Below are positions 1 through 64,000 of a DNA stretch of 64,000 nucleotides, piece by piece. Origin of the DNA: a virus; IMG/VR virus record IMGVR_UViG_3300025141_000029, positions 62,001 through 126,000 of that record. One strand, given 5' to 3'. Each line of letters starts with the position of its first letter. Positions within the stretch are counted from its first letter, which is position 1. The notes under the pieces were generated by a model, which was not told where the DNA came from, ran no database searches, and worked only from the letters and a program-made list of their open reading frames with translations. The translations under genes and the position numbers were made by a program.

Positions 1-348
1 CGACCGTTGTTCGTTAAAAGTAAAGTCCATGAAGAAAATGAGGCCTGACGGGAGGCTCATCGGCTGAACCGAAACGAGATCGTTTGCGATCAAACCACCG
101 AAAACTCTGCGGACGAGAGGAAACGCAACTGCTGCGAAACCTTGAACGTCGGCGCCGCCCATTGAAGAGGCCTCTTTAAGTAATTGAGCCGCCTGGTTTT
201 CGAGCAAGCGAGCCATTCCATTTTTGGCACTGTCCGTATTAAGACCCTCTAAAAGACCGGTGCGCTCCCATTTTTCAATGATGGCAGCACCTTCTTTAGC
301 AAGGGATCTGTCAACGATGCCTTCTGTTAATTTTTTTAAAACTGACAT
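1..348 (-). CDS. 23: Major capsid protein, gp23-like (partial, N-terminal 116 residues)
   Basis: This is the first part of a T4 gp23-family major capsid protein, which forms the hexamers of the phage head; the gene runs off the left edge. I translated it by hand from the ATG at 348. The visible protein contains the family block FAAVAFPLVRRVFGGLIAND followed by LVSVQPMSLPSG, which is characteristic of gp23. Upstream of the block, LLKE at about residues 56-59 followed by ASSMGG fits the (L/I)-x-E site cut by T4-type prohead protease, so residues 1-59 are probably a removed propeptide. A strong ribosome site (AAGGAG) precedes the ATG. The gene follows the scaffold-like gene, the same gp21-gp22-gp23 order as in T4. 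Identity is very likely; the cleavage position is inferred. Confidence 0.96.
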   Translation of the reverse strand, partial: MSVLKKLTEGIVDRSLAKEGAAIIEKWERTGLLEGLNTDSAKNGMARLLENQAAQLLKEASSMGGADVQGFAAVAFPLVRRVFGGLIANDLVSVQPMSLPSGLIFFMDFTFNEQRS

Positions 349-365
349 GTTAAAATCTCCTTATA

Positions 366-1784
366 TTATTTTTTATTTAAGCCAGCCAAAATTTTCCATC
401 TATCAATAGATGAATCATTTTGGATTGTTTTGTTTTCTCTGTCGCGGTTGCGATGAGAAAGGATCAATGTTGAAGTAGTCTTATTCATTGCTTCGCTCAA
501 CGATTCTGGCTTATTATTCTTAATGGTGCTGCCCGTTGCGCTTTGAAGTGTTTCATAAATTATTTTAGCTTCTTCAACACTTTCAGAGTTAGATAAGGCT
601 TCGACAATTTTATTTTTTTGTCGCTCATTCAGAGAGTCGCTCATCAAAACTTTGTTTGTATATAATAGTTTGGCATTCGCAAGATTGGATTCACTTAATT
701 TATCCTTCAATCTGTTTGTAACACCAAGTAATTCTTTTTTATCAGATGTCAATTTATTAACATCTGTCTGTAATTTGTTGCTCGATTCTTCAAGATTTTT
801 AAGAGCCTTTCTTTTAGCATCCCACTCTTCACGAACTTTTGAATCCTGAAGCATTGCCAAAAGTTCTTCTTCTGCCAATCGAAAAACAGATTCCGGTGGC
901 GTGCCCCAACCCGATTGAAGCGTTTTTATATCTACATCAACCGTTAGGGCCTCTTCAACAACTTCGTTTAAATCTTCTTCATTAATCTCTAAGGATTCAC
1001 CATTTTCATCAACCACGTCGCGTTTCCAGCCCGAGCCCTTTATGGGCGGCGTGGACGGCGCAGTCTTCGACGGGATCCCCTTTGGGGCCTTGGGGTACGA
1101 CTTCGCCGCCGGCTGGGTAGTCGGGCCGGGCCTTGGATCACCGACGTCCCGGGTCGGCAAGTCCTTGACGGGGACGGCCATGGGTTGATCCAGGCCCGGG
1201 ATGGGGTTTTCAATGGGATCATAATCGAGCCCGGGGAGCATCGTCGACGGGTCACCCTCAGAAGCCTCGACCATCTGCGCTAGTTCGTCCAATAAATCTT
1301 CTTCCAATGTCATTTCCGTATATGTATCTTTGTTTGACATTTCTTTTAAAAAGCCTTCATCAAGCTCTAGGTTTTCTGGAATTGTTTCCAGGGGCCCTTC
1401 TTCGTCCCCCATTAGTTCAGTATCCTCTAAGGTGCCAGGCTCTTCTCCTGCCTCCAAATCAGACTCTAAACTCTGTAAATCAATATGTACTGTCTGTGTT
1501 TCGTCCGGACACGCACATAATTCTAGACCTTCGGCATTTGCTAGCGGAAGGTCGACTTCGGGATCTTCGGGATCTTCTTCTGCTTCGAGAGCACCAAATT
1601 CTTGACCCTCAATGCTTTCATCTTCGACGTCTCCAAAAACATCTTCTTCGACTTCTAAGATTTGCTGGACGGCTTCTTTAATTTGATCTGAAAATTTATC
1701 TAATACTGTTGCTTCTGCATTACGCAAAGCAACTTCTTTTAAAGCCTCCGCGTCAATAATAGCTTGATCAAGCAAATTTGACAT
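366..1784 (-). CDS. Probable prohead core scaffolding protein (gp22-like)
   Basis: A 472-residue, highly acidic, helix-rich protein immediately upstream of the capsid gene, the position of the T4 gp22 scaffold. Residues 1-45 are helical and residues about 310-375 look like a coiled coil. Between them is a long acidic segment and then a proline-rich linker (about residues 180-255) encoded by a strikingly GC-rich stretch near 1021-1260, unlike the AT-rich flanks. The C-terminus carries DRWKILAGLNKK. The same RWKILAG tail ends the ParB-like protein at 3130-4218, which suggests a capsid- or core-binding tag. Scaffolds assemble inside the prohead and are normally degraded by gp21. Assignment rests on position, composition and length rather than a recognised domain, so it is probable, not certain. 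Confidence 0.65.
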   Translation of the reverse strand: MSNLLDQAIIDAEALKEVALRNAEATVLDKFSDQIKEAVQQILEVEEDVFGDVEDESIEGQEFGALEAEEDPEDPEVDLPLANAEGLELCACPDETQTVHIDLQSLESDLEAGEEPGTLEDTELMGDEEGPLETIPENLELDEGFLKEMSNKDTYTEMTLEEDLLDELAQMVEASEGDPSTMLPGLDYDPIENPIPGLDQPMAVPVKDLPTRDVGDPRPGPTTQPAAKSYPKAPKGIPSKTAPSTPPIKGSGWKRDVVDENGESLEINEEDLNEVVEEALTVDVDIKTLQSGWGTPPESVFRLAEEELLAMLQDSKVREEWDAKRKALKNLEESSNKLQTDVNKLTSDKKELLGVTNRLKDKLSESNLANAKLLYTNKVLMSDSLNERQKNKIVEALSNSESVEEAKIIYETLQSATGSTIKNNKPESLSEAMNKTTSTLILSHRNRDRENKTIQNDSSIDRWKILAGLNKK

Positions 1785-1813
1785 TTATAAACTCCTTAAG
1801 CTTAAGTTTCTAG

Positions 1814-1825
1814 AATAAATAGTAT
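1814..1825. promoter_or_regulatory. Candidate regulatory motif, ATAAATAGT type
   Basis: The intergenic gap 1785-1852 contains AATAAATAGTAT on the plus strand (ATACTATTTATT on the coding strand). Near-identical strings lie in two other gaps, at 13876 and 24079. The plus-strand core resembles the gp55-type late promoter core (TATAAATA in T4, NATAAATA in cyanophages), but it points away from the genes. Read on the coding strand it would be a different motif. A 12-bp palindrome made of two CTTAAG units lies next to it at 1795-1806. Function and orientation are unproven. Confidence 0.25.
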
Positions 1826-1852
1826 ATATATCCTTTAAATGACAAAATCACT

Positions 1853-2464
1853 TTATAAAGTATTTACACCAGAGCCAGAAATATAATCACCAGGCATTCG
1901 AGTTGATGGGATGTTTGTTAATTCAGCGAATATTTGGAAGGATGCCGTTGCTGCGGTGCCACCTGCGATGACGGCGACATTGATGTGATTAGTTCTCACT
2001 GTGGTAGTAAAAGTATTACCTGCTGTTTCGAAGCCTCCGCCCGAAGAAGATGCAAAAGTAACTGTAAATATATGACCTTGTGAATATTGGGTCGGAGGAG
2101 CATGCGCGTCGGCTGTATATCTTGAAGAATTTGGGTTTGTAATAAAAGTATCGTCGCCAATTTTGGAGGTTCCGTCAACAGTTATTGGCTCGCCAAAGAA
2201 AAAATGTATCGGATCGGATGTATAAAGTTTTGACCCATTGCCGTTGGCTGTAACCCATGAGTTCGGTATAGCCTGGACTGTAATCTTTTTAGCTACACGA
2301 GGAAAATGGAATGTTCGGACCGAGCCAGACAGAATTTCTGAGTTTATAAATGATGCGGTCATCCACGGAGTACCCGAAGATTGATATGAGCCTACGTGAT
2401 TTAAACCAACGCCAACAGTGCCCGCTCGTATTGGGGAATTTGCATCTGTGCCAAATTGTGCCAT
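1853..2464 (-). CDS. Putative virion surface or structural protein
   Basis: A 203-residue protein rich in Thr, Ser, Gly and aromatic residues with alternating beta-type patterning and no membrane segment. It begins MAQFGTDANSPIRAG and contains FHFPRVAKKITVQAI, a pattern I associate with beta-sandwich virion proteins of marine T4-like phages, though I cannot name the family with certainty. It sits between the bS21 gene and the scaffold and capsid genes, so a head-associated or decoration role is plausible; a tail-tube role cannot be excluded. The start is supported by a GGAGAATAAA ribosome site just upstream. No enzymatic motif is visible. Confidence 0.5.
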   Translation of the reverse strand: MAQFGTDANSPIRAGTVGVGLNHVGSYQSSGTPWMTASFINSEILSGSVRTFHFPRVAKKITVQAIPNSWVTANGNGSKLYTSDPIHFFFGEPITVDGTSKIGDDTFITNPNSSRYTADAHAPPTQYSQGHIFTVTFASSSGGGFETAGNTFTTTVRTNHINVAVIAGGTAATASFQIFAELTNIPSTRMPGDYISGSGVNTL

Positions 2465-2473
2465 TTTATTCTC

Positions 2474-2707
2474 CTACCTTATATTTAGTTTCTTATTTCT
2501 TTCTGCCTCGGCCTTTCTTGCGTTGCGCAGTTTTTTTGCTTTTTCTTTTCTTCTTTTTGTTGAAGGTTTTTCGTAGAATCTTCTATCTAAATAGTCTTCA
2601 AGTATGCGTTCTTTTTTAACTTTTTTCATAAATCTTTTAATTAGGCGATACGGATCCCCTTTAACTTGTCTTAGATCTATACTAACATTAACACTTTTCT
2701 TGGCCAT
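2474..2707 (-). CDS. rpsU: Phage-encoded ribosomal protein bS21
   Basis: A 77-residue, very basic protein that matches small-subunit ribosomal protein bS21 along its length. It has an N-terminal beta strand (SVNVSIDLRQ), then the helix RLIKRFMKKVKKERILEDYL, then the family signature RRFYEKPSTKRRKEKAKKL and a basic tail. bS21 binds the 30S platform near the anti-Shine-Dalgarno region and aids initiation. A phage copy could replace the host protein and bias initiation towards phage messages; that role is inferred. bS21 genes are known from some phages. Here the gene lies among head genes, so it is probably expressed late. It has no obvious truncation. Confidence 0.9.
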   Translation of the reverse strand: MAKKSVNVSIDLRQVKGDPYRLIKRFMKKVKKERILEDYLDRRFYEKPSTKRRKEKAKKLRNARKAEAERNKKLNIR

Positions 2708-2716
2708 CTTTATCCT

Positions 2717-3127
2717 TTAGATTAAATCTTTCCACTTACCATTAGCAATATTCATGATTCCCGATATATCAACGCCCGCATCGTGGGGAGAAACTCCAGA
2801 TAATGCCGTATGTTGATTGCTTTCCGGAATAACCTCTTGCGTGCCTTCAAATACATCTACGCCGCCGAAAGACATTGTTTCATTTAATCTCTTGATTTTT
2901 TCTTGTCTTTGTTTTTCGAGCGCGGCAGCCTTTTTCTGCAACTCTTCTGAATCTGGAGCACTTTTATTACTTCGAACAGTCAGGCTCTCAGTAATAATTT
3001 GTTGATTGGCCATTCCTTTAGCGACTTCTGTAATGATTCCAGATAGTACGCCCTTTTCGAAGATACATTCTTTAATACATTCTTCGATAAGGGGCTTTAA
3101 GATCTTTTTAAGTTCACTTCTTTTCAT
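2717..3127 (-). CDS. Small head-cluster protein with N-terminal helix and C-terminal WK motif
   Basis: A 136-residue protein of no recognised family. The N-terminus, MKRSELKKILKPLIEECIKE, is an amphipathic helix distantly like the MKITK-type leader of the cargo-like proteins (an LIEE string occurs at about residues 13-16). A charged helix follows at about residues 60-85 (EELQKKAAALEKQRQEK). The C-terminus, NGKWKDLI, resembles the RWKILAG tail of its two head-cluster neighbours. The gene is 3 bases downstream of the ParB-like gene and close to bS21, in the same co-directional run. An internal or scaffold-associated head protein is the best guess. Confidence 0.5.
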   Translation of the reverse strand: MKRSELKKILKPLIEECIKECIFEKGVLSGIITEVAKGMANQQIITESLTVRSNKSAPDSEELQKKAAALEKQRQEKIKRLNETMSFGGVDVFEGTQEVIPESNQHTALSGVSPHDAGVDISGIMNIANGKWKDLI

Positions 3128-3129
3128 TG

Positions 3130-4218
3130 TTAGCCCGCTAATATCTTCCAGCGTTTATAAATTTTTGATTCGGTGAGCGCTCGTTCTTCTTCTGGCTCGT
3201 CACCACCAGCAGCGCTGGTATCCCCAGTTGTAAAAGGTCCAGCATAATTCACACCGCCGGCCTTCAAAGCAGCCGCAACTTTATCGGGAGTAGCACCAGG
3301 ATTAACTTCCGGATCTGCTTGTGGCATTTTTGTTCTAGAGGGGGCCCCTTCAACTTGTGAAGCAGCAGTTTTTTTAATCGCATTTTTAGCATATGCCTCG
3401 GCATAATCAACCCCTTTCTCTACCTCTTTAATACCCTTTATTTTCATGAGGGCAGCAACATAGGGTGCCACACCTTTAGGATCTGGCTGAAGTGTTTGTG
3501 GGTTGACTTTTCTTTCTGACGCGCCTAAATACTGTCGAATCTGGCCCGCTCCATCGGTAAATAAATTGCCTCCCTTTGCCTTTTTTGTATCAGCTTGGCC
3601 GGCGACAGCATATATTCCCAAATGTAGCGCCTGGAGCATGTCATCAGAAGATAAATCTGTCTTAAATCCAACTGTATTGATTTTTCCGTTTGGGTTGATC
3701 ATCATGGCTTGTGACCAACGATGATGTCCGTCTAGTACAACATTTCCATCAGAGGTTTGAGCTATGATAATAGGATTTTTAAAGTCAAATACCGGTGATT
3801 TCTCGCGCATTTTTTCAATTAACCAATTGACATCTCCCCAGTCAATACCATCCCATGCCATTCCATCAATTCCTGCCATTGTGTTTCTTAAAGATTGGGC
3901 AGCTCCGACTTCATTTTGTGACGCCTTGAGATTTGAGAACGGAACAATGCCGCCGCCGGCGGCTTGGACTGCCATATCATCTCGTTCTGTGCCATCCTTC
4001 TGGCCCTTATCGATCAATTCTTTAGCAGCATCAGATAAGCCAGCAATCGGTGGAACTGGCAAGCTTCTCAAAGGTTTTCTCATCCAAGCATCCAGCTCTT
4101 TTCCAAGTGCAGCCTGATGTCTTAAACCTCCTCGTGCTCTGGGAGCCAACGGACGTTCATTTAAAATTTGAAGATCTTTAACTAATTCTTTTAATTTTGT
4201 CTTCATAATTTTCATCAT
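3130..4218 (-). CDS. ParB/Srx-like-fold protein of the head cluster, with RWKILAG tail
   Basis: A 362-residue protein. Residues about 145-180 contain NPIIIAQTSDGNVVLDGHHR followed by WSQAMM, the hallmark of the ParB N-terminal/sulfiredoxin-like fold (the GxHR nucleotide-binding motif, here GHHR). Proteins with this fold bind nucleotides or act as nucleases or regulators. No DNA-binding helix-turn-helix domain like that of chromosomal ParB is evident. The C-terminal third is Ala/Pro/Gly-rich and ends ESKIYKRWKILAG, the same tail as the scaffold-like protein. The N-terminus (MMKIMKTKLKELVKDL) is helical. It lies between gp21-region genes and bS21, so it is probably packaged in or assembled with the prohead. 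The ParB-like call is fairly firm; the function is unknown. Confidence 0.7.
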   Translation of the reverse strand: MMKIMKTKLKELVKDLQILNERPLAPRARGGLRHQAALGKELDAWMRKPLRSLPVPPIAGLSDAAKELIDKGQKDGTERDDMAVQAAGGGIVPFSNLKASQNEVGAAQSLRNTMAGIDGMAWDGIDWGDVNWLIEKMREKSPVFDFKNPIIIAQTSDGNVVLDGHHRWSQAMMINPNGKINTVGFKTDLSSDDMLQALHLGIYAVAGQADTKKAKGGNLFTDGAGQIRQYLGASERKVNPQTLQPDPKGVAPYVAALMKIKGIKEVEKGVDYAEAYAKNAIKKTAASQVEGAPSRTKMPQADPEVNPGATPDKVAAALKAGGVNYAGPFTTGDTSAAGGDEPEEERALTESKIYKRWKILAG

Positions 4219-4680
4219 TTAGTTTCCTGATCTTACAATTTTTTTAATTTCATCTTCGATCATATTCCTTAAAGACTCTTTGGTGAGTTTTTTATTCTCA
4301 TCCCAGCGAAACTTTCGTTCTTTCCTTCGGGTCTTTTTTTCTGGCTCGTATAAACTGCCTAAACGACTTTGTCTACTAAGACCAGAAGCACCGTACTTTG
4401 GGGTGCCTCGCGCAGATTTCGATTCCCAACCATAGCGCTCCTTTTCCATCTCTTTTTGTGAAAAATCGCCTAGGCCACCCTCTTCAAGTTCTTCGCCTTC
4501 TTCAGGCTCTTTGTCGCGTTTCATCGGCAGATCTGTCGACCCGGGGTCACCAGAGTGCGGCGTCTCGGTCGACGGGGCCGGCTTGGGACCCGGGTCGATG
4601 GGCATGCCGTTGCCGATTTCGTCAAGCTTTGCTATTTCTTCTCTGATGATTTGCTGTAAATGTTCTCTTGTTACTTTCAT
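4219..4680 (-). CDS. Predicted internal head (cargo) protein with capsid-targeting leader
   Basis: A 153-residue charged protein beginning MKVTREHLQQIIREEIAKL, the same leader type as the four tandem proteins at 17631-18912. The leader holds IIRE before E, an (I/L)-x-E site like those cut by T4-type prohead protease; the protease gene is immediately upstream at 4686-5330. Residues about 24-52 form a Pro/Gly/Asp linker encoded by a GC-rich patch (about 4530-4610). The remainder is Lys/Arg/Glu-rich without a recognised domain, and near the C-terminus ESLRNMIEDEIKKIV partly echoes the leader. I infer an internal protein delivered to the prohead; the mature function is unknown. Confidence 0.6.
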   Translation of the reverse strand: MKVTREHLQQIIREEIAKLDEIGNGMPIDPGPKPAPSTETPHSGDPGSTDLPMKRDKEPEEGEELEEGGLGDFSQKEMEKERYGWESKSARGTPKYGASGLSRQSRLGSLYEPEKKTRRKERKFRWDENKKLTKESLRNMIEDEIKKIVRSGN

Positions 4681-4685
4681 ATTTC

Positions 4686-5330
4686 TTAATCCTTTAAGAT
4701 ATCTTGAATAAGATTATCCAAGCTCGTTTTTTCTTTATTTTCATTTAAATAAGAATTAATGCCCGCATCTATTTGTGGAGTCGAAATAGAAATAGCGCCC
4801 CCTGATTTTAAATAGGCTCCAGGTGTCGAAGGTTCCGAAACGATATCAAAACAAATTAATTGAAAATCATCTTCAACCATTACATAACCCTGTGATTCCT
4901 TTACAGTTCCAAGGCCTCGGGAAGAAATACCCAGCTTTACGCCGGCTTTAATTAAATCCTTGAGAATACGACCGGAAGGTGTGCCAAGTACTTCAATCTT
5001 TCCCATAACATTGTCACCATCCCACCACATTTTTGCTACAATGTGCGCAGCATTCTTAAGATTAATAACACTATCATCTGGATGATCTAACTCTCCAAGT
5101 GATCTTCTTTCTCTAATTGCTTTTTGATAGTTTTCAACTTCTCTCTGCAGGGTTTCTTTTTTATAAATCCTGCCATTGCCATTTTTTGTGCCAGCTTTTT
5201 GACACACTCCCACAAGATAAACTGCTCCATCATTGGCAACGCGCTTTCTTTCCGATTCTGTTAAGATATCAAAAGCACATTGTCCATCAGGACAAAGTTC
5301 AAAGTATTCTTGTAAAAGCTGTTTTGACAT
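4686..5330 (-). CDS. 21: Prohead core protease, gp21-like
   Basis: A 214-residue serine protease of the T4 gp21 family (herpesvirus assemblin-like fold), which matures the prohead by cutting scaffold, internal proteins and capsid propeptides. The conserved LGELDHPDD stretch supplies the catalytic histidine at about residue 83, and LGISSRGLGTV at about residues 133-143 supplies the catalytic serine. AGTKNGNGRIY near residue 46 is also typical of the family. Length agrees with T4 gp21 (212 aa). The gene is preceded by a 47-residue gene 4 bases upstream and followed by a predicted substrate. No strong Shine-Dalgarno is visible, so translation may be coupled to the upstream gene. Confidence 0.93.
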   Translation of the reverse strand: MSKQLLQEYFELCPDGQCAFDILTESERKRVANDGAVYLVGVCQKAGTKNGNGRIYKKETLQREVENYQKAIRERRSLGELDHPDDSVINLKNAAHIVAKMWWDGDNVMGKIEVLGTPSGRILKDLIKAGVKLGISSRGLGTVKESQGYVMVEDDFQLICFDIVSEPSTPGAYLKSGGAISISTPQIDAGINSYLNENKEKTSLDNLIQDILKD

Positions 5331-5334
5331 TTAG

Positions 5335-5478
5335 TTATTTCTTATTTTTTTTGTCGCCGCCGCCGGTGCTGCCGCCTTTGCCAATCCACCAACTTCTCGG
5401 TGCAATATTCGCACCAGGTTTAACTACTTTTCCAGGTCCATGACCTGTATTCTTTTTGCCGTCTTTCTCGTCTGCCAT
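5335..5478 (-). CDS. Short 47-residue basic Gly-rich protein, unknown
   Basis: A small open reading frame translated by hand. It starts at the ATG at 5478, preceded by an excellent ribosome site (AAAGGAGAAG), and ends in TAA at 5335-5337, just before the prohead protease start. The protein is Lys/Gly-rich, with VVKPGANIAPRSWWIGKGG followed by a Gly/Asp/Lys tail. There is no membrane segment or known domain. Its position next to gp21 recalls the small prohead-core genes 67 and 68 of T4, but no sequence link is visible. A terminator-like hairpin lies upstream, so it may be the first gene of a transcript. Confidence 0.6.
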   Translation of the reverse strand: MADEKDGKKNTGHGPGKVVKPGANIAPRSWWIGKGGSTGGGDKKNKK

Positions 5479-5494
5479 TTTATCTTCTCCTTTT

Positions 5495-5527
5495 TAAAAA
5501 ATAAATTAAAGCGAGGCTCACCCTCGC
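5495..5527 (-). terminator. Rho-independent terminator
   Basis: On the minus strand GCGAGG-GTGAG-CCTCGC forms a 6-bp GC-rich stem (5511-5527), followed directly by a T-rich tract (TTTAATTTATTTTTT). It lies in the gap between the membrane-protein gene ending at 5570 and the 47-residue gene starting at 5478. It should end transcripts from the packaging genes, at least partly, before the protease/scaffold/capsid genes. No clear promoter is visible between it and 5478. Confidence 0.65.
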
Positions 5528-5569
5528 ACGATATAGCTGCCTGAGCAGCATCTTCTAGTTTCTGGAATA

Positions 5570-5884
5570 TTACGTTTTTTCATTTTCTAGCCTCACGTTT
5601 AAATTTAATCCAAAGTCTTTCAACAACATACTAAAAAAGTACGAAGTTCCGGCAGACAAGCAGCCGCACAAAAATGCTGTAAACAAACTATAATCAAAAC
5701 TAAATAGTTCAGTTTGACCATTCATAGCCCATAAAAATATACCAATCCAAAAGCCTAGGCAAAGAGGACAGTGAAATAAATCTCCTAACTTACCCTTTGT
5801 GGGTCGAATAAAATTAAAAATTGAACCATATGCCAATAAAAAAGTTAACCCGTAGGAACAAAGAATAAAATGTAAAGTTTCCAT
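5570..5884 (-). CDS. Small polytopic membrane protein, DUF1360-like
   Basis: A 104-residue protein with about three hydrophobic segments (residues about 2-25, 43-55 and 66-90). It carries the motif HCPLCLGFWIG at about residues 38-48, typical of the small DUF1360-type membrane proteins that recur in phage and bacterial genomes and have no established function. The ATG at 5884 overlaps the stop of the upstream gene by one base. Its presence within the head block is unexplained; lysis or superinfection roles are possible but unsupported. Confidence 0.6.
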   Translation of the reverse strand: METLHFILCSYGLTFLLAYGSIFNFIRPTKGKLGDLFHCPLCLGFWIGIFLWAMNGQTELFSFDYSLFTAFLCGCLSAGTSYFFSMLLKDFGLNLNVRLENEKT

Positions 5885-6453
5885 TATTCCTCTAAACGGT
5901 ACACTGCGGCTGTTTGTAAGCCATAAGGCATATGGCCCGGGTTGATTGAGCCCTTCTTCTCTGAATGATACTGTTCCGGATCAAATTCTGTGTATTCACC
6001 TGGAGGCGGCTCATTTAGACGATCTTCTTCTTGTTTATCGAAAGCACGTTCAAAGTCCATCAATGGACGTTCTTTTTCTATAAATCTTGAAATAGCCAAC
6101 AAACTATGTTGCACCCCATTATACATTTTAGATTCTTGTATTTTGGCTTCCATAGAATTAAAAATATTTCCACCCTGGATGGAATTATAGTCGATAACCC
6201 CTCGTTTTCTTAAAAATGTAAATAATCTATTTTGTGCTTCGTACACATGATCACCATAATATTCTTTAGCAAAGGTCAAAATCTTGTTTTTCGAAGGCAT
6301 AATAACAATATCAATGTCATCGTGGTCATAGATCAAAATATCGCCGGCCAAACTTTTTCGTGCCTTAAGTTCAATTGTTTCTTCAATCTTGTTTTGTTTA
6401 ATTATTATTTTGATCGGCGGCTCTTTCGCACCTAATTTAATATTAATTGACAT
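5884..6453 (-). CDS. Conserved-type head-block protein, unknown
   Basis: A 189-residue soluble protein between the portal region and the protease. The N-terminal half (about residues 1-75) is beta-rich, with YDHDDIDIVIMPSKNKILTF, and the middle is helical (about 75-140). The C-terminal 50 residues are Pro/Glu-rich. No family recognised. It overlaps the upstream gene by 11 bases, so the two are probably translated together. Its position suggests a role in head or connector assembly, but nothing in the sequence proves this. Confidence 0.45.
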   Translation of the reverse strand: MSINIKLGAKEPPIKIIIKQNKIEETIELKARKSLAGDILIYDHDDIDIVIMPSKNKILTFAKEYYGDHVYEAQNRLFTFLRKRGVIDYNSIQGGNIFNSMEAKIQESKMYNGVQHSLLAISRFIEKERPLMDFERAFDKQEEDRLNEPPPGEYTEFDPEQYHSEKKGSINPGHMPYGLQTAAVYRLEE

Positions 6454-7270
6454 TGGTTGAAATCTCTTTTGTTAGTTGTTGTATTTTTAACACTTTCTCT
6501 AGAATATTTCTATTAATTTTCTTTTTTGAAAAAGAATTTAAAACATCTATTATCTGATTTTTTTTATCCAAAATCAATGGGCTATTATTGCCTTCTGTTA
6601 TATTAAGCAAATCTTTCTTTAATCTTGCAATTTCTTCATTTAAGAATACTTTGAATTCTAAATCATCTGTTTCACAAGAAGAAACATAATGTTTAATTAA
6701 ATCTTTTTGCTCTTGGAGCAATACATCTTCATATGTTTCATTAAATTTATTATAAAAAGTTTTAAATGCTAGCTTGCTTGTCGGCTTATATTTTTGTTTT
6801 TTAAGAATTTCGGAAGAAGCCTGGATCCTTTCTAGTATACAATCTTCTAATTTAATCTGCTCTTTCACGCTTACATTTTCGTGTAACACTTGATACGCAG
6901 TTGCCAGACTTTTATATTCAGAAATAAAATGTTCGAAAATATCTTTTCCTAAATCCTTATTAATTTTTTTTATCAATTTTGTCTGAGCATTAAAGATATC
7001 TTTTCTATTCAGACTTTGATGACGGATTTTCGTCTCATGTAAGACCTTATTAGCAAATTCATTATTCAAGTCAGCGGTCGACGTTAAGTTTTTGTAAAGC
7101 TCTAGTTCAGTATTTAAAATACTTTTTTTATTAAAAAATTCTTTTAAGATTTTAATAATTGTTTTTTTGCGAGATTCATCGGCCTTCAATGAAACAACTG
7201 TTAATTCGCGTACAAGAATTTCAAATAAAAACGCTGTATTTCTTTTTTTATTATGTTTATGTTTCGTCAT
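6443..7270 (-). CDS. Helical head-block protein, unknown
   Basis: A 275-residue, Lys/Glu/Asn-rich, almost entirely alpha-helical protein with no membrane segment. The basic N-terminus (MTKHKHNKKRNTAFLFEIL) is followed by long amphipathic helices. It follows the portal gene with a 14-base overlap and precedes another unknown, so all three are probably co-translated. By position it could be a head-assembly or portal-associated factor. No sequence motif supports a specific T4 counterpart. Confidence 0.45.
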   Translation of the reverse strand: MTKHKHNKKRNTAFLFEILVRELTVVSLKADESRKKTIIKILKEFFNKKSILNTELELYKNLTSTADLNNEFANKVLHETKIRHQSLNRKDIFNAQTKLIKKINKDLGKDIFEHFISEYKSLATAYQVLHENVSVKEQIKLEDCILERIQASSEILKKQKYKPTSKLAFKTFYNKFNETYEDVLLQEQKDLIKHYVSSCETDDLEFKVFLNEEIARLKKDLLNITEGNNSPLILDKKNQIIDVLNSFSKKKINRNILEKVLKIQQLTKEISTNVN

Positions 7271-9212
7271 ACTTCGACTCCAGAAGCGCTATTAGATTTT
7301 TGATATCGGTGTTGGTCTCAAATAATTTTCTCTCTTCATCATTATAAGTAGAATCAAGATTTTCAGTAACACCATGCGCAAGACGATTAATTTCTATTCC
7401 AGGAAACATCTTTCTTCTCGAAGAACCTTTGTGCTCATCAGCCCAAAGACCTTTCATGTGTCTTTTTCGGGCGCCCATATCTCTTCTATCACCGCCTTTA
7501 TTAGATCGCGGCTCATACCATCCGTGAGATTTCGAGGTTGTAGTATACGTTTTGCCATTTTCTTTTTTAACATCACGCTTCGGAGCAGCTAAGAGCGCGC
7601 TTTCCTCCTCACCGCCGGCCTCTTCGCCGGCGGGTTCTTCGGCGGCGGCTTCTTCGCCACCAAATTCTTCACCACCAAACTCTTCACCACCAAACTCTTC
7701 ACCGCCAAATTCTTCACCGCCGCCTAGGCCGGCCATGCCGCCTTCGACACCTTCGGCTGTTACATCTTCTGCTGCTTTTTCTAGATCAGCAACCAATCTC
7801 TTGTCATGGAACATCTCTCTTTGAATTCTAGACATCTCTTCTGCCGAGACATTGAATATGTGTTCCGCAAGCCAGCGCTTACTGAAAAAGCCTTCTGTGG
7901 CCCCAGACGCAACTTCAAACTTAGTTCGCCAATGTTCTAATTCCTGAAGTTGTGCTAATTTAGAAGGATTGTTTAAACGAAGTTTAAAAGAAGTTAGATC
8001 TTTACCACGATATCCTCTTGTAAACAAATGTACAACTGCTATCTTTTCTAACTCTGAAATAACTGATCGTTGTAAGCGCTGTACTGTTCTGGCAAACCTA
8101 ATATCTTTTTGTGCTAAAGTTGTTTTATCTTCATCGGCCCCCTCAGAATTTGTTAGATAAGAGGGTGGAATTTTAAGTGCGCTGAATAATTTATCTCTAA
8201 GATATTTAACATCATCAATGTCGCCAGTAAATGTACCTCCAGGCAAACTTTCAACCTTTGTTGATTCTCCGCCCCTTACAGGAATAAAATAATCTTCTTC
8301 GATTGACATCGGGTTATAACGTAGGTCGACGCGGCCGCTATCAGCATTGACTATTTGATTTCTTTTCATTTGTGTCATAACACGCTGTACATATTGTTCA
8401 ACATCCTGTGGGGGGATATTACCTACATCAATATAAAAAACTCTTCTTTCAGGCGATCTTACAATGCGATATGCCATCATAGCATCTTCCAAAAGTGTTA
8501 ACTGGCGCCAAACTCTACGAGCAGGCTCCAGAACTGATGTTCCATATGGAGCATATTTATCATTTCCTAAAATTCTAAAATGTGCAACCTGCCAATTTTC
8601 TAATGTAAGGCCGGCTGAATTCCATTGGTATTGAACATATTTGGGATTATCTTCATCTTCCCCCTCTAAACGTTCCACTTCTTGTGAAGGAAGTCCAATG
8701 GCATACTGGATTCCGTCTTTTTCGTCTATATCCAAATATAGAAAAAAATCACCAAATTTACAAAGAGACCTGGCCCATCCAAAAATATTAAATTCAATAT
8801 TTAAAATATTGTGATATAAATTTTCTAATTCTATTTTAATTTCTTCATCGTGAGTTACTATATTTAATAGTGGTGTTAATTCAGTTGAAGTTGTAATTTC
8901 ATCTGCATAAATATCCAAGGCAGAAGCAATCTCGGGCATATATTCCATTTGGTCAAAATCAATATATCGATCAGTTCGATTTTGATTAGACATAAAGTTT
9001 GCTGCAAAGTTACCCTTTTGCCCATATTCTGTTTTTTTAAATGTTTGGCCGCTGGCAGACTTAAACGTATTGGCATAATTGTCTAAATGTAATCGTCGAG
9101 GATGTCTCGTAGTTTGCTGTCTATACGTCGTTAAGGGACCAGATAAAAGCTTGGTTAACTTTCTAAATAATCCATGTTGTGGATTTCTTGGATTTGTATT
9201 TCTATTAGCCAT
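7257..9212 (-). CDS. 20: Portal vertex protein, gp20-like
   Basis: The 651-residue portal protein, which forms the dodecameric ring at the packaging vertex and initiates prohead assembly. Family features include DRYIDFDQMEYMPEIASALD near residues 81-100, YGTSVLEPARRVWRQL near 225-240, and RSPERRVFYIDVGNIPP near 255-271. Length exceeds T4 gp20 (524 aa) because of a C-terminal extension. Part of this extension is a (GGEEF)n repeat at about residues 500-520, followed by an Ala/Glu-rich stretch and a basic tail. The repeat comes from a 15-bp DNA repeat. The gene lies directly after the large terminase, so gp18 and gp19, which sit between them in T4, are absent here. Confidence 0.95.
   Translation of the reverse strand: MANRNTNPRNPQHGLFRKLTKLLSGPLTTYRQQTTRHPRRLHLDNYANTFKSASGQTFKKTEYGQKGNFAANFMSNQNRTDRYIDFDQMEYMPEIASALDIYADEITTSTELTPLLNIVTHDEEIKIELENLYHNILNIEFNIFGWARSLCKFGDFFLYLDIDEKDGIQYAIGLPSQEVERLEGEDEDNPKYVQYQWNSAGLTLENWQVAHFRILGNDKYAPYGTSVLEPARRVWRQLTLLEDAMMAYRIVRSPERRVFYIDVGNIPPQDVEQYVQRVMTQMKRNQIVNADSGRVDLRYNPMSIEEDYFIPVRGGESTKVESLPGGTFTGDIDDVKYLRDKLFSALKIPPSYLTNSEGADEDKTTLAQKDIRFARTVQRLQRSVISELEKIAVVHLFTRGYRGKDLTSFKLRLNNPSKLAQLQELEHWRTKFEVASGATEGFFSKRWLAEHIFNVSAEEMSRIQREMFHDKRLVADLEKAAEDVTAEGVEGGMAGLGGGEEFGGEEFGGEEFGGEEFGGEEAAAEEPAGEEAGGEEESALLAAPKRDVKKENGKTYTTTSKSHGWYEPRSNKGGDRRDMGARKRHMKGLWADEHKGSSRRKMFPGIEINRLAHGVTENLDSTYNDEERKLFETNTDIKNLIALLESKYDET
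7651..7725 (-). repeat. 15-bp tandem repeat in the portal gene (GGEEF repeat)
   Basis: Five head-to-tail 15-base units on the plus strand of the type TCTTCACCACCAAAC, with a few synonymous differences. They encode GGEEF units in the portal C-terminal extension. The last unit is diverged. Such an in-frame repeat can expand or contract by slippage, so copy number may vary between related phages. Confidence 0.9.
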
Positions 9213-9220
9213 CTATATAA

Positions 9221-10795
9221 TTATCCTTTCAGCAACCAAACATGATCAGCATAATTTTGTTTTTCATCATCTTTCTTAACATATTTATGGCCACGCATAC
9301 CTGGAACTGTAGTGTTGATAATTGTATCAGATTTTTTCATACAGTTTAAGAAAGCTTTTTTATATTCCATGTCCCTTTGATTTACCTCAAACGCAATATC
9401 TTTAACCCAACAACCAATCGCAAAAGCCATAACCAGGTCATCATTATATCCGCGCATTGCTTGCGGCTTGCTATTGTGCCAAATAAATGTCTTCATTTCA
9501 TTATAGGTTCTTATTGAATACATCGTAATTAGTTTATTTCTAATGAATTCTTCCAACTTGGCGATAACCAGGGGACGTGTTTTTGAAGTCATCGAAAATC
9601 CCATAACGGCATTGTTGGCTCTTTCGCCAATCAGAGGGTCAACATATTCATGACTAGATTTATATGAGTAAAATATATTTGGATAACTAAATTCTTGAAG
9701 TTTATCAAGAACTGTCCAGCCAACTGTGTTGTTTTCGACAACAACCATACAGTTGCCATATTCCTTTCCAACTTCATTTAACATATTGGCAAATAAATCT
9801 GGCGTCGCTTTTCCCTGATATTCTCCAACAATTTCCATCGTTTCAATTTTAAATATTAAAAATGTTGAATAATCTTTGCCGTCTCCGCGGGCCACATCTG
9901 CAGATAAAAGATACGTTGAATCTGGCTGATACTTCTCCCAAACCCAAAAATTACGATCAAAGCCAGTTTTATATTCTGGTTCTCGTAGGCCACCCTCAAT
10001 AATTTTCATATCATCTGCGTGAAAAACAGTTTCGCCAGACATATTAAAACTACATTCTAGCTCCTGTGCTATTTGACGTCGTGACATATTTTTGGTCTCA
10101 TTTTCAAACCAACCTTGATCACGATCTGGATGAACATCCCACTTTAAAGATGTCAAATAAAAATCATTATTTTCTTGTTCGGCATCAACACAAGTTTGGT
10201 GAAACCAGTTACCTACACCATTTGGTGTGGACAAGGCGATACAGCGTCCTCCAGTAGATAAAGTAGGATATAAGCCGGTCCACAATTCTCCAAGACCTTC
10301 AATATGTGCGGCCTCGTCAATTACAAGTAGCGATAATGCTTCTGAGCGGCCGGCGTCTGTTGATGTTGAGGTGGCTTTGATTTGTGAGCCGTTTGTTAAT
10401 TCGAAAGAAGTCCTATTGTCAATTGATATTTCAGAAATGCGAAGCCAATCTGGTAGATTTTTATGAATCGCTTTAACTTTTTTAACAAGATTTGAAGCAG
10501 TCTTAAACTGTGTCGCAATAACAAGAACGTTCTTTTCTTTATGGAAAAGCATTATCCAGGCAACGTAAGCAGCAGTGATTGTTGAAATGCCAAGCTGGCG
10601 CGCTTTTAAAATTACATTAAAGCGATAATCAGTAAAGTCTCTAACTAGTTGCGTCTGAAAATCATAAGTGTTAAAGGGTATTAAGCCGTGTTGTGGGTGT
10701 GATATCCTAGCATAACTATTAATAAAGTATACAGGATCTTTACCAGATTTTACAATTTCTTTTAAAATCTGGTCTCTGGTGGGTTTGTAGGGCAC
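9221..10795 (-). CDS. 17: Terminase large subunit, gp17-like
   Basis: A 524-residue packaging ATPase-nuclease. The N-terminal ATPase has a Walker A-type KARQLGIST at about residues 64-72 (compare SRQLGKTT in T4), Walker B LLVIDEA at 156-162, and the coupling motif STPNG at 189-193. The C-terminal RNase H-type nuclease starts with LLSADVARGDGKDYSTF (first Asp near residue 300), with VVVENN (about 351) and YNDDLVMAFAIG (near 467) giving the later acidic positions. It is shorter than T4 gp17 (610 aa) but complete. It overlaps the upstream unknown gene by one base and lies 8 bases before the portal gene. Confidence 0.96.
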   Translation of the reverse strand: MPYKPTRDQILKEIVKSGKDPVYFINSYARISHPQHGLIPFNTYDFQTQLVRDFTDYRFNVILKARQLGISTITAAYVAWIMLFHKEKNVLVIATQFKTASNLVKKVKAIHKNLPDWLRISEISIDNRTSFELTNGSQIKATSTSTDAGRSEALSLLVIDEAAHIEGLGELWTGLYPTLSTGGRCIALSTPNGVGNWFHQTCVDAEQENNDFYLTSLKWDVHPDRDQGWFENETKNMSRRQIAQELECSFNMSGETVFHADDMKIIEGGLREPEYKTGFDRNFWVWEKYQPDSTYLLSADVARGDGKDYSTFLIFKIETMEIVGEYQGKATPDLFANMLNEVGKEYGNCMVVVENNTVGWTVLDKLQEFSYPNIFYSYKSSHEYVDPLIGERANNAVMGFSMTSKTRPLVIAKLEEFIRNKLITMYSIRTYNEMKTFIWHNSKPQAMRGYNDDLVMAFAIGCWVKDIAFEVNQRDMEYKKAFLNCMKKSDTIINTTVPGMRGHKYVKKDDEKQNYADHVWLLKG

Positions 10796-11289
10796 TATCC
10801 TTTGCCAAGGAATTTTTTAAACTTTGTATCTAGTGTATTCTCGCTCGGCTCAAGACGATCAGTAATGTCTTTCAAATTTCCAATTTTAAAAACTTTATTC
10901 GCTGTAACAAAAACTCGAACGCGGCTTGTTGACTGTACCATAGCATCAGCTTCACCTTCGGCAGTTAGAGAAATAGTTTTTCCAGTAATTTGTTTATATC
11001 TTTTACGAAGATACTTCGCAATATCTTTAAATGTTGATTCAATATCGTTTTCAAAATTTGTAGCATATACATCTTTGAGACGACAATCGGATTGATATGT
11101 TACAAGCAGCTTGGTTCCATCGATACGACACTTAAAACCATCCATTACTCTTGAATCTAGAACGGGATGGCCCTCTTCTCTTTTCAGGCCGACCTTAACT
11201 GGCTCACCTTTATCATCTAGCGCACCATCATATGAATCTGCAGCTGCCTGCATCAATCCTTTTACAACATCTAAATCTAATTGTGACAT
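10795..11289 (-). CDS. Unknown protein upstream of terminase
   Basis: A 164-residue soluble protein of mixed alpha/beta character. The middle (about residues 50-110) reads like a small alpha/beta domain with a basic helix (YLRKRYKQITG), followed by beta-type RVRVFVTANKVFKIGNL. No family recognised. The stop overlaps the terminase start and the start overlaps the zinc-ribbon gene by 13 bases, so it is co-translated with the packaging genes. A small-terminase or packaging-accessory role is possible from position but not shown. Confidence 0.45.
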   Translation of the reverse strand: MSQLDLDVVKGLMQAAADSYDGALDDKGEPVKVGLKREEGHPVLDSRVMDGFKCRIDGTKLLVTYQSDCRLKDVYATNFENDIESTFKDIAKYLRKRYKQITGKTISLTAEGEADAMVQSTSRVRVFVTANKVFKIGNLKDITDRLEPSENTLDTKFKKFLGKG

Positions 11290-11672
11290 TTATTTTCTCC
11301 TGGTCTCCAGCCTTTCAGCCATCGGTCTTCGCGGCCTTCGACGTAATTTATAAAACATCTTTGGCAACATTCAAATTTATTATAATATATATCGTCTTTA
11401 ACTGTTTTTAGTCTTTTTATACAAACTGGGCAAACTAAAATGCTAATTTCTCTAGTAAGTAGTTTTTTGTTAACTAAAAATCCATCAACCTCAACCTTCT
11501 CTTGTTGCTCTTCGAGCACACATTGAGACGCATCCAGTTCTTTTAGTTGCTCAAGGTACTCTTTTTCTTTGTCTTTGGACCAATTTGAATTTGGATTTAT
11601 AGTTGCGTCTTCGCCATATTTTTGATTAATGGCTTTTTCAATTTTTGCTATGTGGTTCCAATCTTTGTCCAT
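11277..11672 (-). CDS. Small zinc-ribbon-like protein
   Basis: A 131-residue protein with a charged helical N-terminal half and a C-terminal metal-binding pattern. CPVC at about residues 81-84 is followed by CCQRC at about 102-106, a two-knuckle zinc ribbon. The tail has DRWLKGWRPG. No catalytic residues are visible. It is the first gene after a structured intergenic gap and runs into the packaging genes by overlap, so it may be a DNA- or protein-binding accessory of packaging. Family not identified. Confidence 0.5.
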   Translation of the reverse strand: MDKDWNHIAKIEKAINQKYGEDATINPNSNWSKDKEKEYLEQLKELDASQCVLEEQQEKVEVDGFLVNKKLLTREISILVCPVCIKRLKTVKDDIYYNKFECCQRCFINYVEGREDRWLKGWRPGENKCHN

Positions 11673-11682
11673 ATAGTAATTA

Positions 11683-11743
11683 GTTCAAAAAGCACGAGGG
11701 CTCGGTTGAACCTATACTTTATAACATTAATTATAAAATGTTA
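11683..11743. other. Intergenic inverted repeats (possible RNA hairpins)
   Basis: The 78-base gap between the fibre-like gene and the zinc-ribbon gene holds two inverted repeats. GTTCAA (11683-11688) pairs with TTGAAC (11706-11711) around an inner CGAG/CTCG. TAACATT (11722-11728) pairs with AATGTTA (11737-11743) around an 8-base AT loop. On the minus strand the inner GC stem is followed by TGCTTTTT, so it could act as a weak terminator or a processing signal. Confidence 0.4.
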
Positions 11744-11750
11744 AGTTTAA

Positions 11751-12539
11751 TCAACTTGTATCTCCCAGAGGGATCCACTTATAAGTACTCCCACCAGTTT
11801 GAACACTATATAATATGATCCCCGTGGCGTTTGTAAAAGTTTTTGTTACACTGCCAGCTGGATTATTAAAAATTAGTTTAGGGTCGCCGCTAGAACTTTT
11901 GAGACCGAGAACAACCTTAAGTTGACCATGTAGAGATGAGTCAGCTAAAGTGCAAATATTATCTACACTAGCTGTACAATGAATAATACTAGTGGGAGTC
12001 GTTGTGGGTACTGCGGAACCAGATATCGTTAACGCAGTTCCGTCACCACCCAGAATCACTTTCCTGTACATTCCAAAACCATCATTGGTTGAGTCAACTT
12101 TAGCTGCAACGTTTGCGCCGGCTGTTAAAAATCGAAGATCAGCGCCAGCTATTTGAGCACCCAATTGAGGTCCAGTGGATCCAGATGCAATGGATAATAG
12201 ATCAACATTATCTTTCTGAAAGACAACAGATCCACCAGAGGCATCAAGAGAAATATTCGCCGATGAATCAACTCTAACGCCACTACCAGAAATAGTTATG
12301 CCGGTGCCTGTGGCGACATCCATACGATTAGTGCTGCCTGTGCCAAAAGTAATATATTTATCGGCTGGTATTCGTATACCCGAAGAAGCAGTTATATATG
12401 AACTAACGCCCAATGTGGAAAAAACAGTGGATCCAGAAACTTCTAGAGATCCTGAAATACTTATGGTAGTGTGAGCTGTTATCGAGCCGGTCGTGCTTCC
12501 AGTGGCTGGGTGTAGATTATTTACGTAAAGATTACTCAT
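11751..12539 (-). CDS. Fibre-like structural protein
   Basis: A 262-residue protein rich in Ser, Thr, Gly and Val. Its pseudo-repeats (ISISGSLEVSGSTVF, ITISGSGVRVDSS, ISLDASGGSVVF) are typical of trimeric beta-helical tail or whisker fibre shafts. The last about 70 residues (after ADSSLHGQLKVVLGLKS) look like a compact beta-rich C-terminal domain. It starts at the ATG at 12539 with a GGAAAATAAATC ribosome region. It probably forms a short fibre or baseplate appendage. Target specificity cannot be read from sequence. Confidence 0.6.
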   Translation of the reverse strand: MSNLYVNNLHPATGSTTGSITAHTTISISGSLEVSGSTVFSTLGVSSYITASSGIRIPADKYITFGTGSTNRMDVATGTGITISGSGVRVDSSANISLDASGGSVVFQKDNVDLLSIASGSTGPQLGAQIAGADLRFLTAGANVAAKVDSTNDGFGMYRKVILGGDGTALTISGSAVPTTTPTSIIHCTASVDNICTLADSSLHGQLKVVLGLKSSSGDPKLIFNNPAGSVTKTFTNATGIILYSVQTGGSTYKWIPLGDTS

Positions 12540-12565
12540 GATTTATTTTCCTATATTAAATATAT

Positions 12566-12820
12566 TTACGCATCAGAAAAGTCTTTAATTTTTAAATTAC
12601 TGCCTGCTGAGATAGTAAATGATGCACCCTCTGAAATTGTTATCGGTCCATATAAAACAGCATTAATATTTTCAGGAATAACCGTAGTCGTATCTATAGT
12701 TGATCGATTGCCAAAACCAGCAGAAGACACAAAACCGGGCAGATCTTGGGCGATAGTCTCGGCTGCTCTTCTTAATTTTGCCGGTGTCCACGTGGCTATT
12801 GTCCCTCTTGACGTTGCCAC
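12566..12820 (-). CDS. Small beta-rich structural protein (GTG start)
   Basis: An 84-residue protein if translation starts at the GTG at 12818-12820. This GTG overlaps the upstream TAG stop by one base (TAGTG), and a strong GGAGGT lies nine bases before it, so I prefer it to the longer frame reaching 12898, whose extra residues are Cys/Trp-rich shadow of the upstream gene. The first half is helical (TPAKLRRAAETIAQDL). The second is beta-type, ending ITISEGASFTISAGSNLKIK, like a fibre shaft repeat. It precedes the fibre-like gene, so it may be part of the same appendage. Confidence 0.55.
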   Translation of the reverse strand: MATSRGTIATWTPAKLRRAAETIAQDLPGFVSSAGFGNRSTIDTTTVIPENINAVLYGPITISEGASFTISAGSNLKIKDFSDA

Positions 12821-13284
12821 TAATTTTGTACCTCCACTGCTGCGTAGAAAATACCAATTGATAATACAATGCCCGCAATAATACCACCAGCAAACCACCA
12901 GTGAGAATGATCGTCTATCTCATCTTTAATAATTTCATTTAATTGATTGATTTCTTTTTCTTTCTGGACCAATAATTGATTATGCATATTTTTTAAAGAA
13001 TCATGTTGTACTCGTAGGAGATCAATTGCTAATTGTTTATTCGCCAGTTGAACCTCAAAATCTTTTTTTATTTTTAATTCAAGCTCTATGCCACAATATC
13101 TACTTTTTGCTATAAACTTTGCGCCGGCTATTGAATCCAAGAGAATGCCAGAAAATGGTGCTGGCTCATCAACAGAAATTGATGTTATGTTGCCTTCTTG
13201 ATTTTCTAGTTCTTGAGCTGTGGCACTTGTCGTTACACAAAGAAAACAAATAATTAAAAAAATTGTAAATATTTTTTTAAACAT
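12820..13284 (-). CDS. Secreted or membrane-anchored protein, possible spanin-type lysis factor
   Basis: A 154-residue protein with a clear Sec signal peptide (KKIFTIFLIICFLCV, ending TTSATAQ), then the short motif EPAPFSGILLD. A coiled coil follows at about residues 70-118, and a C-terminal transmembrane helix (FAGGIIAGIVLSIGIFYAAV) lies near residues 131-150. The layout of periplasmic coiled coil plus anchor, next to two other small membrane proteins, suits a lysis role such as a spanin. No lipobox is evident. Not proven; an envelope-interaction role is also possible. Confidence 0.5.
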   Translation of the reverse strand: MFKKIFTIFLIICFLCVTTSATAQELENQEGNITSISVDEPAPFSGILLDSIAGAKFIAKSRYCGIELELKIKKDFEVQLANKQLAIDLLRVQHDSLKNMHNQLLVQKEKEINQLNEIIKDEIDDHSHWWFAGGIIAGIVLSIGIFYAAVEVQN

Positions 13285-13675
13285 TATTGGCCCCTAAAAT
13301 ATCAGCAATCTCCTTTGCCATTTTATCAGGATTATTATCAAATTTTTTGACAATAGCTTCAACTTCTTTTTTTTCTTTTTTTGGCAATTCTTTCATCTTG
13401 GTGTTAAAATCATTTTCAATTTTTACAAGATTTTCTTGATGACGCTCTATAGCATCTAGTGTTTTTTGTCTTTCCTCGGCATTATTTTTGTTAATGATTT
13501 CAATTTCTTTTTTATAGTTTTCTCTAGACTGCATCATAATATCAAAATATTTATTTTTGACACCCTTGCCAATAAAAATACAGGCTAACACCAGCACCAA
13601 AATTACTGGAATATACCAGTGATGCTTAATCCAGATCCAAACTTTTTTCCACATTAACACTTTGTTTTCATCCAT
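13277..13675 (-). CDS. Membrane-anchored coiled-coil protein, possible spanin-type
   Basis: The preferred ATG at 13675 gives 132 residues; the frame is open to 13699 but the extra N-terminus falls inside the upstream gene. One N-terminal transmembrane helix (WYIPVILVLVLACIFIG) is followed by a long charged coiled coil (about residues 35-110, KKEIEIINKNNAEERQKTL and onward). The start overlaps the upstream stop by 8 bases (ATGGATGA) and the stop overlaps the next gene by 8 bases. A type II membrane protein with a periplasmic coiled coil fits an inner-membrane spanin; inferred from topology and neighbours only. Confidence 0.45.
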   Translation of the reverse strand: MDENKVLMWKKVWIWIKHHWYIPVILVLVLACIFIGKGVKNKYFDIMMQSRENYKKEIEIINKNNAEERQKTLDAIERHQENLVKIENDFNTKMKELPKKEKKEVEAIVKKFDNNPDKMAKEIADILGANNV

Positions 13676-13859
13676 GCTTCCATTTAGCAGCCAGATCAAC
13701 TAAAGCTTGTGAGCCGACATACATCAACGTAACAGCAACCCAATCATCGCTTGTTACGCCGCCGGCCAAAACCAAATATGTGGCCGTTACCCATGCCAAA
13801 AATTTACGTGAAATGAATCTCTCAATATTTTTATCTAACCATGCTTTTGCTCGTCTCAT
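13668..13859 (-). CDS. Small membrane protein, holin candidate
   Basis: A 63-residue protein when started at the ATG at 13859, which has GGAG nine bases upstream; an ATG at 13874 is possible but lacks such a site. A basic amphipathic N-terminus (RRAKAWLDKNIERFISRK) leads into one or two hydrophobic segments (FLAWVTATYLVLAGG and WVAVTLMYVGSQALVDLAA), ending in a basic KWKHG. Size and topology fit small phage holins. It is the first gene of a run with two coiled-coil membrane proteins. No experimental-type evidence; candidate only. Confidence 0.45.
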   Translation of the reverse strand: MRRAKAWLDKNIERFISRKFLAWVTATYLVLAGGVTSDDWVAVTLMYVGSQALVDLAAKWKHG

Positions 13860-13875
13860 TATTAAAGTCTCCATT

Positions 13876-13887
13876 GATAAATAGTAT
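13876..13887. promoter_or_regulatory. Candidate regulatory motif, ATAAATAGT type
   Basis: GATAAATAGTAT on the plus strand (ATACTATTTATC on the coding strand) lies in the 39-base gap between the gp47-gp46 fusion and the holin candidate. It matches the motifs at 1814 and 24079. If it works on the coding strand it would serve the lysis-type genes; the plus-strand reading resembles a gp55 late promoter core but faces the wrong way. Confidence 0.25.
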
Positions 13888-13898
13888 TCCGAAAAGAC

Positions 13899-16800
13899 TT
13901 ATTGATTTACTGAAGCAAAACCTTTTCTTTTCTCAATTATAATTTGTGTATCAACCGTATCTTTCAAAGAATCTAAGTGAGAAATAAGAAGCACAGTCTT
14001 GAATTGAGTTTTAATCATATCTAAAATTCTAATGAAACCTTCCATATTTTCTTCGTCTAAAGTTGTACCCGGCTCGTCCAAAACAAAAATATCACCTTTT
14101 GGTAAAGTTGATACATTTAAAAGTGCAAGACGAATGGCCATGGCCGCAATTGTTTTTTCTGCGCCAGAGCCCATTTCAATTGGGCGTGGATCGTGGCCGG
14201 GATGTTTAATTAAGATGTCAAGTTTTTTATCTTCATTTTCAAAAAAAACTTCAAAGTCAACAATATTGGCAATAACCTTTGAAATTTCAGCATTAATCAG
14301 CGGCAAGCGCTTTTTAATAATATCGTAAGAAATTCCATTAGCATGCATACAGTTCATAAACAAATCGTAAGCAGAAAAATTATTACATAATGTTGTATAA
14401 TCTTCTTTATCCCGCTTAATCTTTTCAACTCGTTCTTCTAGCGTTCCATCTTCTTTATATAAATTAAGAATAAGTTTTTGACAACGATCATATTGTTTGC
14501 TTAATTTGGTAACTTCTTCATCAACTTCTTCTTCAGAGATTTGTAAAGTTTCCAAGTTTTCAATAAGTTTCTTGTTTTGATCATAATATTCCCTTTGTTT
14601 CTCAAGTTCTATTAAGTATGTTTTAATTTTAAAAGACTCGTTTTTATTTTTTTCAACTTCAACATTCAACAATTGTAGATCAACTTTTGATTCAGATAAT
14701 TTATGCTGAAAAGATCCATAATCCTCTAATATTTTTTTATTTTCTTCTGGTTTTAAAGCATTTAATTCTGCCTGTGTATTGTTTTTTATAATAGAAAGCT
14801 CCTCCAGTGAAACGCCAGATGAACTTATTAAACGTTTTGATTTGTGGGCATCTTCAATAAACCTACAAGTTGGAAACTTATTACCACAAGGAACTTCATC
14901 CAATAAATCAATTTTCTTCTTCTGTCTTTCTATCTTCTCTTGTAGTCTCTGTATGTCACTTTCCAAATCTTTAATTTTTTCAACCCTTTGCTCAATCTCT
15001 TTTTGTTTTTCTTTAATTTCGTCAGCTGGGCATTCTTCCAAGAACTCTTCTATTTCAAGAACATGCTTTTCCTTTATATCAATTTGAGCTAAAAAGTTAA
15101 CTTGACTATGTTCATACTCTTTCAGCAATCTTGTTCGTTCCTCAATATTCGATATCAAATCTTTGATATCAATTATATCGTCAGGAATCTCTTTTAACTT
15201 TAGAGAAATTTCTTGTAGCTCATTTTGTTTTTCAGTTAAACTCTCTTTCAAAACAACACATTCAAGATCTTTTTGTTCTCGTTTAATGTTATTTTTATTA
15301 AAGATTTTTTCTGCTTCTTTTATTTCTTTATCAAATTCACGATCGTCGTCTCGGCGAATCAAAACTTTCATATCTCCAGCCTCGTCTTTCGCCATTTTGA
15401 ACTTGTGTTCAAAGACTTCAAGATCCAAAAATTTGGCGAGAATTTCTTTGCGGCGGGTCGAACCTTCACCGATATACGAAAGCGAGCCGAGCTGTGATGC
15501 CATTGAAGTTAAAAGAAAATCTTCAAGACTGCCAAAGATTTTTTTAATATTCTTGTCGGTCTCAATTCTTGAAGTACCATTCAGGCTTTTTTCTTCTTCT
15601 AAGGCATTATCGTAAACGCTGAACTCTAAATCAGTTTTTGCCTCTTGCGTTACGTTGCCTCGAAGCTTTTTAATATATTTTGTGCTAACTCTTTCAATTT
15701 TATAAGTTTTTGTTCCAATACCGATTTCAACGTAACCTCGACAATAATCTTTATTTTGATTAATGACATTGAGGTTTTTACGATTATTCTTTGATGTTGT
15801 ATTAAAGAGTGTGTAAAGTAATGAATCGACAATGCTGGATTTTCCAGAAAAGTTCTTTCCAAAAATCCCAACAATGCCGTTTAAATTTTCAAAATTAATA
15901 GAGTTTTTTTCACCATAGTTGAATAGATTATCCCATTCTATTTTCTTGAGTCGCCAGTTGATATTCCGCGAGATTTCTTCCTCTTCCTCGACTCTTGTTT
16001 TATAAATGCGATTAAGATTGAGTATCTTTTGAGTCGTTTCGGTATCGACTTGATACTCTTGTAAATATTCTTCAATTAATTCCTCCTGAACATTGATGTC
16101 GCGCAAATCTTCTTTTACTAATGAATTGGTCAAATCCTCGATATTAATTCGATCACCTTGCGCACGATTTAAATATGTAATAGCCTCTGGTTTGAAGCGC
16201 GTTTTTGCAACATCAATTGCGCGACGAATTATGTCCAACGGCAAATGATTTTCAGATACGAGACGGAGGCGCGCCCCTTTTTGAACTTTAACTTTCTTTG
16301 AAATTCTTCCGCGAGGCGTCAATTGAATTGTAATAAAAGGTTTTGGATTTTTTAAAACAAAATGCTCACAAGTAAAGTTCTCTTTATCTTTAATATCCCA
16401 AATCAAATATCCTTTGTCGCTTGTTTCTCCGTGATTCTGTTGGATCGTCGAGCCAGGATAACGTATCTTTCCTTCTTTGTCCAAGATTTGATTGGTTTTG
16501 TGTATGTCCCCAAGAAAACCATAGTCAAAATTATTAAAAATGCCAAGATCATTTTCCCCCCTTTCCATTGTCCACCCCAAGTCTGTTTGACAATTTGAGA
16601 TTGATCCATGATATAAAGCAATGTTTATACGATTTGAATCAGACGGATCCTGCCAATTGTCTTCATCAAATACAGACAACACATTCAGCGAGAAATTATC
16701 CCTTAAAGGCATCTCTCCCGAATTTCGTAGTAGGTATAGGCTCTGATGTTGTAATGCGTTTACGATAGGAGTAAGAGCGTCCTGGCGGCTTGAGTTCCGT

Positions 16801-17051
16801 AGGTTGCCATCGTGATTACCGAGAATAACATATGTTGGTGCTATATCTGCTAGATTCTTGAGGAAATCAGAACACATTTGAACATACTCGGGACTAATTT
16901 GAGTCTTCGTATGTGCGATATCCCCACAGTGAATTATATAATCTGGCTTCTGTTCTCGAAGGCTTTTATATAATTGGCTAAAAACCTCTCTATATTCTTT
17001 ATGATATTTTAAATTTCGGATATGAGTATCCGATATGTGCGCAAAACGCAT
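13899..17051 (-). CDS. Recombination nuclease-ATPase: fused gp47 (Mre11/SbcD) and gp46 (Rad50/SbcC)
   Basis: One 1050-residue chain carries both subunits of the Mre11-Rad50 type recombination complex. Residues 1 to about 340 are a calcineurin-like phosphoesterase: DTH at 8-10, GD at 43-44, GNHD at 78-81, YHG at 148-150 and GDIH at 182-185. Residues about 365-1050 are an SMC-type ATPase: Walker A GIFGKNFSGKSS at 396-407, a long antiparallel coiled coil, MGSGAEKTIAAMAIR as the signature near 955, and Walker B DIFVLDEPGTTLDEEN near 985. The hook region has CGNKFPTC (Cys723, Cys730) rather than the usual CxxC. In T4 these are separate genes. The complex resects DNA ends for recombination-dependent replication. 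Confidence 0.93.
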   Translation of the reverse strand: MRFAHISDTHIRNLKYHKEYREVFSQLYKSLREQKPDYIIHCGDIAHTKTQISPEYVQMCSDFLKNLADIAPTYVILGNHDGNLRNSSRQDALTPIVNALQHQSLYLLRNSGEMPLRDNFSLNVLSVFDEDNWQDPSDSNRINIALYHGSISNCQTDLGWTMERGENDLGIFNNFDYGFLGDIHKTNQILDKEGKIRYPGSTIQQNHGETSDKGYLIWDIKDKENFTCEHFVLKNPKPFITIQLTPRGRISKKVKVQKGARLRLVSENHLPLDIIRRAIDVAKTRFKPEAITYLNRAQGDRINIEDLTNSLVKEDLRDINVQEELIEEYLQEYQVDTETTQKILNLNRIYKTRVEEEEEISRNINWRLKKIEWDNLFNYGEKNSINFENLNGIVGIFGKNFSGKSSIVDSLLYTLFNTTSKNNRKNLNVINQNKDYCRGYVEIGIGTKTYKIERVSTKYIKKLRGNVTQEAKTDLEFSVYDNALEEEKSLNGTSRIETDKNIKKIFGSLEDFLLTSMASQLGSLSYIGEGSTRRKEILAKFLDLEVFEHKFKMAKDEAGDMKVLIRRDDDREFDKEIKEAEKIFNKNNIKREQKDLECVVLKESLTEKQNELQEISLKLKEIPDDIIDIKDLISNIEERTRLLKEYEHSQVNFLAQIDIKEKHVLEIEEFLEECPADEIKEKQKEIEQRVEKIKDLESDIQRLQEKIERQKKKIDLLDEVPCGNKFPTCRFIEDAHKSKRLISSSGVSLEELSIIKNNTQAELNALKPEENKKILEDYGSFQHKLSESKVDLQLLNVEVEKNKNESFKIKTYLIELEKQREYYDQNKKLIENLETLQISEEEVDEEVTKLSKQYDRCQKLILNLYKEDGTLEERVEKIKRDKEDYTTLCNNFSAYDLFMNCMHANGISYDIIKKRLPLINAEISKVIANIVDFEVFFENEDKKLDILIKHPGHDPRPIEMGSGAEKTIAAMAIRLALLNVSTLPKGDIFVLDEPGTTLDEENMEGFIRILDMIKTQFKTVLLISHLDSLKDTVDTQIIIEKRKGFASVNQ

Positions 17052-17080
17052 ATAAACTCCACTTATACAAATCTATTATA

Positions 17081-17581
17081 CTAACGCTTATCGTCTTTGT
17101 CAAGGGAATTCGATCGCGATATAATGAACGGATGGCTCGGTTTTCTATCTTGATATTTAACTCGCGTGCCGACGACTCGATCAACCCACTCTGTTGTAAT
17201 TCCCCAATTGGCATCTTGATCTTTTCCCATATGATGATCGTGGTGCCAGGGTACTTTTTTCTTTGCCCATTCTGGATCTAAATGAGATTTCTTATGAACA
17301 TAATAGTATCTAAAAGCACCTGCTAAAACTCCAACATAAAATACAGCTGATACAAAGAGGATAGGTAAGTGTAATATTATTAAAAATATCAAACCACTTT
17401 TCTCTCTGCTCGTTGATTCGTTCCACCCTTTCTTCTTGTAATCATCATCATAGAAATCATTTTGTCTAGATTTTTTATGATGTATGTGCCGGCGCGAAGA
17501 CCAGCTGCTTTTTTTATTTTTACCTAAACCATGTAAAATATATCTATGTAAAATCCATTCTAATAAATTAGTGTACAACAA
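17081..17581 (-). CDS. Fatty-acid hydroxylase/sterol desaturase superfamily enzyme (possible damaged start)
   Basis: A 166-residue frame from a TTG at 17581. It has the histidine clusters of di-iron membrane hydroxylases: HRYILH at about residues 12-17, HIHH near 32-35, and HHDHHMG near 113-119. Hydrophobic segments lie between the first and last clusters (LIFLIILHLPILFVSAVFYV). It ends WGITTEWVDRVVGT, usual for the family. The in-frame DNA upstream, without stop back to 17634, encodes IVVELIFYASTFALGLL, which completes a first membrane helix. An ATG at 17629-17631 overlapping the previous stop (TAATG) is one base out of frame. One extra G in ATGGG would join them, so the true gene may start at 17631. 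An auxiliary lipid- or carotenoid-modifying role is inferred. Confidence 0.75.
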   Translation of the reverse strand: MLYTNLLEWILHRYILHGLGKNKKSSWSSRRHIHHKKSRQNDFYDDDYKKKGWNESTSREKSGLIFLIILHLPILFVSAVFYVGVLAGAFRYYYVHKKSHLDPEWAKKKVPWHHDHHMGKDQDANWGITTEWVDRVVGTRVKYQDRKPSHPFIISRSNSLDKDDKR

Positions 17582-17630
17582 GCCTAAAGCAAATGTTGAC
17601 GCATAAAAGATTAATTCTACTACTATCCCA

Positions 17631-17876
17631 TTACGTTGTTAAATCCTCAAAAATTTTATTCATCTCTTGTTGTAGAGTTTTTGCTAACTCTTTATCATCA
17701 TTATTGATAGCTTCAAAATAATATTCACCTAATTTTTCAAAACGTTCTTTCAAAAGTTTTTTTAAATTTGGATTATTATTTTCAATCAAAACAGTACGAT
17801 TTGCTTCTTCTAAAATATGATATCGCTGAATTTCTTCATTAATAATTTGATTTAATTTTTGTTTAGTAATCTTCAT
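17631..17876 (-). CDS. Predicted internal head (cargo) protein with capsid-targeting leader (4 of 4 in tandem)
   Basis: An 81-residue acidic helical protein starting MKITKQKLNQIINEEIQRY. The leader has the IINE-E site expected for gp21-type cleavage and is shared with the three genes upstream and with 4219-4680. The rest (about residues 20-81) is helical without a known domain: NPNLKKLLKERFEKLGEYYF, then a Glu/Asp-rich helix. An AGGAGAATAAT ribosome site precedes the ATG. Its stop forms TAATG with the putative original start of the hydroxylase gene. The cargo role is inferred from the shared leader. Confidence 0.6.
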   Translation of the reverse strand: MKITKQKLNQIINEEIQRYHILEEANRTVLIENNNPNLKKLLKERFEKLGEYYFEAINNDDKELAKTLQQEMNKIFEDLTT

Positions 17877-17885
17877 ATTATTCTC

Positions 17886-18308
17886 CTATTCATCAAAAGC
17901 TGTCATCGCTTGACCAATTTCTGTCATAAGAACACCAGGCTGAAGCAAAAATTTAAGCTGCTCAATTACAAGTTTTGTAGCAGGATTATCTGATGGTGAA
18001 GTCATAGTTTGAAGTTCTTCTCCAGCGGCTATAAACATCTTTCTGGCCTCGTCTCTGCCCATATCATCAGCCAATTTATATGCATCACTAACCAAAGAGG
18101 CCATCGAAGAGCTTAAAACCTCGGAACCTTGCTGAACTCTATTTCGATGAGTTTCCTCTTCAGCAGTGGGGCCTTCATATTCTGGGCGTCCCTTCTTCCA
18201 ATCTGTACCTGGACTGTGATGCGGATCTAGAGACATCCGCTCGCCTTCTTTAACCAATGCTAGCTCTTCTTTAATAATTTGTTTTAATTGTGATTTTGTA
18301 ATTTTCAT
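17886..18308 (-). CDS. Predicted internal head (cargo) protein with capsid-targeting leader (3 of 4)
   Basis: A 140-residue protein with leader MKITKSQLKQIIKEELALV and an IIKE-E site. After the leader comes a charged, Pro/His-rich linker (about residues 24-55, SLDPHHSPGTDWKKGRP). A helical domain (about 60-138) follows, with SMASLVSDAYKLADDMGRD and a hydrophobic C-terminal helix. No known domain. An AAAGGAGACAT ribosome site precedes the start. It lies in the tandem of leader-bearing genes downstream of the tmRNA. Payload function unknown; delivery into the head, and then perhaps the host, is inferred from the leader. Confidence 0.6.
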   Translation of the reverse strand: MKITKSQLKQIIKEELALVKEGERMSLDPHHSPGTDWKKGRPEYEGPTAEEETHRNRVQQGSEVLSSSMASLVSDAYKLADDMGRDEARKMFIAAGEELQTMTSPSDNPATKLVIEQLKFLLQPGVLMTEIGQAMTAFDE

Positions 18309-18322
18309 GGCATATGTCTCCT

Positions 18323-18652
18323 TTATGCGCCTAAATCTGCGGATGCATCATGATGCTGCTCTTCTAGTTCATCAGCCATATCACGAAGTGCCTCTGCTCG
18401 ATCCAGATCAGAACGCGTTGAACGGCCGATTAGTTGATCGATAAGTTTTATTTTACCCGATCGAATGAAGTCGTCATGTGAGCTTCGCGCCCGACTTCTA
18501 GAATCATCAACAACTTTGTCCAAAGGATCGGGTGGCCCACCTTTTCCTTGGCGGTGGTGAAAAGCATCTGATGATATATCTTTGACCCATTCTTCAGTCA
18601 TACTTAACTCTTCTTTAATAATTTGTCTTAATTGTTCTTTTGTAATTTTCAT
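18323..18652 (-). CDS. Predicted internal head (cargo) protein with capsid-targeting leader (2 of 4)
   Basis: A 109-residue protein starting at the ATG at 18652, which overlaps the previous stop as ATGA. The frame is open further upstream, but that would add non-homologous residues before the conserved leader MKITKEQLRQIIKEELSM, so the inner start is chosen. After the IIKE-E site the protein is charged and mostly helical (DDFIRSGKIKLIDQLIGRST, then RAEALRDMADELEEQHHD). No membrane segment or known domain. Function unknown beyond the predicted head targeting. Confidence 0.6.
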   Translation of the reverse strand: MKITKEQLRQIIKEELSMTEEWVKDISSDAFHHRQGKGGPPDPLDKVVDDSRSRARSSHDDFIRSGKIKLIDQLIGRSTRSDLDRAEALRDMADELEEQHHDASADLGA

Positions 18653-18912
18653 AGGCCAAAAACTCCGTGATCTTCCATACATTTAAGATATGCCGGATCT
18701 TTACGATTGCGGCCTACACCACGGCACTTGCACTCTGCCCACATCCAGAGACCCTGATCATCGCCAGGCGGTACGCCACAAGGATCTGTTTCTGCAGCTG
18801 CCATAGAAGCTTCTTTTTCCCACCATGCTGCGTCTTCTGGGGAAATTTCTTTTAGTACTGCCGAAAATTCCTCTTTAATAATCTCTCTTAATCGTTGCTT
18901 TGTAATCTTCAT
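18649..18912 (-). CDS. Predicted internal head (cargo) protein with capsid-targeting leader, Cys-containing (1 of 4)
   Basis: An 87-residue protein with leader MKITKQRLREIIKEEFSAV. The remainder is unusual for the group in having four cysteines (DPCG, ECKCRG and LKCMED) and several tryptophans (AAWWEKE, LWMWAE), so it may bind metal or form a small disulfide-type fold. It ends DHGVFGL. The gene starts 24 bases downstream of the mature tmRNA 3' end, with AGAGGAT as ribosome site, so both may come from one primary transcript. Payload function unknown. Confidence 0.6.
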   Translation of the reverse strand: MKITKQRLREIIKEEFSAVLKEISPEDAAWWEKEASMAAAETDPCGVPPGDDQGLWMWAECKCRGVGRNRKDPAYLKCMEDHGVFGL

Positions 18913-18936
18913 ATTAATCCTCTAATATTAAGTAGT

Positions 18937-19246
18937 TGGTGGAAGTGCCGGGAGTCGAACCCGGGTCCTAAATATTTCCAACATATTGTCGTTCACAAGG
19001 TTAGTCAGTTTATGAACTCTGACAAACTTAAACGCACCGCGCACCATCAGTTTTTTAAAGAAACTGAAAACTCTATTTTGTAGTCTTGGTTAACAAGGCG
19101 ACTACAACCCCGTGATTACGCCGCTAGGGCGTATTCAAAGTCAACGTTATCGTTGGCGTTTAAAAGTTTGAGTGTTTTTACTGTGCCGCACTCACACAGC
19201 CTTGCACATTATATTTTCAATATTCAGTCGATACCAGTTCACCCCC
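18937..19246 (-). ncRNA. ssrA: Transfer-messenger RNA (tmRNA), tag ANDNVDFEYALAA
   Basis: A complete one-piece tmRNA of about 310 nt. The 5' end GGGGGUGAACUGGUAUCGAC pairs through GGGGGUG with CACUUCC near the 3' end, including the G3-U pair that marks alanyl acceptors, and CCA is encoded. The T-arm reads CCGGG-TTCGACT-CCCGG. The tag frame starts at the resume codon GCC (19155-19157) and ends in TAA at 19116-19118, encoding ANDNVDFEYALAA with the usual proteolysis-type ALAA end. tmRNA rescues stalled ribosomes together with SmpB, not seen here. The 5' end overlaps the primase stop region by 8 bases, so the RNA must be processed from or transcribed within that gene. Confidence 0.96.
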
Positions 19247-20183
19247 GCATAAGTAATTCATTAATTAAATAGTCATAAGACTTGATAAATGTTGCCTTTG
19301 TTTTCCTCTCTAAAAATTGATCTCGTGACATTTCGCCGACATCATTATATGGAAGAATATCAACTTTGTGAACCTCAATATCATACTCTAATAAAAGTTT
19401 TATAATCTTCAAAGTTTTTCTGTCAACATCCGGATCCAAAGCAATATAAACTGGCGTATCGTTTTTCACAATCTCTTGGAATAATTTTGAATGTTCCCTC
19501 AAAGTTGAACCAAGAATTGGAACAGCATTATCTCCTGCTTTAATCGCATCGAAAACGCCCTCGACCAAAATCAGATCTTCATCGAAGTCAAGATACAACT
19601 CATTGAAAATGATATCTTTGCTGGCTTGTGGATTTTTATATTTTCTCCAATCATCTCCATAGCTTCTGGCAATAAAGAAATTTGCTTTTCCGGCCAAACC
19701 AAAAGAAGGAACAATGACGCGAGATCCAAATTCGCCGTCGTCACAATATCCAATTTTCCATTTAATAATATCTTGTCTATAGACGTCGCGACTTTCCAAA
19801 TAATTTAAAGGATACAAAGAAGTCTTTGGAAGATTTTTATTTGCGAGAGATACAAATTCTTTTGGTAAATCAAGAGTCTGCTCTTCTTCAACGATTTTAT
19901 CATCTTGTAGCAAAGCTTCTGTAAAAGTTGAAATATCAATTTGTTGTGTAAACTGAGCCCATTCTTTGCGCTGTTCGTAATTTCCATAACGACGAATTAA
20001 ACGATAGACTGAATGGCCGGCATATTCGCAAACCCAACATTTGAATACATCGCGCTCAATATTAACTGAAAGTTTATTTTTGTGATGATCACATTTTGGA
20101 CAAGCGAAGAGAAGTTCATTTCCAGCTTGATTATAATATCCTAAAACATTTCTTAAAATTACGCGCTTTTTTCCATCTGACAT
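19239..20183 (-). CDS. DnaG-type DNA primase (gp61-like role)
   Basis: A 314-residue primase when started at the ATG at 20183 (MSDGKKRVILRNVLG); the frame extends to a TTG at 20210 but that lies within the RuvC-like gene. An N-terminal zinc-binding domain has CPKC, then FKCWVCEYAG. The TOPRIM catalytic core follows, with LILVEGVFDAIKAGD (acidic Glu near residue 206) and VYIALDPDVDRKT (DPD near 244-246). The protein is short, like T4 gp61 (342 aa), with no helicase domain. It makes RNA primers for lagging-strand synthesis. The stop falls inside the tmRNA 5' end. It follows the RuvC-like gene with a 25-base overlap. Confidence 0.9.
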   Translation of the reverse strand: MSDGKKRVILRNVLGYYNQAGNELLFACPKCDHHKNKLSVNIERDVFKCWVCEYAGHSVYRLIRRYGNYEQRKEWAQFTQQIDISTFTEALLQDDKIVEEEQTLDLPKEFVSLANKNLPKTSLYPLNYLESRDVYRQDIIKWKIGYCDDGEFGSRVIVPSFGLAGKANFFIARSYGDDWRKYKNPQASKDIIFNELYLDFDEDLILVEGVFDAIKAGDNAVPILGSTLREHSKLFQEIVKNDTPVYIALDPDVDRKTLKIIKLLLEYDIEVHKVDILPYNDVGEMSRDQFLERKTKATFIKSYDYLINELLMRG

Positions 20184-20692
20184 AAATACCCTGCTTTTGC
20201 AATCACCCAACTATCTGCTTTATCAAAACAGTGCGGTTTTGGATTGCCGTGCTTAGTATATTCTATAAGAACAGATGGTACATTGTCAAGAACATATTGT
20301 ATAACAACTTGTTTTGCTTTGACACCTTTTGGGATTTTGATGCCACATTTTTTTCTTGCGGACGTCGCAGCAACATATTCTGGCTGTAGTTCAAACACTT
20401 CATAACATAGCCACGAAACAATGCCGTTAAAACGAGATAATGTAGATAATGTCTTTGCCGATGAAAATCCAGATCGAAATGATTGAAGTGACTGTTCTAT
20501 AAAAACTGAAGAAATATTAAATTCATCATCAATCTGTCTAAGTAATTCTTTGATTTCGCGACCTTTGTGAAAAAGTGTTGGAAAATATTTTTTGTTTCGA
20601 AAGTCCCAAGCCTCATTAAAAACAACTTTTCCGTCATTGTCGATAACTGTTACGCCAGTTATGCTCGTGCTAATATCTAAACCTAAAATCAT
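20159..20692 (-). CDS. RuvC-like Holliday-junction resolvase/nuclease
   Basis: A 177-residue RNase H-fold nuclease. MILGLDISTSITGVTVI gives the first catalytic Asp (residue 6), SSVFIEQSLQSF the Glu (66), and CFDKADSWVIAKAG the paired acidic residues (157 and 160), the RuvC order D-E-D-D. Size matches RuvC (about 170 aa). It would cut branched DNA before packaging, the role of endonuclease VII (gp49) in T4, which is an unrelated fold and was not seen here. The gene sits directly before primase. Confidence 0.88.
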   Translation of the reverse strand: MILGLDISTSITGVTVIDNDGKVVFNEAWDFRNKKYFPTLFHKGREIKELLRQIDDEFNISSVFIEQSLQSFRSGFSSAKTLSTLSRFNGIVSWLCYEVFELQPEYVAATSARKKCGIKIPKGVKAKQVVIQYVLDNVPSVLIEYTKHGNPKPHCFDKADSWVIAKAGYLCQMEKSA

Positions 20693-20704
20693 TCTTTAAT
20701 TATA

Positions 20705-21850
20705 TCAATAATCTAGCTTAAGTTTAAATGTATAATCATCACCTTCTTGTTTTCGAACCGGTGTAGCAAGTTTGGCTATGGCAATCAAATTTTTATTTTT
20801 ATCAAAGATTCCTATTTTCGATATGAATGTTTGTTTTTTGAATGTTTCATTGTAACCACTGAATGAGCTGCTAACTGTATTAATCAATTCTATATTTGAA
20901 ATTTCAGAATATTTTCCTGAAGATGTTACATAAGTTGTTGAGCTGTCACTAGCTGTTGAGCCGCTTTTTTGTGCATACGTTGGATTTGGTGAATAATTTA
21001 ACAAGCCGGGTTGTGCATGTGCGAACATCGTAATCATATTTGTTTTTTGAACACCCTGTACATCCAAACTATAGCTTGATGAAATAGTTAGATATGTTTT
21101 GCGTGCGTACGCATTCCACCTGGGCGCAATCGTAGATCCACCATCTGATACGTATTTCTCTACATGTGCGGCATTAAGATCCCATGATCCCGTTAAGATG
21201 ATAAGCCCTTCATTATAAAGGACCACGCCGGCCACTTTATCATCATTAGAAGAGATCGAGCCTGATGACTGAATCAATTCACCATTTCTATTTTTATCTG
21301 TTAACTTGCCCTGAAGAGTACCAGATACATAAAAACGCAAATCAACAGTTCCTTTCTTGATACTGCTTCCGTAGAAAATCGATGGAAAGTCAACCAAAGT
21401 CAACCTTTGTGTTCCTTTATCTCCCAGCGATGAAGAAAAAGCATAATGAGCGCTATAGTTCTTATAATAATCTAAAACATTCTTTAGCGCATCAATTTGT
21501 GATCTAGTCGAATCAGTGTCATGAACCGCTGTTTGTATCGTTGCTGTTAAGGGATAGCTGCCAGTTAATAATGTTCCGGAATCAAGTACTGCGAACTCAC
21601 TAGTACTAATTGTTCGGAACATCTCAAGCGAAGAACCTTTCGGCAAGAAAGGATAAATTAAATTATCTGTTGCTCGATTAACGTTTAATTCATATAAGCT
21701 GATATTTCCAGCAGGCGTATTAGAATTTACAATTGATTGATCTAGATTATTATAATAAGCAGTTGGACCATAAATAAAAAAACTACAATATGGATTTAAT
21801 TCAATTGTATTGGTTAATAAATCACTTTTTTTAAATTTATAATAAGGCAT
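20705..21850 (-). CDS. Tail/baseplate structural protein, paralogue of the next gene upstream
   Basis: A 381-residue Ser/Thr/Tyr-rich, beta-patterned protein without membrane segments. Its C-terminal block (SPNPTY, then SKIGIFDKNKNLIAIAKLAT, PVRKQEG and KLKLDY) matches the same block of the 380-residue protein at 21863-23005, so the two are paralogues. The N-terminus (MPYYKFKKSDLLTNTIELNP) is specific. It lies at the end of the tail block before the RuvC-like gene. A virion component is very likely; its place in the tail is not known. Confidence 0.6.
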   Translation of the reverse strand: MPYYKFKKSDLLTNTIELNPYCSFFIYGPTAYYNNLDQSIVNSNTPAGNISLYELNVNRATDNLIYPFLPKGSSLEMFRTISTSEFAVLDSGTLLTGSYPLTATIQTAVHDTDSTRSQIDALKNVLDYYKNYSAHYAFSSSLGDKGTQRLTLVDFPSIFYGSSIKKGTVDLRFYVSGTLQGKLTDKNRNGELIQSSGSISSNDDKVAGVVLYNEGLIILTGSWDLNAAHVEKYVSDGGSTIAPRWNAYARKTYLTISSSYSLDVQGVQKTNMITMFAHAQPGLLNYSPNPTYAQKSGSTASDSSTTYVTSSGKYSEISNIELINTVSSSFSGYNETFKKQTFISKIGIFDKNKNLIAIAKLATPVRKQEGDDYTFKLKLDY

Positions 21851-21862
21851 TCTTTGAATACC

Positions 21863-23005
21863 TTAATAGTCTAATCTAACTCTAACTGTGACCTCATTTG
21901 ACGGATCTTTACGCAACGGTTCAGAAAGCTTGGCGGTTGCCAATAATTCATTATCTGCGGAATATAATCCTACGGTTGTTAAATATGAGACCGGCAAATC
22001 AGTTGAAAATGTTTTTGTAACAATTTGGCTAGCAGACAAATAGGTTGGATTTGAACTATAATTAAATTCGTTATTATTGAGTCGACAGAAATAAATTGTT
22101 GAATTTAATTCTGTTGTATTATTAAATTGAATACTTTCAATTCTGTGTCTGATATTGTCGCAATTTCCAGAAATAGTAGAAGCAGTTAATGCATTGTTTA
22201 TGTTTAAGCCGGCCGAATCCATATTAATTTCTGAAATAACAGGTGTTAAAGCAGATCCAGAAACACCTAAGCTAGAGCCACTCAGGAATATTGAAGCCGT
22301 TATAACAGCGATGCCGGCTTGATAATAAATTAAGCCAGCAGAATCTGTAGTTTTTATTGGAGCCGCTGTATCGATCGGTGAGCCAACCAGATTAGAAGCA
22401 TATAGCACGCCATAATCACCAGTTGGAGAGTTTACAAAATATCCATCTGATCCGGAAGAATCATTTAATCTAACTTGGGCTGCCATCGGTACACCGGAGC
22501 CAGAAAAAACAGAAGCCAAGCCTAAATCTAAGTAAAAGGATCCTTTTTTAATCTCGTCTTTGTTGAGAAGGCGAGCAAAATTAATAAATATAACTTCATT
22601 CATTTTACCAGTGCCATCGGCTAAATTACCGTCAATATCGAATCTTTGAATATTGCCATTAACATCGTGGCCTACTAAAACTTGAGCCATTTGGTTATAT
22701 ATATTAATCTTATTTTTTCTTTGTGTGGCATCTTGACTTGCGCCGCCCGATAATGATGAGGCTGAAGAATAGCCAACTGCTAAATCAAGAATATGATTGG
22801 CCGACGAACTTAAATATGGATAATCATACACTGACTGGAACATGCCGTGAGAATAATTTTTAATATTACTCTCTGCTCCCACACCAAACACGCCTAAACC
22901 ATAAGTACCTGATAATATTGTACCTGTAATGGGAATTGCTTCATGAAGCAACGTTCTTGTTGTTGTTCTATCGTTATTTAGAAATGTTTTAAAAGTGCTT
23001 GCCAT
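21863..23005 (-). CDS. Tail/baseplate structural protein, tandem paralogue
   Basis: A 380-residue beta-rich protein with many Ser, Gly and Asn residues. The C-terminal region (SSNPTYLS, then TTVGLYSADNELLATAKLSE, PLRKDPS and RVRLDY) is the counterpart of the end of the adjacent 381-residue protein. The N-terminus has AIPITGTILSGTYGLGVFG and FQSVYDYPYLSSSANHILDL. No enzymatic motif. Gene order and composition indicate a virion structural role, perhaps a ring of similar subunits; details are inferred. Confidence 0.6.
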   Translation of the reverse strand: MASTFKTFLNNDRTTTRTLLHEAIPITGTILSGTYGLGVFGVGAESNIKNYSHGMFQSVYDYPYLSSSANHILDLAVGYSSASSLSGGASQDATQRKNKINIYNQMAQVLVGHDVNGNIQRFDIDGNLADGTGKMNEVIFINFARLLNKDEIKKGSFYLDLGLASVFSGSGVPMAAQVRLNDSSGSDGYFVNSPTGDYGVLYASNLVGSPIDTAAPIKTTDSAGLIYYQAGIAVITASIFLSGSSLGVSGSALTPVISEINMDSAGLNINNALTASTISGNCDNIRHRIESIQFNNTTELNSTIYFCRLNNNEFNYSSNPTYLSASQIVTKTFSTDLPVSYLTTVGLYSADNELLATAKLSEPLRKDPSNEVTVRVRLDY

Positions 23006-23022
23006 TTTTATATCCTATTATA

Positions 23023-24048
23023 TTAAACTTTCTTGAGAAAGCGAACTGGAACATCGATTCTATATCCAGTTGTTATGCCAGTAATTCTTACTGTAGAATC
23101 AATATACTTGAAAGTTGGACTGGATGTTGTATTACTCATCGTTACAGTACCTCCAAGTCGATCAAATAAACTTTCACTGGTATTTAATTCCAAAGAAGCT
23201 CGAATTGCGAACCACAAACGATTGCCGCGGGGTCCGGCGATAACGGAAGTTGGGCCGCCGCCGGTGCCAGTTACAGTACCATAAGACGAATCAAATAAAG
23301 CACCGTTGGTATTTTTTGAAACATAATAGCTGGCTATTCTATCATCATCCACAAAATTCTGTCCTACCAATTGCATTGCTGTATTACCTTGATTAGATGC
23401 TGGTCCCGGGGTTGTTATCTTTCCTAGGCGATCATCAATTTCAATCATATATTGATTTTCAATCAAGTCAGCATCCAAGGAAAATGTGTCTGGAATCTTG
23501 GCCGTATCTAGTCCTTGATCTAACGCTATTAATGTTCCATTCCCTCCGACGCCAGCACCAGCAGAAATTCCATCACCCTTTATTATTCCTGGAATGCTAG
23601 TTAGAGGTTGTAACACGGGACTACTATCAGTTCTAGTAACATCGCTCGTATCTTGATCAACAGAAATCACATACATTCCAGTCGAAGAATCTGAAAACGG
23701 AGAAGAGCCACCAGTGAAAGCTAGAGAAGCAGGCAGAAAAGCGCTGTTCACCAATTTAATTACTGGCAAATAAAGTAAATTATTTCTCGGAATTGTCATT
23801 AATTTATGCTTGCAAGATCCAATATTATTTGTAAACGCCTCCAAGACGGGCGTTGTCAAAATATCTAAATCGTAGTAAGCTGATCCGGACGCATGATTTT
23901 TATCATATTTGCCATAATCAATTTCGTCGTCGGCGGCAGCAAATTTTGTAATCTTGAAAGATCCATCACCTCTAGCTAAACGTTCGCGGCCGAGGTCTGT
24001 TAAAACGGCGTCTAGTATAATATCGCCTGAGTTATCTAAAAATCCCAT
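23023..24048 (-). CDS. Structural protein with shared N-terminal module
   Basis: A 341-residue protein. Its first about 50 residues (GFLDNSGDIILDAVLTDLGR, then ERLARG, FKITKFAAADDEIDYG) share a pattern with the N-terminus of the 353-residue protein at 31217-32278: FxD, a hydrophobic stretch, LTxLGRxxLxxG, then FxxxxxDDxIxYG. The rest is beta-patterned and ends VPVRFLKKV. The shared module probably docks both proteins on the same kind of tail or baseplate site. No family name assigned. Confidence 0.6.
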   Translation of the reverse strand: MGFLDNSGDIILDAVLTDLGRERLARGDGSFKITKFAAADDEIDYGKYDKNHASGSAYYDLDILTTPVLEAFTNNIGSCKHKLMTIPRNNLLYLPVIKLVNSAFLPASLAFTGGSSPFSDSSTGMYVISVDQDTSDVTRTDSSPVLQPLTSIPGIIKGDGISAGAGVGGNGTLIALDQGLDTAKIPDTFSLDADLIENQYMIEIDDRLGKITTPGPASNQGNTAMQLVGQNFVDDDRIASYYVSKNTNGALFDSSYGTVTGTGGGPTSVIAGPRGNRLWFAIRASLELNTSESLFDRLGGTVTMSNTTSSPTFKYIDSTVRITGITTGYRIDVPVRFLKKV

Positions 24049-24078
24049 TTAAGTTCTCCAAATTATAAATGATTTTAC

Positions 24079-24107
24079 CATAAATAGTCTACTACTTTAA
24101 ATAGTCT
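24079..24107. promoter_or_regulatory. Direct-repeat regulatory motif, two TAAATAGTCT copies
   Basis: The 75-base gap upstream of the 341-residue gene contains CATAAATAGTCT (24079-24090) and TTTAAATAGTCT (24096-24107), an exact 10-base direct repeat with a 17-base period. The same core occurs at 1814 and 13876. It could be a promoter element or a binding site. Only sequence recurrence supports it. Confidence 0.3.
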
Positions 24108-24123
24108 TTTTGTTTAATATCGA

Positions 24124-27100
24124 CTATTTTTCTAATGCCGGTTTTTTAAATCTTAAATTAATATCAAGTTTACGTCCGGTTTTTCGTGATACTAATCGTA
24201 CTCTAAACTGATTATATTCATTTTCAGAATTTGGATCAAAACCAAATATACTATGCTCTTTTGTTCCCAAAGGAATAAAACTCGCATCATCGTTGAGATC
24301 TTCTATATAATCTTTTATCGACGATTTAATCGGCGGCGCTTCAAAATCAATACCTCCCATTTCAGGATCATCATTGATAAAGGCCTGCTCTAGACTTGGC
24401 TTTATCATTAAATATTTTCTAAATGATTTTGTCAGTATTCGATCAGCAATTTGTTTTTGCTTATCAAAAAAACTTATATCATAAGTTCTCATTGTGAAGT
24501 AGATGGCGCCGTCATTATTGATTGTTTGAATTTCAAAAATATTTGTTGGATTTGAAAAATCAGGAGCGTTTGAATATTTATAAATTGGGCCGACGGCCAC
24601 GTTCTCGGATTGAGTAAGACTAAGTCCATGTTTTTCATCATTGGTTCGAAATGCATACCAATATTTTATACCCGGATTTATATCATCTATATACGATGGA
24701 GCACCATTGGCCATAGACAAAGTAACTTTTTTGCCAACACCGGTAATGCCAAAATCCAGATAACTTGATGGACCATTGGGGAAATCAATTTCAGATATTC
24801 TAAACATATCAAAACCGGTTATATCTCCTTCCGATTTAAAGTGAACTTTTCCTGATTGTCCAATTTCAGCATTTTGTATTTTCTCAATATCCTCCGGAAA
24901 AATTGGAATATAATCATCATAGTAATCATCCATACTAGAATTTAATGAAATCATAACTTGATTATCTTTGTGTCGATATGGGATGAAATTAACATCTGGA
25001 GGAGTGGGAGGTAATTCTTGTGTGTACACTGTCTTCGGACTTGTATAAGGAACCTCAAAAAGCATAACAGAAGCATCATCTGTTACTTCTATATCAGTTC
25101 GCCACCGTATATAGCCGGAGGAGGAGGCCAGAGCGTCGCTGCTGGCAAAACGATCCGATTCATATTTATACCTATTTCCAACCACCAATTGAATCGCAAA
25201 AATTTGATACGAATATTTTTTAGAATATATAATTTGTGTATCAATCAGCGTTGCTTCGTCTAGCTGAGAATCATTCAATACATAAAAAGTTTGAATTAAA
25301 TTGCCGTCGGCATCTTTCTTCTTTATCTTATAAAAGAGTGTTTCATTATAACAGGTTTTTCCACTTACAATATCGCTGTATAGGCGCTTATTTTTTTTAA
25401 TAAAATCAATATATAATGATTGAAACATGCTTTTATAAATTAATTGTACTAGAGGATTTTCAGCAAGAAATTCAATTTCCGAATCAGAATACGTTTCTGA
25501 TCCTACAGATATTGAATGCGCAGCTGCGTTTTGTATATTCTGTACTAAATTGCTACCTACGTGGAGATTTTTTATTCCTACAGCATAATTATTAAAATAA
25601 TATTGGTTTACATCAACTCCATTTTCATTTAACGGAAAATTTTGAGTTTCAAGTGCCTCATAGTTGGTACTTTGTAGGCCTTCTGCTGTTATTTGTTGTT
25701 CATAAGCAGTTAGAGATGTAGTGCGGGAAGGAATAGATTCTATGACAAGCTCATCCTCACCACTAATACCACTCGGCTGTAAGTGAGATATATCTGGATC
25801 AGTAAAGGCAATATAATCAGACACTAAAGGTAAAAATAAATTAGCGGCATGAAGAATATCGGCCACCTTTGTGTTAACATCAGTATTGAATCTTATTTCA
25901 TTATAAAACGGAAAAGATGCTTTGAATGTATTAATATTTTCATTTTTTATAGCCTCAAGAGGAAATATAATATTTTTAAATTTGTGGACGGCCATTCTAT
26001 ACATGATACCGCCGGCGGCATTGACCGTGAGAAGACTACTTACTTCCTCTTTAAAGACCCTTATCCATTCGTTTAAATATTCATTTCCAGATACACCAAC
26101 AATTTCTGTATAACCCGTGGCATTATCTGTTGTAGCAAACGGCCTCAGTATATTAGAAGGAAGACGGCCCATCATTGTTGTATGTATCCAGCCAAAAGTA
26201 TCCGCTATGGCGTCGCCGAGGTCGTTGTTTTCCGGATTCCAACTATTTTCTCTTTCTGACAACACAATATTGAAATTGGGTAGATATAATTCAACATGCT
26301 CCATGGCCATGCCTTCGTCGCCGGCAAGAGATGAAAACGCTACGTAGGTCTTGTCAAGATCAAAAGTTCCAGCTTCATATTCTGGTTGGGAAAAGTTATA
26401 AACTGGTTTTATATTTGCAAATAAAACTCTAATATTCGCTGCTGAATCTTGTAAACTTGATGCCGCAGGAGAATTAAAAACAAAAGCATGATCATGTAAA
26501 TTTCCTGGCGGAGTCATTAACTTAGTCTCGTCACCAGAAAGAACGGGGAAAGGAGCTACGCCCAAGCCTTGAAATGTTGCCAATGATGTACCAGGAATAC
26601 CCAAAAAACTTGGGGATGTCATACTATAGATAAAGCCTCTCCAATCGTCATACGAGTCCATACTAATCTGATTTTCTGGAGGCCAAATGTCATCTGGACC
26701 TCCTAGCAAGTACATGCGCCCGGTGCCGTTGGTGACCGAGTCGATGTACTCAAGAGACATAAAATATACTTGAATAATTGTATTATCACGAAATACTAAG
26801 TTTGTATGAAGATGTTCATATTGAGCAGTAGTAGATGGAAAAAAATTAGAACCAATATTATTGCTATACACTCCAGGGTTCAGTTTTTCATGAGTAAGTT
26901 CCAAATCTTGACCCTGGACGTGATTTAAAGGATTAACAAAAACAGAATCTCCTACTACTGCTGGATTATCCGGATTGTAGCATGAAGAATCTGGATCACT
27001 ACATTCCTCCGGTATCCGGTAAAAAAACTTTCCTAAGTTATAGCGCAAAAAATCAAATTGCGCAGGGCTTGGATCTTGAGGGGTTGCTCCCAGTTCGGCA

Positions 27101-27285
27101 CTCTTCTCTTCAAAATTAAAATCCTTATAAGGAACATTCCATGGAGGAAGGCCTAGTTTATAGGCCGGCCTTTGAGTTTCTTGAGTATCAACAAATAAAG
27201 TTGTATTCCCTACAAAGGCGGGCCCATCCTGCGGGGCTGAACCGCCGGGTGGAGAAGCTGCATTATCTGTGTCGTCACTTGACAT
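24124..27285 (-). CDS. Very large structural protein (1053 aa)
   Basis: A 1053-residue protein with an unstructured Gly/Pro/Ser/Asp-rich N-terminus (DDTDNAASPPGGSAPQDG), followed by a long acidic alpha/beta body. Residues about 780-960 look like beta-sandwich (fibronectin-like) segments, with NPGIKYWYAFRTNDEKHG. The C-terminus (RVRLVSRKTGRKLDINLRFK) is basic. There is no signal peptide, membrane helix or known catalytic motif. It sits within the unbroken tail block next to the 1296-residue protein, so it is most likely a tail or baseplate component. ATG is preceded by AAGG. Confidence 0.55.
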   Translation of the reverse strand: MSSDDTDNAASPPGGSAPQDGPAFVGNTTLFVDTQETQRPAYKLGLPPWNVPYKDFNFEEKSAELGATPQDPSPAQFDFLRYNLGKFFYRIPEECSDPDSSCYNPDNPAVVGDSVFVNPLNHVQGQDLELTHEKLNPGVYSNNIGSNFFPSTTAQYEHLHTNLVFRDNTIIQVYFMSLEYIDSVTNGTGRMYLLGGPDDIWPPENQISMDSYDDWRGFIYSMTSPSFLGIPGTSLATFQGLGVAPFPVLSGDETKLMTPPGNLHDHAFVFNSPAASSLQDSAANIRVLFANIKPVYNFSQPEYEAGTFDLDKTYVAFSSLAGDEGMAMEHVELYLPNFNIVLSERENSWNPENNDLGDAIADTFGWIHTTMMGRLPSNILRPFATTDNATGYTEIVGVSGNEYLNEWIRVFKEEVSSLLTVNAAGGIMYRMAVHKFKNIIFPLEAIKNENINTFKASFPFYNEIRFNTDVNTKVADILHAANLFLPLVSDYIAFTDPDISHLQPSGISGEDELVIESIPSRTTSLTAYEQQITAEGLQSTNYEALETQNFPLNENGVDVNQYYFNNYAVGIKNLHVGSNLVQNIQNAAAHSISVGSETYSDSEIEFLAENPLVQLIYKSMFQSLYIDFIKKNKRLYSDIVSGKTCYNETLFYKIKKKDADGNLIQTFYVLNDSQLDEATLIDTQIIYSKKYSYQIFAIQLVVGNRYKYESDRFASSDALASSSGYIRWRTDIEVTDDASVMLFEVPYTSPKTVYTQELPPTPPDVNFIPYRHKDNQVMISLNSSMDDYYDDYIPIFPEDIEKIQNAEIGQSGKVHFKSEGDITGFDMFRISEIDFPNGPSSYLDFGITGVGKKVTLSMANGAPSYIDDINPGIKYWYAFRTNDEKHGLSLTQSENVAVGPIYKYSNAPDFSNPTNIFEIQTINNDGAIYFTMRTYDISFFDKQKQIADRILTKSFRKYLMIKPSLEQAFINDDPEMGGIDFEAPPIKSSIKDYIEDLNDDASFIPLGTKEHSIFGFDPNSENEYNQFRVRLVSRKTGRKLDINLRFKKPALEK

Positions 27286-27326
27286 TATTTATACCTTATC
27301 GTAAATATATAGAATTGTTTCATAAT

Positions 27327-30300
27327 TTAAAAGTAATTACCACCAATATCGGGGTCTTTATCAGTACCATCAGCGCCCATATCAGGTGTCCCGGGGAGAC
27401 CAGTTGAGGTACCATCGCTGCCGGCAGAGGGCGTTCCTAAACCTGAAGTACCACCAGTGGTGCCAACTCCACTAACTCCTGAAGTGCCCACACTGCCGAC
27501 ACCGGTCGTCGTTGGTGACCATGTAGTTCCTGGAGTACCAGGACTGTTAGATTCCATGGGCATGCCCATGGCCCCAATATTAAATTTAATAATTGGATCT
27601 GCCGGGTTGTCGAGGCCGCCTATTTTATCCTCTGGGGTACTGAGTACAAGCTGTTTAAACAAATCAGGAGGAATTCCCAGAATGGTTTCTTTTTTGCCGC
27701 CAGAGCCCATGGGGGGCATTGGTGGTGTGGTAAATTCCACATCATCAATAGTTGTTGGCGGTGAAACAAAAACCATTGGATTAATAATAAAATATTTATT
27801 AAAAAGTGGCAGCTCTAAAAATTTATTATTATATACGCCGTATAGACGATCTTGTATACGATCAAGTTTACATACGAGCGCCTTGCCCGCTGATGCAACT
27901 TGAGTAAAAATATCCGCCGTTAAGCGAGCCCAAACAGGATTAAATAATTTATCTAAATTTACTAAATATTTTACCTCAACAAGATTTGAATAGTTGAACC
28001 ACCACCACCCAAAGGTTTCTAGACTCAAAGAAGATTCTTCGAAAACATCTTTTTCAACTTGTAGACCATTATTTCGCAGCGCGGGCTTAAAGAGATCGGC
28101 CTGGCCGGCAAGGGATTGATCAATAAATAATGATTTTATGCCACTGGCGCGCTGTGCCATGGCCGACTGGCTCGGCACGTCGGCTTCTGTTAATGAATAA
28201 ATCGTTAATTCTTTATTATTTTCTAAAATAATTTCATTCAAAATACCAAATAATAAAGAATCCATCTCATCAGTTAGGTTGATGTCAAAGCCAACTTGTG
28301 GCATTGGATCTCCAGTTGGGGGCACAACGTTGTCTTCATAATAATCTTGTCCCTCGTCAATGTCGATAGGCGTTGCAAGACCAGTGGTGGAGAGCGGCGA
28401 TGACTGCTGTTGTGTATTGTCTTTTTCCGAAGAATCTACAAAATCATCCATATTGGCGTCAGGATTACTAATCGCGATAGCATCATTTAAATATCCTAGT
28501 TGCTTTTGTATATCATTCGAAAACAAAACTCCATAATGAGAAGCTATAGTTAATAATTTTCTAATTTGATCTAAAACTTCTACGCCCTCGGCCGATTTTT
28601 GATTATACTTTGAAATATAAAATTTTATTATATCTAAAATAATATTCTTATATGTATTATATTTTTTCTGATATGGGAGCAAAGGTCCATCAGTATCATA
28701 ATCGGTTCTAAGTTCTTCATCCTCCAACAATGTAAATAAAGGCGTGAAGTATGATGTTCTATAAAGAGAAACCGCAAAATAAGCATCGGCGTCGCTAAAT
28801 TTATCACTTGAACGATTAAAATATTTATCAATTTCGCCAACTGCACGGTTTTCAAACTGCTGAGAACTTAATTCGCGAAGTCCGGTGCCGGATTGAGATT
28901 GTGCGCTTGAAAAAATATATTCATATCCAGTTTTATTAAAACTCTCCAAGTCGACTATGTGAGGTATATTCTCGCTCAAAGTAATTGTATCATGCATTCC
29001 AGAAGAAGATTTTGAGTATACACCAGATGCATCATTCAAAGAAGAAATAGAGCCTTCCGATGCTTTAATTGTATCAAAAACTATTTCTATTTTGTCGTCA
29101 ACAATTGTTGTTTGTGTAAAATTAAGGATATCTTTTTTTATACCAGATATTTTTTGAAATTTTTGTATGAATGTATCATAAACTTTTGCACATTTAAGCA
29201 AGCCCTGATAGTTGCCAAGCTGGGGGCTAGCAATAAGGAAAAGTTTATTTGCTAGAGTGCTCATACCACTAGCATTAAAATCAAACAACATAAATATGTT
29301 TTGTAACGCGAGCGCCGCCTCCCACTCGTGAGTATACCAGGCAGTGGCGCCGCCTTGCATCCACCCGGTGCCGGCCACATATATCCAATCGCTTTCAATC
29401 GCACTAACATTAAATTGATCAGTCAAATCATTATAATATCTTGGTAAATTACTATTAATAAAACTAATATAATTATTTATAAATTCACGATTACGATACA
29501 AGTCTGCTAATCTTTGTTGAAGATATTTTTTAATTCCATCCTCCATCACCAGTTCAACATAATATTGATATTGTCCTTTGTATTTGTCAACAAGAGATTG
29601 GTCCTTAAAAGATAGAAATAAAAATGATTTTTCCAAAATTTCATCATTAGAAAAATTTAAATTACTTATTTTTTTTATATTAGAAGAGCTGTCTGTTTCT
29701 GAATATCTGGCTATTTGTATCGGTATAGCATCTTCATAAGAGTTTTCTATATCAGCATCAAGAACAAAATTTATATAGCTATTTTGATCTTCAACGCGTG
29801 TGCCTAATTTGTTTTCACCAGTTTCATTTAAGCTAACTCTCTTCCGAAAAACATTAATTTCTACTATTTTAGATAAGTCTAGCACTTCCTTAATTATATT
29901 TCTTATCGTCGCATTTTCAGAAGCAACACTAGCAGGATCTATTGCCATTTGGATCTGGATCCAGGCCACAGTATCTTTTATATTTTTAGCAATTGTTTTA
30001 AACAAAGAATTATTAAATAATATTTTAGATTTATCGAACGCAATAAAATAGCCGGCCCCGCCGTCATTTAAACGCGACATAAAACTAAAAGTATATGCTT
30101 CTTTTGATTCGAGGCCGATACTAGAATCTGTTATTCTTGGCTGCCTATGAGCTTTGTTTAAGACATCATATTTATCTTCCAGCTGATAGAGATCTTTTAG
30201 AAAAACTTTTTCAATTTCTTCATCATCTCTTAAATCAACAATTTTCATGCTGGGCAACAGAAGGGGTTTTAAGACAACATCGCGGTCGGCAGCTGCTATA

Positions 30301-31217
30301 GAGGAATCTCCATGTGTTAGACCGGTCATAAGATGAGCAAGGGTTTCACCATCTGATAAATACATCGCATGATAATCACCAAACCAAAATTCATTATTAT
30401 CAGCACGTTGAAGTAAATAACTATTATTACTTAATACACCATTTCGAAAAATAATATCAGAAGTTATTCCGATTGAAGAGGGATCGGCAGCTAGTTCACT
30501 TAAAGTATCTTGAATATCACTTGTGATGGTAACTTCACCAAGTGAAGAAGCTAAATGATCTATTACGGCCTCGGGATCAATACTAGTTCTAACAAAAAAT
30601 CCCAAGTGTGAAGGATTTTTATTTTCATATATATAAGGCTCTAGCCTAATTGGTATATTATATGTGGTTGTTCCGTCTGCTAAAGTACCTAAATATTTTT
30701 CTTTCTCTCGGCCTTCGGCGGCGTCAAATTTATTTAATTCTGTTGCAACATTAATGGACGTTACCCTGGGTGAATCCCCGCCGAATAATGTCATGGACGC
30801 GTCGTGGTCTACCTGCCAAATTTTATTAAAATCACTTGCGAATATAGGACCCACTTTATTTAAAATAATTTGTATTTGATTATTTGCGTGAGCATCAATC
30901 TCATAAACTGTAACCCTAACCATGCTCATCAAATCAATTTTATTTAACCAAGAGGAAAGAAGCTTGTTGGATGTTTTGCTCTTCTTTTTATAAATTCCCT
31001 CTATAGACAAAGTTAAAGTAACTTTAAGACTTTGATCAGTACCTTCCACACTTGGAGATATGAATTGTCCGCCTTCACCAGGTGGAAAATCAAAATGAGG
31101 ATCTTTCATAAACTTATTGGGGGGCGCGCCAGTCTCAAGCAAAATTTGTTCTATTTTTGCTTTTGGAAGTCCGGATTTAATAAAATCGCTTAATGTCTTG
31201 ATATTATTTGAGGCCAT
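27327..31217 (-). CDS. Very large structural protein (1296 aa) with Gly/Thr/Pro tail
   Basis: A 1296-residue protein, mostly acidic and mixed alpha/beta, with no recognised domain. The C-terminal about 85 residues are a low-complexity Gly/Thr/Ser/Pro tail (SPGTPGTTWSPTTTGVG and similar), preceded by Pro/Met-rich FTTPPMPPMGSGGKK. The 2764-residue protein at 44899-53193 has a similar tail. The ATG at 31217 overlaps the upstream stop by one base. By position it belongs to the tail or baseplate assembly. No T4 counterpart is apparent from sequence. Confidence 0.55.
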   Translation of the reverse strand: MASNNIKTLSDFIKSGLPKAKIEQILLETGAPPNKFMKDPHFDFPPGEGGQFISPSVEGTDQSLKVTLTLSIEGIYKKKSKTSNKLLSSWLNKIDLMSMVRVTVYEIDAHANNQIQIILNKVGPIFASDFNKIWQVDHDASMTLFGGDSPRVTSINVATELNKFDAAEGREKEKYLGTLADGTTTYNIPIRLEPYIYENKNPSHLGFFVRTSIDPEAVIDHLASSLGEVTITSDIQDTLSELAADPSSIGITSDIIFRNGVLSNNSYLLQRADNNEFWFGDYHAMYLSDGETLAHLMTGLTHGDSSIAAADRDVVLKPLLLPSMKIVDLRDDEEIEKVFLKDLYQLEDKYDVLNKAHRQPRITDSSIGLESKEAYTFSFMSRLNDGGAGYFIAFDKSKILFNNSLFKTIAKNIKDTVAWIQIQMAIDPASVASENATIRNIIKEVLDLSKIVEINVFRKRVSLNETGENKLGTRVEDQNSYINFVLDADIENSYEDAIPIQIARYSETDSSSNIKKISNLNFSNDEILEKSFLFLSFKDQSLVDKYKGQYQYYVELVMEDGIKKYLQQRLADLYRNREFINNYISFINSNLPRYYNDLTDQFNVSAIESDWIYVAGTGWMQGGATAWYTHEWEAALALQNIFMLFDFNASGMSTLANKLFLIASPQLGNYQGLLKCAKVYDTFIQKFQKISGIKKDILNFTQTTIVDDKIEIVFDTIKASEGSISSLNDASGVYSKSSSGMHDTITLSENIPHIVDLESFNKTGYEYIFSSAQSQSGTGLRELSSQQFENRAVGEIDKYFNRSSDKFSDADAYFAVSLYRTSYFTPLFTLLEDEELRTDYDTDGPLLPYQKKYNTYKNIILDIIKFYISKYNQKSAEGVEVLDQIRKLLTIASHYGVLFSNDIQKQLGYLNDAIAISNPDANMDDFVDSSEKDNTQQQSSPLSTTGLATPIDIDEGQDYYEDNVVPPTGDPMPQVGFDINLTDEMDSLLFGILNEIILENNKELTIYSLTEADVPSQSAMAQRASGIKSLFIDQSLAGQADLFKPALRNNGLQVEKDVFEESSLSLETFGWWWFNYSNLVEVKYLVNLDKLFNPVWARLTADIFTQVASAGKALVCKLDRIQDRLYGVYNNKFLELPLFNKYFIINPMVFVSPPTTIDDVEFTTPPMPPMGSGGKKETILGIPPDLFKQLVLSTPEDKIGGLDNPADPIIKFNIGAMGMPMESNSPGTPGTTWSPTTTGVGSVGTSGVSGVGTTGGTSGLGTPSAGSDGTSTGLPGTPDMGADGTDKDPDIGGNYF

Positions 31218-32278
31218 TATTCACAAAGCTCCGCATCAGGATTATCTGGAATATCATAAATTTCTGCGCTTGTCCCGGGAATAATCAGATCTTGACAATT
31301 AAATATGAACTTATCTGTGTATGTTGCAACTAGCTTTTCTTGTCCTACGGCCGTACAATAATAAAAATCAGGAATTTCAGAATCAGATAAGATATCAAAA
31401 TAATATTCTACAAATTCTGGATCTTCTGTTCGGTCTCCTGACTCAGAAAAATATAATCTTTTTTCTTCTCCATTTTCTAAAAGTTGATACATTTCAATAT
31501 CAACATTTTCATTTAAAAATTCTGTATTATTTTCTATTGTTTTAATAAAAAATGGTTCCTCTCTTATTGACAAATAAGTGCCATCTTCCGTTATTGGTGA
31601 AGCAAAGTTACTATAAAAAGGATCTTCCGTTATATTATCACCATGTGATATTAACGAATCTGATAGATCTGCTAACGCAGTATCAGGATCTTCTGCTTCA
31701 TCTAAAAGTGCCGGAACATCAGATAGTTCAAAAATTTTTATTTTATATTGTATATCACATTGTAGACGTGGTATTTTTAAATTATGACTTCCAGTTAATA
31801 TTGTAATTGAGCCGGTTAAAGGAGCTGAAAAAAAATTAATATCCCAAGCTGGTGTATAATTGGTTGTATATGCCATGGTTCCCAAAGGACCAAATTTTTC
31901 TAATTCATATTGCTTTTTTTCAAGTACTTCTGGCCCGTATTCTTCTGTTAATTTTTGAGATCCTTCCAAGCTTACATCTTGGAAAAGATTCTCATTAAGT
32001 GTAGCAAAATCAACACCATATGTATCTGCTGTATTTTTATTAATTTTTTCTTCGGCAGAATATAGATAAACTTGTTGTTTCAGGCGTGGTGTCTCTTGTA
32101 TGCGTGTTTCAATATCATTTTGTGCTTCATTTAAGCCGACATATGCCGAACCATATAATATGTCATGATCATAAAAAGCATAATATATTGGATGAAATTC
32201 GCCCATCTGTAACAAACGTTTACCCAAAGGAGTTATTTCAATATCTAATACTTCTTGTTTTCTATCAAAAAATTCCAT
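31217..32278 (-). CDS. Structural protein with shared N-terminal module
   Basis: A 353-residue, very acidic protein. The N-terminus (MEFFDRKQEVLDIEITPLGK, then RLLQMGEFHPIYYAFYDHDI, LYGSAYVG) is the counterpart of the N-terminal module of the 341-residue protein at 23023-24048. The remainder is Glu/Asp-rich beta/alpha sequence with several Cys near the C-terminus (FNCQDL and AELCE). It lies between two giant genes and probably links tail proteins. A strong AAGGAGGTTAAATAA region precedes the start. Confidence 0.6.
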   Translation of the reverse strand: MEFFDRKQEVLDIEITPLGKRLLQMGEFHPIYYAFYDHDILYGSAYVGLNEAQNDIETRIQETPRLKQQVYLYSAEEKINKNTADTYGVDFATLNENLFQDVSLEGSQKLTEEYGPEVLEKKQYELEKFGPLGTMAYTTNYTPAWDINFFSAPLTGSITILTGSHNLKIPRLQCDIQYKIKIFELSDVPALLDEAEDPDTALADLSDSLISHGDNITEDPFYSNFASPITEDGTYLSIREEPFFIKTIENNTEFLNENVDIEMYQLLENGEEKRLYFSESGDRTEDPEFVEYYFDILSDSEIPDFYYCTAVGQEKLVATYTDKFIFNCQDLIIPGTSAEIYDIPDNPDAELCE

Positions 32279-32307
32279 TTATTTAACCTCCTTTGAATAG
32301 TAGTTCA

Positions 32308-35300
32308 TCATTCGGCAAGTCCTGTTTCTTCGGGTGTAGATTCCGAGGATGGTAAATCCGGAATGTCTATCAACAGATCTGTTTCTATTTTCGCTAATTC
32401 TACCAATGAACAATAATCATAAGGCCAGTTATAACTATAAATATGATCTTTGTTTACTTTTTTAATCTTTGAATCATCGGATATATCTTCAGTAATATTC
32501 GCATAAATATTTTTTGCTCTTTGTTTAACTTTGAAGACCATCCACCTTAGTTGATTTAAAGAATCTTTTATGAATTTTCGTTCGACATTTGCATCTGAAA
32601 TCTTAGACCAAAACTCATTCATTAATTCACCTTCAGCAACTGGTACACTCAATGTAGAGGTTTCTGGTACAACCTTCATTGATATATCCGGCATCACACC
32701 CTGCCAAATATCTGCTAATTCCTGGCGCGTAAAGTGATGTTTAAATTCAAAAGCAAACATCACAAATTGAGGCAAAGCAGTATCTTTACTATTTTCAAAG
32801 TCGTATCTAGGCGGAAAAACAAATTTTTTCATTTTTTTTCTTAAGTTTATAATAGACTCTTTATCATGAACTGGATCTTGACCGGTGCCTTCGACGGCGC
32901 CTGGTGGTATAAATTCTCCCCCAAGAGCAAAAAAGTATTTATCATCATCCGCAGAATAAACACAATCAAAATTATCAGTGATAGAATTGTTGCCTGAGTT
33001 GCCGGCAAAAAATGGTATTGCCACGATACATTCAGAAATCGATTTTTCATAATCAATTGGTAGTTGGCCAATTGGTTTTGAAAAATCAACTGCCTGGCCA
33101 GCAAAGAACATTTTTTCTACTAATGATCCTTCCGTTACTCCCCCAGCTGCACTAAATAGCGCCGATGGATCCGTGTCTCTTAGTGTAATTCGAACTCCTT
33201 CAGAGGAATAATTTGGTATATTTCCGTAACCATTCCACATCCCACGAGCCTTTGTATCGTCTGTGTAGTGATTAAAGTTCAGAACAGGAGATTCAAATTT
33301 TGTTGAAATTACCCAACGCTCATAATTCGAAACATCTTCTGACTCAAACTCAGTTACCACCCCTAGGGTTTCGGATATAAGTGGATTAATTACCTTGCCA
33401 AACAGCTTCAATGAAGAAGAAAGATGCATCATAGTGCTAAGTCCGGCAGATGCGGTCTGTACATAATGACGCAAAGGCAAGTCCGAAGAGCCGGTATCAT
33501 ATGAAGCAGTTGGAATATTATTGAAATTATTTGAATAAGAGGCCGTCATATTATTAAAAATTGTAGCCAAAGATGGTTTCGGCGTATCATCTACTGTATT
33601 GGTATACGCCAAATCGACGGTTGCCTTGCCATAAAAATATGGTGGCGTGTATGGAGCAAATGCCGGATCTTGTCTCTCTAAACCGCCGGCAGTTGAGCCT
33701 GTAAAAAATGCAACTGCTGGTCCGTAAATCGCACCTCTCTTATTTCTCCATCTTCTTTGGAAATTCTTACTAGTAAGATTATCCATATTTGATCCGTTGA
33801 TCATTCCCTCTGTCATAACAGAGCCAGTAATCATTTCAAGATCAATAGACATTCTATATGTAACGCCTTCTTTAAATTCAATATCTTTCATCGGCTTAGA
33901 AACAAAAGATGTCAACCTTGAATCTTTGATAAATAAATTAACAGATTCAGCTAAAAAGTTATTCATTGCGCGTTCATATAAATCATCATTTCGATTACCG
34001 TTCCATGTAAAAAAAGTATCCGTTTCAAAATTTGAAGCTGCATAAATTTTATTTGCTATGGCTGATTTATTGACATCAAAAATCGGTAAATTTGAAAAAT
34101 CATATAATGTTTCAAACGGAAGACGATAATTTGAGGCACTAACAATCCATTGTTCACCAGTAGTTATTGCGTATGGAGAAGAGCCAGTATAGGCCGGCCA
34201 ATCAACTGCAATTCCAGATTTAATCGTATTGTATAATATACCTGGTGCGAAAAATGGCTGTAAGAAAGCTGCTTGTCTAGCCACCAAAGGATCTGTATAA
34301 TCTGCAATACTGGCTGTTGGCCTCGGCCTCTGGGTGCCAGAAATATGATTAGCATAGGATTGTGATAACAGGGTAGCTAGCTGTACGGTTCTCGTAACAG
34401 GATAAAAGCCATTATAGGGTAATAATTTTTTCAGACCGTAGCATGTCATTTGAATTTTCTTTATATCTGCAACATTTTTGTGATCGTCAATAACAATGTC
34501 AAAATTCTTAAGAAAATCTGAATGTGAATATTCATCATAGAATTGTGTATTGGTGCTTGCCGAATTATTAATACCTTGAATATTAAATTTCTCTGTTGGC
34601 AGAGTTGATGTAAAATCATTATTTCGTTGTAAAACGTACAATGGCATGTGATCAGATATATTAAACTCAGGAATTATTGAATAATCTTTTCCAATTTTGC
34701 TTAAATCAGCTGAATATTCTTCATATGAATCATACCATGGGTTCCTGCCCGAATCTATATTGGTTGTCCAATTTATATTGGATGATGCTGTAATATCAGT
34801 TGTATAGGATCCACCAGCCTCGGCCGTAACATAATCTTCTGAAGTTCCATAATCAACACCATGATACTTACATGATGCTGTCAGCCACTGTAAGTCAAAA
34901 TATTTTGTACTACCCGTGGTGGTCTGCTGAATAATGACATTGGGTCCGTTAAATAATTCTCCAGCAGCCTTAGATCTCACAACAATATAACTATCAGATG
35001 GAACAGCAGCAGCATCCGCAAAAGAGCCAGTCCAGCGACCTTCAGTTGGCCAGACACTTAAAGCAGAAGCAGAAGATGGATAACTAGTGGTGTTGTTTTT
35101 TAAATTATATCCTTGGCTATTTAATGCAGTTGTATCAGTTCTTAAACGATCGCTGATAAATTTTCTCCAAAATGATCGATGAGAAATTCTATCATAACCA
35201 TTTGATCCCAATCCGGAAGTTTCAGTATAATTATTTCTTGTCCTAGTTCTATTCAGAAAAGTATTTTTAGCTCGTGGCCAAACAACTTCTTTCATTTCCA

Positions 35301-38300
35301 AATAATTGAAACCTTTAATTGGATTAAGTGCCATTAATTTATCAGCAAGATAAAGGTTCGCTATTGATTTATAAATTTTTGGAGCAGTAGTACGAGCAGC
35401 ATATAAGTCATTATAATTATTTGAAGTAATGCTCTTAAAAATATCTTCATTAGCAAAATATGCCATACTATTGCCGTATGTAAATTTAAGATTCTTTTGA
35501 CTTTCTTGAGAATCCGGATCTAATACGGTATCTTTGGCTATGAGAGACAAATGAATTGGTTTATACTTATTTGTAACAACAGTTTCGGTAAGATTTGTAA
35601 TTATTCCACCGCCGAGTATGTCGGTATCTTTAAACATTAGGGCACCGCCATTTGCTGATGACCAAGGTACTGGTACAGATGTATAATTTCTATTGGCTGT
35701 ACTAAAAGTATTTGTTAATCTATGATTTCTAACGACTGGATGACTACCACCTCGAATTTGTTTCCAAGTCGGCCAACCATATGGGCCGCGGCGGTGATTT
35801 ATTAAACTATTTAAAACTTCTGTTATGGCTAAAGTTCCCAAAGATGTATTTCTATATTCTCCAGTAGAAGAGCTTAAGAAATTTGTTGCAGCATCCAGCG
35901 GGTCATAAATTAAAGTATTTAAATTATCAAAATCAACATTAAAATTTCCGCCTTTCTTCCCGACTGCAGATATATCACTAGCAGTCACAAAAATTATATC
36001 TGCTGAAGATGTAGAATATCCAAGTGGCGTCTTGGTGGCAGATTCTGTAATCCAAGAATATTGACGCGCACTTTGTGGAATTGGATGCTGAATGAAGAAG
36101 TTATCATAATTTGAGCCAGTTATTATACTAGAACCACTAGATTCCATACGATAAACTCTATTACGATTAACTTTATGGATAGAAGCCGTTGTTGTTAAAA
36201 AGGCATCATAACCACCGCTCGTCATATAATCACGATGTAATGTATTTAACGGAGCATCGGTTCTTAATGTTCCGAATAACATATCTTGATAGCCAGCGGA
36301 ATCCGTATGTTGAATTCCAGTCTTTGCTAAGCGAACGGTCATATTGCGGTAGTTTATACCGTTATAGACGGAGAAGGTATGTGAAGCAGGGTCGAGATAG
36401 CCTGGTGATATAGTCTCCGGAGAACCGGGCGCAGAGAAGCGGTCAGCGACAGTGACACTTTGAAGAGAAGAGCCAGTTCTAGCAAATGTATTGAAATTCA
36501 AATTTCCACTAAGATTCAAAACTTCTGGCGTTAATTGTGTTACAGATCCAAAATTATCTTTAAGCCAACCTCTTTGTGTATCCGCTCCAACTGTTTGAAC
36601 TATTTGATATTCTTTGGAATAATTTCCAAGATATAGAGAACTCGTACTGGTTTTAATATTTTTTATAACAACTGGGCGCTTTGCTATTTCATCTAGAAAA
36701 TATTTTGATTTTGGGCTGATGGCTGTGCGCTGAGATAGAGTTATGTTCGAAGGATTGATAGCTAAATTATATTCTTCAGCACGATCATTTGTTGTAAGTG
36801 GAGTAACCTTTCTTGATTTTTTACCTCCAACATGTATCTTACTAAAGGGGCCCTGAAGCGGCTCTTGTGTTTCGGTGCCGTATACATCGCGATGATTATC
36901 ATTAATTTCAAGACGAAATAAAAACAGTGGTCCGATATAACCGCTAGAAATAGAAGAAGAGTATGCTGCGAATGGAGCAACCGATCTTCCTTTCAAAAGT
37001 CTGCCGTTAACATTTGCTTGAAAATCGACTTTTCTTTTAACTTTAAGCGCTTTGTCATCATTACAATCTTTAAAAGATTCTAAATTTTGAAGAATAATAC
37101 TTTCAGTTTTGTTACTTGTATCTAATTCTGTTTTTGCAAAATTTAATTTGATATTATCAATATTAAAATCTTCAGATCGATCTACAGCAAAACGATATGG
37201 TCTAGTAAGTTTTCTTAAGACATATGTTGATCCGGAAACAACAGAATTTGCGAAACGTTTAACAGTATCTCTTTCAGAATCAACATTAGAATCACCAGAG
37301 GTTATAACACTATTTGTTCTTTCAGCTCGGTCTTTCCAATATAAACAATTGTTAGATTGATCACTAGATACAGGAAAATATCCATGTTCCCAATCATATA
37401 ATAATTCATTAATTGCCTTTATTTGACCAACTGGTTCAGGCTGATTTAATTCAAGAACCGGGAATTTAGTTTCAATTTTATTTCGTTCTAGAACATGACT
37501 TTCAATTACTGTATATACACGATCTGCAAAATTAGCAGTTGCCGGAACCAAAGTCGTTAACATATTTGAAATAGAACTATCGATCCACTTATAGTATCGA
37601 AGGAACTTATCTAAATCTGGTACATTATTGACCCTTCTAAAAAAGACTTCTCGAAATTTCTCCATTTGTTTATATTCTTTTCGATATCTGTTGACAGGAT
37701 CTCCAACTAAATTATGAAAATCTTTGATCGTCGCAAATAAATTAAGTATTTCATCGGAAATATTTGCGTACATACTTTTCTCAAATGAAAAGAAATGTTC
37801 GGACGGCCTTGTTTCTCTGGTGAAAATTTCTCCTTCAAAATCGACAATACTGACCATCTCTGATGAATTAATTTGATCAAATGGTACCAATTTTGAAGAA
37901 GGCATATATCTTCTATCAACAACTCCCGAAGAATCTGCTTCAAAGAAATCGCCCCGAGCGGTATGTTGTCTTTGCACAACGTTGGAAAGCTTGTAATCTG
38001 ATAGACTATTCGATCCACTTGAAAAATCTGCTACTGTAAAGCGACCACTGCTGTCACTACCTGTAACTTGTTCAAAATTCCAATCTAAGGCCAGAGAGGA
38101 CATTTGAGGCATTTCACTATCGGCCGGGCCTCCAGCGTCTTTTCCTTCAAACAAATATGTATTTCTATAAGGAAAATCAGTTCCATAAGAATCGCCAAAT
38201 CTAGAATGTGCCTTTATGACATCATTGCTTAAATCTGTATTCCACAATCTCAAGTGGGAGATGTAAGCATCAGAATTTGCTAGTACAGATCCCGTAAAGT

Positions 38301-40959
38301 TTGTACGATGTGCACCACAATATATTCTTTTCGGTGTTACCAATAATCTAGTGGCGGCGCTGGCAGAAAAAGTTCCTGTTAAAGTAAATTCATTATTCAC
38401 CGCATCCATGAGCATTTCAACACCATAAAATTCTACTGTGGCCAAAGAATTTTCACCCGAACCACTAACAAAATTAACTTGTGGATAATTTTTATGTTTA
38501 AGGCGAACAGCAAAATTCCATTTAGAGTTATCATATACATCTCTAAAAGCAGATGAAGTTAACTCACCAAACGTACTACCGGTAAGCATGAAATACACTT
38601 CAGGATTATCATCAAGTGCTTGAAGTTGTTTTCGAATAGCATATACTTGGAATGAGCCAGAATCATTATCGGCCCATGTCATATCTGTAGTTGATGTGGC
38701 CGACGGCGTAGTAGAATCTGATCTAGCAGAATGCATTCCGAACAATGAAGAAGTGTAGTTCGTATATTCTTTAAAATAAGGTTCGGCGCGTGATAAATAT
38801 TTTGGAAATACAACTTCACTTTCAATTGTCAATGAAGTGTGTCTATCAATGCCGGTAGTTATATCATTGCTTCCGGAAATATAAGAAGTGGAATTAGAAT
38901 TTCCAGCATCAAGGTGTCCGTATACATTAGCCTCGTTATTATTATAAAAATCAGCATATTTGGTTTTCAATGAAACCATTCTTGTATTTGTTTGGGCGCG
39001 CCAATCAGTATTAAATCCATACACATTGAGGCGTACTAATTCTTGATCAAAGCCCATAGCATGCATTAAGTTATTGAATGATTTTTCTGTACCCTTTGTT
39101 TTATAGATGTAAATTAAATTATTATATATATTTTTATAAATTTGATTTTTTACATTATATAATTTTTGTTCGAACAAACGATCATCATCGCGTGTATTCG
39201 CGTACGCAAACAAATCCACATCTGTTAAAATTTCTTCAACATCGAAGCCATATTCAACCAATAGTCTATTATTAAAAAAGTGAGGCTTTGCGCTACTGCT
39301 GGCATAATTAATATTTTTGATTGTTGGTAAAGCTTCTATCTGAAGATATAAAGTATCTAAATAGCTAGATAAAATTTGAATTAATTTATGTAGTTCGCCC
39401 GGGCCCTTGGCAAGATCATCTTCAACAATCCAAGATGGAAGACTATTAATCAAAGAATTTGAGTTACTAAAATCGTATAAATCACCTTTAATTTTTAAAT
39501 CTGCTAATGTTGATTTAACCGTTGGATGAGACGAATAAATAATCGGATCTTCAAATTCTCTAGTTGCCTTACTAGATAATACAATTGCGGAGCCTGTGGA
39601 GCGGCCGGTACTAGAATCATAACCAGTCCAAATACCATTACTAATCCTTCCGGAATAATCTAACACTGTAGAATCTACAGAAGAAGTTTGGGTTATGCCT
39701 TCATTAAACTTATAATAAACCCCCAGTTTGGTATTTGAGGAGTCAGTGTTCGTACCGCCATTTACCTGATCAATATAAAAACGACCGATTTCTTTAGCAT
39801 TTCTAGCAGTTTTCCAAAATCTAAATTCATCAATCGAGCCGCTAAGTTTACCCCACCCTAAGCCGCCGGCCGTATCTAAGCCGGCCCTTCTGACTTGTGA
39901 TCCGATTGTTGCAACATAAGCACCGGTGACGGCAAGTATTTTTGTGTCTGGTATACTATTTTCACTAGCAATCGCACCATCAACATAAAGCTTAGTATTA
40001 TTAAATGTACCACTATTTTGTGTTACCAGCGCATAATGATGCCAGCTCCCATCAGCAATATCGCCTAATCCAGTATCAAAGCCGCCTTCACAGTTAGCAA
40101 AAGCTGTAGGACAATAAGATGCTGATGCTGCTCCAGACTGGATTAGGGTATAAATTTTGGTTGGTGACGCGCTATTAACATAAATTGAAAGCCTACCATA
40201 GTCGCCTCCGGAACCAGAATTATCTACACTTGCACTATTCCATAAATCAAAAACATATTCAGTAGTTCCCATGGCACTACCTGTTAATTGAGCATGGTCA
40301 TTTATCCACTGATCTTTCTTGAGCCAAAATTCTACTGTATTTCCATAATAAAGATCTAATTTTAAATTAGATTCTCTAAAGCTTCCAGTATCGTATACGT
40401 TGGCCTTCGATAAACCCTTAATCGATTGTCCCGGGACTATTTCTGATTTAAAGTCTTCACGTTGGTCGGCGTTTGGGCCGCCCTGGAGGTAAATATATTC
40501 TTTATCGGTAGAATTATATACCCTGTGATATACCGAATGAGTGCCAGTTAGCGGCGTTTGTACGGCACCAATTGTTATATAACCATTAGTTCTCGGATAA
40601 ATATTCTCAAAAATATATTTGTCTATATAAGTTGAGGAAAGGTTCCATAATACTTTTTCTTTTTGAGAACCATCGTAAGGATATTGATTATAAGTCCTAA
40701 TATAAGCATCTTCATAATATTTTGTTGCAGATCCAAATTTTGCAAAATTAGAAGGAATTGAAAAATCGATTTGTGGTACAAATCGATCTTCCATCTGACC
40801 ATATGCTTCGAGAAAACGACCTGATTCTATATCTTTAGCAAATGACGCCGTAGTACTACTGCTTAAAATACTGTTTTTGTACATTCCGACAATAACATCA
40901 ACGCCAACAGGGCCATCGAGAAATAAATCTTGTAATCCTTTTGAAAAATCTTTATCCAT
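32308..40959 (-). CDS. Giant structural protein (2883 aa) with LamG-like domains
   Basis: The largest protein of the window. Residues about 205-400 form a laminin-G/concanavalin-like beta sandwich: VEFWLKKDQWINDH, DGSWHHYALVTQNSG, KLYVDGAIAS and SGSIDEFRFWKTARN. A second, weaker copy lies near residues 790-940 (KWNFAVRLKHKNY, ISHLRLWNTDLSND). The N-terminus is FSKGLQDLFLDGPVGVDVIV. The middle is Ser/Thr/Tyr/Asn-rich and beta-patterned; the last about 250 residues are helical. LamG domains commonly bind glycans or proteins, so host-surface contact is possible. It lies between gp6-type genes and other tail genes. It is intact over 8.6 kb, arguing strongly for function. Confidence 0.65.
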   Translation of the reverse strand: MDKDFSKGLQDLFLDGPVGVDVIVGMYKNSILSSSTTASFAKDIESGRFLEAYGQMEDRFVPQIDFSIPSNFAKFGSATKYYEDAYIRTYNQYPYDGSQKEKVLWNLSSTYIDKYIFENIYPRTNGYITIGAVQTPLTGTHSVYHRVYNSTDKEYIYLQGGPNADQREDFKSEIVPGQSIKGLSKANVYDTGSFRESNLKLDLYYGNTVEFWLKKDQWINDHAQLTGSAMGTTEYVFDLWNSASVDNSGSGGDYGRLSIYVNSASPTKIYTLIQSGAASASYCPTAFANCEGGFDTGLGDIADGSWHHYALVTQNSGTFNNTKLYVDGAIASENSIPDTKILAVTGAYVATIGSQVRRAGLDTAGGLGWGKLSGSIDEFRFWKTARNAKEIGRFYIDQVNGGTNTDSSNTKLGVYYKFNEGITQTSSVDSTVLDYSGRISNGIWTGYDSSTGRSTGSAIVLSSKATREFEDPIIYSSHPTVKSTLADLKIKGDLYDFSNSNSLINSLPSWIVEDDLAKGPGELHKLIQILSSYLDTLYLQIEALPTIKNINYASSSAKPHFFNNRLLVEYGFDVEEILTDVDLFAYANTRDDDRLFEQKLYNVKNQIYKNIYNNLIYIYKTKGTEKSFNNLMHAMGFDQELVRLNVYGFNTDWRAQTNTRMVSLKTKYADFYNNNEANVYGHLDAGNSNSTSYISGSNDITTGIDRHTSLTIESEVVFPKYLSRAEPYFKEYTNYTSSLFGMHSARSDSTTPSATSTTDMTWADNDSGSFQVYAIRKQLQALDDNPEVYFMLTGSTFGELTSSAFRDVYDNSKWNFAVRLKHKNYPQVNFVSGSGENSLATVEFYGVEMLMDAVNNEFTLTGTFSASAATRLLVTPKRIYCGAHRTNFTGSVLANSDAYISHLRLWNTDLSNDVIKAHSRFGDSYGTDFPYRNTYLFEGKDAGGPADSEMPQMSSLALDWNFEQVTGSDSSGRFTVADFSSGSNSLSDYKLSNVVQRQHTARGDFFEADSSGVVDRRYMPSSKLVPFDQINSSEMVSIVDFEGEIFTRETRPSEHFFSFEKSMYANISDEILNLFATIKDFHNLVGDPVNRYRKEYKQMEKFREVFFRRVNNVPDLDKFLRYYKWIDSSISNMLTTLVPATANFADRVYTVIESHVLERNKIETKFPVLELNQPEPVGQIKAINELLYDWEHGYFPVSSDQSNNCLYWKDRAERTNSVITSGDSNVDSERDTVKRFANSVVSGSTYVLRKLTRPYRFAVDRSEDFNIDNIKLNFAKTELDTSNKTESIILQNLESFKDCNDDKALKVKRKVDFQANVNGRLLKGRSVAPFAAYSSSISSGYIGPLFLFRLEINDNHRDVYGTETQEPLQGPFSKIHVGGKKSRKVTPLTTNDRAEEYNLAINPSNITLSQRTAISPKSKYFLDEIAKRPVVIKNIKTSTSSLYLGNYSKEYQIVQTVGADTQRGWLKDNFGSVTQLTPEVLNLSGNLNFNTFARTGSSLQSVTVADRFSAPGSPETISPGYLDPASHTFSVYNGINYRNMTVRLAKTGIQHTDSAGYQDMLFGTLRTDAPLNTLHRDYMTSGGYDAFLTTTASIHKVNRNRVYRMESSGSSIITGSNYDNFFIQHPIPQSARQYSWITESATKTPLGYSTSSADIIFVTASDISAVGKKGGNFNVDFDNLNTLIYDPLDAATNFLSSSTGEYRNTSLGTLAITEVLNSLINHRRGPYGWPTWKQIRGGSHPVVRNHRLTNTFSTANRNYTSVPVPWSSANGGALMFKDTDILGGGIITNLTETVVTNKYKPIHLSLIAKDTVLDPDSQESQKNLKFTYGNSMAYFANEDIFKSITSNNYNDLYAARTTAPKIYKSIANLYLADKLMALNPIKGFNYLEMKEVVWPRAKNTFLNRTRTRNNYTETSGLGSNGYDRISHRSFWRKFISDRLRTDTTALNSQGYNLKNNTTSYPSSASALSVWPTEGRWTGSFADAAAVPSDSYIVVRSKAAGELFNGPNVIIQQTTTGSTKYFDLQWLTASCKYHGVDYGTSEDYVTAEAGGSYTTDITASSNINWTTNIDSGRNPWYDSYEEYSADLSKIGKDYSIIPEFNISDHMPLYVLQRNNDFTSTLPTEKFNIQGINNSASTNTQFYDEYSHSDFLKNFDIVIDDHKNVADIKKIQMTCYGLKKLLPYNGFYPVTRTVQLATLLSQSYANHISGTQRPRPTASIADYTDPLVARQAAFLQPFFAPGILYNTIKSGIAVDWPAYTGSSPYAITTGEQWIVSASNYRLPFETLYDFSNLPIFDVNKSAIANKIYAASNFETDTFFTWNGNRNDDLYERAMNNFLAESVNLFIKDSRLTSFVSKPMKDIEFKEGVTYRMSIDLEMITGSVMTEGMINGSNMDNLTSKNFQRRWRNKRGAIYGPAVAFFTGSTAGGLERQDPAFAPYTPPYFYGKATVDLAYTNTVDDTPKPSLATIFNNMTASYSNNFNNIPTASYDTGSSDLPLRHYVQTASAGLSTMMHLSSSLKLFGKVINPLISETLGVVTEFESEDVSNYERWVISTKFESPVLNFNHYTDDTKARGMWNGYGNIPNYSSEGVRITLRDTDPSALFSAAGGVTEGSLVEKMFFAGQAVDFSKPIGQLPIDYEKSISECIVAIPFFAGNSGNNSITDNFDCVYSADDDKYFFALGGEFIPPGAVEGTGQDPVHDKESIINLRKKMKKFVFPPRYDFENSKDTALPQFVMFAFEFKHHFTRQELADIWQGVMPDISMKVVPETSTLSVPVAEGELMNEFWSKISDANVERKFIKDSLNQLRWMVFKVKQRAKNIYANITEDISDDSKIKKVNKDHIYSYNWPYDYCSLVELAKIETDLLIDIPDLPSSESTPEETGLAE

Positions 40960-40966
40960 TTAAAAA

Positions 40967-42616
40967 TTAGCTATCCTGATTTTTATCTACTCTAAAATTA
41001 AAAACTCGATTAAATTCTTTATATCCCGGCTCATGATAATAGGCCAACTTTAAGCCGTACATATATCCTGGCTCCAATAAAGACATATCTAAATCAAAGT
41101 AGGATCCAGAAACATCATAAGATAAACGCGTATATGAGCCGGCCGTTCCAACAGCTTGAGGAGTTGTACTTCCGGTACCATATGGTATTATGTCAGAATC
41201 ATCAAAAATACGTATAATTTTGTAATACATATCATTAATAATAGTATTCTCAACTTTAGCAGTTGCCCTGGAATATATGGTTGGTTTCCAATCTTTAAGG
41301 CGTGTAACAACCCTAAGTCTAGTTTCTTCTGACGTATCATAAGAGGGCTTTAGGTTTAAGATGTTAGCAACATAACTACTGGGTACATTTTGATTCGAAG
41401 CTTTCAGCGTATTTGGATTTATTGATCCTGTGTTAATTTGGGCGCCGAGTTGATTGGTGCCATCCAAATACCATACATCAAATATTTTTGTTAACGGCGT
41501 AGCGTCGGCCGTTAAAGCAAATGACGCTGAATATATGCCCGTTGAAACATAGCCTCCGGTAACAACAGTTGGTACAGCTGTGTCGACAAAATCTGTTGTA
41601 GTTACTAAACGCATTGCCAGCCCAGAAGGTACTGTATTATTTGAAGATCCCGAAAATATTTGAACATATATTTTAGACGACGCATCTGTTAGACCTGGAA
41701 TATTTTGTAAACGTCCATTAATATAGTTATAAAGATAGATTGTATTTAAATTATTTGCGGCCGAGGCCAATGAACTACTATAAAAAAGATTTCCACGATC
41801 GTCTTGTTTTGTTGAATCCCAGCGCGCCTCGATTAGTGGCCTTTTGAAGAAAAATTCACTTGTTCGAGCAAAAAACTTTTTTGTGTAATATGAACGAGTG
41901 GCGCCAGAAACATTCTGAATTATAGAGCCATTGGCAAAGCCACCGACAGAACTTGAATAATATGCCTCTTGACTAGCCGAAAGATGTATTCCGAGTCCAT
42001 AATTTGGAAAACCTCCTGCGGCAACGGTACCCTTTATCCAGCGCTCAACCGTATCGGTTATATCTAATTCTAAATTTTCTGTTCCTTTTTCAAAACTTGC
42101 TGTTACTCTTAAATCTCCATAATCATTATTAGTTGATGCCGTTAAGTACGTACCGCCAACTGTTGCCCAGGCAGTTGAAGCGCTGCGCATCATCCAGTTC
42201 GAGCCCTCATTACCCTTTGTCAAATCTTGATAATTTTCCATATCTAATCCAAAGCCTTCTTGCCAGGATGAAGAAACTGGTACAACTGTCAAAGTCATGC
42301 TCTTAGGAACGGTTGAGGCATGCTTAGCATTATATAATTTCAAATAAAAACTAACATTTCCAGATATTGGAATTTCGCTATTTGTTCTATCTGTCGATAT
42401 ATCAGTAATTGGAAATTGTACTAATATTCTAGATAATTCTTGAGTTTGATTAAGTCCGTCGGCCGATGAAGAATTAAATGCTTGTCCATAAATTGAAAAT
42501 ATCTCTAAAACATCAGAGGCGCCCATATTTGATGCTGTGCCGCGTGTAGATAAATTTTGTTCAAACGCATTTGTTATTGTATTATCTTTGTCGGCTATAT
42601 ATCTTTTGATACCCAT
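40967..42616 (-). CDS. Baseplate/tail structural protein with DNRLRE-like region
   Basis: A 549-residue protein. Residues about 20-240 resemble the DNRLRE beta-sandwich found in cell-surface and virion proteins: NLSTRGTASNMGASDVLEIF, SRILVQFPITDIS, LTVVPVSSSWQEGFGLDMEN, and LDITDTVERWIKG with NYGLGIHL. The remainder is beta-rich and ends EFNRVFNFRVDKNQDS. The ATG overlaps the stop of the gp6-like gene by one base, so it is co-translated with the baseplate wedge. It could fill the place of a T4 wedge protein such as gp8 or gp10, but no direct similarity is seen. Confidence 0.6.
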   Translation of the reverse strand: MGIKRYIADKDNTITNAFEQNLSTRGTASNMGASDVLEIFSIYGQAFNSSSADGLNQTQELSRILVQFPITDISTDRTNSEIPISGNVSFYLKLYNAKHASTVPKSMTLTVVPVSSSWQEGFGLDMENYQDLTKGNEGSNWMMRSASTAWATVGGTYLTASTNNDYGDLRVTASFEKGTENLELDITDTVERWIKGTVAAGGFPNYGLGIHLSASQEAYYSSSVGGFANGSIIQNVSGATRSYYTKKFFARTSEFFFKRPLIEARWDSTKQDDRGNLFYSSSLASAANNLNTIYLYNYINGRLQNIPGLTDASSKIYVQIFSGSSNNTVPSGLAMRLVTTTDFVDTAVPTVVTGGYVSTGIYSASFALTADATPLTKIFDVWYLDGTNQLGAQINTGSINPNTLKASNQNVPSSYVANILNLKPSYDTSEETRLRVVTRLKDWKPTIYSRATAKVENTIINDMYYKIIRIFDDSDIIPYGTGSTTPQAVGTAGSYTRLSYDVSGSYFDLDMSLLEPGYMYGLKLAYYHEPGYKEFNRVFNFRVDKNQDS

Positions 42617-44421
42617 TATCTTATAATACCTGTAAAATCTGTTCCAAACTTAAATTCATAAGCCATATTAAACGGCAAAGAAATATATCTTCTATCTGCC
42701 GAATAGCCGGATTCTATAAAGAACATCGTATCCGCATATAGGGCGCCCGTTTTTTGAGTAACCTCAATATTAACAGTATCTGCGACGCCTTCAACTGAAT
42801 TTAATAATTTATAAATTTGAGCTATATCTAAATGTTCGCCTAGATCCGGAGGACTATTAAAATTATTAATCAATGCTTGAAAGCATCTATTCAAAGTCGC
42901 TGCTTTATTTGTTCTCGACTCTGATAATATTTCAAAATCTATTCCAAAATTAACAATTTGTCCATCTAAAATATCAATCGTATCATTGATCATCCTATAT
43001 CTATTCAGCCAAGTCTTTAAATTATATTTTAAAGAAGGATTAGCAGTAGTTAAAAATCCAGATGAATTTTGACATAAAACAAATAAATTAAGATTTCTTT
43101 TAAATGAATCTTGATCTTTCACCAATGTACATCGAGCGATAGAGCCATAACTAGGGGGCATTGAATAAATTAAAGTTTTATAATCTTGTAATGTAACGGC
43201 GCGATTTTGAGAATGAAATGATCCATATGCTCTTTGCTTTATATCATCTGTAGATATATTAACTTGATCTCCTAAAATCGGACTTTCATTAATTACTTCT
43301 AAAGATCTTCTTACTGCCCTCATTTTAGTGCTGCTTAAATCGTTAGGATTGTCAAAAACAAATTTTCTTTTTTGAATAGTTGCTATTGTTCCGACCGGTG
43401 CGTTAATCGCATCGCCCGTAGATGTTCGATAAATAACAGTCAAAATCGTATTTGATGGGCCTACTCCTAACTTATCAGAACTAATCAAATTTCCTGGATC
43501 AAAACTTTTATCTGTAACATAGTCGCGGCCATGTAAATCTAAAATAGTCTTATTTGGTTCTGAAATACTATCTGAAGATAAATCAGAATCAGAGCCGTGT
43601 CCAAATATTATCATAGTTTGAGTTGCAGTTTTTTCTACCACATATCTGCGTGGTACTACAATTGGTTTAATTAAAGCTGGAGTGATCGCTCTTTGTTCTT
43701 TAGAGGGATTTACAAATTCTCTATAGACCACATCTTGAGTTAAATAATCTACTTGATAATATGAGTTCCCATTTTGATCAAAAACAGAAATAACTTCTGC
43801 GATGTTGGGCCCATCAGGTAATTCTAATTTTCGAAATTTTGTAAATTCTCCAATATCAAATTGTACTGATTTATGCACTCCTGAAATAACATATCCTTTT
43901 GCTTTCACGGCATATTCAAGAGGCACTCCATTTGTACTATTAACCCGACCAACAACAATTTCATTTCCAGCGTCGGCAAAATTCACATCCTGTGTTAACA
44001 TAAATGTATTGCCGCCGGATGAAGCTAATTCAGTACCTCGACGTAAAACAGGCATATATAAAGAATCGGGGGCGCCGCCAACAGTAGTAGCCGGCACCAA
44101 TACAAAGAAGCTCACCTCACCATATGAAGTACCAGAAGCATCAAATTTATATCCTAACTGGCGACTTAGTTTAACAATACTATTATATTCTATGGCGGTA
44201 TGTAAGAAACTTTCATTTGCTTGATAATCTAGATAAAAAGATAAAACGTCCCCAACATAAGAGACCATATCTAACATCAGGGCTCCAAATGAAGCTTCAC
44301 TAAAATCTTTAAATGTACTCGGGTAGTATCTTTTTGTATAATTTATTAATTCTTCCTTAATAGAAGAGAAATTACGAGCAGTATAATTAATAGCTAATTC
44401 TTTAATTTTTGTATTGGCCAT
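42616..44421 (-). CDS. 6: Baseplate wedge protein, gp6-like (baseplate J family)
   Basis: A 601-residue baseplate wedge subunit of the T4 gp6/baseplate-J family. Hallmarks are the N-terminal ARNFSSIKEELINYTKRYYP, DFSEASFGALMLDMVSYVGD and FYLDYQANESFLHTAIEYNS, and the C-terminal region RAVTLQDYKTLIYSMP followed by an alpha/beta domain. gp6 forms the inner ring of the baseplate and is length-matched (T4 gp6 660 aa). The gene follows the gp25-like gene by 34 bases, a conserved order. Confidence 0.93.
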   Translation of the reverse strand: MANTKIKELAINYTARNFSSIKEELINYTKRYYPSTFKDFSEASFGALMLDMVSYVGDVLSFYLDYQANESFLHTAIEYNSIVKLSRQLGYKFDASGTSYGEVSFFVLVPATTVGGAPDSLYMPVLRRGTELASSGGNTFMLTQDVNFADAGNEIVVGRVNSTNGVPLEYAVKAKGYVISGVHKSVQFDIGEFTKFRKLELPDGPNIAEVISVFDQNGNSYYQVDYLTQDVVYREFVNPSKEQRAITPALIKPIVVPRRYVVEKTATQTMIIFGHGSDSDLSSDSISEPNKTILDLHGRDYVTDKSFDPGNLISSDKLGVGPSNTILTVIYRTSTGDAINAPVGTIATIQKRKFVFDNPNDLSSTKMRAVRRSLEVINESPILGDQVNISTDDIKQRAYGSFHSQNRAVTLQDYKTLIYSMPPSYGSIARCTLVKDQDSFKRNLNLFVLCQNSSGFLTTANPSLKYNLKTWLNRYRMINDTIDILDGQIVNFGIDFEILSESRTNKAATLNRCFQALINNFNSPPDLGEHLDIAQIYKLLNSVEGVADTVNIEVTQKTGALYADTMFFIESGYSADRRYISLPFNMAYEFKFGTDFTGIIR

Positions 44422-44455
44422 ATGATATCCTTAACAATATTAATTAGTTTTATGT

Positions 44456-44839
44456 TTAATTTGTATTTGATATGGTGAGAAGTAAATTATCTGACTCACC
44501 TAAATTTCCTATAGAATAAGCTATAAAAATATTCACCCTGTGTGAGCTTGTAGCGCTTTGAGTTATTTCAATTGTTTTTAAATTAAGAAAAGACATATAT
44601 GTCTTTACTTGAGACATTATTCTACTTTTTACGCGACCTTCCAATCCATTGTCAAAATTTTCAAATAAATATCTTCTTAAGCCAACTCCAAAATTAATAT
44701 CCATGACGCGTTCACCAGGAATGGTAAACATTAAATTTCTAAAATTTTGTTTTATGGCTTCTTTCACAGTTTTGGTTAAACTATAGTGTCCATCTAAATC
44801 ATCAATAGTCAGCGGTATCTTAGGAGAAATTCCATACAT
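44456..44839 (-). CDS. 25: Baseplate wedge protein, gp25-like
   Basis: A 127-residue protein of the GPW/gp25 family, homologous to T4 gp25 (132 aa), which sits at the sheath-baseplate interface and primes sheath assembly. Recognisable are VKEAIKQNFRNLMFTIPGER followed by VMDINFGVGLRRYLFENF, the diagnostic core with the buried Glu-Arg pair. The gene has AAGAGGATT as ribosome site. It precedes gp6 directly. The presence of gp25 implies a contractile sheath even though gp18 is not in the window. Confidence 0.94.
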   Translation of the reverse strand: MYGISPKIPLTIDDLDGHYSLTKTVKEAIKQNFRNLMFTIPGERVMDINFGVGLRRYLFENFDNGLEGRVKSRIMSQVKTYMSFLNLKTIEITQSATSSHRVNIFIAYSIGNLGESDNLLLTISNTN

Positions 44840-44898
44840 ATTTTTTCAATCCTCTTATCATATCATAATTATGGTGTATATATCTGTAAATATATATT

Positions 44899-47800
44899 TT
44901 ATTCATTTTCATTAGCCTCTTCTATGTCAGCAGCAGTTTGAGCATCAACCTCGTATGATCCCCCTGTTGAAGGATCACATGGATTTTCTGGACCTGTATT
45001 AACAGCGGTACCTCCAGTTCCCGGAACTGTAGTAGTACCGTCCGGCGTTGTGGTACCCGTCGACTCTTGTTGGTGCGCGCCTTCAACACCGGTCAAGAGA
45101 TTCATAGTCATATAGGCCATGCCAGCGATTGTAATTGGCGTGCTAAGATCACCAAAAAAGGGCATGCCGGGCGGAAATATTGGAGTTGGTCTAATTCCAG
45201 CGACGATCAATGGTAACTTATCATCGTTTAATTTATGTTCTTCTTGAATTTCAAATGCCTTTTTCATACATGGATCAACTTGAGGAAGGGCATGCCGAAA
45301 TATCCATTTAGGAATAAGTTCTTTAATAAATTCATACCAGAGTTCCCCATCTAATCCCATGGACAGTGATTGATCTAGGCGATCATTATAATTTTCATCG
45401 CCCGGGCCGCTCGACGGGTCAGCATACTCATCTCTAGGTATGGATGCAGCACCATGAGTTTTCGCAACAATTTTTTTACAACTTTTAAATAACTTATCAA
45501 AATTAAAACCTGCTCTATACGGAAAATACATTACATGTAATAACGCAAAATTTAAAAAATCTTTATTTGGCATAGCAAACCTATTCATTAGCAAGCTCAA
45601 AGGCATATTCATTGTTTCGTGAACAAGATTTTCCGAAGTTATGCCCAAGCGAACAAGATAGGGATCGGCATCAGCCAAATTCAACAAATCAATATGATCT
45701 TTGAGGAAATCATCGTCAAAATTAATCATGCTCAAGCCAGGTAATTCTCGCTCAGCATGTGCGTCTGGTATTGGAATTACATATATCGATTTTAAATATT
45801 TCGCATGAGATTCAATATCCTCAGCAACTTCAGTAGATAAGTGTCCTTCTCCTCCATGAGCCGTTGAAAAAGTACCGTGCGCAACGGGTAACATTTCTCT
45901 AATTTCATAAGCTCGATTAGTAAAAATTCTTTCTTTATTAGAAATATCCTTTTCCATCGAAGTTGTAATTAAATTATGAATGGATCCCTCAATATCCGAC
46001 GATCGTGATGTTGCTCTAAAATTTTTAGAACCTGGAGAAGTATAAGGATGGCCGTTGTCCATGGAGGGAAAAGAATCAGGATCATCGGTATTTTTTATAA
46101 AATCATTTACTGGGGCATGCGGAAGAACATAAACTAATCTAGTACCGTATTTGATAGAAGAAAATATATCGCTCAATGATACATCTGAGCGAGAGCCTCC
46201 TGAATTTTCAAATTGAGCGAACGACGAGCTTATGTCTCTTAATCCAAAATCAAAAGCTTTATAAGATATATATAAATCTCCTGTTTTGTTTGCATCGGAC
46301 AAATCATCAGCATTAATAGATTCTAAAAATTTATTTACCCAAGCTTGCTGTTGGCCACCGGTGCCGCCGGATATATTATCAATTTTTTCAATTGCTTCAG
46401 CTGAATTATTCATTCTTACTTTTATAAATCTTTGAAGAATTAATCCACCATTTTTTGTGGCCATACCGAGATCAGTTAATACTTCGACATCGTAGAGGTA
46501 CGGGTACTGAACACCTAATTTATGAAAGCAACTTTGTTCAATCGCATTGCTGGCTTGGTTTTCTGCAAAGAAATAAGGATCAAAATTAATATTCTTAGAA
46601 TCAAAGCCATGTTGGTTCGCCAGCTCTTCTTCTTGGGCTACATCAAGCCACATATTTCCTATATTCTGAAATGTAAAATTAAAGACTCCAGACGGTGGGT
46701 CCCCGCCTGGATCACCGAGCTGAAAGTCGTAGAAGCCTTCTACTTCTTTAACGTCGGTCAGGCCCGCTACACCTTTTTTGTCATGATTTCTGATGTCTTC
46801 CAAAGAAAATAATTTGGTCGGCAAATCATGAAGCCTGTTCGATGCTAAAGTTGTTAATTGGTTAGAATTCTCATCAAGAACCTTCTGACTTATAGAAGGT
46901 GCCATGGATATAATATTCTCATTTATTAAATATTTAAGTGAAATGTTCTTTAATTTACTTTCAAGCCTGGTATATACCTCTAAAGCTGAAAATGCATCAG
47001 CATCGCCATCGACATCAAATCCGACACCTTCTGCTATTTTTACCAAAGCAACTGGATTAATAGGAGAAGCAGTGAGGAGAATTAGATCTGCTAAATTAAA
47101 ACGCTTTTGTTTGAAATTTGTAAATCTTCTTTCATCTACATTATTTGAAAAATCATAATAAAATTCATTAGATAAAAATTCAACTGTTACCTTCTCATTA
47201 ATTCGTCTTTTCAAAAAATTATAAGATGTATCATAAGCGTCTGTCATAAAACCAGGTGCGAATATATCACTACCTTCATCCATTCTGTTTACTACCATGG
47301 AGAGAAACAAATCAGAATCTAGAATTGTTGACTCTGCTGAATGGCGGGAAAAAAACATGATTCCTCGAACTATAAATTCAGAAATACATAAACGCATATA
47401 AAGTAAAACCATCGCAAACTTTATGGCCTCATTTACCGGGTCGGCGACGGCTACGGGGCCTGTTTTATAAGCGTCGCAAGCAATCTTTTTATAATATTCA
47501 TCCACTAGAGCCTTGATATCATCCGGATTAAGCAAGCTTTTTCTCAAAGCACTAAAATCAAGTTCTGAATTATCACACAACATAGAATCTTGAGCCCATT
47601 GAGATTTGGGAGCAAAAAGTATTTTAGAAAAATTATTAACATCAAAAAGACTGGAATCACTTACATTATTAAAAACTCTTTGTTGTCTCTCAAGCAACAA
47701 GTATTGATGCATACTAGCAATATTACTTTCTAATTTGCCTCTAGTGCCGTGAACACCCACAAAATCAACCAAAGAATAAGATAATAATTTTGTAAAAGCA

Positions 47801-50800
47801 TATTGTGGAATAGTTATTGTACCATCTCCTATATATAAGCCATCCCCTTCCGCGGGTTGATTAATATTTCGAAAAGCCGGCGTCGTCAATGTTTTCATAA
47901 ACTGGTGGGCCTCATTGCTTTCTAGTGTGTCATTTACATCAAAATTTAATTCAGATACTTCTGAAATTCCTTGATCATTAATTGAGCCTTTAGTCCAGAC
48001 AGTAAACTTATTATAATCCAATGTAATAGGATTGGCATGCTGTTCTGCTTCTTTTTCTAATATAAAGCTATATTTAGGAAAATGCATTTCAACTAATGTA
48101 TTAGTTGTATTTTCCTGACCGGAAAAAATATTACTATTTTGTATCTTATCTAGCTCATTGTTGTGGTTTGTCATATCCACATATTCACCTAATAAAATAG
48201 GAAGTTGATTTTCTATTTTCCAAAGGGATTCATTGTATACAGTTACCTCCATCTCAGTCTGGGCAATTGCGTCGACGATATCGTTATAATAATATGTGTT
48301 AGCGGTCGGGGAGTTAGGATCGTATAGTTCGTGTTCTGGTGCAATAACTAGCTTCGGATTGGTCGACTCGATCCAGATCCCGCCAGTCTCGTCCGTGTCC
48401 ATCCCGGCGAGTTCGGGATGCTCGTGGAAGACATTTCTAATAAGATAAAGTGGCTCAAGCTCAGCATATTTTACTTGAACGCGCCAATGCGCAATAGAGT
48501 ACTCACCGTTCTTGCCGGAGAAGGCGTCGACGAATATATCGGAGAAGATCTGGGCGCCGACCCACTGATACTCTTCGGCTAGCTCATGTTTTTCAATGTC
48601 AACAACGTCACCTTCAAGCTGTTGCGGTGTTCCAAAAAGTTTTTCAATTTGATTTAATACACTAGCTGGATCATAATACAAAGAAGAAACATTTCTTCCT
48701 ATTTTATCCATTGCTATATTCGTTGTAGAATATAGAGTTTTAACAAATTTATCACCCTCTGAGCTTGGCTTCAGGCTAACAATACCTTTTTTTAAAGTTT
48801 CAGAAGTATTATCAGTAGTAACATTGCTGTATAATTCTGGTACCACTTCTTTTATTATTTTATCTTGTCTTGGAAAATTTTCTGGCTGTGGCACTCCATC
48901 GCTGTCGAAAAATACAGCACTTTCATTGCCGCGGCCGTCGTCACCTACGAGTTCGCCTTGTCCATTCCACATATCCTGATAATCTCTTCCCACTTCTGGA
49001 TATCGCGGGTATTCGCCACCATATGGAATAATATTATCTTTTATAAAAATTGTTTTAATTCCCATCATTTCCGTATCAAATTGTTGAGAAACAAGATTGA
49101 TAGCCAAATCAATACAATTTTCTAATGCCGCATTAATATACGGATCATTTATTAAAGCAGATATTGGACTGCCGGGGGCGCATGGATCAGTTGGTACGAG
49201 TGATTGAAAATAATCTGAAATTGTTGGATATGATAATATTAATTCTAATTTTTCAAGCTGGCCCTTTAAAGCCTCTTTTTCTTGAGCTAAAAGTGACTCA
49301 CATTGTTCTTCAGAAAAACCTTTTTGCTTTAAAACTTTACAATAAAAATCTTGTGAAATTGCTTTCTCACAAAGCATTGTAACTAAACTTAAGTCCTTAA
49401 GAGCGGTTTCACAAAAAGTATTATTAACATACTGTCCCAAAAGAGCAAAATATTTTGCTACATTATCAGTTGTTTGTATAAATAATCGTATAATACTAAA
49501 CTGTGTTTTAGCATTGATTATTTTAAGAACAATTTTCAATGTTTGATCCGTTGCCGCATATGATAAAAGAGAACAAATCTCAGTAGGCTTTAAAACTTGT
49601 GATAAATAATCTAACAAGAGCTTTAATTGTTCTATTACATCCCAGGTAATGGGTACATTGGGATTTAAATTTTCTACTATGCCACCTAAATCTTGTTCAA
49701 AATTACTAGTATCAGGAAATATATCAGATAAATCTATGGTACCAGGAAGATTGCTTCGTATACCGCTATCAGCGCTGTCTTCACCAAAAGCAAGTATCTC
49801 TTTATCTGTTAACAAAGTTATTGGACCCAGAACTTGTTGACTTTGTCCTGGAATGAATTCAGCAGTTTGATCCAAGGCACTTGCCAGATCAAGGCCCTCA
49901 CACTCAGCAAGTAATGTTTCTAATAGCGATTTAACGACCGATATCAAAAGTTCAGTTACAAGTTCTTTTAACATTTGTTCTATTGCTTCGTCGGTGGGGG
50001 CAAGAGGATCATCAGAATATTCTTGACCGACGAGGCCAAATGCTGGAGCGTCCATTATTTGAGATGTTACAGCATCTTGTAACTCTTCTCCTGAAGCTAC
50101 CCTATTGACAAGCTCTAAAACCATATCTAGCTCAGGTAGAATTGGCAATAAGACAATATAAATTGCTTGTAATTCTTCCGGCCATTGTTCCGGATCAGTA
50201 TTCTCTACCAGCCACTCTTTGATATCGTTGCTTACTTTTTCCAAAAGATTCGGAAAAAAGTCAATAATGCCATATTCATCATATTTTTTGAGGACCTCAA
50301 GAGAAATTGATTTCCAATTTTCGGGCGTTAAATTTGCCGCACACTGAAGGTCACCGGCGGCGCTCGCCATATGTGGTTCACGATAAAGAGTTTCATGTAT
50401 ACCCTCTAACATAGAGGTGGAAGTTTCAGACATCCCAGCGGGAGGAGTAACAGCAAAGGGTTCGCTGGTGCCAGTGGGCGTCTGATCATCAACTTCAACA
50501 CCATCAGGTGTTGGATTAATCATGAGATCTGAAGGCGGTGCTAAATTAGCACTCAATATAGATTTACTATCATTTTCTAATGCTACTTTTTCACACTCCT
50601 TTGCTATAGCCTCGCTAAATGCCTCATCAAGAGCATCAGCAACGTCTTGGCCAAGTTGTTCCACAATTGCGGCATGAGTATAGACGCCTGTTAAAAAGGT
50701 TACCAAATCTTCAGGAGCCATACTCTTAAGAAAGCCCATTACTGCTGCGCCAATAGCATCGATAGACGGTAATTCATTTGCTAAACATGCGGCGGCGCGC

Positions 50801-53193
50801 ATAAGATAATCAGTCAAGTTAAGACGAAACAAAACTTTTGTATATACGGCTTCCGCTGTTTCAACGTCTTTTTTAAAATCTCCTAGGCCTTTGAAAAAAC
50901 TATCAGTACCAGAATCATTTTTGGCCTCAACCGCCGCTTTACTTTTTGTTTCTTCTACCGCGGGTGGCTTTTCTCGGTCTTTCTTCTCTTTCTTGGCTGT
51001 CGTGGCAGTTTTTACTGCTGGCTTAGGCTCCGGTACTTCTTCTGCCACTGTCGAGGGATCGGCGCTCGCCGTATCTTTTTCCTCTTTTTTACTCGCGTGA
51101 AGCGTCGGGCGCCCATATAAAGTATAAGCAACAACCCAATTAATACCATGAAGGTTTGAGTTTGCCGGGGCATCTTTTGTTTGATTAATTTTATCGGCTG
51201 TAATATAATAAGAGGTTGTTCTTCTATCAGCAAATACATCAACCACCTCCTTCAAACATCTAACTCCTCTTAATAGGGGCTCAACTTTTCGGTCTCCGCC
51301 GGCCTCGGGCTCTTGTTCAATGGTGGCATATAAATAATGTTTATAGTCACGCGTGCACGCAATGATTATTTTATCATCTTTACCTTTTCTAAATTCTCTA
51401 TCATTTAATGTTAAAAATTTTGTTATTTGAGTGACAAATGTATCTAATCGCTTGGTTACTTGAGAAATAGCAGAGGCGTCGATACCCTTGACATCGCCAT
51501 CATATTCATTTATACGTCTTTTAAAAACTTGTAAATCTTGTTTTAATGTTTGAATTCGTTTCTCTACTTTATTAGTTTCTATTACGATAGAACCCAAGCC
51601 GTCGCTGTCGACGACTATATCTTCATATGCGTCGCGAGCAATTTCTTCCCACTGAGCATGAGTTAATATTTCTGTTGGCTTTAAATAGTCGGCATCTAAG
51701 TTGGTTTGAGGTACGCGCACCAAAGCCTTTACAAGTTCATCTTCACGGGCTGGATCCGAATAGAAGGTTCCACCATTCCAAGCGCCCAATTCGGGATCTT
51801 TCACGTACTCATCCAGTTCAGCAGCAAGCATATTTCTGTAATTAGGTAAATTAACCAAGCCGTAATAATCGCACAATGCCTCTATACCATCATCACCGCA
51901 CAAATCACCCCATTCTTCATCCGTGTTGTATTCTAGCGTCACCCAATATTCATTTTTTTGTCTATTAAGAAAAGGTTCACATTTTGTTTTTTTTCGCCAA
52001 TCAGGAACAGTTACAGATGGTTCTGGTTCGGGTACTGTTACGCGAGGGGCGCCCTTAAATCGATTACAATATTCCTCAAGAGAATAAGGATTAAATTCTA
52101 TTAAAACACGAGTATCAATATAGCCTTCATTGATTTTCTCTGCGTCATCGTTTAAAACATGGACATATGCCCAATGAGCCCCTTGACCAGTATAGCGAAG
52201 AATAACTACTTGTGTATAAGATTCTAATTCTGTTTTTGGTGCTCCGGAGAAAAGAGTTTGAGCTGCGTTAAACGTTGAGTCGGTTTTGGTATCGTCGGTA
52301 ATTTCATCAGTCGCATCAGACTTAATATAGTCCTCGCGCAAAAGTGCCACTGTATCTGAATTAGTAAATTTCTTTACAAAATGGGATCCCACTTGATTTG
52401 GCGGGCCGGGATCTGGAGCCGCCGGTTGAGCTAAATTAACGCGCTCAATAACAGCATTGACGATCGGACTAGTCTCGGCAGTTGGTACTATAATAGTAGT
52501 TTCACCGCCCTCTAGATCACTAATTACTTTAGTTCGAGTCTGATCAATTGCAAAAACATGAGGGTATCTATTTGTAAAGGCCCAAAAATCCAAATAAGAA
52601 ACAACAGCCTCTACAGCCCCTGTATACAGAGTGGTTTCAAGAGCAAGATAGGACTGAGACTGGTCTTGGCCTTTTATATATCTATCAAAATCAACTTGGA
52701 TAAATTGATTATAAATTGAGGAACCGATAACATCTCTTAATACATTTTCACTGGCGCTTCCATTTTTAATAGCCTCCGCAACATTATAAAAAATCGCAAA
52801 CATGCCCAAGCCACTTACTTGCGACGGAACTGCCCCGCCAGATATACTTTCAAGTTTTTTCCACAAGATAAAATCAAAATTACTAGTATTTTTAATTTCT
52901 CCTGAATCACACTCAACCTTCATAGGAGGAGCAATCCAAACATCATGAAATGCTGAACCATGGAAAGTGGGGCTTCCATATTCTTCGGTGCTTACAGTTG
53001 AAAGATCGAGTTCGGTCCAAAGCGCATTAAGTGAAAAATCTCCGTCGCCGGCTGTATTATATATTTGTTTCTTCTGCGTCCAAGCAGAAACTGTGGTCGC
53101 GTGCGGATCTCCATTGTGTGTGATATAAGAATTTAAATTTTGTATCTTTTTTTTATCAAATAAAATCAGATCTTTTAATTTTAATAATGCCAT
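44899..53193 (-). CDS. Giant structural protein (2764 aa), unknown
   Basis: A 2764-residue, strongly acidic protein. It starts MALLKLKDLILFDKKKIQNL. Near residues 690-760 is a disordered Lys/Glu/Ala/Pro segment (PEPKPAVKTATTAKKEKKDR), and the last about 60 residues are a Gly/Thr/Pro tail (STGTTTPDGTTTVPGTGG) after a hydrophobic patch (TIAGMAYMTMNLLTG). The body is mixed helical with many Leu-rich helices around residues 960-1400. No known domain was recognised. GC-rich DNA islands occur within it (for example 48340-48420). Its place between spike-like and gp25 genes suggests a central baseplate or tape-like component, perhaps length-determining. No catalytic motif seen. Confidence 0.55.
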   Translation of the reverse strand: MALLKLKDLILFDKKKIQNLNSYITHNGDPHATTVSAWTQKKQIYNTAGDGDFSLNALWTELDLSTVSTEEYGSPTFHGSAFHDVWIAPPMKVECDSGEIKNTSNFDFILWKKLESISGGAVPSQVSGLGMFAIFYNVAEAIKNGSASENVLRDVIGSSIYNQFIQVDFDRYIKGQDQSQSYLALETTLYTGAVEAVVSYLDFWAFTNRYPHVFAIDQTRTKVISDLEGGETTIIVPTAETSPIVNAVIERVNLAQPAAPDPGPPNQVGSHFVKKFTNSDTVALLREDYIKSDATDEITDDTKTDSTFNAAQTLFSGAPKTELESYTQVVILRYTGQGAHWAYVHVLNDDAEKINEGYIDTRVLIEFNPYSLEEYCNRFKGAPRVTVPEPEPSVTVPDWRKKTKCEPFLNRQKNEYWVTLEYNTDEEWGDLCGDDGIEALCDYYGLVNLPNYRNMLAAELDEYVKDPELGAWNGGTFYSDPAREDELVKALVRVPQTNLDADYLKPTEILTHAQWEEIARDAYEDIVVDSDGLGSIVIETNKVEKRIQTLKQDLQVFKRRINEYDGDVKGIDASAISQVTKRLDTFVTQITKFLTLNDREFRKGKDDKIIIACTRDYKHYLYATIEQEPEAGGDRKVEPLLRGVRCLKEVVDVFADRRTTSYYITADKINQTKDAPANSNLHGINWVVAYTLYGRPTLHASKKEEKDTASADPSTVAEEVPEPKPAVKTATTAKKEKKDREKPPAVEETKSKAAVEAKNDSGTDSFFKGLGDFKKDVETAEAVYTKVLFRLNLTDYLMRAAACLANELPSIDAIGAAVMGFLKSMAPEDLVTFLTGVYTHAAIVEQLGQDVADALDEAFSEAIAKECEKVALENDSKSILSANLAPPSDLMINPTPDGVEVDDQTPTGTSEPFAVTPPAGMSETSTSMLEGIHETLYREPHMASAAGDLQCAANLTPENWKSISLEVLKKYDEYGIIDFFPNLLEKVSNDIKEWLVENTDPEQWPEELQAIYIVLLPILPELDMVLELVNRVASGEELQDAVTSQIMDAPAFGLVGQEYSDDPLAPTDEAIEQMLKELVTELLISVVKSLLETLLAECEGLDLASALDQTAEFIPGQSQQVLGPITLLTDKEILAFGEDSADSGIRSNLPGTIDLSDIFPDTSNFEQDLGGIVENLNPNVPITWDVIEQLKLLLDYLSQVLKPTEICSLLSYAATDQTLKIVLKIINAKTQFSIIRLFIQTTDNVAKYFALLGQYVNNTFCETALKDLSLVTMLCEKAISQDFYCKVLKQKGFSEEQCESLLAQEKEALKGQLEKLELILSYPTISDYFQSLVPTDPCAPGSPISALINDPYINAALENCIDLAINLVSQQFDTEMMGIKTIFIKDNIIPYGGEYPRYPEVGRDYQDMWNGQGELVGDDGRGNESAVFFDSDGVPQPENFPRQDKIIKEVVPELYSNVTTDNTSETLKKGIVSLKPSSEGDKFVKTLYSTTNIAMDKIGRNVSSLYYDPASVLNQIEKLFGTPQQLEGDVVDIEKHELAEEYQWVGAQIFSDIFVDAFSGKNGEYSIAHWRVQVKYAELEPLYLIRNVFHEHPELAGMDTDETGGIWIESTNPKLVIAPEHELYDPNSPTANTYYYNDIVDAIAQTEMEVTVYNESLWKIENQLPILLGEYVDMTNHNNELDKIQNSNIFSGQENTTNTLVEMHFPKYSFILEKEAEQHANPITLDYNKFTVWTKGSINDQGISEVSELNFDVNDTLESNEAHQFMKTLTTPAFRNINQPAEGDGLYIGDGTITIPQYAFTKLLSYSLVDFVGVHGTRGKLESNIASMHQYLLLERQQRVFNNVSDSSLFDVNNFSKILFAPKSQWAQDSMLCDNSELDFSALRKSLLNPDDIKALVDEYYKKIACDAYKTGPVAVADPVNEAIKFAMVLLYMRLCISEFIVRGIMFFSRHSAESTILDSDLFLSMVVNRMDEGSDIFAPGFMTDAYDTSYNFLKRRINEKVTVEFLSNEFYYDFSNNVDERRFTNFKQKRFNLADLILLTASPINPVALVKIAEGVGFDVDGDADAFSALEVYTRLESKLKNISLKYLINENIISMAPSISQKVLDENSNQLTTLASNRLHDLPTKLFSLEDIRNHDKKGVAGLTDVKEVEGFYDFQLGDPGGDPPSGVFNFTFQNIGNMWLDVAQEEELANQHGFDSKNINFDPYFFAENQASNAIEQSCFHKLGVQYPYLYDVEVLTDLGMATKNGGLILQRFIKVRMNNSAEAIEKIDNISGGTGGQQQAWVNKFLESINADDLSDANKTGDLYISYKAFDFGLRDISSSFAQFENSGGSRSDVSLSDIFSSIKYGTRLVYVLPHAPVNDFIKNTDDPDSFPSMDNGHPYTSPGSKNFRATSRSSDIEGSIHNLITTSMEKDISNKERIFTNRAYEIREMLPVAHGTFSTAHGGEGHLSTEVAEDIESHAKYLKSIYVIPIPDAHAERELPGLSMINFDDDFLKDHIDLLNLADADPYLVRLGITSENLVHETMNMPLSLLMNRFAMPNKDFLNFALLHVMYFPYRAGFNFDKLFKSCKKIVAKTHGAASIPRDEYADPSSGPGDENYNDRLDQSLSMGLDGELWYEFIKELIPKWIFRHALPQVDPCMKKAFEIQEEHKLNDDKLPLIVAGIRPTPIFPPGMPFFGDLSTPITIAGMAYMTMNLLTGVEGAHQQESTGTTTPDGTTTVPGTGGTAVNTGPENPCDPSTGGSYEVDAQTAADIEEANENE

Positions 53194-53202
53194 TTTTATA
53201 TC

Positions 53203-54120
53203 CTAGTTTAGGTAATGCCATGGAGAGTTAATATAGGTTCTATTCGCTTCACCCATTTTTCTTCCAGATGGCTCAAGATAATTTGTATTCCAAACGTTTA
53301 GATTGTATTTTTGTGTTGCCAATGATCTAAGAGATCTTGATTGCATATTGGTATATTCTTGCATCCATGAACTCCATGAATCAAATGGCATCATAGTGGG
53401 CATGCCGGGGAAGATTGTCATATGAAAATGAAACATTGTCGAAATATTAAATTGTGATTGATATTGAATAAAGCCGGCCATTATACCATTTAATTTTCTA
53501 ATTTCTTTATTAAGCTCTCTTAGGGCTTTTACTAAATTATCGCCCTTGACCATTCGTTGCATATCGCTGGCATCATTGCCACCAATTAAATCAACTCCAT
53601 AATGAGTATTTGCAGATTTACCTGTTGATAATTTTTTGTCTGTGCCTGTTACTATCTTAATTCCTTGTCTGGAAATAAAACGAAGATTGTCTGCTTTTAA
53701 AGCGATCGCAGATTTTGATTTGGGTTTTCCGGCCGGGCTGTTGGCGATTTTGAAATTATCATCCACCTGAGTGGCCTGAGATATATATATCGTCGCAGCA
53801 TCTTTAAGAAGATCTGGATCCGCCCATAATTTGTTGCCGGTCTTATCTATATCGCCTGTCTGCGGTGAGGGGCCGGCGACAAGACGTATTGTTGCGCAAC
53901 TTTCTCTACCTTTGCCGCCTAGGCCGCTTTCCATATCAGCTGGGCGGTCGCGACCGAGAACGATCCAACTATTATTTTCCCCAGCAATAACTTTTTCACA
54001 CGGTGCAGCGAGATATTGTGGAAAACCTTCATACTTATGGCCACTATAAATGCCAGTTGGTGCGCCGCGGTCGTTAGCAGCATCCTTCTTTGGGCCGGTC
54101 TGGTTCTTGGGTTCAGCCAC
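53203..54120 (-). CDS. Baseplate spike/hub-associated structural protein
   Basis: A 305-residue protein. Residues about 135-165 (SAIALKADNLRFISRQGIKI followed by VTG) resemble the beta-helical stalk strand pattern of gp5/VgrG-type spike proteins. The C-terminal half is helical at first (VKALRELNKEIRKLNGIM), then Met/Trp-rich (FHFHMTIFPGMPTMMPFDSW) and basic. The N-terminus is a Gly/Pro/Lys-rich linker. It lies 6 bases downstream of the amidase gene, next to the hub gene, which fits a cell-puncturing complex. The exact role is inferred. Confidence 0.5.
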   Translation of the reverse strand: MAEPKNQTGPKKDAANDRGAPTGIYSGHKYEGFPQYLAAPCEKVIAGENNSWIVLGRDRPADMESGLGGKGRESCATIRLVAGPSPQTGDIDKTGNKLWADPDLLKDAATIYISQATQVDDNFKIANSPAGKPKSKSAIALKADNLRFISRQGIKIVTGTDKKLSTGKSANTHYGVDLIGGNDASDMQRMVKGDNLVKALRELNKEIRKLNGIMAGFIQYQSQFNISTMFHFHMTIFPGMPTMMPFDSWSSWMQEYTNMQSRSLRSLATQKYNLNVWNTNYLEPSGRKMGEANRTYINSPWHYLN

Positions 54121-54126
54121 TAAAGT

Positions 54127-55476
54127 CTAAATCCCCCCGGCCGGCGTGTGATACTGATGGAGAAAAGTTACGAGATTAGAAAGTACTGGCCTCTTGGTAT
54201 GGAGCCCACTCTTATTCCTTACGCACACACTTTCGGCCGCTCGTATTGTTGTATCGAATGCTTCTCTATGGCTCACGCTATACATAATTCTCATATATAA
54301 ATAATGTTCATAAAATAATCCATCAGTATGGGTACTCGTACCAGAGTGCGCATGAGATGTTAAGCCGCCGCCATTTGATGTAGTAAAATCACCCGGGATC
54401 GTCCCGGGATCGGCCATGCCAACAGAAGTATCATAAACACCTAAATATTTCTTGGCGGTCGCGACCTTGAAAGATCCCCAGTAGAACCCGGGTTTTCTAC
54501 CATAATCGGATTTATCTCCAGTAATTTGTTCTGATAATAAAACTCCTGGAAATCTTGGTGGTATCGAATAGTGTTCCATTAAAGCTATCACAAAATTATA
54601 AAGTTGTATCATTTGGTTCTCGGGTGGTAAAATCCAATTTTTTTTGCCTCCGGTCCATTTTTTAGGGGTTCGAAGGTCATTGGTTTCCCATTCTGTAGTG
54701 CCGGTTGACGGTATTGTTTTAAGGCCGGCGTAGTCCTTCTTCTCTTCTTCAGAAGCCAAAACATATCCGGCACCATAAGCAGGATCGTGAATATTTTCCC
54801 ATTTGTCAGGAGGAATCCATTTGTTACCTTGGTTATAAGTAGAAAATCTATTCTGTACCTCAACTGCGATTGAGGATTCATTTCGACCGGGACAATGATC
54901 GAGCAGATCATCATCATAGGCATGATATTCAATAGTACCATCTCTATCAACAGTATAGTGTACACCCAGACATGCTGCAGTTAAACTTTCCATAGTTTTT
55001 TTAACTGTCCACGTCATTGGCTCATGTAATAATATCAAGTTCACTGAAGATGGCCCCCCCAATCCAATTCCGGCGCGCTTCTTTTGATATGAAACACAAG
55101 GGGTGCCTTTTTTAAGAGCTATTTTTGGCGATGTCACGGCTGTAAATAAATTCTTCGTCGTGTTGGGATAATTCGAATCTTTTAGACTAAATTCTTGTTT
55201 TCGTCTTTCTCCCTGGCGTTCAACACACTTCGCGATGTAATAATCTATACCAGAAACCGATCCTGCTAAATCTGATAGTCCTTGCGGGGGTACTCGACAC
55301 CCTTGTCTTGTAAAAATTTCCGCGCCGTGCTCGCCGACAGCATCTTTTTTGTTCACGCCTTGCCTCTGTGCCGAGCCCACGCCTTCGAGCGCGCCGCCTG
55401 GCTTTTTGAGATTGGCCAAGCTGTCTTTCGCCTGGCCGGGTCCGGCGCCAGATGATTTATTACCATTTTCGGCCAT
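54127..55476 (-). CDS. N-acetylmuramoyl-L-alanine amidase domain protein (baseplate-associated lysin)
   Basis: A 449-residue protein with an amidase_2/PGRP-type zinc amidase domain at about residues 140-350. VNLILLHEPMTWT supplies the first His (151). LGVHYTVDRDGTIEYHAYDD is the diagnostic strand (His173), followed by LLDHCPGRNESSIAVEVQNR. The last zinc ligand is not obvious (candidate region KSDYGRKPGFYWG). The N-terminal 70 residues are a Gly/Lys linker. It lies between the gp5-like hub gene (one-base overlap) and the spike-like gene, so it is more likely a tail-borne enzyme cutting peptidoglycan at infection than the lysis endolysin, although it could serve both. Confidence 0.8.
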   Translation of the reverse strand: MAENGNKSSGAGPGQAKDSLANLKKPGGALEGVGSAQRQGVNKKDAVGEHGAEIFTRQGCRVPPQGLSDLAGSVSGIDYYIAKCVERQGERRKQEFSLKDSNYPNTTKNLFTAVTSPKIALKKGTPCVSYQKKRAGIGLGGPSSVNLILLHEPMTWTVKKTMESLTAACLGVHYTVDRDGTIEYHAYDDDLLDHCPGRNESSIAVEVQNRFSTYNQGNKWIPPDKWENIHDPAYGAGYVLASEEEKKDYAGLKTIPSTGTTEWETNDLRTPKKWTGGKKNWILPPENQMIQLYNFVIALMEHYSIPPRFPGVLLSEQITGDKSDYGRKPGFYWGSFKVATAKKYLGVYDTSVGMADPGTIPGDFTTSNGGGLTSHAHSGTSTHTDGLFYEHYLYMRIMYSVSHREAFDTTIRAAESVCVRNKSGLHTKRPVLSNLVTFLHQYHTPAGGI

Positions 55477-58202
55477 TAAGCTCCCCCCTCGGCTGCAGCT
55501 GCATATTGTTTACAAAGTTCTAAAATACGATCCTTGTTCTCTTGTACAATTTGTTCTTGAGCAGTTTTGATTTGTTCTTGGACAACCTCAGTGGTAACTG
55601 GAGTTTCGGACGGTGGAACAGTAACATGTTCTGGTGGTGGATGAGCTTCCCAAAACTCTACTTCAGCGGCCCGGGCTTCGTCGGTCGCGCCGGCGGCAGT
55701 TAAAAATCCATTAGTAGCATTTTTTAATTCTCTTGCTGTCCAATATCCAGTTCCATCACTCTTCGGTGTGAACGGCATTGGGATATCCCATTCTCCAGTC
55801 TTATTATAAATTTTGGGCTTGAGTCCAAGAATGCGCCAGAAATCTGGTCCTGTTCTTCCCCATCCTTCGTTTGCGCCTGGGGGTAAAAATATATTTGTCT
55901 TAGTTACGCCTCGAAAGTAATTCGCATGATCGGCCTCAACTCTAAGAAATCTTTTATATTCTGTAACAATACCTGTTAAATATTGCTCTACACCAAACAT
56001 TTTTATAATATTTTTATCATATTCACTGGCACGGGCCATTCGGCCGGTTGTCGAATCGACGTTATTTAAATGCTCATATCTTACCGCCAAATCGCCAAGC
56101 TCTTTTAAAACACTCCATCTTTTTTCTGCCCATGGAATCCTCTCATACTTATCTTTTTCATCAGAATATACACGTGAGGAGGTCGGACCGCCCACTATAC
56201 TACTATCATTTTCGTCTGATTTTGGCCAGGGGCCCCAAAGAGTTGCCATGGCCCCTCCCTCTGATGACGCTCCGTCTCCATACGCATCATTAGAAAAAAT
56301 AGCACCAGCCATTTGACGCATACCGGCCGGCCTTACATCACCTATTTCAGGCTTAATAGGCTGTGGAGAAAACCTGGTTCCCGGCGCAAAACCCGTACTT
56401 AGTCCAGGTATTATATATTTAAAACCTAATGTTTTAAGTATATTAGCTTGATGTACGGGGGCTGGAAAAAGAGCGACCTGATCCTGCCATGCCTCAGATG
56501 CCGCAGTATAAGATTCGCAAGCTTCTGGATCAATAGTCTCACCGGTTTCATCTTCAGCACAAGCCGCTTGTTCTGACTCCCAATCCGATCCAACCCAAAA
56601 TCCAGTTTCTGGATTCCAAGTTGCTGCGTTTTCGAGTTCTCCATAAAGTTCAGGATGTCCACTAAATTTATGAATTACAAAGTCAGCTGCCAACGGACCG
56701 GTCGCTAACATGGCCCATGGTATTTTTTCGATTCCTGATATTCCCTGTAGAAGTGGCTTAGGTTGATTTGGCCCCGATGGTATGGCTTTATCAGGAAATC
56801 CAAATTCTGCAACCGAAATGCCAATTGATAAGCCGGCCGCTTTGGCTGCTCCATGAATCTTTTGCCAAAAATCTGTTAAAGTAACGGCATCAGAATCGGT
56901 CATTGCCCACACATCTCCTATGCCATCTTGAAGTTCGCCTTTCATGAACCATTTTGGGGGGCCCCCAATAGCATGAGCTGGAAATTCAGCATTAGTGGCG
57001 CGCTCTATACATCCCGCGCCGGTCGCCTGATTACAACCATATACAGAATCATTCTCAACCCATCCCTCGACATATTTTGTTGTGGGCGAGTGTGTAGTCA
57101 TTTCAACTACTATACCAATTACACCAGTCTTAGTGTCACCAGCTTTAGCTTTGGTATCGTATGCCTTTGCGCGGGCTATTATTGTTGATGCATACTCATC
57201 AATCAGCGCGTTCCACTCTTTGATGGACATCTTTTGGGTGAGGATGAGGTTGGGAGAGCGAACCATCATATAAGTTCGAACACCATTTTGATGATATTTT
57301 TTAATCCATTTTCCAACATTGGTAGCTGTCACGGCCTTTTGAGCTGCTCTATCAACGGGTGCCATGACAGACACACTTCTATTATTGTCCTTATGATAAT
57401 CTGGTATATCAACCCCCCTAAAGCATATCCAACTTAATTTAGCGTCTTGCATGGCGCTAAGAGGGTGGGTTTTTAGAGTTGGTGTATCGATACCAGTAAA
57501 AATCCCTTTGCCGGCCGGTAGGGCGCCCTTGGAGCCGCTAATATCTAATACCACTGGTACTAAATTGGCCTGTTCAGCGTGGTGTTGTATTGTCTCAACA
57601 CCCAGAGCTTCGCCCCAGGGACCCTGGGCACAAAAAGAACATTCTAATTTTTTAAATTCTCGTAGACCTCCCCGCTTAACTCCTGGTTCGACGGCGCCGG
57701 CGAGAAAAGGACTCAAATATATGCCTCCTGTAAAATCCTTTCTGTTTCGATAATCAACCCAAACAATATCACCAGGCTTTGGGGGCGGATCTTTCCAAGA
57801 TTCGGCTGCTTCAAAATCTGGAAATACACTTATTGCTGTTAGGTCGCCGCCTCGCCCGTGCTCATCAGGTATGCTCTTGGGTATTGGTCTGGGATCTACT
57901 TCTGGAACAAGAACTTTGATTATTTGATGATGTACCTTGGCACTTTGTCCATGAACTAGGTCTTTTGAGTCACGAGTCGGCGAACGAACAGGATCATTAC
58001 CTCCTTCCACAACCATATCTTTCACCCATAAAACAATCCCCTTAAAACGACCGACATTTTTTAATAATTCTTTTTTGTATCTTTCATCAATTATTGCGCG
58101 CATGGCGCCTATTCCAGTTGTCGTTGGAGTGCGTACGGGGCCGGCATTCGATCCAATATTGTCTCTGTTCAAGGCTCCGTTGACAGCATCTGTTAGTTTC
58201 AT
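55476..58202 (-). CDS. Baseplate hub protein, gp5-type OB fold fused to a large probable enzymatic domain
   Basis: A 908-residue protein. Residues about 50-165 look like a gp5/VgrG OB-fold: VGRFKGIVLWVKDMVV, IIKVLVPEVDPRPIP, and PPPKPGDIVWVDYRNRKDFT followed by GGIYLSP. Residues about 195-620 have alternating strands and helices suggesting a TIM-barrel, glycosidase-like domain (VVLDISG, LSWICFRGVDIPDY, KKYHQNGVRTYMMVRSP, VIGIVVEMTTHSP, LSIGISVAEFGFP). No catalytic pair can be assigned with certainty. The C-terminus is a Pro/Glu linker and helix. It may be the cell-wall-penetrating hub with its own hydrolase, in place of the T4 gp5 lysozyme. Confidence 0.6.
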   Translation of the reverse strand: MKLTDAVNGALNRDNIGSNAGPVRTPTTTGIGAMRAIIDERYKKELLKNVGRFKGIVLWVKDMVVEGGNDPVRSPTRDSKDLVHGQSAKVHHQIIKVLVPEVDPRPIPKSIPDEHGRGGDLTAISVFPDFEAAESWKDPPPKPGDIVWVDYRNRKDFTGGIYLSPFLAGAVEPGVKRGGLREFKKLECSFCAQGPWGEALGVETIQHHAEQANLVPVVLDISGSKGALPAGKGIFTGIDTPTLKTHPLSAMQDAKLSWICFRGVDIPDYHKDNNRSVSVMAPVDRAAQKAVTATNVGKWIKKYHQNGVRTYMMVRSPNLILTQKMSIKEWNALIDEYASTIIARAKAYDTKAKAGDTKTGVIGIVVEMTTHSPTTKYVEGWVENDSVYGCNQATGAGCIERATNAEFPAHAIGGPPKWFMKGELQDGIGDVWAMTDSDAVTLTDFWQKIHGAAKAAGLSIGISVAEFGFPDKAIPSGPNQPKPLLQGISGIEKIPWAMLATGPLAADFVIHKFSGHPELYGELENAATWNPETGFWVGSDWESEQAACAEDETGETIDPEACESYTAASEAWQDQVALFPAPVHQANILKTLGFKYIIPGLSTGFAPGTRFSPQPIKPEIGDVRPAGMRQMAGAIFSNDAYGDGASSEGGAMATLWGPWPKSDENDSSIVGGPTSSRVYSDEKDKYERIPWAEKRWSVLKELGDLAVRYEHLNNVDSTTGRMARASEYDKNIIKMFGVEQYLTGIVTEYKRFLRVEADHANYFRGVTKTNIFLPPGANEGWGRTGPDFWRILGLKPKIYNKTGEWDIPMPFTPKSDGTGYWTARELKNATNGFLTAAGATDEARAAEVEFWEAHPPPEHVTVPPSETPVTTEVVQEQIKTAQEQIVQENKDRILELCKQYAAAAEGGA

Positions 58203-58224
58203 ATTACTATTCTGCTCCCTTCAT

Positions 58225-58536
58225 CTAAGATTCATCCTCGGCACTATTAATTAAATCATATAGTTCTTCTTTATCTATAGCAGTTAATTCCTGGGATATG
58301 GAACTCTTTTTAAATAAGAGAGCGTTAAGCTTCACTAATTGTTCGTTAGATCTCTGTAGTGTTTCTAGATATTTAGCGGCCACTGGCCCTGTTTCTTTAT
58401 GTTCATGTTTGTTTGTTTTAATATGATTTACCAAATCAATCAAAAGAGTGGAAGCAACGGCGCGGTCTTGCCGAATATTGTCCAAAGATTCTTCAATTAA
58501 AGAATCGAGACTATTGTTGGGTTTTTGCTTGCTCAC
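58225..58536 (-). CDS. Small helical protein, unknown (small-terminase-like candidate)
   Basis: A 103-residue, entirely helical soluble protein with YLETLQRSNEQLVKLNALLF as its most regular, coiled-coil-like part and an acidic C-terminus (EELYDLINSAEDES). It follows the late sigma gene directly, the stop of that gene being adjacent. The helical-hairpin look is shared by some small terminase subunits and also by late-transcription coactivators such as T4 gp33, of similar size (112 aa), but I see no diagnostic motif for either. Function unresolved. Confidence 0.45.
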   Translation of the reverse strand: MSKQKPNNSLDSLIEESLDNIRQDRAVASTLLIDLVNHIKTNKHEHKETGPVAAKYLETLQRSNEQLVKLNALLFKKSSISQELTAIDKEELYDLINSAEDES

Positions 58537-59253
58537 TCAAATTTCACCTTCATCCCATTTTGTTTTAAAGTCTCGATACCGGCTTCGCATTTTATTAAGA
58601 TTATTAACAACTTGCTTGGTATTAAGACCTGTTATTTCTCGAATATATAGATAAATAGCTTTTTTATTAAAAATTTCAATATCATCAACACTTTCAAAAA
58701 GAATTTTAATGGCCTCTAAAACACGACGTTCGTTATCTTTGAGATTTAAATTATCCCAATTGTTAATTTCATTTTTTAACAAAGACATAAATTCTCTTTT
58801 TTGACGTTCTTTTTCATATTGATTTTCGACAATCAAAACTTCATGAGCCTCAATTCTGCCGGCGGCGGCCAAATCTTCATAACATATTTCTCTTCTTAGG
58901 CTTTTAGAGTTCTTCTTGACTTTATGAATGAACCAATTTTTGGTTATAACGCTAAAATATGAAAAGGCTTTGGATTTTCGGCCGGGGTCATATTTGTCTA
59001 AAATTGTAGTGAGCCAGATTTTACAATCATCTTTTAAATAATCAATATTTGGAAGATTTGTAAATTTATATGTGTATACAATCTTGTCAACTAATTCATT
59101 AAAAGCAGGCCCTATTAAATTTATATAAAGATCAGTTCGTATTTTATTACACTCTGTTGATGCGTATTTCACAATTGCGTCTTCATGTACCTTTGTAAAA
59201 TATAAATTTTTCTTTCTTTTTTTAGTTTTCTTTGGCGGGGGCACGGGTATCAT
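58537..59253 (-). CDS. 55: Late-transcription sigma factor, gp55-like
   Basis: A 238-residue sigma-family protein. The region KAFSYFSVITKNWFIHKVKK (about residues 95-115) corresponds to sigma region 2.3-2.4 of T4 gp55, which recognises the late promoter -10 element. Upstream, WLTTILDKYDPGRKS is the core-binding part. The C-terminal half is helical with NTKQVVNNLNKMRSRYRDF, resembling a helix-turn-helix. It is longer than T4 gp55 (185 aa). The N-terminus is a basic Lys/Pro tail. It overlaps the upstream membrane-protein gene by 32 bases. It should direct host RNA polymerase to structural genes. Confidence 0.85.
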   Translation of the reverse strand: MIPVPPPKKTKKRKKNLYFTKVHEDAIVKYASTECNKIRTDLYINLIGPAFNELVDKIVYTYKFTNLPNIDYLKDDCKIWLTTILDKYDPGRKSKAFSYFSVITKNWFIHKVKKNSKSLRREICYEDLAAAGRIEAHEVLIVENQYEKERQKREFMSLLKNEINNWDNLNLKDNERRVLEAIKILFESVDDIEIFNKKAIYLYIREITGLNTKQVVNNLNKMRSRYRDFKTKWDEGEI

Positions 59254-59629
59254 CTATTTCTTGTTCCTTTTCGTCTTCATATTCATATTCTTCATCCATT
59301 TCTGAAAAATATTCTTCCTCAAATTCATAAAAACCTTGGATCAATTCTTTTGAATGGTTAATCAAGCTTTCTAACGTCTCATCCCCATAAAACATTTCAA
59401 GCTCATATATTTGTGATAAGTGAGTTGAAAATATTTCTATTTTTGGTAGCAGACTATTAAAATGATTTTGGATTCTTGTTCCTTCGTCCAACAAAAATCT
59501 TATATATCCAAGCGCTAATATATTAAATAGCACCAGCATAAACAACAGAAAAGGCATCAAGCCAAATAAATATATCAGAAGGAAAGAATTAAGTATTAAA
59601 GAGCTAATCAGAAATATTTTCATCATCAT
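59222..59629 (-). CDS. Membrane protein with acidic cytoplasmic tail, unknown
   Basis: A 135-residue protein. Residues about 3-45 form two closely spaced hydrophobic helices (FLISSLILNSFLLIYLFGL and FLLFMLVLFNILALGYI). A helical, then strongly acidic Glu/Asp/Tyr tail follows (YFSEMDEEYEYEDEKEQE). The start is one of three consecutive ATG codons. It overlaps both neighbours, sitting between the zinc-ribbon gene and the late sigma gene. No family recognised; a role at the host membrane is likely, nothing more specific. Confidence 0.5.
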   Translation of the reverse strand: MMMKIFLISSLILNSFLLIYLFGLMPFLLFMLVLFNILALGYIRFLLDEGTRIQNHFNSLLPKIEIFSTHLSQIYELEMFYGDETLESLINHSKELIQGFYEFEEEYFSEMDEEYEYEDEKEQEIDDTRAPAKEN

Positions 59630-59885
59630 TATGATTTTTCCTTTGTAAATCTTCTTTATAATCTTTCAAAACATCGCGATTGGCTTCTATAAATTGTTTA
59701 GTCAATTCTCCAACTTTTTTATTTGAATTTGATACTTCTTGTTTTTTAATAAAAATTTTATTAATTTCACGTACCAATGTATTTTCTGCTTTGCAGAGAG
59801 GACAATCATTTAATTTTTCTTTTATCCTATGAAAAGCTTTGAATGAGTGTGTACATTCATCACATCGATAACTATATTTAGGCAC
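59604..59885 (-). CDS. FmdB-type zinc-ribbon protein
   Basis: A 93-residue protein with the N-terminal FmdB/CxxC zinc-ribbon: YSYRCDECTHSFKAFHRIKE followed by LNDCPLC at about residues 25-31, a complete four-Cys set. The C-terminal half is a charged helix. Such ribbons bind nucleic acid or protein and are frequent in phages. The gene lies between the 66-residue gene and the membrane-protein gene, near the sigma factor, so a transcription-related role is possible but unproven. Confidence 0.75.
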   Translation of the reverse strand: MPKYSYRCDECTHSFKAFHRIKEKLNDCPLCKAENTLVREINKIFIKKQEVSNSNKKVGELTKQFIEANRDVLKDYKEDLQRKNHNDDENISD

Positions 59886-60086
59886 TTATTCTGAGCCGTT
59901 GTCTATAGGATATTCCTCATCATCACTAAATTTGACCAAGGGAGGATTCATAACAAATAATTCCCCCTCATCTCCAACTTTAAAATCAAAACCTTTTAAA
60001 ACTGGAACAATATCGCTCTGCTCCATTAGTGATTTTTGTAGTGCCATCATAACTGCGCCGAGCGCTTCATCTGAAAATTTTAACAT
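59886..60086 (-). CDS. Small acidic protein, unknown
   Basis: A 66-residue protein with an amphipathic helical start (FSDEALGAVMMALQKSLM) and a beta-like, acidic second half (FDFKVGDEGELFVMNPPLVK). No known domain. An AAGGAGAATAAG ribosome site precedes the ATG. It is in a tight run with the dehydrogenase upstream and the zinc ribbon downstream. Function unknown. Confidence 0.5.
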   Translation of the reverse strand: MLKFSDEALGAVMMALQKSLMEQSDIVPVLKGFDFKVGDEGELFVMNPPLVKFSDDEEYPIDNGSE

Positions 60087-60087
60087 C

Positions 60088-60912
60088 TTATTCTCCTTTG
60101 CTTCTTTGAAAATTGTTAAATTCTATGCTTTTTTCTAGCATTTCAAATATTATATCATTTTCTTTGAGAAAGTTTAATAATTCTATAGAATCTTTAGGCA
60201 AGCATTTACCTCCATATCCAAATTTTCCATCAGGACCTGGAACCATTGTATGTTGTTCTCCGACCCATTCTGCTCTTGCAAAATGTTCGCGAAAAGAATC
60301 ATAATCTATATTTTCTTTTTCACAAAGATTATATAAATAATTACAATAACTTACTTTTAACCCATAAAAAGTATTTCTTGCTAATTTTAGTAGTTCGACC
60401 TCCGACCAATTCTGTGTTTCAAAGATTTTCACATCATGATTTCCCCTATAATCAAAAAAGGTCTCATAAAGATTTCTTACTTTCAAGGTATTTTCTTTTT
60501 TACCAGCCAGATAAAGCTCTTGTTGATTAACAAAATCTTCCATTGCGGTTCTTTGAGATAAAAACTCTGGATTAAAAACAATATTGTTTAGACGATAAAG
60601 TTGTGATAAAGTTTCACAGGTTCCAGCTGGAATTGTGGACTTAATAACAATTACAGAATTACTATTTTGATTTTCCTTTATAAAATCCTGGATACACGAT
60701 TCTACAATTGATATATCCAGGCGCCCATCTTTTAAATCCGTGGGAACATTAATAAAAATAACATCCGCATTATAGGCATTTCTTATGTGTTTAAGGGATT
60801 TATAGTCCGAGTTGAATGGGTCATATATGTTTGTCGGGAAAACGTCTTTAAGCTGTGCTGTAGCCTTTCCTACGAACCCGTAGCCTATTATTCCAATTGT
60901 TGTTTTGTCCAC
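60088..60912 (-). CDS. UDP-glucose/GDP-mannose dehydrogenase family enzyme
   Basis: A 274-residue NAD-dependent nucleotide-sugar dehydrogenase. It has the Rossmann motif IGIIGYGFVGKAT at about residues 6-18, VIVIKSTIPAGTCETL near 93-108, FNPEFLSQRTAMEDFVN near 117-133, and the catalytic cysteine in FGYGGKCLPKDS near 232-243. It lacks the usual C-terminal UDP-binding domain (full enzymes are about 390-450 aa), yet keeps the catalytic centre. The start is a GTG at 60912, with GAGAGG eight bases before it, overlapping the upstream gene by 25 bases. It would oxidise a UDP- or GDP-hexose to the uronic acid for the sugar module. Confidence 0.85.
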   Translation of the reverse strand: MDKTTIGIIGYGFVGKATAQLKDVFPTNIYDPFNSDYKSLKHIRNAYNADVIFINVPTDLKDGRLDISIVESCIQDFIKENQNSNSVIVIKSTIPAGTCETLSQLYRLNNIVFNPEFLSQRTAMEDFVNQQELYLAGKKENTLKVRNLYETFFDYRGNHDVKIFETQNWSEVELLKLARNTFYGLKVSYCNYLYNLCEKENIDYDSFREHFARAEWVGEQHTMVPGPDGKFGYGGKCLPKDSIELLNFLKENDIIFEMLEKSIEFNNFQRSKGE

Positions 60913-61739
60913 TCTTTGTACCTCTCAAAAATATATTCTGGTATATCAACTTTTCCATTCGCGCATAAATATAAGACATGTGTTTTTAAAGGGTTCCAGT
61001 TTTTAGTATATCTAATTTCATCTTTTTCTGTTACTGATGGTGTAGAAAATACGACATGGGGGGCGCCACATAAACTAGCTAGATGCATGGGGCCGGATGA
61101 TGGTCCAAAAACAGCTTCACAATTTCTCAATATATCAAATAATTCATTAAGTGGTATATTTCTTAAATCATCTGTTCCCTCAATATATCCAGATTCTTTG
61201 ATGGTGCCGATACATGCTATTTTTTTATCATCTTGTGATAACAGCTTAAGCAGTTTTTTCCAATTATCGAAAGACCAGTTATCTTGTTTTCTTAATTCTC
61301 TATTTCTTATATGAAAAATATAATCATATTTTTTCTCTCCAACATTGCCATATTTTTTGTATTTTGGCTTAATGTTTAGGTGTTTAAAGCTTACTTCTTC
61401 TGAATAATGTGTATATGGCGGAAAGCCAATTCTTCTAGGGGCGAATATGGTTGTATTGCTATCTACTATATCCTTGTTTTCATAAAGAATTTTTTTAGTA
61501 TAAGAAGGCATATCTAATCCGTGCATAAAAAAAGAATCAGATAATCCTCCAGGTGGACTTATATCAATAAATTTTGTTGCGAAATCTTGATATAAAGACC
61601 GCGAGGATGGTCGACATAAAACTATTATTTCATCAAAATGATCAGCCAACGAACGAATATATGCTTGCCAAGCAAATAATTCCCATCCAAATTCGCCAAC
61701 CCATGGGCCGGCTATTAATCTTTTATTTGATTTCGTCAT
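60888..61739 (-). CDS. Glycosyltransferase, GT9 (heptosyltransferase)-like
   Basis: A 283-residue protein. The N-terminus GPWVGEFGWELFAWQAYIRS is distinctive, and residues about 215-245 (CEAVFGPSSGPMHLASLCGA followed by PHVVF) match the donor-binding GPSSGPMHLA motif of GT9 LPS heptosyltransferases. Also typical is YIFHIRNRELRKQDNWSFD. It is shorter than bacterial WaaF (about 350 aa). It probably transfers a sugar to a phage- or host-surface acceptor, using nucleotide sugars made by neighbouring genes; acceptor and donor are unknown. It overlaps both neighbours, pointing to one operon. Confidence 0.75.
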   Translation of the reverse strand: MTKSNKRLIAGPWVGEFGWELFAWQAYIRSLADHFDEIIVLCRPSSRSLYQDFATKFIDISPPGGLSDSFFMHGLDMPSYTKKILYENKDIVDSNTTIFAPRRIGFPPYTHYSEEVSFKHLNIKPKYKKYGNVGEKKYDYIFHIRNRELRKQDNWSFDNWKKLLKLLSQDDKKIACIGTIKESGYIEGTDDLRNIPLNELFDILRNCEAVFGPSSGPMHLASLCGAPHVVFSTPSVTEKDEIRYTKNWNPLKTHVLYLCANGKVDIPEYIFERYKEWTKQQLE

Positions 61740-62592
61740 ATAGATTTATTATTTGTTTAGCCCAATTCAGACGTGTAAACTGTTGTACTGTTTTACATCC
61801 ATATTCTGCAATTTTTTGTGTTTCTTGAGGATTTTGTAGATAATATTCTATTTTTTGATTTAAATCATTAATATTTTTAAAAATAATTAAATCTTTTCCA
61901 TCTATAAAATATTTCTCTCTATTATACCAATCATCTGAAATTAAAAATCCTTTTGTAGCTAATACCTTATAAACTCTATCGGATGCGCCGGATGCGGTAC
62001 AAAGATTTAAATTGATTTTACTTTTTGAAACCTCAAGTGCGTGCTTTCTACTATATGCATCAGAAATTATGTTAACCGGCTTATTGATTTGATTAATTAT
62101 TTGTGCGCGGTCGCCATATATATTGCCAATAAAACTGATATCATATTGTTTTTTGATATTGTGAGGCTTATCTATGTCAGAATCGTATCCTTCAAAAACA
62201 TGAAATGAGTTCTTGTTTATTTTCAAAGCTTCTTTGAGTACATTTTCTTTATCACAACAAAAATAATCTACTGCAGTAGTTTTTTCTCTAATCTCTTGAT
62301 TATAAGTAATTAAAGGATCCATAAACCACATGCATGTTTTGGTAAGTTTATTTATTTCTCTGAACGTTTGTAACGCTATAACATTACATTTACTATAAAT
62401 TACTAAATCAAAATTTCTATTTCTAATAGTAGAAACCAAATCTTTGTCTCTGCCCTCATTTCCCATCAAAGCAGCTTTTTGTCTGTAGTTGTAGCCAGAA
62501 ACTTCATGGCCTAATTTTTTAAGAGATAGAATTTGTGATACGTTAGTTGATTTACCTTCGCGGTCGAAGACGCCAATAAATAAAATTTTCAT
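61723..62592 (-). CDS. CgeB-like glycosyltransferase (GT-B fold)
   Basis: A 289-residue protein. The N-terminal half has an ILFIGVFDREGKSTNVSQIL Rossmann start and FDLVIYSKCNVIALQTF; the C-terminal half has KKQYDISFIGNIYGDRAQII and KINLNLCTASGASDRVYKVL followed by ATKGFLISDDW, the donor-binding region of CgeB/GT1-type glycosyltransferases. It probably transfers a sugar made by the adjacent pathway. Not truncated, although shorter than many GT-B enzymes. It overlaps the GT9-like gene by 17 bases. Confidence 0.75.
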   Translation of the reverse strand: MKILFIGVFDREGKSTNVSQILSLKKLGHEVSGYNYRQKAALMGNEGRDKDLVSTIRNRNFDLVIYSKCNVIALQTFREINKLTKTCMWFMDPLITYNQEIREKTTAVDYFCCDKENVLKEALKINKNSFHVFEGYDSDIDKPHNIKKQYDISFIGNIYGDRAQIINQINKPVNIISDAYSRKHALEVSKSKINLNLCTASGASDRVYKVLATKGFLISDDWYNREKYFIDGKDLIIFKNINDLNQKIEYYLQNPQETQKIAEYGCKTVQQFTRLNWAKQIINLYDEIK

Positions 62593-62597
62593 TTATT

Positions 62598-63797
62598 TTA
62601 CTCTTCTTTTCTGTATGAAAGCATAAATTTAGTCATCAAATTTTCTAATTTAACCCAATCTTCTTCTGTTATTAAATGATTATTACCAATATAAAATCCC
62701 TTAAAATGTAAATCATCTACTTTTGGATAATTTTCCAAATCAAGATTCAAGTATCGTAAGAATGGCTGTCTCAATAAATTTCCGCTACATAGTGGTCTAG
62801 TTTCTATTCCATTGGTTGCAAGATATTGTTCTAGTTTATTTTTTAACTCCACTGATTCACAAAGAAACGGAAGTATAAAACTTGAATTACCCTCTATTTT
62901 AAAGCTAGTATCAAATTCTGTATAATTCAGCAACTTTATAAATCGATCAAGATTCTTTTTACGTTCTATTATACTACTGTCTAGATTCTTTAGTTGTGAC
63001 AGTCCTAGCACAGCATTTATTTCCATATTTCTAAAGTTATAGCCATCTGTTATAAAAAGGAATTGTGGGTGTACATCAGGATATTTTTCTATAATAGGTT
63101 GCTGAGCTTCTTTGCTCATTTCTCTTGCTAGCCCATGTGAACGTTTGGCTCTCATTAATTCATATAGTTCAGTATTGTTGGTTGATACAAATCCACCTTC
63201 TACTGTTGTCATATGATGACCAAAATAAAAACTAAACGTACCGCCTTCGCCAAATACACCTGCTTTTTTTTCATTTATCTCAACGCCATGTGATTCACAT
63301 ACATCTTCTGCTATAAGTGCATCAGGAAACAATTCTTTGTAATGATCTACATCGGCAGCGATTCCAAATAAATGTGTAATCCATATTAATTTAATATCCG
63401 GATGTTGTTGTTTTATTTGGCTCAAATGTTCTTTATCAAAACTAAAATCATAAGAATTAATATCACAAAATATAGGTTCTAACCCCAATTGAATTACAGG
63501 GCCAATATTGGTAACCCATGTCATGGAAGGTACCAGAACTTTATCGCCAGATTTAAGATTATATAGATCTTTTATAGCAGCCAACAATAAATAATTAGCA
63601 GTGCTGCCAGATGAAACAAATAAGGAATGTTTGCTGCCCAGCCAATTACTCCATTTGGCTTCAAATTCTCGAACTTTTACGCCATTAGTAAATCTATTAG
63701 TCGACTTTATAAAGTCTATCATGGCATCTTTATCAACATCTGTTATTATATTTTTCATTAAAGGCCAAAAGTGTTTCATTAATACCGCTTTTTTCAT
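62598..63797 (-). CDS. ColD-like PLP-dependent sugar 3-dehydratase (DegT/AHBA_syn fold)
   Basis: A 399-residue fold-type I PLP enzyme of the DegT family: SSGSTANYLLLAA at about residues 62-74, DALIAEDVCESHG near 159-171, and YFGHHMTTVEGGFVST near 191-206. Where sugar aminotransferases have the Schiff-base lysine, this protein has histidine (His194), as in GDP-4-keto-6-deoxymannose 3-dehydratase (ColD). No iron-sulfur cysteine set as in the E1 (RfbH/AscC) enzymes is visible. With GDP-mannose dehydratase next to it (ATGA overlap), the likely reaction is removal of the 3-hydroxyl from GDP-4-keto-6-deoxymannose, the dideoxysugar step towards colitose. ColC was not found in the window. Confidence 0.85.
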   Translation of the reverse strand: MKKAVLMKHFWPLMKNIITDVDKDAMIDFIKSTNRFTNGVKVREFEAKWSNWLGSKHSLFVSSGSTANYLLLAAIKDLYNLKSGDKVLVPSMTWVTNIGPVIQLGLEPIFCDINSYDFSFDKEHLSQIKQQHPDIKLIWITHLFGIAADVDHYKELFPDALIAEDVCESHGVEINEKKAGVFGEGGTFSFYFGHHMTTVEGGFVSTNNTELYELMRAKRSHGLAREMSKEAQQPIIEKYPDVHPQFLFITDGYNFRNMEINAVLGLSQLKNLDSSIIERKKNLDRFIKLLNYTEFDTSFKIEGNSSFILPFLCESVELKNKLEQYLATNGIETRPLCSGNLLRQPFLRYLNLDLENYPKVDDLHFKGFYIGNNHLITEEDWVKLENLMTKFMLSYRKEE

Positions 63798-64000
63798 CGT
63801 AACTCTTCCTTTTCACCAAATCTTTTTATATATTCGTAGTCCTCTTTATACATCATTTCTGCTAATTGTTTGAATTTAATTTTTGGCTCCCACCCCAACA
63901 CACTTTTCGCTTTTGAATTATCGCCTAACAAGACTGGGACCTCATGTGGTCTGAAAAGACGAGGATCTATTTCAACGTGCTTGTCTATATGAAGTCCCGC
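63794..64000 (-). CDS. gmd: GDP-mannose 4,6-dehydratase, C-terminal 68 residues (partial)
   Basis: The stop TGA at 63794-63796 overlaps the ATG of the ColD-like gene (ATGA). The upstream part is beyond the right edge. The visible end contains VEIDPRLFRPHEVPVLLGDN, then SKAKSVLGWEPKIKFKQLAE, the characteristic C-terminal substrate-binding region of GDP-mannose 4,6-dehydratase. The enzyme makes GDP-4-keto-6-deoxymannose from GDP-mannose and is the expected first step before the ColD-like enzyme. Confidence 0.9.
   Translation of the reverse strand, partial: AGLHIDKHVEIDPRLFRPHEVPVLLGDNSKAKSVLGWEPKIKFKQLAEMMYKEDYEYIKRFGEKEELR

Follow-up and report, generated by a model that had tools for sequence, protein, structure and literature searches.

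Why should four neighboring small genes of an uncultured, marine-type phage encode proteins that begin alike and then have nothing more in common? The window analyzed here, a stretch of 64,000 nucleotides corresponding to bases 62,001-126,000 of a 157,733-bp virus record, raises this question between positions 17631 and 18912. An earlier note had drawn attention to these genes and proposed that their products are packaged in the capsid, processed there, and perhaps injected at infection. We favor a similar answer, with a probability of about 0.8. The shared N-terminus would be a capsid-targeting propeptide on five (probably six) genes of the window and on hundreds in related phages; it would be cut off, with the bodies borne in the head and delivered. 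The packaging, cutting and injection of the bodies, as well as roles in host takeover or anti-defence, are what we infer from sequence.

The leader genes of the window

The entire record was scanned for the leader pattern, and exactly five ORFs, all on the minus strand, start with MKITKxxLxxIIxEE; the reversed genome gave no match. Four stand in tandem below a tmRNA gene (18937-19246, minus strand, tag ANDNVDFEYALAA), which bounds the cargo cassette on its upstream side, and the fifth lies in the head operon. The tandem genes, the fifth ORF with its variant leader and the tmRNA upstream were all described correctly in the earlier note. A leader PSSM applied to 1054 ATG-started ORFs gave 33.7-51.6 for these five, then 0.0 for a ParB-like protein and -8.2 for the next ORF.

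Leader protein 1 (18649-18912, minus; 87 aa, Cys-rich body) begins MKITKQRLREIIKEE; its leader, MKITKQRLREIIKEEFSAVLKE, occupies 18912-18847 and has a good predicted cut, VLKE|I, after residue 22. Leader protein 2 (18323-18652, minus; 109 aa) begins MKITKEQLRQIIKEE, and its start codon shares the sequence ATGA with the stop codon of leader protein 1. The leader ATG is at 18652 in a frame whose longer ORF begins at 18682, and the leader (18652-18593) offers only MTE|E after residue 20, a weak candidate, besides IKE at 14. Leader protein 3 (17886-18308, minus; 140 aa) begins MKITKSQLKQIIKEE, with the leader at 18308-18246 and a weak candidate cut, LVKE|G, after residue 21, which may be compared with IVSE|A in the capsid protein (MCP) of Flavobacterium phage immuto. 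No homologue of this protein was found in the phage genomes searched, and its single-sequence structure model was poor (pLDDT 53).

Leader protein 4 (17631-17876, minus; 81 aa) begins MKITKQKLNQIINEE and is the sole cargo of the window conserved in relatives. Its leader (17876-17805) ends in a good site, LEE|A, in which L22 and E24 are invariant across five orthologues, with E, Q or R at residue 23. The AlphaFold model consists of the leader helix, a low-confidence segment at about residues 21-30, and then a confident helical hairpin. Leader protein 5 (4219-4680, minus; 153 aa) has the variant leader MKVTREHLQQIIREE with a good predicted cut, KLDE|I, after residue 21, and a second copy of the motif, LTKESLRNMIEDEIKKI, at its C-terminus. 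The neighboring ParB-like protein (3130-4218, minus; weak phrog_1033 match, E 0.0032), whose N-terminus reads MKIMKTKLKELVKDLQILNE|R from an ATG at 4215, is probably a sixth, diverged leader carrier.

The earlier note had called the bodies of these proteins unrelated, and blastp at E 1e-3 indeed detects no similarity among them; comparison with Pfam and PHROGs returned no convincing function. Directly 3' of the cassette lies a fatty-acid-hydroxylase/sterol-desaturase gene (17081-17581, minus; PF04116, E 1.3e-10), which is unusual in a phage.

The leader in related phages

The exact codon pattern of MKITKxxLxxIIxEE has at least 120 matches in IMG/VR viral contigs. The same codons in scrambled order have none in 2.9 million contigs, and neither has the pattern read backwards, so that a chance motif can be rejected. 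Once the pattern was relaxed to residues 2-13, 343 non-redundant leaders were obtained (0 in reversed sequence). The tag thus stands on hundreds of different proteins of related phages, with up to seven leader genes per locus and up to 14 exact-pattern matches in each of the large viral records. A listing of the bodies fused to the leader, suggested in the earlier note, shows how diverse they are: 341 compared bodies form about 291 clusters, 274 of them singletons, in a set already thinned of near-duplicates, which favors singletons. One shared full-length family, which the earlier note had named as a finding that would refute its proposal, was rejected. After dereplication by body, 218 proteins remain; they agree closely over residues 1-16 and hardly at all beyond 22-23.

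Bacterial and archaeal genome contigs amounting to 257 Gb contain only 11 leader stretches, all in MAGs. The two most copy-rich of these genomes carry a Peptidase_S77 gene, suggesting binned phage DNA, and the leader as a bacterial feature was rejected. The 305-kb contig C5 of a Methylococcaceae-labelled MAG (NHDW01000006.1; loci L318, L323 and L325), with 22 leader genes and an S77 protease, is probably a misbinned phage.

Among cultured relatives, the strict pattern has no match, and a tblastn search of cultured phages with an artificial double leader of 44 residues gave just a weak match in an uncultured phage. Variant leaders surfaced in immuto only when an N-terminal offset of -2 was allowed. 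They are found on gp094 (MKKSQLRQIIKEAL), gp095 (MKKSQLREIIRKEL) and gp080 (MKKSELVKLIKEEL), with no match in the reversed control. The gp080 leader reads MKKSQLRQIIKE and is followed by ALDAS past the predicted cut, while the genes of gp094 and gp095 lie at least some 1.1 kb upstream of the primase. In LR756508, an uncultured phage of 484 kb, at least 10 leader variants occur, e.g., MRLSERKLRRIVKEEISRVLRE|D. The MCP of the window phage matches those of immuto, Mel-JY01 and RM378, consistent with the uncultured Far-T4 phages (PMC4360716) as the nearest described group. A search of the leader against PDB sequences returned nothing significant, and the literature searched contained neither a description of it nor virion proteomics of a carrier.

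The head operon and the variable cargo slot

The head operon runs on the minus strand in the order terminase (9221-10795), portal (7257-9212), p275, p189, a DUF1360 protein, Peptidase_S77 (4686-5330), leader protein 5, the ParB-like protein, p136 (2717-3127), an S21-like protein, p203, a scaffold-like protein (366-1784) and the MCP (1-348). S77 is the family of T4 gp21, and the window member is identified as a gp21-type prohead protease by PF03420 (E 4.8e-32; 111.5 bits, which passes the curated cut-off of 27) and phrog_207 (E 3.9e-58). We propose it as the leader-processing enzyme. The gene for leader protein 5 lies immediately downstream of it, between protease and scaffold/capsid genes. The putative scaffold/core protein is gp22-like by its position and its acidic, coiled composition, contains 17 [LI]xE motifs against 10.4 expected, and is proposed as the docking partner of the leader. 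The small protein p136 is conserved in 13 of 18 head operons. With 8 such motifs against 2.6 expected, it is by analogy a candidate core protein that would be shredded like T4 gp67 and gp68; a similarity between its N-terminus and the leader was tested and found unsupported.

Two further features of this operon were observed. The ribosomal protein S21-like gene (2474-2707, minus; phrog_21469, E 6e-5) recurs in 11 of 18 related head operons and in Mel-JY01. The scaffold-like and ParB-like proteins have a common C-terminal tail, RWKILAG, and the scaffolds of immuto and Mel-JY01 end in RWQKLAGIIK and RMKKLAGIVK, respectively; such a tail is possibly a second, C-terminal tag for head loading or coat binding.

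Beyond the window, S77 was found in 28 of 35 leader records of at least 55 kb, compared with 2 of 12 control records picked by a random 14-mer (records were hand-counted from tables). Five of the seven S77-negative leader records lack a portal, and in a sixth the portal is 2 kb from the contig end on the protease side; S77 was undetectable in the portal-bearing leader record G005. Where the head module is present, S77 therefore accompanies the leader in 28 of 29 large records. This co-occurrence partly reflects common ancestry, the carriers being related phages, and is an association rather than independent evidence. In 12 of 18 records, leader genes are located inside the TerL-portal-S77-scaffold-MCP operon or next to it.

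The second location, beside the primase and tmRNA, is hypervariable: primases are 85-92% identical, yet the leader-gene sets differ, and protein 4 is the member of the slot that close relatives share most frequently. The tmRNA adjoins the primase in L134 and L136-L140 and is absent in more distant relatives. Two rearranged genes were also noted. A C-terminal domain that is 89% identical in L136:9972-10607 and L137:10287-10685 follows the leader directly in one phage, whereas about 77 additional residues intervene in the other, as if cargo had been shuffled behind the leader. In L122:1675-2943, a 422-aa leader protein has a second full leader, FNESQLKQIIKEELEAALSE, in mid-protein, as if two tandem cargo genes had been fused.

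Known-family matches are few among the 130 leader proteins scanned, and many of the PHROGs are of unknown function. Those recognized include pentapeptide repeats (L030:3606-4229, E 4e-32), sigma-70 region 2 (L119:2121-3272, E 9e-11) and a GNAT acetyltransferase (L030:4676-5431, E 2e-8), and by these domains some cargo bodies are predicted regulators or modifiers. A PADLOC scan of the same 130 proteins gave no convincing defence match (best E 0.004).

The location of leader genes in the head operon lends itself to a different interpretation, namely that the leader is cut but the bodies are structural accessories of the core or scaffold, which aid assembly and are then degraded or expelled, never injected. 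T4 gp67 and gp68 are accessory proteins of this core type (PMC9026906), the proteins of the scaffold region are rich in [LI]xE, and many leader-borne bodies are short, acidic or helical. Essential core proteins would not, however, be expected to be so diverse and so hypervariable among close relatives, to carry sigma, GNAT or pentapeptide domains, or to reach 22 leader copies on one contig, and we consider this interpretation unlikely.

The predicted cleavage site

In T4, gp21 cleaves head proteins after L/I-X-E (PMC9026906). The gp23-like MCP of the window, of which the N-terminal part is encoded at 1-348 (the gene continues beyond the window), has its cleavage region at QLLKE|ASS, and the statement in the earlier note that the capsid protein has LLKE before ASS is correct. 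Across 21 related MCPs, the site keeps an invariant E after a hydrophobic P3 and is in register with FLTE|A of T4 gp23; immuto has IVSE|A and Mel-JY01 LISE|A.

The leaders have a core I-x-E at residue 14, and further [LI]xE motifs are enriched with P1 at 21-22. With P1 at 19-24, such a motif is present in 109 of 218 leaders, against 25±4.5 after shuffling. The two positions of the motif vary together in these 218 leaders, both for L/I/M20 and E22 (odds ratio 16.6, p 5e-19) and for L/I/M19 and E21 (odds ratio 5.7, p 1e-7), whereas off-register L/E pairs are uncoupled; a one-residue shift of helix register could be an alternative source of this co-movement. The commonest P1' residues are G, A and S. 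The coupling was replicated, with an odds ratio of 17.8 (p 2e-5), in 62 independent leaders from loci reached via the primase or S77 protease and not via the leader; 42 of them have the site, compared with 14±3.

The residue that follows the core separates two forms of the leader. A downstream site is present in 192 of 291 leaders with E15 and in only 5 of 23 with A15, which read ..IIKE-A (p 5e-5, or 0.002 when the comparison is kept to the same loci). This exclusion is expected if every leader needs one usable gp21-type cut and is unexpected from an amphipathic helix alone. About one third of the E15 leaders are without a downstream [LIM]xE. The earlier note had placed the cut at the I-x-E of the leader, and this prediction stands for the minority ..IIKE-A class, which looks to be cut at residue 14. 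It is not upheld for the ..EE majority, in which a second [LIMV]-x-E at residues ~20-24 is the better site for the predicted cut.

These patterns bear on a further possibility, that the leader is an uncut helix for targeting or binding (an encapsulation-peptide design, a host docking motif or a degron) with no part in head processing. In favor of this, a short amphipathic helix precedes a distinct body in the leader proteins, and encapsulation peptides are likewise short helices fused via disordered linkers (PMC12339742). The floating L-x-E, the E15/A15 switch, the match to the MCP site and the association of leader genes with S77 and head genes would all be left unexplained, which makes an uncut helix improbable.

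At synonymous positions the leader is hardly more restricted than the bodies, so that the constraint acts on the peptide and not on the DNA, and a DNA repeat or recombination site is disfavored. Although the genes are tandem, short and swapped among related phages, ordinary paralogy, a recombination repeat or a translation-initiation bias, with a peptide that has no role, is hardly credible given this synonymous variation, a leader that persists over 291 body clusters, and scrambled and reversed patterns without a match.

A capsid-targeting propeptide remains the reading we prefer because the leader is conserved while the body is free, a cleavage signature is present and resembles the MCP site, leader genes are linked to S77 and to the head operon, the primase slot is variable, and some bodies resemble regulators or modifiers. 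At its core, an interchangeable leader that loads diverse cargo into the capsid and is processed by a protease, the proposal of the earlier note is strongly supported by sequence statistics, genomic context and comparison. The amphipathic-helix leader of ~14-24 residues would dock the precursor on the prohead scaffold or core. The gp21-type S77 protease would then cut it at [L/I/V]-x-E during maturation, at ~20-24 in the E15 form and at 14 in the A15 form, and the freed bodies would stay in the head with the DNA and enter the host at infection.

Comparison with known systems

The closest parallel is found in T4, where IPI, IPII and IPIII (and Alt) also have a short N-terminal leader on unrelated small bodies, a capsid-targeting sequence that gp21 removes. 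Both systems combine L/I-x-E sites, predicted in the case of the window phages, with an S77 protease. T4 likewise has two leader lengths, MKTYQEFIAE|A (10 aa) in IPII and IPIII and an apparent ITE|A at 19 in IPI. The ip loci are variable too, and some adjoin stable-RNA genes, a tRNA cluster in T4 and the tmRNA in the window phage. Ip1-3 have only the leader in common and inhibit different GmrSD restriction enzymes (PMC12373910), an example of what a system of this type can achieve. The differences begin with the leader sequence itself, which is unrelated (MKITKxQLKQIIKEE, 14-24 aa). There are also far more cargo genes here, with up to 14 exact-pattern matches per viral record and 22 in one MAG contig, and the window-type cargo, in a system known from sequence alone, includes proteins with sigma, GNAT and pentapeptide domains.

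The leader pattern has no match in T4, a flexible PSSM found no T4 internal protein, and the leader and the T4 CTS, MKTYQEFIAE, have only MK and [IL]xE in common. As a positive control, a generic detector of shared N-termini recovered T4 ipII and ipIII. Judged by sequence, the leader system appears to work like the T4 internal proteins, with descent from the T4 leader unsupported; since no homology to that leader was found, we class the system as T4-like in its working rather than as a member by descent.

The leader may resemble the N-terminus of PduD. Bacterial microcompartment encapsulation peptides are, similarly, short amphipathic helix tags that a flexible linker connects to unrelated cargo (PMC12339742), but they serve cellular organelles and are uncut by a phage protease, and the search of PDB sequences revealed no homology to the leader. 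The ejection proteins of SPN3US/phiKZ-type giant phages are head proteins with cleaved propeptides, as predicted for the window phage, and the paralogs gp53 and gp54 have an identical 15-residue N-terminus (PMC5694885). Their processing differs, with cuts at A-x-E or S-x-E and propeptides mostly longer than 100 residues, compared with S77, [LIV]-x-E and ~22 residues here.

With somewhat less assurance than for the propeptide itself, we lean towards a second, separately recognizable capsid cargo code in a large group of uncultured T4-related phages. One leader with two cleavage forms (~14 and ~22) would load each virion with interchangeable proteins, from a few to more than 20, and a sigma factor and an acetyltransferase would be among them.

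Significance

What is known of proteins that phages inject comes largely from T4 and a few giant phages, usually via proteomics. The leader-tagged proteins of related phages are candidate members of this group. With the variant leader on three of its proteins, the cultured Flavobacterium phage immuto makes the idea directly testable, and the leader would offer a short tag for loading a foreign protein into such capsids. If the propeptide reading is true, a peptide signature would single out, among the 'hypothetical proteins' of environmental T4-related phages, hundreds to thousands of candidate injected effectors or anti-defence factors. If the two-form cargo code is true as well, a single signature would yield a catalogue in which thousands of injected proteins could be searched.
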